Below the pieces are notes generated by a model. That model searched no databases and was not told where the DNA came from. It worked only from the letters and a program-made list of their open reading frames with translations. This document shows positions 1 to 22,811 of a stretch of DNA of 22,811 nucleotides, piece by piece; position 1 is the first letter of the stretch; the number at the start of each line of letters is the position of its first letter. Both the position numbers and the translations under genes were made by a program. The DNA is from a virus: positions 1 through 22,811 of IMG/VR virus record IMGVR_UViG_3300042445_001671; one strand, 5' to 3'.

Positions 1-254
1 CACATGGGGTTGAATGCTCTGCAACCTGTTTCAAATCCATGCACCTGGTCTGGTGCAGGCCGGGTGGTCTTTTCGGGTGGCGCAAATTCAATGTTGACCT
101 TTTTACGCACCATGGGAATGGTTTTAAACCGGCCCACTTGATCATTGATGCGTACAGTGTAGCCGTCGGCTTCAGCTTCTACCACGCCAATCTTGCGATC
201 ATCCTGCTTCAAGATCCAATACTTTTTATCCACTATGGGTTTGGCTTCGATCAT
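1..254 (-). CDS. Conserved phage hypothetical protein, cut by the window start
   Basis: This frame is open from an ATG at 254 to the window edge (84 codons seen) and is incomplete at its C-terminus. The start is supported by a strong ribosome binding site (AAAGGAG, then TATTAG and ATG) and overlaps the end of the exonuclease gene by 29 bases. The protein begins MIEAKPIVDKKYWILKQDD and continues with a basic, beta-rich stretch (YTVRINDQVGRFKTIPMVRKK). It has no signal peptide or membrane segment. I have an impression from memory, not from a search, that similar proteins sit beside the Rnh-type exonuclease in marine T4-like phages. Its function is unknown. The position as last gene of a coupled series suggests co-expression with the exonuclease. 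Confidence 0.8.
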   Translation of the reverse strand, partial: MIEAKPIVDKKYWILKQDDRKIGVVEAEADGYTVRINDQVGRFKTIPMVRKKVNIEFAPPEKTTRPAPDQVHGFETGCRAFNPM

Positions 255-1284
255 CTAATACTCCTTTGTATGTTTGATTCAACCAGCGACTGATGGCATC
301 TGCATAGTCACTGAGTTTGGTGAGTTCATATTTGCCACAGAATCTTAAAAATTGCGCACCTACCATGCCCACATCTCTATGACTAATCTGCTCACGTATG
401 GCTTCATCTACCACAGCTTTGATCGCATCGGGCTGTGCAGTAAGATCAATCAACACACGATTGCGTTCATAATCTTCCAACACCTTGCGTTCTGTTTGCT
501 CATGATCCATCCAACGTTGCAACATGAGATTGTTCCACGCATAGCCACGACGGTCACGATCTTCAAACGCTTCTGTCAGTCCCACTTGATTCTTTGTGCC
601 TTTTACCCGCACACCAGGATAGGCTGAGAACACATTGTCACCAGGATCACCACGCATGCACTTCAAAAACAACACCCACTGTTGATAGTCCACGGGCGGC
701 ACAAAGTTGGCATCGGCTTTGCCAACCTTGATCTTGCTGTTGCTTTCAATAGAGAATGCCAAGTTTTTGCCTTTTGCGTCTGTGACACCAGCAGTACTGA
801 ACAAGTGATCGTTGATGCCATTGTAGAGTTTGACATTGGGTGCAATCAACTGCACAAAGTCAGAATCTGAGCTGACAACGACGTGTTCGTCTTGGGGGTG
901 TAAAGCAATCCAACGTGCAATGATATCGTCTGCTTCTGCTGTGGCACAACGGATAACACTACAGTTGGTTCGTGTAGACAAGTATTTAGTCAGCTCATCA
1001 TACGTTTCCCAGAACAGTTTGTCCTCTTCTGCCTCTGATTCACTCATTTGCCCACGTGCTACAGCACGATTGGCTTTGTAGGGTCGGTAATAATCTTTGC
1101 GCCAGCTTCGACCTTCCAGTGCGAATACCACATGATCAGCACCCAAATCACGTGCTACTTTGTTTACACTCATCAGTGTCAGGTGCAGGGCAAAGCCCAA
1201 TTTGGTCCATGTGTCCGCGGCACGATGCGCTTGGTGCCGCGCACGGAAAAACATGTTAGAGGTATCAATCAGTAGGTAGCGCAT
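226..1284 (-). CDS. rnh: T4 Rnh-like 5'-3' exonuclease (FEN/RNase H family)
   Basis: A structure-specific 5' nuclease of the FEN family; in T4 the homologue removes RNA primers from lagging-strand fragments. The 352-residue length is slightly above T4 Rnh (about 305). Metal-binding acidic positions are recognisable in order: D7 (LLIDTSN), E57 in FALEGRSWRKDYYRPYKANR, E117/D119/D120 (TAEADDIIARW), D140/D142 (SSDSDFVQL), and D213/D216 in the helix-hairpin-helix region (RGDPGDN). The basic WRKDYYRPYKANR segment is typical of the phage RNase H/exonuclease group. The start overlaps the upstream SGNH gene by 20 bases and has only a weak Shine-Dalgarno sequence (GGTGA). The protein belongs with gp43 and gp45 in replication although it lies about 20 kb from them here. 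The family call is secure; preference for RNA primers over DNA flaps cannot be read from sequence. Confidence 0.9.
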   Translation of the reverse strand: MRYLLIDTSNMFFRARHQAHRAADTWTKLGFALHLTLMSVNKVARDLGADHVVFALEGRSWRKDYYRPYKANRAVARGQMSESEAEEDKLFWETYDELTKYLSTRTNCSVIRCATAEADDIIARWIALHPQDEHVVVSSDSDFVQLIAPNVKLYNGINDHLFSTAGVTDAKGKNLAFSIESNSKIKVGKADANFVPPVDYQQWVLFLKCMRGDPGDNVFSAYPGVRVKGTKNQVGLTEAFEDRDRRGYAWNNLMLQRWMDHEQTERKVLEDYERNRVLIDLTAQPDAIKAVVDEAIREQISHRDVGMVGAQFLRFCGKYELTKLSDYADAISRWLNQTYKGVLDDRSQTHSG

Positions 1285-1993
1285 GTGTGTTCACCAAGTT
1301 GTTTTGCTTGATGTATTGTAACACAACTTCGGCCCAATAGCTATGGGCACTGGGTCCAAAATGCCAACTCTGTGGGTTTACTGTTGAAAATCCAGTGTTT
1401 TTTAATACATTAGTATAGGTCATTTTGGCATGGTAGGGATTCATGTAACAACCGCTCCAATTAAAATGATTGGGCATGCCGTCAAAGTTGCTGTTGCCAT
1501 TGAAGAACACATGCTGAATATTCTTGTTGTTGAGTTCTTGGTGAAACTGCCAAATTTCTCTGTGTGCTTGTTCAGCACAGCGTTCCCAATTTATACTGGA
1601 AACAAATTGTTTGTACCGATCTTGCAACGCCGCGGGCACATGATCAATGCCGGATGCATTGACTTGCCAATATTGCCCCTCATACGCCCATTCTTCTCGT
1701 TCCCACGTTGACCATTGTATGACCATGACAGTACGATCCAACCGGTTGTAGTTTTTTTGTATCCAGTTGCGTGTGGTACGCATGATTCTAGCATTGCTGG
1801 CAGCCGACTCTGCGTCACAGTAAAATTCCGCATTGATCAGTTTGGCCAAATGATGCCCCCAACTCACTGCAAGGTTGGCCGGATGAGGATGTCGACCTAG
1901 ATGATATAATTCTCTGTCATCTTCGGCAAAGCAATGTGGGTTTACTGCTTCGGCAGCCGCAGTATGACTATCACCATTTACATACAGTATCAT
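1265..1993 (-). CDS. SGNH/GDSL-like hydrolase fold protein (second copy)
   Basis: A 242-residue protein with features of the SGNH hydrolase superfamily. Block I is near the N-terminus (YVNGDSHTAA, residues about 4-13, Ser in GDSH). An Asn-containing segment (AASNARI) is in the expected block III position. A C-terminal WHFGPSAHSYWAEVV supplies the Gly/His motif that normally carries the catalytic His. No signal peptide is present, so an intracellular or virion role is more likely than secretion. Substrates of phage SGNH proteins are mostly unknown; acyl-ester removal from glycans or a structural role are both possible. The gene starts with a 4-base ATGA overlap with the cytidylyltransferase gene, implying coupled translation. 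A second SGNH-like gene lies at 3732-4436, but the two share little beyond the motifs. Confidence 0.65.
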   Translation of the reverse strand: MILYVNGDSHTAAAEAVNPHCFAEDDRELYHLGRHPHPANLAVSWGHHLAKLINAEFYCDAESAASNARIMRTTRNWIQKNYNRLDRTVMVIQWSTWEREEWAYEGQYWQVNASGIDHVPAALQDRYKQFVSSINWERCAEQAHREIWQFHQELNNKNIQHVFFNGNSNFDGMPNHFNWSGCYMNPYHAKMTYTNVLKNTGFSTVNPQSWHFGPSAHSYWAEVVLQYIKQNNLVNTHALPTD

Positions 1994-2481
1994 CGTGGAC
2001 TAGGCCCACCTGTGTCATCTGCACCAGTTGGTTCCCATTCTTCCAGTTTCTTTTTTAGAGATTCAGCCTGTACCACACGCTGGCGCAGTTCACTGCTGCT
2101 GAACGAATGATCACGACCATTGAAGTGCAATTCAATATCACGTTTGTGACAAATCTCACGACCAGTAAATTCTCGACCTTCATACTCCACACCCAGTATA
2201 CGCACATCAATGGGCAGGATCAGCAACAAGTCTTCTAGATCTTTTTCTGTATTGTATACCCAAACTTCATCCACATACTTGCAACCTATGAGTTGTAGTT
2301 GTCGTTCCACAATGCTCTGCACTGGCCTATTTTTGTTGGGACGATCCAAGGTGGGATCGTTTTGCAACGCACAGATCAGGTAGTCACATTCTTCCTTGGC
2401 CTCACGCAACATGGCAATGTGGCCAGCATGTAACAAATCAAAAGTTGAAGCAGTAAAGCCCACACGTCTTCCATCCATCAT
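1990..2481 (-). CDS. Cytidylyltransferase-like nucleotidyltransferase (TagD/RfaE2 type)
   Basis: A 163-residue nucleotidyltransferase of the HxGH (cytidylyltransferase-like) superfamily, which joins a nucleotide to a phosphorylated sugar or alcohol. The first motif, VGFTASTFDLLHAGHIAML (residues 8-26), contains the HxGH signature at 18-21. The second, SFSSSELRQRV (about 126-136), matches the ISTTxxxxR-type site. Frame continues upstream to an ATG at 2544, but the start at 2481 is preferred: it has a good ribosome binding site (AAGGA, seven bases before ATGATG) overlapping the stop of the previous gene, and the HxGH strand then lies close to the N-terminus as usual. The nearest known activities are glycerol-3-phosphate and heptose-phosphate cytidylyl/adenylyl transfer; the substrate cannot be assigned. 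It may feed the phage's sugar genes. Confidence 0.8.
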   Translation of the reverse strand: MMDGRRVGFTASTFDLLHAGHIAMLREAKEECDYLICALQNDPTLDRPNKNRPVQSIVERQLQLIGCKYVDEVWVYNTEKDLEDLLLILPIDVRILGVEYEGREFTGREICHKRDIELHFNGRDHSFSSSELRQRVVQAESLKKKLEEWEPTGADDTGGPSPR

Positions 2482-2491
2482 ATCAATATCC

Positions 2492-2890
2492 TTAACTAAT
2501 CTCAGTGCGCCCGTCGCCAATATCTCGGGTGTGTACATAACCATTTGCTGAGTTGCGCATGGCTTGATCTTGTTCCCATGTTTCCATCACCACGTGTCTG
2601 CACACATTCTGGAACCAACGGTCCACAATGTCCGAGTCTGCGTCTGCGGGTTTCATCATGTACCCGGCCTTGACCAGTCGGGCAATGAATATTTCATTCC
2701 AGTCCAGTTCAAATGCACCTTGATGCAAGTTGTTGGGATCAATGTCCATGGTCACAATGGCCACATAAGGTTCACCTTTTTCAGTGGCAAGTTCTTTGGC
2801 AGTTTTCTCCGGTGCCTTGGTCACACGAATAACTTTTTCCTTTTGCTCTTTTGCAGGAGGTTTTGTTTTAAATCGATCAAAGAATCCCAT
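2492..2890 (-). CDS. Conserved hypothetical protein of T4-like aquatic phages
   Basis: A 132-residue soluble protein starting MGFFDRFKTKPPAKEQ. The preferred start at 2890 shares one base with the QueE stop (TAATG). Two more ATGs exist upstream at codons 1 and 5 of a longer frame, but they lie deeper inside queE and have no ribosome binding site. The N-terminal 45 residues are basic and lysine-rich, probably disordered. The rest is compact with recognisable conserved-looking stretches (EPYVAIVTMDIDP, GAFELDWNEIFIARL, DRWFQNVCRHV). I recall proteins of this pattern in marine myoviruses but cannot assign a function. Its stop overlaps the ribosome binding site of the nucleotidyltransferase gene. 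Confidence 0.8.
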   Translation of the reverse strand: MGFFDRFKTKPPAKEQKEKVIRVTKAPEKTAKELATEKGEPYVAIVTMDIDPNNLHQGAFELDWNEIFIARLVKAGYMMKPADADSDIVDRWFQNVCRHVVMETWEQDQAMRNSANGYVHTRDIGDGRTEIS

Positions 2891-3735
2891 TATTTGCCCC
2901 ATCCGTTGCCCCAAAGGTCAACGTGTAATCGTGGACTGTACCAGTAGCCACGCTTGAGTGCTTCGTCAGCAACATTGATTCTGTTGCCATCATACACTGA
3001 CACCACACCGCCCACAGGCATCACAAACACAGGTCCACCAAATTCACGCAGTCTATATTCATCCACAGCACGATCCAGTTCATCAAAGTCCTCAACTTTT
3101 TCCACCACAAACTTGAGATAGGTCACGCCATATGTTTCGTAGTCCCAGACCACATCAGGCTTGATGGCGTCTTCCCACGACTCACCACTCACACTCAGTT
3201 TAGGGCTCACACTGAACGTAATTTCACCAAACCAATTGCGCAAGTAATCCTTAAACTCTCGAGTTAAGTCTTGAGTGCCATTGGTTTCAAATGTGATGTG
3301 TCGTAGGCCACGTTCGTGCAATACATCTAACAATTCTGGGTAAGCACGTTGCCAACCCAACAATGGCTCGCCACCTGTGATTACCAAATGCACAGGATTG
3401 CCATTGGGTTGTAGCCAGTTGCCATTAGGCAATAGTGCTGTCATCCGGTCCACAAGTTCTTCCACAGTGTATGTGGGACTCAAGTGCTTGAAGTCCGGAT
3501 GCCATGACGCATAACTGTCACAACCTGTGTTCACTAGCGGCAGTTCTTCAAATGTTTTGTACAACTCCACTGTCTTGGCCACTTCGTCTGCTTCCTTACT
3601 CTTCTCTCCAGGCTTGCAGCCAAATCCTGAACAGGTAAAGTTGCAACCAAACATGCGTAAAAATACACTGGGTACACCAACATAGCGTCCTTCGCCTTGT
3701 GCTGAATAAAATAATTCTGATACTTTTAATTTCAT
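2890..3735 (-). CDS. queE: QueE-like 7-carboxy-7-deazaguanine synthase (radical SAM)
   Basis: QueE converts 6-carboxytetrahydropterin to 7-carboxy-7-deazaguanine (CDG), the third step of the 7-deazaguanine pathway, using a [4Fe-4S] cluster and S-adenosylmethionine. The 281-residue protein opens with the QueE hallmark LFYSAQGEGRYVGVPSVFLR (residues 9-28). It has Cys31 and Cys35 (GCNFTC), and a later Cys72 in GCDSYASW that matches the CDTxYAW segment where QueE carries its third cluster cysteine. ITGGEPLL (119-126) is the radical SAM GGEP motif. The roughly 36-residue insertion between the second and third cysteines resembles the non-canonical cluster loop known in some QueE enzymes; Cys40 within it is an alternative ligand. 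The start overlaps the upstream SGNH gene by 4 bases. Together with FolE, QueD and the TGT-like protein it points to modified guanine. Confidence 0.88.
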   Translation of the reverse strand: MKLKVSELFYSAQGEGRYVGVPSVFLRMFGCNFTCSGFGCKPGEKSKEADEVAKTVELYKTFEELPLVNTGCDSYASWHPDFKHLSPTYTVEELVDRMTALLPNGNWLQPNGNPVHLVITGGEPLLGWQRAYPELLDVLHERGLRHITFETNGTQDLTREFKDYLRNWFGEITFSVSPKLSVSGESWEDAIKPDVVWDYETYGVTYLKFVVEKVEDFDELDRAVDEYRLREFGGPVFVMPVGGVVSVYDGNRINVADEALKRGYWYSPRLHVDLWGNGWGK

Positions 3736-4436
3736 AATCTTGTTACCTTTGTCATGCCCGACTTGCGGGGATCTTTATTTAGATTGACGCTTTCTTCATG
3801 CATTTTAACACGAGTTTCTGATTTTGTCACCCAACCTGGTAATACTGTGTCTAAATAGGCCAAATGTTCTGCAGGACTGGGATGCGGATCTGCTCCGGGC
3901 TTGGGCCAATTGTTCAAAAATACTGTTTTATCATAGCCTAGCAATACACTGTCCAACACATTGCTGTACAGTCGCATGGCATCTCTGTGCAAACTGACAT
4001 TGTCATCTGCGGTAGGTCTTGCCATGAGTTCTACCATGCTGAGAAAACGCCAGGTCAGTCCTGGCCGATTTTCCAGCAGTGTTTTTACTGCTTTGATATA
4101 GGCTAAGTCTCTTATCAAATACCCTCGCTCATCATAGTGATCCTTTAGGTACTTAGGTTCGTATATAGGGCAGTTAAAAATATTGCCTAGAGTGTGCCAT
4201 CGCCCCGAAACATAACGATCATCTCGGTTGAAATCAGTCCAACATACTATAACAGTATCTCCTGTGCCGAAATGTTGTTGTTGATCTGCTTCCATTACAC
4301 TGTTGAAGATGTAGTGATTGCCACCCCCTGCCTGCCCCCAGTTCTCAAACTGATCAAACTCAGGTGCCAGGCAGTCAGCCCAAGTACTCCACCGGTAATT
4401 GGTAAAACTGCATCCAAATGTTAAAAGTCTTGACAT
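3732..4436 (-). CDS. SGNH/GDSL-like hydrolase fold protein
   Basis: A 234-residue protein with SGNH superfamily blocks: LLTFGCSFTNYRW at residues 4-16 (nucleophile Ser in GCSFT), GQAGGGNHYIF (about 34-44) giving the Gly and Asn of blocks II/III, and DPHPSPAEHLAYLDTVLP near residues 183-200 giving the DxxH-type catalytic pair. The last 30 residues are polar and basic and have no counterpart in the core fold. No secretion signal is visible. The ATG shares one base with the stop of the radical SAM gene (TGATG), and the stop overlaps queE by 4 bases, so it is translated as part of this series. The substrate is unknown; glycan de-acylation is the usual suggestion for the family. Confidence 0.7.
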   Translation of the reverse strand: MSRLLTFGCSFTNYRWSTWADCLAPEFDQFENWGQAGGGNHYIFNSVMEADQQQHFGTGDTVIVCWTDFNRDDRYVSGRWHTLGNIFNCPIYEPKYLKDHYDERGYLIRDLAYIKAVKTLLENRPGLTWRFLSMVELMARPTADDNVSLHRDAMRLYSNVLDSVLLGYDKTVFLNNWPKPGADPHPSPAEHLAYLDTVLPGWVTKSETRVKMHEESVNLNKDPRKSGMTKVTRL

Positions 4437-6442
4437 CAGGTCACTGGTTGTTTTTTCTTCACTGAGAAACTGCCTTGTGCTTTGGCAGCACCTGCACCTC
4501 GACGGGTACCTTTAGAGTCTCCGCCGCTGACTAGATCTACTGTAGCTTTGCCAAAGTTTCTGCGTCTTGCAAAGTAAAACAATTCAAGGAAACGATTTAA
4601 ACTCATGGTTTTATCTTCTGGAAAATCTAATCGATAAGTTGTGGCAATTTTTTCTAATGGACGATTGAAACTAAGGTAATCCCAAATATTGTAATCCACT
4701 GCCAAGTTCATGGGGTATTGATTTCTATCATTGTACTTGATATAATAGTTTCTTTGCAATTTCATCAAACTGGCCAAGAGGTCTGGGGGCAAGTTGTAAC
4801 GCTGTAAAAACTTTTCCAACACATCATACAATTCATCCACACGATCTTCTTGGTGCATGTTCATACTTGTTCTGTGAATGATATTCCACCCATGTATTTC
4901 TACACCAATCTTGGGATGGTTGATACGACCAGTGTTCATCCAGTTTGAAAAGTATTGTCTGGTTTCGGCTTCTTCTTTGATCAACCAGGGATTGGTCATG
5001 GCATAAGCAAACAAGTCTTCGTAGTAATCATTGTAACTGATACCCAGGTACTTGTTGATAAAACGTGCCGCAATAGTAGCAAAGCCGTTGATGTGGAATG
5101 TGGTCTGGAACCACGAGAAGATCTGCGCATCCAGCATGATGGGCGTGGGCATGTCCTTGGTGCCTGTTATGACATCAATGCTTTCTTCAATGTGTTCCAC
5201 ACTGTAACTGCCGGCAAAGTAATCAGTAACAGGCTGGCTGGTGATTTTGAACAATTTTTTCTGCAACAGGTTCATTTCAGCATTTTCCAACAACTGTGCC
5301 TGGAACACTGTGATACCAGTATGTTGATTCAACTCGTACAGGGCATAGAAGTTCTTTTTCCATGTTTCCAATGTTTCGCCAGGCAAGCCCAGGATCAATT
5401 CTGTGTATGCAGGAATGTTGCGTTGATCACATAACTCAAACACTTCGTTTAGTTTGTTCATTTCCATGTTCTTGCGACGAATGTTTTCCAACACGTCGTG
5501 GTCCAGACTTTGTACGCTGAGTGTAAGCCCTTGATTGAAGCCACGTGCATCCAGCAGTTTCTTCACAATGTCAATGACTTCTTTCTTTTGATTCTTGGCC
5601 CAGGCCACTGAGAACGTTCTCGGCGACCCAAACTTTTCCTGCATTTCAATAATCTTGTCAGCAATCATGCCATCACGTTCGGGATACATACCAAAGTTGG
5701 CATCAGTGATTGAGATCCAATCAAAGTTACGACGAGCCATCCATTCCAGCTCAGCAAACACACGTTCTAGTTCAAACTTCTTGACCTTGTTATAGGTCAA
5801 GCTGCCCCAGTCACAAAATGTGCAAGCATAGGGACAACCGCGATTGGTTTCCAGGGTGCCTTGCCACGTAACGTCAGGATGCTCTGCAATCATGTTGTCA
5901 AAGATGCCTGACAAGTATGGGCTGGGCACTTGTTCCAAACTTTCAATACGTTCAGCATCTTGTGTTTTTACTGCTTCGCCGTTTCTGTTGATCAACAACC
6001 CAGGCACATTTTCCCAGTCTTTGTTTTCATAATGTTCTAGCACACGTTTGAATGTGATTTCACCTTCATAGCAGATCACAAGATCCATGAATGGTTCTTT
6101 GCGAAACAACTCAGGATCTGTAATAGCAGGCTCGGGCCCGCCAAATACAGTCAGCACCTTGGGGTTGATTTCTTTGATGCGCCGTGCCAGGGCATAGTTG
6201 TATCTGTGATTCCACACATACGTGCTGAAAGTCACAATTTCATTCATGGCCAAGCGTTGTGCCAGTGGTTCCAAAGCATCTCGGCGCCAGATCCAATCTG
6301 TAACTTGAAATTGATCACGGATATTGGGATCAGCTAGGCTGTAACTCCATACCACACCTGCTGAATACGGCAAGTAATAGGCGTTGAATTCTTTTGGCCC
6401 TTGTTGAAAGTTGGGCTGTACAAAGGCTATTTTATATGTCAT
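4436..6442 (-). CDS. Large radical SAM protein with B12-binding-like N-terminal domain
   Basis: A 668-residue protein, the longest complete gene here. Residues 1-155 resemble the cobalamin-binding Rossmann domain of class B radical SAM enzymes (IAFVQPNF start; VFGGPEPAITDPELF at 99-113; FMDLVICYEGE at 118-128). This region lacks a clear DxHxxG histidine, so cobalamin binding is uncertain. The radical SAM core carries the CxxxCxxC site at Cys203, Cys207 and Cys210 (RGCPYACTFCDWG), followed by ISITDANFGM and LILGLPGETLETW, typical of this superclass. The C-terminal 250 residues match no domain I recognise and end in a Lys/Gly-rich tail. The gene starts 12 bases after the glycosyltransferase stop with no convincing Shine-Dalgarno sequence. 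Possible jobs are methylation or another radical modification of a sugar, base or protein. It lies between a glycosyltransferase and an SGNH/queE pair. Confidence 0.85.
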   Translation of the reverse strand: MTYKIAFVQPNFQQGPKEFNAYYLPYSAGVVWSYSLADPNIRDQFQVTDWIWRRDALEPLAQRLAMNEIVTFSTYVWNHRYNYALARRIKEINPKVLTVFGGPEPAITDPELFRKEPFMDLVICYEGEITFKRVLEHYENKDWENVPGLLINRNGEAVKTQDAERIESLEQVPSPYLSGIFDNMIAEHPDVTWQGTLETNRGCPYACTFCDWGSLTYNKVKKFELERVFAELEWMARRNFDWISITDANFGMYPERDGMIADKIIEMQEKFGSPRTFSVAWAKNQKKEVIDIVKKLLDARGFNQGLTLSVQSLDHDVLENIRRKNMEMNKLNEVFELCDQRNIPAYTELILGLPGETLETWKKNFYALYELNQHTGITVFQAQLLENAEMNLLQKKLFKITSQPVTDYFAGSYSVEHIEESIDVITGTKDMPTPIMLDAQIFSWFQTTFHINGFATIAARFINKYLGISYNDYYEDLFAYAMTNPWLIKEEAETRQYFSNWMNTGRINHPKIGVEIHGWNIIHRTSMNMHQEDRVDELYDVLEKFLQRYNLPPDLLASLMKLQRNYYIKYNDRNQYPMNLAVDYNIWDYLSFNRPLEKIATTYRLDFPEDKTMSLNRFLELFYFARRRNFGKATVDLVSGGDSKGTRRGAGAAKAQGSFSVKKKQPVT

Positions 6443-6454
6443 TGAGTATTTAAG

Positions 6455-7288
6455 TCATTTATCAAAGTGCCGGTGAGGATTATCAAATTGTACCATTTGC
6501 TTATTGACGTCATTCTGGGCCAACTTTTCCCAGGGATCTTGTTCGCCAGTCCAGATTCGTTTAAAGAATTCAAGATCAAGTCCCTGCTCATGCATGTACG
6601 TGGCCAAGGTTGCACAGTCTCGATGACGCAGTTCCATTTGTTTTACACTGTGAAAATCATTGGGATCATGAGGACGTCCCTCCAATGCAGCACGTTCGCG
6701 GAAAGTGGCATCGTTGTTGTTGCCAGTGATGTCTGCACGATCATGCAATACCCAAACAGGTATACGTTCCATGATGTTTAACATGTAGGCCTGTTGGCTA
6801 AGCCAGCCGTCTTGTACACTGTGTGGTGAGATGTATCCCAACAGTTCATACCACTTGCGAGGCAATATGGGGAATATGCTGTAGGGATGATCTCTATGTG
6901 TATGCACAGCCAACAATTTGAATTCACCTTCATGCCGCATGATCTCTGTGTCCCAACTTTGGGTTTCCATCACAGCATCGTCATTCCAAACCATCAGCCA
7001 ACGAGCATCAGTGTGTTCAGCCAGTTTGTTGTTGTATACATTGAGCCTGTGATAACCTTGGCGATCAAACTGCATGGCAGTGTAGTTGAGTTCCCGCTCG
7101 TCCATCCAAGGTTGCAGGTGCTGTTGAAAGTATTCAGTGCCAGCAGTGTCATCATTGTCAAATGCAAACATCAATTGCAATCGATCTGGATGATCAGCAG
7201 ATTCAATCAAGGTATGTATACAGCGACCCAGGCTGTCAGTGCGGCCTCGTGTGGCCAATAATATAGCAATATCATACTCAGGCGTCAT
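6455..7288 (-). CDS. GT-A fold glycosyltransferase-like protein (GT2-like)
   Basis: A 277-residue soluble protein resembling GT-A glycosyltransferases. It has an N-terminal nucleotide-binding strand and loop (YDIAILLATRGRTDSLGRC, residues 5-23), FAFDNDDT (41-48), and a DxD-like metal site in WLMVWNDDAVM (97-107). The start at 7288 is chosen because its ATG overlaps the QueD stop (ATGA) and has GAGGA nine bases upstream. A frame extension to 7309 adds eight residues but no better ribosome binding site. The remaining sequence is His- and Asp-rich with no membrane segment. A role in transferring a sugar to phage DNA, a virion protein or a surface glycan is possible. The neighbours, QueD upstream and a radical SAM enzyme downstream, leave base hypermodification open. 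Confidence 0.65.
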   Translation of the reverse strand: MTPEYDIAILLATRGRTDSLGRCIHTLIESADHPDRLQLMFAFDNDDTAGTEYFQQHLQPWMDERELNYTAMQFDRQGYHRLNVYNNKLAEHTDARWLMVWNDDAVMETQSWDTEIMRHEGEFKLLAVHTHRDHPYSIFPILPRKWYELLGYISPHSVQDGWLSQQAYMLNIMERIPVWVLHDRADITGNNNDATFRERAALEGRPHDPNDFHSVKQMELRHRDCATLATYMHEQGLDLEFFKRIWTGEQDPWEKLAQNDVNKQMVQFDNPHRHFDK

Positions 7289-7818
7289 GCAAATAAATCC
7301 TCGTTCCATTCTCTATGGCCTTCTCTATAAGCCATGTTTGATTGTGTTTCACGTACTTCTACTCGATAGCACCACAGTCGATCTGCTTCGCCTTGCCCCC
7401 ACATGTCAGGAATGTAAACACCATTGACATATTTGTACAACTGGTCAGCCAGTCCTTCACAGCCTAGCTTGGGCAATATGGTCAGCTTGGCTAGATTTCT
7501 GCGTTGCATCTCCTGGTAGAACTCCAGTTCAGGATCGTCTTCTGCTACCAGCAGGGTATGATCAAATTGACTTTCCAACACTGACTTGAGTTCTTTAAGC
7601 CCACCATAGTCGGCAGCCCAATTACGTGCATCCAAGTGGTCTGTACCAAAGTAGAATTTCATACTGAAACTATAGCCATGTATCAAATTGCAATGGCTGT
7701 CTGCTCGCCACTGACGATAGGCACATGGAAATGCATCGTGATATTCTTTTGTGCTGGTGTATTTGTATTGTCTTGCTGACATCCAACGGTGCCCTACTTG
7801 GTTTTGATCTTGTGACAT
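7285..7818 (-). CDS. queD: QueD-like 6-carboxytetrahydropterin synthase (variant zinc site)
   Basis: QueD turns dihydroneopterin triphosphate into 6-carboxytetrahydropterin, the step between FolE and QueE. This 177-residue protein aligns by eye with the T-fold QueD/PTPS family. Cys43 matches the catalytic Cys, and His47 in HCNLIHGYSF one zinc His. Asp86-His87 (FDHTLL) matches the catalytic Asp-His pair and Glu157 (VEVRET) the pterin-anchoring Glu. Two of the three usual zinc histidines are replaced: Tyr34 (FPCAYRQW) for the first and Tyr49 (HGY instead of HGH) for the third. It is longer than E. coli QueD (about 120), with insertions around residues 90-110 and 135-150. The gene has its own 83-base leader with a hairpin and a possible promoter, and a good ribosome binding site (AGGAG). 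Family membership is firm; activity without the standard zinc set is not assured. Confidence 0.8.
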   Translation of the reverse strand: MSQDQNQVGHRWMSARQYKYTSTKEYHDAFPCAYRQWRADSHCNLIHGYSFSMKFYFGTDHLDARNWAADYGGLKELKSVLESQFDHTLLVAEDDPELEFYQEMQRRNLAKLTILPKLGCEGLADQLYKYVNGVYIPDMWGQGEADRLWCYRVEVRETQSNMAYREGHREWNEDLFA

Positions 7819-7828
7819 GCTTTTTTCT

Positions 7829-7850
7829 CCTATGTTAATTTTAGCATAGG
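7829..7850 (-). promoter_or_regulatory. Inverted repeat overlapping the queD ribosome binding site
   Basis: On the minus strand CCTATG and CATAGG form a perfect 6-base inverted repeat around a 10-base A/T-rich loop (with a further TAA/TTA pairing inside). It ends at the AGGAG that serves queD, with the ATG about 10 bases further on. In RNA this hairpin would hide part of the Shine-Dalgarno sequence; in DNA it could be an operator, since the candidate -10 lies in its loop. It is the only leader of this kind in the window. Confidence 0.45.
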
Positions 7851-7866
7851 CAGCAGAATTTGTATA
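7838..7866 (-). promoter_or_regulatory. Possible queD promoter (extended -10)
   Basis: TAAAAT at 7838-7843 is preceded by TGC, giving an extended -10, and TATACA at 7861-7866 stands at a 17-base spacing as a weak -35 (4 of 6). A separate CATAAATA at 7899-7906, at the end of the HIT gene, matches the T4 late promoter consensus TATAAATA in 7 of 8 positions. Either could drive queD. The gap before queD is the largest in the window (83 bases). Confidence 0.4.
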
Positions 7867-7901
7867 GCGGGGTGATGCTCAAAGACCGCTTAAAGAAATA
7901 T

Positions 7902-8306
7902 TTATGTTGGCTGTTGGTAGCCGCTGGCTTTGTAGTTGGCCTGACCAAATATGACTCCACGCACACCACCAACAGGATCAGCACAGTCGCCATGCCGACG
8001 AGGAATCAAATGCACATGTGGGTACATCACCGTTTGCCCAGCAGCAGCACCCATGTTTATGCCCACATTGAATGCATCGCACTCACCATCCGCAACCATT
8101 CTACGACCTTCACGCATGGCAGTTTCAAAGCAGTCATAGATCACTGCATCTGTGTTGTATTGTGGCACAAACAACAAGTGTCCACAAGTTACAGGGAATC
8201 GATCTCGAAACACTGCCACATGAAAATCTGATAATCTTTCAACTTCCAAGTCCCAAGGTGCTACACCTGCGGCCTGCGCTTGATCCAATGTTTCGTACTT
8301 GATCAT
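7902..8306 (-). CDS. HIT family nucleotide hydrolase/transferase
   Basis: A 134-residue histidine-triad protein. The HIT core is plain: FPVTCGHLLFVPQ (residues 37-49) and the active site YPHVHLIPRRHGD (95-107), with the nucleophilic His at 97 and a following His99. The first His of the usual HxHxH triad is Tyr95. The segment after it (DPVGGVRGVI) is typical of bacterial Ap4A hydrolase-like HIT proteins. Family members cleave phosphoanhydride or phosphoramide links in dinucleoside polyphosphates and nucleoside phosphoramidates. In a phage it may tune stress nucleotides or process intermediates of nucleotide-sugar metabolism; the substrate is not known. The start overlaps the upstream acidic gene by 4 bases. 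Confidence 0.85.
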   Translation of the reverse strand: MIKYETLDQAQAAGVAPWDLEVERLSDFHVAVFRDRFPVTCGHLLFVPQYNTDAVIYDCFETAMREGRRMVADGECDAFNVGINMGAAAGQTVMYPHVHLIPRRHGDCADPVGGVRGVIFGQANYKASGYQQPT

Positions 8307-8950
8307 TTGCTGGGATCCTCAGCAAGGCCGCGCCACTGTGCAATGCTGTCTTCACTCCACTTTTGTCCGTCCCAGGTTGCATAGACAGGGAATGGCCAGT
8401 GTGGGATTTTGTCGTCGGTAATTTGATAACGCCCTTCGTGTACAGGATTAACATCTGATGGAAACCATTCAGTCAGTGGAGGTTCAAGTTTGTCAAGTTC
8501 TGCTGCAGGATCCCACGCTGGTCCGGGGATGATGTTGAAATTTTCATCCAACACCGAAAACTCTTCCCCGGTGTCCCGATTCACCAACTTCAATGGACCT
8601 TGAAAGTGATACTCGGTATCATCGTTGGTCCAGCCCAGTGCTTCCATGCCTTCGTACCAGTTTTCGTCCCAGGCTGCTTCGATTTGCTCACGTTCTTCTG
8701 CTGTGACGGAATCAGGGTATTGCCATTCACTCCAGCAACCATCATCCAGGCTGTCTAGTTCCCAGTCATAGTCGGCTAGTTCATAGCCATCAGGGTTGCG
8801 TAAGTCAATGTCGGGCCGCTCGTCGCTTTCGCAATAGAAAGTGCCCCAGCGGTAGCCTTCGATCTTTTTGATAGTGACACCATCTTTGTACCACAATTGT
8901 ACTTCAACAGCGTTCTTTTTGTGTTCGGTTGACAGTTCCCATGTGGCCAT
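8303..8950 (-). CDS. Acidic, Trp-rich hypothetical protein
   Basis: A 215-residue protein with a strong ribosome binding site (AAAGGAATAATC before ATG). It is very rich in Asp, Glu and Trp. The N-terminal two thirds contain repeated acidic clusters (DWELDSLDDGCWSEW). The C-terminal 45 residues carry a compact module, EGRYQITD...FPVYATWDGQKWS...QWRGLAEDP, which resembles a small domain recurring in phage hypothetical proteins. No catalytic motif, signal peptide or membrane segment is seen. An acidic DNA-mimic-like or protein-binding role is conceivable from composition alone but nothing proves it. It lies between the BI-1 membrane protein and the HIT gene. Confidence 0.75.
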   Translation of the reverse strand: MATWELSTEHKKNAVEVQLWYKDGVTIKKIEGYRWGTFYCESDERPDIDLRNPDGYELADYDWELDSLDDGCWSEWQYPDSVTAEEREQIEAAWDENWYEGMEALGWTNDDTEYHFQGPLKLVNRDTGEEFSVLDENFNIIPGPAWDPAAELDKLEPPLTEWFPSDVNPVHEGRYQITDDKIPHWPFPVYATWDGQKWSEDSIAQWRGLAEDPSK

Positions 8951-8952
8951 GA

Positions 8953-9651
8953 TTATTCCTTTCTACCGCCAAACAACTGCAACAAGTTCAAGAACAAGTT
9001 GATAAAGTCCATGTACAATGTTAGCGCACCACGCACTTCTGCACTGTCACTGGTCTCCACACTGAGTTCTTCGCGAATCTTTTGCGTGTCGTAGGCAGTG
9101 AGCCCTAGAAAGATTATGATGGCCAATGCTGAAATCACCATCTGCATCACAGTTGATCCAATGAAGATATTAACAATGCTGGCGATAATAATAGCAATCA
9201 ATCCCACAAACATAAACCGGCCCACACTGTCAAGACTGCGTTTGGTAAAGTAGCCATAGCCACTCATTACCGCAAACAAGATGGCCGCACCCATGAACGC
9301 ACTAACAATTGAGCCCATGGTAAACACAGCAAAGATCATGCTAAAGCTCAAGCCCATCAAGGCCGCAAACCCATGCAAGCACAACTGTGCTGTGGATTTT
9401 GTGGGGTTATTGGCCAACACATAACTCACACCAAATATGGCTGCCAAGGGTGCAAAAATCACAATCCATTTCAACACGCCGGTAAAAAAGAATTGCAACA
9501 GTTCTGGTGTGGTGCCAATCCAGTAGCTGATCAGCATGCTGACCAGCACAGCCAAGCTCATGTGCCCATACACACGACCCATGGCCGAATTAATTTCTTC
9601 TGCTGAACGATAATTTATAACATCGTTGTCATTGTAGTTTGCGCCAAACAT
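8953..9651 (-). CDS. Bax inhibitor-1/YccA family membrane protein
   Basis: A 232-residue polytopic membrane protein of the BI-1/TMBIM family (YccA, YbhL, YetJ). About seven hydrophobic segments can be marked: roughly 30-46, 57-80, 87-103, 107-128, 143-163, 167-186 and 208-226. The family signature GLTAYDTQKI lies at 183-192. Asp188 and Asp215 (YMDFINLF) are positioned like the di-aspartyl pair that senses pH in the calcium-leak channel BsYetJ. YccA-type relatives also bind the FtsH protease. The phage copy could alter host membrane ion leak or protect a membrane protein from FtsH. The start follows a consensus ribosome binding site (TAAGGAG) placed directly after the previous stop. Confidence 0.9.
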   Translation of the reverse strand: MFGANYNDNDVINYRSAEEINSAMGRVYGHMSLAVLVSMLISYWIGTTPELLQFFFTGVLKWIVIFAPLAAIFGVSYVLANNPTKSTAQLCLHGFAALMGLSFSMIFAVFTMGSIVSAFMGAAILFAVMSGYGYFTKRSLDSVGRFMFVGLIAIIIASIVNIFIGSTVMQMVISALAIIIFLGLTAYDTQKIREELSVETSDSAEVRGALTLYMDFINLFLNLLQLFGGRKE

Positions 9652-9660
9652 AACGTCTCC

Positions 9661-9852
9661 TTAGGTATCAATTTCCATTGTGTTCCACTCTTTGACCACA
9701 TCCAGCATTTCTGCTTCTGTGTTGCAAAGAACCTTGGCAGTCTTCCAATCGTTTTCATCGTCACGTCCGCCCACTTCAACCATGAAACCGTTGTCGTAAC
9801 GGTTGATGGTGATTGATTCGTTTACCTTGCTGAGTTTGTTTAATTTTGCCAT
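9661..9852 (-). CDS. Small conserved-type hypothetical protein (63 aa)
   Basis: A 63-residue soluble protein, basic at the N-terminus (MAKLNKLSKVNES) and acidic after residue 30. It has an alternating beta-like pattern (SITINRYDNGFMVEVGGRD) and a C-terminal helix (EAEMLDVVKEWN). A clear ribosome binding site (AAAGGAAACAAA before ATG) overlaps the stop of the 37-residue gene. I cannot assign a function. Its composition and length are typical of phage accessory proteins that bind host proteins. Confidence 0.75.
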   Translation of the reverse strand: MAKLNKLSKVNESITINRYDNGFMVEVGGRDDENDWKTAKVLCNTEAEMLDVVKEWNTMEIDT

Positions 9853-9862
9853 TTTGTTTCCT

Positions 9863-9976
9863 TTAAGTTAATTCTACCACTCTATATTTGGATGCAGGAT
9901 ACTGTTCTTGCAACCACTCTAATAACCCAGGTTCCCAGGGCAATTGAATTTCTCCTGTGCAGTTTGTGATGATCAT
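9863..9976 (-). CDS. Very small gene downstream of folE (37 aa)
   Basis: The ATG at 9976 overlaps the folE stop as ATGA, and the frame runs for 37 residues to a TAA at 9863-9865, just inside the next gene's ribosome binding site. It thus fills exactly the space between folE and the 63-residue gene. The product starts MIITNCTGEIQLPWEPGLLE and is acidic and amphipathic with Trp and Tyr residues. It has no recognisable domain. The tight 4-base coupling and lack of leftover space are the main support; expression is not shown. Confidence 0.6.
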   Translation of the reverse strand: MIITNCTGEIQLPWEPGLLEWLQEQYPASKYRVVELT

Positions 9977-10668
9977 CTTGGTGCAAACTCCTGTTGTAAT
10001 TTGATATTGTCCATGAACTCTTTTTTGACGCTGTCGTGATCTTTGAACGCACCACGCAACACAGTGGTCTGTGTGAGACTGCTATGGGCCATGATGCCCC
10101 TATTAGTACAACACCCGTGTTCCGCCTGTATGTAAACACCAATATCCTTTGATGCTGTTGCTGCCATGATCTCATTGGCAATGTCTATACACAGTTCTTC
10201 CTGTAGCGTACCGCGACGGGCACACCACTGAGCAATTCGAGTATACTTACTCAGACCAATCAGTTTCTCTGCCGCAATAATGCCAATATAAGCAACCCCA
10301 GCAACGGGTTGGTGATGATGACTACACATACTACGAAGTTCACTGCGAACCACGAGCATGCCTTCGTAACGGTCTGCTGAATCATTTGGAAACGCTGTTG
10401 CGTCTGGTGGGGGTTCATATCTACCTGCCATTATTTCGTTGTAGTACATCTTGGCCAAGCGGCGTGCTGTGCCCTTGCTATTGGGATCTGTTTCGCGATC
10501 AATCAGCAATGCATCTAACACACCTTCGAATGCCACTGTGGCTTCGTCGATGAGTTTTTCTTTGATGGCTTCGCTCATGTAATCGCTGATATTGTCTCCG
10601 GCCCAGAAGCGCTGACCTCGAGCCTTCATTTGTTCTCTAAGTACCTGTGATAAATTCTTTTCTTGCAT
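9973..10668 (-). CDS. folE: GTP cyclohydrolase I (FolE)
   Basis: FolE opens the guanine ring of GTP to give dihydroneopterin triphosphate, the first step of both folate and 7-deazaguanine synthesis. The 231-residue protein has the full family pattern. Zinc ligands are Cys115 and His118 (MCSHHHQPV) and Cys186 (AEHGCCTNRG). IGLSKYTRIAQWCARR (137-152) contains the substrate-binding motif, and the C-terminal TTVLRGAFKD is conserved. The N-terminal 40 residues are an extension relative to the core. The gene has its own near-consensus sigma70 promoter and a ribosome binding site (TGGAG), unlike most genes here, so the pathway may be switched on at its entry step. Since queD and queE follow downstream, the likely role is base modification rather than folate supply. 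Confidence 0.93.
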   Translation of the reverse strand: MQEKNLSQVLREQMKARGQRFWAGDNISDYMSEAIKEKLIDEATVAFEGVLDALLIDRETDPNSKGTARRLAKMYYNEIMAGRYEPPPDATAFPNDSADRYEGMLVVRSELRSMCSHHHQPVAGVAYIGIIAAEKLIGLSKYTRIAQWCARRGTLQEELCIDIANEIMAATASKDIGVYIQAEHGCCTNRGIMAHSSLTQTTVLRGAFKDHDSVKKEFMDNIKLQQEFAPR

Positions 10669-10685
10669 TGTTACTCCAGTGTGTG

Positions 10686-10714
10686 ATTGTACACTATTTA
10701 GATTTTGTTGTCAA
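10686..10714 (-). promoter_or_regulatory. Sigma70-type promoter of folE
   Basis: TTGACA (10709-10714) and TACAAT (10686-10691) are separated by exactly 17 bases. The -35 is a full match and the -10 matches 5 of 6, so this is an early-type host RNA polymerase promoter. The -35 lies in the last codons of the epimerase gene and the -10 in the 29-base gap before folE. The leader would be very short, about 10-12 bases, and includes the TGGAG ribosome binding site. Confidence 0.8.
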
Positions 10715-11618
10715 TTATGTTTTGCCAAATCTCAATAGTTCGGTCCAAGCCGTCACTGAGTGTTATCTGTGGTCGCCAGCCCAGTGTGTTAGTAATTAGG
10801 TTGTGGTTGCTGTTGAGCCAATATATTTCACCATGTCGCATGGGTTTGGTATTCCAATTAATGGTACCCGACCAGTTCAATTTGCCTGCAATTTGGTCAG
10901 CGTAGTCCTGAATCTTAACAGGAGCATCTGGCCCTAGTGTGAAGATCTTGCCCTGACATCGATCAGGATTGTCAATCACTGCACACCATGCTGCCAGCAG
11001 GTCATCAATGAACAAAAAGTTACGATAAGGTTCGGCATAGCCAAGATTCACAACATCGCCACGTAGCATTTGGCTAATGATTTGTTCTGTCACAAAGAAG
11101 TCATTGTCCTTGCGGCCATAACTGTTGGTTTGCCTAACAGCAGTGAAAGGAAAGCCCTGACTGCGGTGCATGTACTCCAGGTACTTCTCCACAGCATACT
11201 TGGCCACAGCATATGGTGCATTGGGATTGGGTTGGGTGCGTTCATCAAATGCCACTGACTGCTTGGGCGAGCCATGATCTACTACTTCGTCACTAATAGG
11301 TTGCCAACCATACACTTCCATGGTGCTGGCAAACACAAAGTTTTTGAGCTTGTTACAGTTTTTAGCAGCCTCAATCAAGTTTACACTGCCAATATAGTTG
11401 ACTTGACTGAAACTGATCTGTTCGTAAAAACTTTTTTCAACCTCAGTTCTAGCTGCCAAATGTACTATGACATCTGGATTGGCCTGCTGTACTTCTTGTT
11501 TGACAGCATCAAAGTCCAGCAAGTCTGAAGTCATTGGATGCACTGTGTGTGATTGTTCTAGTATGGGCACTAGGTGTGAGCCAATAAAACCACTGGCTCC
11601 GGTGACAAAAATTTTCAT
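10698..11618 (-). CDS. SDR-family NAD-dependent epimerase/dehydratase
   Basis: A 306-residue extended short-chain dehydrogenase acting on nucleotide sugars. The Rossmann motif TGASGFIGSH is at residues 6-15. The active site has FASTMEVYG (96-104, Thr in the Ser/Thr position) and Tyr136-xxx-Lys140 (YAVAK). AVRQTNSYG and the later YRNFLFIDD are the substrate-side motifs of the dTDP-glucose dehydratase / GDP-mannose dehydratase / UDP-glucose epimerase group. The exact substrate cannot be chosen by eye. It is the last gene of the sugar block, joined to the preceding gene by a 4-base ATGA overlap, and the folE -35 lies in its 3' end. Confidence 0.88.
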   Translation of the reverse strand: MKIFVTGASGFIGSHLVPILEQSHTVHPMTSDLLDFDAVKQEVQQANPDVIVHLAARTEVEKSFYEQISFSQVNYIGSVNLIEAAKNCNKLKNFVFASTMEVYGWQPISDEVVDHGSPKQSVAFDERTQPNPNAPYAVAKYAVEKYLEYMHRSQGFPFTAVRQTNSYGRKDNDFFVTEQIISQMLRGDVVNLGYAEPYRNFLFIDDLLAAWCAVIDNPDRCQGKIFTLGPDAPVKIQDYADQIAGKLNWSGTINWNTKPMRHGEIYWLNSNHNLITNTLGWRPQITLSDGLDRTIEIWQNIIDNKI

Positions 11619-12667
11619 GAAGTTCCCTTGTTATCAACGAATTCTCTTATGTATTCAGCCATTCGTGGTCGAATACTTTTTGATAGTTCTACCAATCGTT
11701 CGTAGTTGGCTATTAATCGTGGTCTGAGTTGAGTTCGTAAACGTTGGCAGTCCTCTAACGAATACTGTTTATTAATATTGACTATTAATTCAAATACCTG
11801 TTGGTACCTCTCTGACTCATTTTTTATACCATCATATCGGTGGTTGTCTAGTATGTCATCGAATGTGTCAAATCCCAGTTGTCTAACTTGATCTACAGTG
11901 CCCTGCACCCCATACCAAATTGGCAGCTGATGTTGCATGATGACTTTCCATGTTTTTTCTGTCAGAAATACATTTTTCCAAATATGTGCATCCATGGTTT
12001 GCCCACTTGATTCTGCCACAATATTAAATGTACACGAATAGAATTTAGGGCAATCTACATCGTAAATTTTTTCATGGGTGGCAATTAACCCATCTACCAA
12101 TATTGGCAAATTGTGATTGGGGAAAAATGATCGGTATTCATTTAACCCCACAGTGGTCATGGATCCAAAACTGATCAACACATTGTCAACACCAACATTG
12201 TTGATCAAGAATTCTCCCAGTTGAGCACGACTCATGCTGGGCCGGCGCATTAGACACAAAAACTTTTTGTCGGGCACAATAGTGTCAAAATCAAAATTGG
12301 TTGGATGCATCCAGTTGTTGTTTCCTACAATTAAAAAATCTGGCACACAACGAGCATGATACGGCAATGTATCTGTATCTACCACAGCATTAAACAGCAC
12401 CATGAATCTACCAGGGTGTGTTTGTTGCATGATATCAGTTAGTGGCTTGAGGTCTTCAACATTGTGTCCTTCGGGTAAAAAACAAAGTACTATTTTATTT
12501 TGTGCAAATTCTTCTGCTGATATATCGCTGTCAACGCAGTCTTGAGCAATGCGTTGTTCGCAATATCCAGGGATGGATATATCATCTTTATTAAAATGGC
12601 AGGACCCATAGAACAAAGTGTTCTCAAGAAAACCATATCTATGGCGATGACGACTGATGCTGTTCAT
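11615..12667 (-). CDS. Phage glycosyltransferase-like protein with EKTWK/DTFDDI C-terminal domain
   Basis: A 350-residue soluble protein. The C-terminal domain contains FLTEKTWKVI (about 235-243), LPIWYGVQGTVDQVRQLG and DTFDDILDN (267-275). The order of an EK-containing motif followed by a small hydrophobic patch and Gly resembles the nucleotide-sugar site of GT10/fucosyltransferase-like GT-B enzymes. KKFLCLMRRPSMSRAQL at 134-150 is a second basic motif. It is clearly related to the 345-residue protein encoded at 13254-14291, which shares EKTWK and GxDTFDDIxD. Lying between an aminotransferase and an epimerase, it probably transfers a sugar made by the block. Assignment as a glycosyltransferase is inference. 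Confidence 0.6.
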   Translation of the reverse strand: MNSISRHRHRYGFLENTLFYGSCHFNKDDISIPGYCEQRIAQDCVDSDISAEEFAQNKIVLCFLPEGHNVEDLKPLTDIMQQTHPGRFMVLFNAVVDTDTLPYHARCVPDFLIVGNNNWMHPTNFDFDTIVPDKKFLCLMRRPSMSRAQLGEFLINNVGVDNVLISFGSMTTVGLNEYRSFFPNHNLPILVDGLIATHEKIYDVDCPKFYSCTFNIVAESSGQTMDAHIWKNVFLTEKTWKVIMQHQLPIWYGVQGTVDQVRQLGFDTFDDILDNHRYDGIKNESERYQQVFELIVNINKQYSLEDCQRLRTQLRPRLIANYERLVELSKSIRPRMAEYIREFVDNKGTS

Positions 12668-13257
12668 TCAACAATCTGTATTTGTCTGCAATCTGGATAA
12701 ACAACCTCACGTGGTGGTTGACTTTGATATTGACTCAACAGTTCCATGCCACGTTGAGCTTCTTCTATGGTAGGGCGATAATGATAACCTACTCGAAATT
12801 CTTGTTGTTCAACCCATGGACTAATGGTCAAGTCCCGCCCATCATATCGCATGCGCAACAAGGCTTGATATGCTGACTCATCATCCAGCAGTATGGCACC
12901 ACCACGTCCAATTGCCAGGGGTTTGTCATGTCCAAAACTCACGCACTGCATCTGCCCGGCTCGATACATATTGGCTTCTAGACGTCTTGCACTATCCCAA
13001 ATGCGTGTTTCAACAAACGGATACTCTCCCACCCAACGTTGCCATTCATGATCTAAGTATTGATATTTGATGGCCAGCTTGCGCATGGTCATTGGAATGC
13101 TCAAATAGGTAAATGGAGTAAACGTACAGTTTTCTATTTGATCATATCGTAAACACAGTTCAATAGCGTGTGTGCAACAATCAGTCATGATCACATGTGG
13201 TGCACCTGTGAACTTGGCCAGTGCAGTTTCAAATTTTAGTATAGCGTCAAAACTCAT
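12664..13257 (-). CDS. Short DegT/DnrJ/EryC1-type PLP aminotransferase-like protein
   Basis: This 197-residue protein matches sugar aminotransferases of the DegT/DnrJ/EryC1/StrS group (usually 350-400 residues) over compressed segments. These are KFETALAKFTGAPHVIMTD (residues 8-26), FTPFTYLSIP (46-55), WDSARRLEA (87-95, Asp88), the PLP site SFGHDKPLAIGRGGAILLDD (107-126, Lys112), and GYHYRPTIEEAQRGM near 157-171. The catalytic lysine and cofactor Asp are kept, but most of the small C-terminal domain is missing. The frame is intact and both ends overlap neighbours by 4 bases, so it is not obviously decaying. It may act as an aminotransferase with minimal size, or have become a binding or regulatory protein. 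Confidence 0.75.
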   Translation of the reverse strand: MSFDAILKFETALAKFTGAPHVIMTDCCTHAIELCLRYDQIENCTFTPFTYLSIPMTMRKLAIKYQYLDHEWQRWVGEYPFVETRIWDSARRLEANMYRAGQMQCVSFGHDKPLAIGRGGAILLDDESAYQALLRMRYDGRDLTISPWVEQQEFRVGYHYRPTIEEAQRGMELLSQYQSQPPREVVYPDCRQIQIVE

Positions 13258-14291
13258 TGGGTTAATATTTTTTTAATTAAATCTTGTTGGTAGTTTATAC
13301 CAAATTCACCATTGAAAAATTTTTCAGCATTGGCAATTCTACGTGGTTCAGTATCTTTATATATGGATTCAAGATCTTGTGATAATAGATTGTTGATTAC
13401 TTGGTGAATTTTTTGTATCCGCAATTGCCAATCAGGTTCGTTGTCGTAGTAATTGTGATCAACAATGTCGTCAAACGTATCAACACCGTACTCTTTGAGA
13501 TGAGCCATTACATTTTTGTAACCCATGATCAAAAACAATTGTGCGCTGGCTATGGGCTTCCAGGTTTTTTCTGAAATTATCATTGATTCAGACATGTCAG
13601 TCTCAGTTATAAGATTGATATAACTGTCTGTATATGCAGGATCTCTAATATCAAAATTGATGTTTATTTTTAAGTTGCCAGTTTTTGGCAATTGATGTTT
13701 TATTGCATTCCATCGCTGTATTAATTCTACAGGCATGCTGTCTTTTGCAAGTTTTTCTTGGTGGTCTGCCATCTCAATATCTTGACTGTGCATACTAATC
13801 CTAAAGTTTTGTACTTCAGAATGCGATTGCAGTAACAAATAATTGTACACACGATGCCATCTTGGTACAGAATTTAGACAAGATAATTTATATTTTTTAA
13901 TAATTGGTGCATATATTTTTTTTGAAACATTTACTCTAAGACGATGGTAGTGGTGCGGATAATGCAATATATTAGGACGTATCTGATGGTTAAGTATATT
14001 ACAATGTAGTATAACAAAATTTATACCAATCTGTTCAAGCACATCATACAAGGGAAAATGAGTTAGTCTTTCATAACTGAAATCCGCAATTACCAATGAA
14101 TATTTTTTCAACTCTGATAGTTGTTTTAAAATTCCCTCAGATGAATACCCTGCATCATCGGAAGGATATGGAAAAAAACTAAAATAAAAAATTGTTTTAT
14201 CACCAATATTATAAACTCGACCTTGATCAATGCTGATGTCTGAATCAGCTAATTTGGCCATGTCATACAATAATCGATCAAGTTCGGTCAT
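13254..14291 (-). CDS. A/T-rich glycosyltransferase-like protein, paralogue of the 350-aa protein
   Basis: A 345-residue soluble protein with long A/T runs in the gene and many Ile, Lys, Asn and Tyr codons, visibly richer in A/T than its neighbours. The C-terminal half carries MIISEKTWKPIASAQLFLIM (237-256) and YGVDTFDDIVDHNYYD (268-283), shared with the protein at 11615-12667, so the two are paralogous in this domain. The N-terminal halves do not resemble each other. No classical GT2 or GT4 motif is seen; the GT10-like EK motif suggests sugar transfer, which is an inference. It has 4-base overlaps with GalE upstream and the aminotransferase downstream. Confidence 0.6.
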   Translation of the reverse strand: MTELDRLLYDMAKLADSDISIDQGRVYNIGDKTIFYFSFFPYPSDDAGYSSEGILKQLSELKKYSLVIADFSYERLTHFPLYDVLEQIGINFVILHCNILNHQIRPNILHYPHHYHRLRVNVSKKIYAPIIKKYKLSCLNSVPRWHRVYNYLLLQSHSEVQNFRISMHSQDIEMADHQEKLAKDSMPVELIQRWNAIKHQLPKTGNLKININFDIRDPAYTDSYINLITETDMSESMIISEKTWKPIASAQLFLIMGYKNVMAHLKEYGVDTFDDIVDHNYYDNEPDWQLRIQKIHQVINNLLSQDLESIYKDTEPRRIANAEKFFNGEFGINYQQDLIKKILTQ

Positions 14292-15241
14292 CTAGAATAC
14301 CATGCCCAGGCATGCTGTATCATGTCATCCAAAGTGTAGTGGCGCCACTCTTTGCCAACCATGCCAAATTTGGCAGCACTTGCTGTGAGCACAGCAGGAT
14401 CACCTGGTCTAGCATCACCCAGCACAATTTTTAATTTCTTTCCAGTTACACGTTCGGCTGCGGCAATGATTTCTCTGTTGCTGACGCCTGTGTTATTGCC
14501 TAGATTGTACACGCCAGGGGGAATATCAGCATCCAAGGCCATGACATGTGCTCGAGCAATGTCTTCCACATGCACATAGTCACGCACACATGTGCCATCT
14601 GGTGTGGCAAAGTCCACACCATTCAGCGTAAATTCATTATCATACTTAATGGCTTGTAACACTCTGGCAATGATGTGTGTTGCATCTTCGGGTTGACCGT
14701 GTCTGCCTTGACTGTCAGCACCGCAGGCATTGAAATAACGGAATGCCACATAGTCCAAGTTATAGGCTTTGTGATATGCTGCCATGATCCGTTCTACTAT
14801 GAGCTTGCTGTCACCGTAAGGCGATATGGGCTCGCAAGGATCTACTTCGTGACAAGGAGTCATAATAGGCTCTCCATACACTGCGGCACTGCTACTAAAA
14901 ATAACTCTGGTCTTGGGCATGCTTCTGCGCACTTGATCCAGCAATGTAAGTGTATTCACCACATTGTTTTCAAAATAACGTCCAGGATGTTTGATGCTGG
15001 GCCCAACCAGGCTGTTGGCAGCACAGTGAATAATAGCATCGGGGGCATGTATCAGTATCTTGACCAGGGAATCTTCGTGAGCAAAGTCCTTTTCAATGTA
15101 GTCGTGAAACACTGATTGCAAACGCTTGGGACATTTGGCTTTGTCGATGCCCACTACACGATGTCCAACATCGGCCAACATTAACGCAGTTTGACCGCCA
15201 ATATATCCAGCAGCACCTGTGACTACTACAGTTTTTTTCAT
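14288..15241 (-). CDS. galE: UDP-glucose 4-epimerase (GalE)
   Basis: A 317-residue NAD-dependent epimerase that interconverts UDP-glucose and UDP-galactose (or the N-acetyl forms). The sequence shows VVVTGAAGYIGGQTA at residues 5-19 (NAD site), IFSSSAAVYGEP (114-125, catalytic Ser), Tyr142-xxx-Lys146 (SPYGDSK), FRYFNACGAD and CVRDYVHVEDIA. All are diagnostic of GalE. The length is slightly below bacterial GalE (about 335-340). It overlaps the GT-B gene upstream and the glycosyltransferase-like gene downstream by 4 bases each, so it probably supplies the sugar donor for them. Confidence 0.92.
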   Translation of the reverse strand: MKKTVVVTGAAGYIGGQTALMLADVGHRVVGIDKAKCPKRLQSVFHDYIEKDFAHEDSLVKILIHAPDAIIHCAANSLVGPSIKHPGRYFENNVVNTLTLLDQVRRSMPKTRVIFSSSAAVYGEPIMTPCHEVDPCEPISPYGDSKLIVERIMAAYHKAYNLDYVAFRYFNACGADSQGRHGQPEDATHIIARVLQAIKYDNEFTLNGVDFATPDGTCVRDYVHVEDIARAHVMALDADIPPGVYNLGNNTGVSNREIIAAAERVTGKKLKIVLGDARPGDPAVLTASAAKFGMVGKEWRHYTLDDMIQHAWAWYSR

Positions 15242-16440
15242 GTTTTAACCTTCGTCACATGGTATTTGGCTTCAGCCACATGATCACGGTATCTCGCACC
15301 CGCTCGATTCCAATGCTCACCCGCACCAGTGAGAATATCAACAATACGATCAACAGTGCCATTGTTCCAGTCAGATATGAGACCCATGTTGTGATGTGGT
15401 TCTCGCAGTAAATTTTGCATCTTGTGATATGCATCATCAATGCTCCACGGAATGTACAGTCTGTTGGGGTCGTTGGCAAAGGTTTCGGGGAATGACCGGT
15501 ATGCTGGATATAGCACATTGCAGCCAACAGTGTCAGCCTCACTGACTGTATTGCTGACCCAATCTTGGAGAGCACAGTTGAACAAAACTCTAGTGTTGTT
15601 GAGATGCGCATAGTATTCGTTCTTGGTGATGTTGTCGTAGATTTTTAACTTGCCGGCTGCTTCCATGGCTCTGGCACGTGTCACATATTCTGGGTTGTTG
15701 CTACGTAATTCACCGCCTGAGTATATGCAGAACTCAACTCCCATTGGTCCTTGATCATGTACTATGTCAATCAAGTCCATGAAGAAACCTGGTTGCTTTT
15801 CTTGATCAAAACGTGCAGCAAACCCCACGCGGCGTGGACGATCTGCAAATGGTCGAACGTTTGCACTGCCACCAATGCGTTCCAGCACTTCTTCTTTGCC
15901 AAATGCCAAGCCTGAGATGTTGTAGATTGGAGCAGTCCAACCAGCAATGCGCATGTGTGCAACCATTTCTTCGTTGGTGGCCAGCACGCCTGTGACAAAC
16001 TGATTGACCATGCGTTCATATGTGCTCATCCAGCCAGCCATGCCCCAAACATGCACAAAGTCATCAGGGTCAATGGCCTGTGCTAGGCAGCGTACATAAA
16101 TGCGAGGACGTTGTTTTGCGGGAATTTGGTCCATGATGTAAGGTAACGACTCAATGCCAGGTTGAAACATGTCTTCAAAATAGATAACATCTTCATTTGT
16201 TACTTCACCTTGTTGCATTAGACGAACCAAGTTCATCATTTGGCTCATGCCAAAATAACTGCGTCCGTGTGCGTCCAGCACTTGCCCCACAACAATCTTC
16301 TGACTGTTATCTAGGGTCAAGCCTGGCACGTAGACTACATCTAGTCCTCGACGTTCAAACACACGCCGATTCCACTCTGTCAGTTGTAGTGTGTAACGGG
16401 CCTCGTAACTTTCAAGGCCCATGTAGTACAGTTTTCTCAT
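15238..16440 (-). CDS. GT-B fold glycosyltransferase (GT4-like)
   Basis: A 400-residue protein with a two-domain GT-B architecture. The C-terminal nucleotide-sugar domain starts at RRVGFAARFDQEKQPGFF (203-220), the GT4-type strand-loop with Arg and Lys that grip the donor phosphates. SEADTVGCNVLYPAYRSFPE follows in place of the usual E-x7-E region. The N-terminal domain (1-190) holds a conserved-looking IYFEDMFQPGIESLPYI. No membrane anchor is seen. In T4, glucosyltransferases modify DNA; here the partner GalE and the block of sugar genes make either DNA or a surface glycan possible as acceptor. It overlaps the small gene upstream and galE downstream by 4 bases. Confidence 0.82.
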   Translation of the reverse strand: MRKLYYMGLESYEARYTLQLTEWNRRVFERRGLDVVYVPGLTLDNSQKIVVGQVLDAHGRSYFGMSQMMNLVRLMQQGEVTNEDVIYFEDMFQPGIESLPYIMDQIPAKQRPRIYVRCLAQAIDPDDFVHVWGMAGWMSTYERMVNQFVTGVLATNEEMVAHMRIAGWTAPIYNISGLAFGKEEVLERIGGSANVRPFADRPRRVGFAARFDQEKQPGFFMDLIDIVHDQGPMGVEFCIYSGGELRSNNPEYVTRARAMEAAGKLKIYDNITKNEYYAHLNNTRVLFNCALQDWVSNTVSEADTVGCNVLYPAYRSFPETFANDPNRLYIPWSIDDAYHKMQNLLREPHHNMGLISDWNNGTVDRIVDILTGAGEHWNRAGARYRDHVAEAKYHVTKVKT

Positions 16441-16661
16441 GCGCGATGTCCTGCAAAGCGACGAGTATCCTCATCCCACATGTTCTTGGCATACTTGCCA
16501 GCATGCCACTTGCTGAACTGTTGCCAGGCATAGGTTTTGAAGTTGTATAGATCCGCTTCGTTGTAGCGGTATCCATAGTCCTGACAGAACTCTTGGAATA
16601 CTTCCAAGTCTTCAAAGATCTCTGTGACTTTGGGGTTGGGTTTAAATGTAGGTCTTGCCAT
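16437..16661 (-). CDS. Small hypothetical phage protein (74 aa)
   Basis: A 74-residue protein beginning MARPTFKPNPKVTEIFEDLE, rich in aromatic residues (EFCQDYGYRYNEADLYNF). The start at 16661 is chosen because AAGGAGAA lies four bases before it; a frame extension to 16682 adds seven residues but has no such site. The ribosome binding site overlaps the stop of the T-fold gene. The sequence suggests a small helical protein. I have the impression it is a recurrent gene in T4-like aquatic phages, but its role is unknown. It is joined to the glycosyltransferase by a 4-base overlap. Confidence 0.8.
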   Translation of the reverse strand: MARPTFKPNPKVTEIFEDLEVFQEFCQDYGYRYNEADLYNFKTYAWQQFSKWHAGKYAKNMWDEDTRRFAGHRA

Positions 16662-16671
16662 GTTGTTCTCC

Positions 16672-17106
16672 TTAGATGACAATGTTGAGGTTGGGTCGGG
16701 TTAATTCGTATTTGATCAGTGCGCCATTTTCGCCGTCTTCTGCAACTTCGATATGTACCACACGACCAGGATAGCGGGTGGCTATCTGTATATATAGGTC
16801 GTCTGCGATCATCTCGCAACTTTTGTGATCAAGGCTCAAAACGGAATTGTCACTGTTATACAGCGATTCGCACCAGCGTTTGAATTGGATGAATTCGAGG
16901 TCCCGGTCATTGTGGAACACATCAATCCACACCCGGAAATGAAACTGGTGACGATGAGGATAACCAAGAAATTGTACATCAGCAAGTGCAGGATCTGTCA
17001 AGGCAGCGGGGTATTTATGGATGCCTTCTTTTTGCCAAGTGATCCAGATTTGTCGCTGTGCTTTTTCCATCACACGATCCACTGTGGCTCTTTGTTCTTG
17101 GTTCAT
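16672..17106 (-). CDS. QueD/PTPS-like T-fold protein of phages
   Basis: A 144-residue protein resembling the T-fold QueD/6-pyruvoyl-tetrahydropterin synthase family. His30 (KEGIHKYPAA) and His51/His53 (YPHRHQFHFRVW) sit like the three zinc histidines. Asp93-His94 (SLDHKSCEMIADDLY) matches the catalytic Asp-His pair, and Glu123 (VAEDGENG) the pterin-binding Glu. No cysteine is placed like the catalytic Cys of QueD. The pattern HRHxFHxxV...SCEMIADDL...EDGENG looks like a conserved phage family. It is the fourth gene of a set linked by 4-base overlaps that starts with the transglycosylase, which fits a link to deazaguanine metabolism. It may be a non-catalytic or differently acting relative of QueD. 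Confidence 0.65.
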   Translation of the reverse strand: MNQEQRATVDRVMEKAQRQIWITWQKEGIHKYPAALTDPALADVQFLGYPHRHQFHFRVWIDVFHNDRDLEFIQFKRWCESLYNSDNSVLSLDHKSCEMIADDLYIQIATRYPGRVVHIEVAEDGENGALIKYELTRPNLNIVI

Positions 17107-17411
17107 GATTTCAAACTTTCAAAGGTTACAATTTTGCCCAAGGCATCACCAAGATTTTCATCTGGATGCACAATGTGCAGTTCGCAGTGATGGTGGTCTT
17201 TGCGTTCGTCGTATCGGTTGATCTCTACCAGTACACCACCATTGGCACGATACACAGTAAAGTTCATTCTATGCCGACTGCTGCCAATACTTGCAGAGTC
17301 CTTCATCCCTATACCAATACCTCGCTCTGCACGGTCTATTGACACTATTGCATCATCGCGGTTTCTAAGATACTTGGCACGTCGCAATATCCAGTTGTCT
17401 AGCCATTTCAT
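17103..17411 (-). CDS. Hypothetical protein in the transglycosylase set (102 aa)
   Basis: A 102-residue basic protein. The N-terminus MKWLDNWILRRAKYLRNRDD is an amphipathic, positively charged helix that could touch membrane or nucleic acid. The centre has beta-rich segments (MNFTVYRANGGVLVEINRYD) followed by a His-rich KDHHHCELHIVHPDE. There is no transmembrane segment or known motif. Overlaps of 4 bases with both neighbours place it firmly in the transglycosylase transcription unit. Function is unknown. Confidence 0.8.
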   Translation of the reverse strand: MKWLDNWILRRAKYLRNRDDAIVSIDRAERGIGIGMKDSASIGSSRHRMNFTVYRANGGVLVEINRYDERKDHHHCELHIVHPDENLGDALGKIVTFESLKS

Positions 17412-17905
17412 AATTTACTATCACCTTTGTAATCATCCCATGAAGTAAATGTCTCACGGCTCATCAGGCTGTGCAGACTGTGGCACCAGACGCCGGGATT
17501 GGTAGCGTCAAAGTCCTTGTCATCTATTTTTAACATTGTATTATAATTCCACAGTTTTGTATACGGTACACTTACTCGAATCTGCGGAATGAAGTTGCGG
17601 TAGTCGCACAGTGATCCATCATTGAACTCCTCCACTGCCCCAATTGGAATGTCCAGTGTGCAAAGGTAACCACGTGTCAAAAAGTATGTGATCATGCTTT
17701 CCCACTCACGCCATTCTTCTGGAGTCTTGGGATCAAAACTGTGATTGGCACCAAAGAAAATATGCTCTTCGCCATGCATGCGTGTAATGATTGAATCAAT
17801 GGGTTGAATACCTACTACAAACAGCGTCTTCTTACCAAAGGCAGGAGTGCGTTCTACTTCCGTGCCTTTAAAGAATGCAACATCTTCGTGTCCTTCACGT
17901 TTCAT
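17408..17905 (-). CDS. Hypothetical protein directly after the TGT-like gene (165 aa)
   Basis: A 165-residue soluble protein joined to the transglycosylase gene by a 4-base ATGA overlap. Visible segments include KKTLFVVGIQPIDSI (25-39), HIFFGANHSFDP (48-59), TRGYLCTLDIPIGAVEEF, and NPGVWCHSLHSLMSRETF near the C-terminus. The alternation of hydrophobic strands and helices suggests an alpha/beta fold. Scattered Cys and His residues do not form an obvious metal site. I do not recognise the family. Tight coupling makes it a candidate partner or accessory factor of the base-exchange enzyme. Confidence 0.8.
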   Translation of the reverse strand: MKREGHEDVAFFKGTEVERTPAFGKKTLFVVGIQPIDSIITRMHGEEHIFFGANHSFDPKTPEEWREWESMITYFLTRGYLCTLDIPIGAVEEFNDGSLCDYRNFIPQIRVSVPYTKLWNYNTMLKIDDKDFDATNPGVWCHSLHSLMSRETFTSWDDYKGDSKL

Positions 17906-19527
17906 GTCATGGTCTCCAAGTTGTCAAGTTTGCTAGAATCAAAATCTTCTTGTTCAGTTTGTTCAGGTTCATCATAGGTAAAATGAACACCAAACATAGT
18001 TCGTGCGTTCTTGGCTTTTTTACCTTTGAACCCACGTGTGCCCACAATTTCCATCCAGTAACTATCATAGTATTCAATAATGGCTTCGCTTTCTTCACGT
18101 GTGGGCGCAGCAAATATAGCCTCTACAATGTCTTCAAACCGGGCATAGTCGCCGGTGCTACGGCGCATCATAGCAGGGTGCTCTCCAGCGTCAAAGCGTC
18201 GGTTGGCTTCCTGTACAGCAGTCAAATGCATCCAGACATTGTGACCCATAAGCAATGCATAACTAAAACTGTCCCAGCTTGTCTTGCCCCATTTGCCATT
18301 TTTGTTAACATCTGGCAACACATCATACATGTCAGCGTCTTGGAAATTTTCTTCCGTAAGTACAACTCCGGGCTTGGGTACACCTGGGTTATAAATGCAG
18401 ATGTCTTTCATTTTCAACATGTCACTAAGTGGTGAATCTTCCCAACGTGGATAGATGCCATCTGCTACCACACCATCTGACCATTTGCGTGTGTCCGTGG
18501 CATACTTTTTGTCATCTGCTGACGGTGCCATGCGATACGACCACTTTGAATCATGTTCAAACACATTCTCAAAGTACACCTGGCCGTTAGCTGTAGCGAG
18601 GAATGGACTGGCACAATCAAAGGAGATAGAGAATGCCGGGTTAACGTGTTTCCTAACAGCCCTTTGAATCACGGTGAGTAGCACAGCCCATTCCAACTTG
18701 CTTGTACCCAAAAAGTGCATCCAATCATGTATGCCTTCTTGTAACAGATTATCATATCGTAATGCAACCAGTCTACGTAAAATTAAATGTACATCACACA
18801 TGTTTTGTCCACCCATGGCCCAACCATTGAAGTGGGTGTCAGGATACTGTGTAGTATCGCAATAATGTTTCATGGTATCGTACCATTCATCAGCATCAGT
18901 ATGGCTGGCACCTTGTAACACATTTAATATCTTGGTTCCGCCATTCTTAACACCTTTACGATGTTTCATAAAATATTCGTTATTGAACTTTGTGGCTTCT
19001 ACCAGTTCCTGCGGTGACTTAAAGTTGCCAATTTTACTATTAGCCACAGGATCGTGTATAACCCAGGTTGGAATATCTAGTGTCATAGCATAGTCGCTTA
19101 CACCGTCTAACCATTTTAATACTGCTTCACGTTTGCCCTGTGCTTTGGGGCATCCTGAATTAGCATGCCAATCACCTTCCCACAGGCCTTTGGCAATTTG
19201 GAATCCACCAGAGTCACCTAACATCAATGTACCTGGCTCTCTATTGCGAACCATGTCTTCTGACCAATCTTGTTTGGTTAAATCCAAGTTGGCATGACCA
19301 CCTGAATACAATGACCACTTGTATGGGAACAATGCTTTCTGACTGTTGAGCCAGTTCATTTGTTCCATGTCTGTGAGTCCCTGCGGAAACCTCGCAGGAT
19401 CCACGTAGTGCTCGTTGCGTTGCTTGCCCACAAACGTGGCATAGAAACCTGATATGGCTGGAAGGAAAATGGCATATTGGCTTCGACCATCTGGACCAGT
19501 TTGTTTGGCTGTTAGATTATCCTGCAA
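17902..19527 (-). CDS. dpdA: TGT-fold guanine transglycosylase, DpdA-like
   Basis: A 541-residue protein of the tRNA-guanine transglycosylase superfamily. Phage members (DpdA) exchange guanine in DNA for a 7-deazaguanine. Its residues line up with Zymomonas TGT: Asp105 in LMLGDSGGFQIA (TGT D102), Asp151 in MTLDIPTW (D156), Gln205-Gly206 in NVLQGA (Q203), Gly239-Gly240 in WAMGGQ (G230), HFLGTS at 271-276, and Asp304 in ISFDCASPF (nucleophile D280) followed by ATANGQVYF. The CxCxxC...H zinc site of tRNA enzymes is not seen, and there is a long C-terminal region (330-541). No ATG is available: the frame starts at TTG 19527, overlapping the DUF2061 gene by 11 bases, with only a weak GTGGGG upstream. 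DNA rather than tRNA as substrate is inferred from phage context and the missing zinc motif. Confidence 0.82.
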   Translation of the reverse strand: MQDNLTAKQTGPDGRSQYAIFLPAISGFYATFVGKQRNEHYVDPARFPQGLTDMEQMNWLNSQKALFPYKWSLYSGGHANLDLTKQDWSEDMVRNREPGTLMLGDSGGFQIAKGLWEGDWHANSGCPKAQGKREAVLKWLDGVSDYAMTLDIPTWVIHDPVANSKIGNFKSPQELVEATKFNNEYFMKHRKGVKNGGTKILNVLQGASHTDADEWYDTMKHYCDTTQYPDTHFNGWAMGGQNMCDVHLILRRLVALRYDNLLQEGIHDWMHFLGTSKLEWAVLLTVIQRAVRKHVNPAFSISFDCASPFLATANGQVYFENVFEHDSKWSYRMAPSADDKKYATDTRKWSDGVVADGIYPRWEDSPLSDMLKMKDICIYNPGVPKPGVVLTEENFQDADMYDVLPDVNKNGKWGKTSWDSFSYALLMGHNVWMHLTAVQEANRRFDAGEHPAMMRRSTGDYARFEDIVEAIFAAPTREESEAIIEYYDSYWMEIVGTRGFKGKKAKNARTMFGVHFTYDEPEQTEQEDFDSSKLDNLETMT

Positions 19528-19699
19528 TTCGGCCCCACTTAATTTTTAACCATACACGTTCCATGACATAATGAACACCGGCCAACACAATGTGAATAAT
19601 CACTGCATTGCCTAGACCTGTCCATAAGGCGGTGATCAGCATGGCAATGATTCTATAACTTATTGTTCTCGCAACAGTACGTGTGTGTGTTTCTGTCAT
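19517..19699 (-). CDS. DUF2061-family small membrane protein
   Basis: A 60-residue protein resembling DUF2061. It has a short N-terminal THTRTVARTISYRIIAM segment, then two hydrophobic stretches (about residues 16-34 and 36-50), ending in the characteristic ERVWLKIKWG. It should sit in the inner membrane as a helical hairpin. The chosen ATG at 19699 shares one base with the clamp stop (TGATG); a GTG one codon upstream is the alternative. Its function is unknown in bacteria too. Its place between clamp and transglycosylase may reflect transcription timing only. Confidence 0.75.
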   Translation of the reverse strand: MTETHTRTVARTISYRIIAMLITALWTGLGNAVIIHIVLAGVHYVMERVWLKIKWGRIAG

Positions 19700-20421
19700 C
19701 ACTTGCTTTGTGCTGGTAAAATATAGTTGTAAACAGCCACGCCTGAATCCACTGTGATCTTGGCAGCACCATCATCGCTGATGCGAATAGTCTTGTCACC
19801 AGTCAAGGCCATGATGGACATGAACTGTACAGCCGGCCAAGACCAGGCACGTTTCAATTGTCCATTGACACCTGAGTGGAACACAAAGTTACCGGCGTGT
19901 GTTGAATGGTCGCCAAAGAAAAATTTCAAGTCGCCGTTTTCAGTTTTGGCCTGGAAGTTGGGCTCTTCAGCATTGGCTTGTGCTTGCATACGCAGTTTTT
20001 GGATAGCAGCCACAGTGGGCTCAAATTCAATGTGCCATGTGACACCTTTGAACTTGGGTGTTTTGAGTTTGTCGTTTACAATCTCTGCTGCCATAAAACG
20101 ATATGTGTTGCGGAAGTCTCCCCCAGCATTTTCAAACTCAATGCCATCAGGAGCACCTGTGGCTTTCTTGGTCAGTTTGAGTTTGGCATTTTCTCGGTAC
20201 TCTTGCAAGTTCAACAAGATTTTTAACTTGTTCAAGTTGGGCATGCCAAATGTGCCTGTAAAATCTGGGTGCGGGTTTTTGAATTCACCTTCTAATACCA
20301 CTGACAAGTCTTCAGCCACGCCCACAATGGCTGTGCTTTTGTCGTCGCCGGTGATTTTGATCAAGTCAATGCAGCCAAGATCGTGTGTGTGTTCTACCAA
20401 GTCTTTAAGATAATCTCTCAT
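19699..20421 (-). CDS. 45: Sliding clamp, T4 gp45-like
   Basis: A 240-residue protein of the T4 gp45 processivity clamp family (T4 gp45 is 228), which in T4 forms a trimeric ring tethering gp43 and also activates late transcription. Recognisable stretches are the N-terminal MRDYLKDLVEHTHDLGCIDL, LSVVLEGEFKNPHPDFTG, GMPNLNKLKILLNL and the C-terminal TIRISDDGAAKITVDSGVAVYNYILP. The clamp loader genes 44 and 62, which follow 45 in T4, are absent here. The gene has its own sigma70-like promoter and a TAGGAG ribosome binding site. Confidence 0.92.
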   Translation of the reverse strand: MRDYLKDLVEHTHDLGCIDLIKITGDDKSTAIVGVAEDLSVVLEGEFKNPHPDFTGTFGMPNLNKLKILLNLQEYRENAKLKLTKKATGAPDGIEFENAGGDFRNTYRFMAAEIVNDKLKTPKFKGVTWHIEFEPTVAAIQKLRMQAQANAEEPNFQAKTENGDLKFFFGDHSTHAGNFVFHSGVNGQLKRAWSWPAVQFMSIMALTGDKTIRISDDGAAKITVDSGVAVYNYILPAQSK

Positions 20422-20441
20422 GCTTACTCCTATGTTGTATG

Positions 20442-20470
20442 ATTATATAGATTTTTTTACTGATTAGCAA
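20442..20470 (-). promoter_or_regulatory. Sigma70-type promoter of the clamp gene
   Basis: TTGCTA (20465-20470, 4 of 6) and a perfect TATAAT (20442-20447) are 17 bases apart on the minus strand. The start codon of the clamp is at 20421, so the transcript leader would be only about 13-15 bases and still contain TAGGAG. The -35 lies in the last codons of the upstream gene. Confidence 0.75.
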
Positions 20471-21398
20471 CTATTTTGGCCAGGCTCTGCCCGCCTCTGA
20501 GGGATTCAATTTCGCCAGGACGGCGTATTTCCATCCAAGCAACATCGCCTTGCCCGCGATTTACCGAAAGAGTTTCAAACCCGAGTTGATTGCAATGGGC
20601 CTGAATTTCTCGTCCAGGTGTGTAGCACATAAAACTGCGTTCAGCAAGTGCTACTCCATGTGCCCAGTCGCAATCATTGAATGTAAATATGGCCACGCCA
20701 CCTGGCCGTAGTCGTGAAAACATACTGCCAAGATACTGACGTACCACCTTCATGGGTTTGTAGTTGAAATAGTTGTAGGCAAATATCAACCCAAACTGGT
20801 TCACAGGCAGTTGCCACAGTGCATCAGTGTGATCATAGTCATTGATTGTATATGGTCTTAATCGGCGTTGATATTCTGGAGTAAATGCCAGTATTGAAGG
20901 ATCTAACAGTTCTTGATGTTGATCTACCAAATATAATGGATCCAGTGGTACCAATTCTTCAATGAAATTTTCACGTCCAGGGCGCATGATCAAACCAGGC
21001 AACCGCCAATCTGTGTACTGTAGCAGTCGACCTGTGAGTAACAGTCGACTATCAGGATCAATGCTGAGTCGACGATTCAAAATATATTCATTTGTTTCAT
21101 AACACATTTCTTGTTCATACAAGCGTTGACTGGCTTGATATTGATCTAGTTCCATAGCAGAAATTTGTTGTTTGACTCGACTTTTTAAATCCTCCAAGGT
21201 TTGTTGTGCGTCTGTGAAACTATTTAAAATTGTTTGAATTTTATTTTCAAAGTCATTTGCAAAATTATCTATTTGAACAGCGTGATTAGCAACCACATGA
21301 CCAATTTCTTGAAACCGTCTAATAGCCGTGTGATAGTCGGGAGCAAGTTCATTGCTGTCCAACAAGTTCAAATAGCCAACAAGTTCACTCAGTTTCAT
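20457..21398 (-). CDS. Coiled-coil plus methyltransferase-like protein
   Basis: A 313-residue protein. Residues about 25-100 are strongly heptad-like helix (IDNFANDFENKIQTILNSF, AQQTLEDLKSRVKQQISAM), predicted coiled coil. Residues 115-300 look like a class I methyltransferase-like Rossmann domain: LDPLYLVDQHQELLD (152-166, loop resembling the acidic SAM motif), FGLIFAYNYFNY (202-213), and MFSRLRPGGVAIFTFNDCD (226-244), the typical post-motif III strand. The Gly-rich SAM loop is poor, so catalysis is uncertain. It is joined to gp43 by a 4-base overlap and followed by the clamp. A DNA-associated role is suggested only by this position. Confidence 0.6.
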   Translation of the reverse strand: MKLSELVGYLNLLDSNELAPDYHTAIRRFQEIGHVVANHAVQIDNFANDFENKIQTILNSFTDAQQTLEDLKSRVKQQISAMELDQYQASQRLYEQEMCYETNEYILNRRLSIDPDSRLLLTGRLLQYTDWRLPGLIMRPGRENFIEELVPLDPLYLVDQHQELLDPSILAFTPEYQRRLRPYTINDYDHTDALWQLPVNQFGLIFAYNYFNYKPMKVVRQYLGSMFSRLRPGGVAIFTFNDCDWAHGVALAERSFMCYTPGREIQAHCNQLGFETLSVNRGQGDVAWMEIRRPGEIESLRGGQSLAKIVANQ

Positions 21399-22811
21399 TC
21401 GAAAGAAAATAATGATGTAAATGTGTTCTCAGTGTTGGTGGCCGCAGCCAAGTCCCAGTCCAACACACCCAGCAAGTTGTCAATCTTTTGATCCACCACA
21501 GTGGCTTCCATTTCTGTGTCATCAAAAGGCAAGTCCCTGAACCACTGCGGCAAGTGCATCTCGTCTGTGGGATAGCCAATTGATGTCCAGCCCAGTGCGT
21601 TGCTTCTCAGCTTGCACACAATGGTTTTCATACCATCAACCACCTGCATGCTGTAGTTGTCTGAGTTCATTCTTCGCAAATTGTTCCAGTTCATGGCCGC
21701 ACGTACATGCCCGGGCATGTTGGCTTTGCCCAGGCGTTCTTCTTCCTTGCCGTACTTGGTCAAGTTATTCACACGCTTTGGACTGCCTTTTTCCCAGCCT
21801 GGTCGCTCTTTGAATTCGTACTTGAACTCACGCACACGTTCAATAATTTCATCACGTTCAGCACCGGCCAGCACTCGATTTAGAATTTCCAGCAAAAAGT
21901 CTTGAATAACTTTGGGTGTATCTGAACGTTTCAAATCCAAGCCAGTGGCCTTGGTCTTGCCAATTGCACCGTTGACATCCAAGCGTTTGTTTTCAATGTC
22001 AATGGCGTTGACAGCATAGCGTTTCTTTGTGATGAACAAACCACGGTCTGCCACTGTTTCACGACCGGCTTTGATCAAATCTCCCATGTCTCTGGGGCAG
22101 TGGAAAGCACGTTCCATGAATGCCGGAAATGAGTCGTTGACCTGATCAGCAATTGAATCGTACAGTTGAATACAGATTTCCTTTGACCAAGCCATGCGAC
22201 CTTCTGCAACTTCTTGTTTGAGCACCGGCCATGCTGAGAAGTAACATGAATCTGTGTCACCATAGATAACTGCTTTGCCCACATGGTCGTACTCGCCGGT
22301 GATACACTCATTCAAGTGTGCGTCCATGTGCCGGGCAATGCTTCTGCCAGTAAGGGTCGTGCTTTGGCCAATACGTTTGTCAAAAAATCTGCAGCCAGGA
22401 TTGAGAATAGCACCGTACAAACTGTTCAAGTTAATCTTCTTGACCAATTGACGTTTGTCCCAGAAAGCAATCTCTTTGGCATCCTTGGCGTCTTTCTTTT
22501 TGGCCTGCATGTCTTTGCGTTCAGCATACCAGCGTTCCAACAAGCCAGGAATAACGCCTTTCTTTTCGTATGTGAATATGGTGCCATTGGCACTCAAAAT
22601 CCACGGCTGGTTTGAGTCAAACAACATGTACCAAATTTCAGCACCTGAGTGTACAGTCTCTTCTCCTGACTGCCAGTCTATAGTGATCTCTGTGCCACGT
22701 TGCTGTTCCATCACTGCTGTGTATTCTAGACTGGCAAACACACCTTCCCATGCAGCCGCAAATGAATCACCCCGGGCCATTTTGTCTCGGATGTACCGGT
22801 CTGTCATTATG
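21395..22811 (-). CDS. 43: DNA polymerase family B, C-terminal part (gp43-like)
   Basis: The polymerase half of a T4 gp43-type replicative DNA polymerase. The frame shows the finger-helix motif B, KKINLNSLYGAIL, and the palm motif C, VIYGDTDSCYFS, with both metal Asp residues. GLFITKKRYAVN follows, matching the KKRYA motif. The final residues FTSLFSFE resemble the gp43 C-terminal clamp-binding peptide. The exonuclease domain and motif A (DxxSLYPS) are not in the window. A methionine at 22807 begins a 470-residue product, but the frame stays open to the window edge, so this may be an internal Met of a full polymerase or the start of a separate C-terminal subunit as in some T4-like phages with split gene 43. 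Only four bases lie upstream, so no ribosome binding site can be judged. Confidence 0.93.
   Translation of the reverse strand, partial: IMTDRYIRDKMARGDSFAAAWEGVFASLEYTAVMEQQRGTEITIDWQSGEETVHSGAEIWYMLFDSNQPWILSANGTIFTYEKKGVIPGLLERWYAERKDMQAKKKDAKDAKEIAFWDKRQLVKKINLNSLYGAILNPGCRFFDKRIGQSTTLTGRSIARHMDAHLNECITGEYDHVGKAVIYGDTDSCYFSAWPVLKQEVAEGRMAWSKEICIQLYDSIADQVNDSFPAFMERAFHCPRDMGDLIKAGRETVADRGLFITKKRYAVNAIDIENKRLDVNGAIGKTKATGLDLKRSDTPKVIQDFLLEILNRVLAGAERDEIIERVREFKYEFKERPGWEKGSPKRVNNLTKYGKEEERLGKANMPGHVRAAMNWNNLRRMNSDNYSMQVVDGMKTIVCKLRSNALGWTSIGYPTDEMHLPQWFRDLPFDDTEMEATVVDQKIDNLLGVLDWDLAAATNTENTFTSLFSFE

Follow-up and report, generated by a model that had tools for sequence, protein, structure and literature searches.

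A virus-encoded QueD-like protein lacking two of the three zinc-binding histidines represents a clade found in phages, archaea and bacteria

The DNA analyzed here, a 22.8-kb virus record referred to below as the window, encodes on its minus strand a 177-aa QueD-like protein (P0001, 7285..7818) without two of the three histidines that bind zinc in QueD. QueD contributes to the production of modified bases for DNA and RNA. The alteration characterizes a whole lineage and is no local mutation: we found it in about 345 homologues encoded by phages, archaea and bacteria, drawn from cellular genomes, phage isolates and viral contigs (a few entries in this count are one protein counted twice). By family, the window protein falls within the PTPS superfamily, and by context it is QueD-like, but it belongs to a distinct subfamily and is not a canonical QueD. 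Judging from its genomic settings and conserved residues, the variant probably performs the QueD reaction, the synthesis of 6-carboxy-tetrahydropterin (CPH4), with an altered metal site; at the level of function alone, it is very probably the same as canonical QueD. A broader proposal is, in our estimate, evenly poised between right and wrong: that the variants constitute a widespread metal-independent class of CPH4 synthases, common to phages, marine group II archaea and SAR86 bacteria, which replaces zinc-dependent QueD in archaeal operons and forms CPH4 from dihydroneopterin triphosphate in an aldolase-like manner through Tyr, His and Gln residues.

Assignment to the PTPS superfamily (PF01242/COG0720) is based on both sequence and predicted structure. 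The window protein matched the Pfam PTPS model with 52 bits (cut-off 22.4) and phrog_2389, ‘QueD-like’, with 123 bits, and AGGAG, a clear ribosome-binding site, precedes the ATG of its gene by a short distance. An AlphaFold2 model (pLDDT 90.4, from a 106-sequence alignment) displayed the T-fold of the superfamily. In Foldseek searches with this model, the entries 4ntk, 4ntm and 4ntn were recovered with E values of about 1e-7 and a TM score of 0.8 by target length, and E. coli QueD was among the best PDB neighbors; as modeled, the fold of the window protein is that of E. coli QueD. The score against the NCBIfam QueD model TIGR03367 was 32.8 bits, below its cut-off of 89.25, and variants reached 33–41 bits against this cut-off of 89. 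Following published motif definitions (PMC5041015), QueD (PTPS-I) carries CxxxHGH, for which the window protein has CxxxHGY, and folate-type PTPS-III enzymes carry the Glu motif ExxHGH, which is likewise absent, with Cys43 kept and no Glu at the Cys position. Only one of the three histidines of the QueD zinc site is retained. The catalytic Cys, Asp-His and Glu of QueD are all present, as are neighbors from the preQ0 pathway, with folE and queE in the window and full sets in relatives.

PTPS enzymes hold zinc by three histidines (PMC7546909). A preliminary description of this DNA had placed tyrosines at two of these positions by eye, and the assignment was borne out by three alignment routes: MAFFT with E. 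coli QueD (sequence verified against the K-12 record), a joint alignment of 136 non-redundant variants and 22 canonical PTPS proteins, and profile-HMM comparison with the E. coli and P. aeruginosa proteins of known structure. Tyr34 (codon 7717..7719; this and all following codons on the minus strand) corresponds to E. coli His16, the first zinc ligand, and is replaced by Phe in most relatives. Tyr49 (7672..7674) corresponds to the third ligand, E. coli His33, resulting in HGY for HGH in 135 of 136 variants. Alignment to the QueD/PTPS families had been named beforehand as the test of this claim; no shift restores the histidines, and the agreement of all three routes rules out such an explanation. 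The sole zinc histidine kept is His47 (7678..7680; E. coli His31). The catalytic Cys43 (7690..7692), the catalytic pair Asp86-His87 (7558..7563) and the pterin-anchoring Glu157 (7348..7350) are present exactly as claimed and, like His47, occur in 136 of 136 variants. Three further residues are near-invariant in the variants only: Gln36 (7711..7713; in 135 of 136 variants, with Leu or Val in most canonical proteins), which lies two residues past position 34 and is, therefore, expected on the same strand face; His42 (7693..7695), a clade-signature histidine directly before the catalytic Cys that is replaced by Asn in most SAR86 proteins; and Asn161 (7336..7338), invariant in variants and variable in canonical proteins. 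All 81 closest viral sequences share Tyr34, His42, Cys43, His47, Tyr49, Asp86, His87 and Glu157, which rules out a sequencing error or a single mutant.

The altered site is not the oddity of one protein that it first seemed but is carried by a large clade. Across the approximately 345 homologues, the residues at positions 34/42/43/47/49 read FHCHY in 244 cases and YHCHY in 92, with HHCHY, FNCHY, FRCHY and FHCHH each rare. When the 136 non-redundant variants were compared to the 22 canonical proteins, position 49 was Tyr in 135 variants versus His in all 22 canonical sequences, and position 34 was Phe or Tyr in 133 variants (Phe in 93%) versus His in 21 of 22. The earlier suggestion that metal binding has changed is supported by the Phe or Tyr residues at two of three ligand positions, present in nearly the whole clade. 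A conservation scan of the 136 variants identified Arg35, Cys43, His47, Asp70, Asp86, His87, Glu121, Glu157 and Asn161 as universal polar residues, while Gln36 and Tyr49 were present in all variants but one. The scan detected no universal histidine besides His47 and His87, which excludes a new triad built from other conserved histidines. In a phylogenetic tree computed without the three trait columns, the variants formed one clade (SH-aLRT 93, or 98 without long-branch canonical rows). Its three His34-keeping members with the pattern HHY (PA5oct_b, L178 and L331) might be either ancestral intermediates or reversals, as a tree in which they adjoin the canonical proteins was not rejected (p-AU 0.50).

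From PTPS biochemistry, a canonical enzyme deprived of two of its three metal ligands should be inactive; on this argument, the variant could be a QueD relic without catalytic activity, or it could serve as a structural or regulatory subunit. We consider this highly improbable, because none of the 136 proteins, down to about 31–34% identity to the window protein, departs from Cys43, His47, Asp86, His87 and Glu157, and because the variant is the sole PTPS where the whole pathway is kept.

Cellular genomes provide the clearest view of such settings. In the marine group II archaea (Poseidoniales), 55 of 60 sampled genomes contain a PTPS gene, exactly one each. The 30 best-scoring ones inspected were all canonical (GHR..KC..HGH), while others were of the variant type. 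Both types occupy the same slot of a folE-queE-queC-queD operon: orthologous queE and queC adjoin all 30 canonical and all 10 variant loci examined, and folE is found as well where the stretch reaches that far. A shared operon slot without a second copy is the pattern expected of isofunctional displacement. Variant-bearing genomes also contain QueC, and every one searched except one had an archaeal TGT. At one Poseidoniales locus (L273:7887-8993), QueC is fused with a methionine sulfoxide reductase B domain.

These loci bear on another idea of the preliminary description, that the reaction differs from that of standard QueD; the replacement of canonical QueD in the Poseidoniales operon, with one PTPS per genome, speaks against it. 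An enzyme with a different catalytic outcome might be PTPS-III-like, form a BH4-type product or act as another pterin aldolase, with CPH4 coming from elsewhere, for example, a host QueD. The departure from the QueD signature CxxxHGH, the 33 bits obtained with the NCBI QueD model (cut-off 89) and the presence of both QueD types in phage PA5oct would agree with such a role, and phage hosts often possess a QueD of their own. However, Poseidoniales and SAR86 lack any other PTPS for CPH4 synthesis even though queE, queC and TGT are present, the variant fills the slot of the canonical gene, and its Cys spacing is that of PTPS-I (CxxxHG), with no PTPS-III Glu motif. A different outcome is, therefore, unlikely in our assessment.

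One complete SAR86 chromosome carries the variant as its single PTPS gene, accompanied by queC, TGT and a queE that scores above its curated cut-off. The variant lies in the gene order folE-maf-queD-cysS, an arrangement common to 11 SAR86 genomes. Nine of the 11 SAR86 variants, from genomes without another PTPS gene, have Asn as residue 42. Within the SAR86 group as a whole the pathway is patchy, and 47 of 61 genomes have no PTPS gene. In Acinetobacter rudis (L258:8989-10355 and L347), a variant queD stands beside folE and is joined by a QueD2-type paralogue; a search of this organism for a standard QueD returned none.

For the chemistry itself, we propose that the variant would be a working CPH4 synthase and provide the QueD step of the phage’s own pathway. 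The zinc triad would have been dismantled by His34 to Phe/Tyr and His49 to Tyr replacements, leaving the Cys, Asp-His and Glu machinery in place. His47, Tyr49, Gln36 and usually His42 would hold and polarize the side-chain hydroxyls normally bound by zinc, Cys43 and Asp86-His87 would serve in proton transfer, and cleavage of the C1'-C2' bond would take place as in dihydroneopterin aldolase. This combination of an absent metal, aldolase-like cleavage and Tyr, His and Gln acting for zinc has, in our view, about an even chance of being correct.

A serious rival competes with the metal-free detail and not with QueD function: the same reaction would be catalyzed at a rebuilt metal site, formed by His47 and His42 together with Tyr49, Cys43 or a residue from a neighboring subunit and possibly occupied by a metal other than zinc. 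That another histidine such as His42 substitutes for the lost ones had already been raised in the preliminary description, and in part the data agree, as His42 is a clade signature (133 of 136 variants, none of 22 canonical proteins) that appears where the other histidines are lost. Moreover, the HHY members PA5oct_b, L178 and L331 keep His34, His42 and His47 and could hold a three-His site, and, with a p-AU of 0.50 for their placement next to canonical proteins, acquisition of His42 could precede loss of His34. QueD is also listed as a zinc-dependent enzyme (PMC9508795), which counts against the metal-free reading. On the other hand, Asn42 in nine of 11 SAR86 proteins, each the sole PTPS, means that His42 cannot be obligatory for the clade and weakens it as an obligatory substitute ligand; Arg replaces it in one viral protein (L236). 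Position 34 is Phe in the great majority of variants, and the universal histidines are limited to His47 and His87. We regard a rebuilt site as a tentative possibility. From the sequence comparisons, metal-free catalysis appears likelier, given the loss of His42 in most SAR86 proteins, the inability of Phe at position 34 to bind metal and the precedent of dihydroneopterin aldolase, which works without metal through a Tyr.

Compared to known enzymes, the variant shares with QueD/PTPS-I (E. coli QueD, PDB 4ntk) the fold, the catalytic Cys, Asp-His and Glu, the Cys-to-HG spacing, the pathway neighbors and, in Poseidoniales, the operon slot. It differs in CxxxHGY, in Phe or Tyr at the first zinc His and in the conserved Gln36, His42 and Asn161. 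Among PDB sequences, the variant profile matched QueD2 of Acinetobacter baumannii best (PDB 7v0f, E 1.7e-14). Genes for QueD2 are predicted to be Zur-controlled, that is, used at low zinc (PMC9508795). Unlike the variant, however, QueD2 keeps HGH in the part of 7v0f that was aligned, and all three zinc histidines are retained in L347, its homologue from Acinetobacter rudis; moreover, queD2 is an additional copy, while the variant is frequently the sole one. The mechanistic parallel is dihydroneopterin aldolase (FolB), which belongs to the same tunnelling-fold superfamily and performs metal-free aldol cleavage (C1'-C2') of a closely related pterin by means of a conserved Tyr (PMC4176595). FolB belongs to a different family with different residues and showed insignificant Foldseek similarity to the window model (E 0.2 and worse), making the parallel an analogy. 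Among phage proteins, the QueD of phage 9g resembles the variant in being part of a 7-deazaguanine DNA pathway but has the canonical zinc histidines; it complements an E. coli queD mutant (PMC6884629).

In the literature searched, we found neither an assay of a variant protein nor a description of an HGY-type QueD, although earlier notice, for example, as ‘PTPS-V’, is possible. If the reaction has been kept after the loss of two of three zinc ligands, the clade would illustrate how a metalloenzyme can alter its catalytic strategy while retaining its fold. The exchange within the Poseidoniales operon offers matched natural pairs of variant and canonical enzymes. As the NCBI QueD model misses the variants, archaea and bacteria relying on them would be scored as lacking QueD. 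Zinc limitation, which would be assumed to halt the QueD step, may not do so in these organisms.

Among phages, the variant is the only PTPS in nine isolates (ACP17, R5C, ART, Me-ZS1, Iggy, phi38:2, phiST, Moby and RHEph04), and in ART, Me-ZS1, Iggy, phi38:2 and RHEph04 it is clustered with folE, queE and queC. The DNA of an Iggy-genus phage with such a cluster resists eight of 16 restriction enzymes (PMC11945000), an indirect indication, as the host may supply QueD. PA5oct encodes two QueD proteins, one canonical and one variant, with a few genes between them (L097:1700-2218 and 3995-4465), and beside the canonical enzyme the variant may serve another role there.

In the window, the queD-like gene is flanked by genes for the preceding and following pathway steps, both on the minus strand: folE, encoding GTP cyclohydrolase I (9973..10668), and a queE-like radical SAM gene (2890..3735; phrog_2076, 181 bits). 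From GTP, the pathway would proceed via FolE, QueD and QueE in the direction of a 7-deazaguanine base, which is most likely destined for phage DNA. The Cys/His set expected for the zinc site of FolE itself is present, which rules out phage-wide zinc sparing. In relatives with full flanks, FolE was located within 9 kb of the variant gene in 24 of 27 cases and QueE in 20 of 27. Searches for QueC in the nearest phage relatives (11 records, 54–353 kb) gave two weak matches and no clear one, so that the phage pathway might stop at a carboxy-7-deazaguanine, or completion of the base might fall to the host. The QueE-like protein has an odd cysteine spacing (C31, C35, C40 and then C72), with an apparent insertion between the cluster cysteines.

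A candidate for a divergent DpdA/TGT-type transglycosylase is a 541-aa ORF with a DSGGFQ motif (17902..19527, minus strand). It had no PHROG match, one insignificant Pfam model and no hit in PDB profile searches; with a low-confidence AlphaFold2 model, the best Foldseek PDB match was the archaeosine TGT 1iq8 (E 7e-3). We tentatively consider a DpdA, maybe of a new type, plausible. Relatives of this ORF in the jumbo phages PA5oct and Phosso are annotated only as ‘hypothetical protein’. Further minus-strand genes of the window include one for a 668-aa B12-binding radical SAM protein without a PHROG match, two genes downstream of queD (4436-6442), and one for a phage-encoded Bax inhibitor-1 family membrane protein (8953-9651, 182 bits). 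The region 10698-16440 encodes nucleotide-sugar epimerases, a DegT-type aminotransferase and a weakly matching glycosyltransferase-like ORF.
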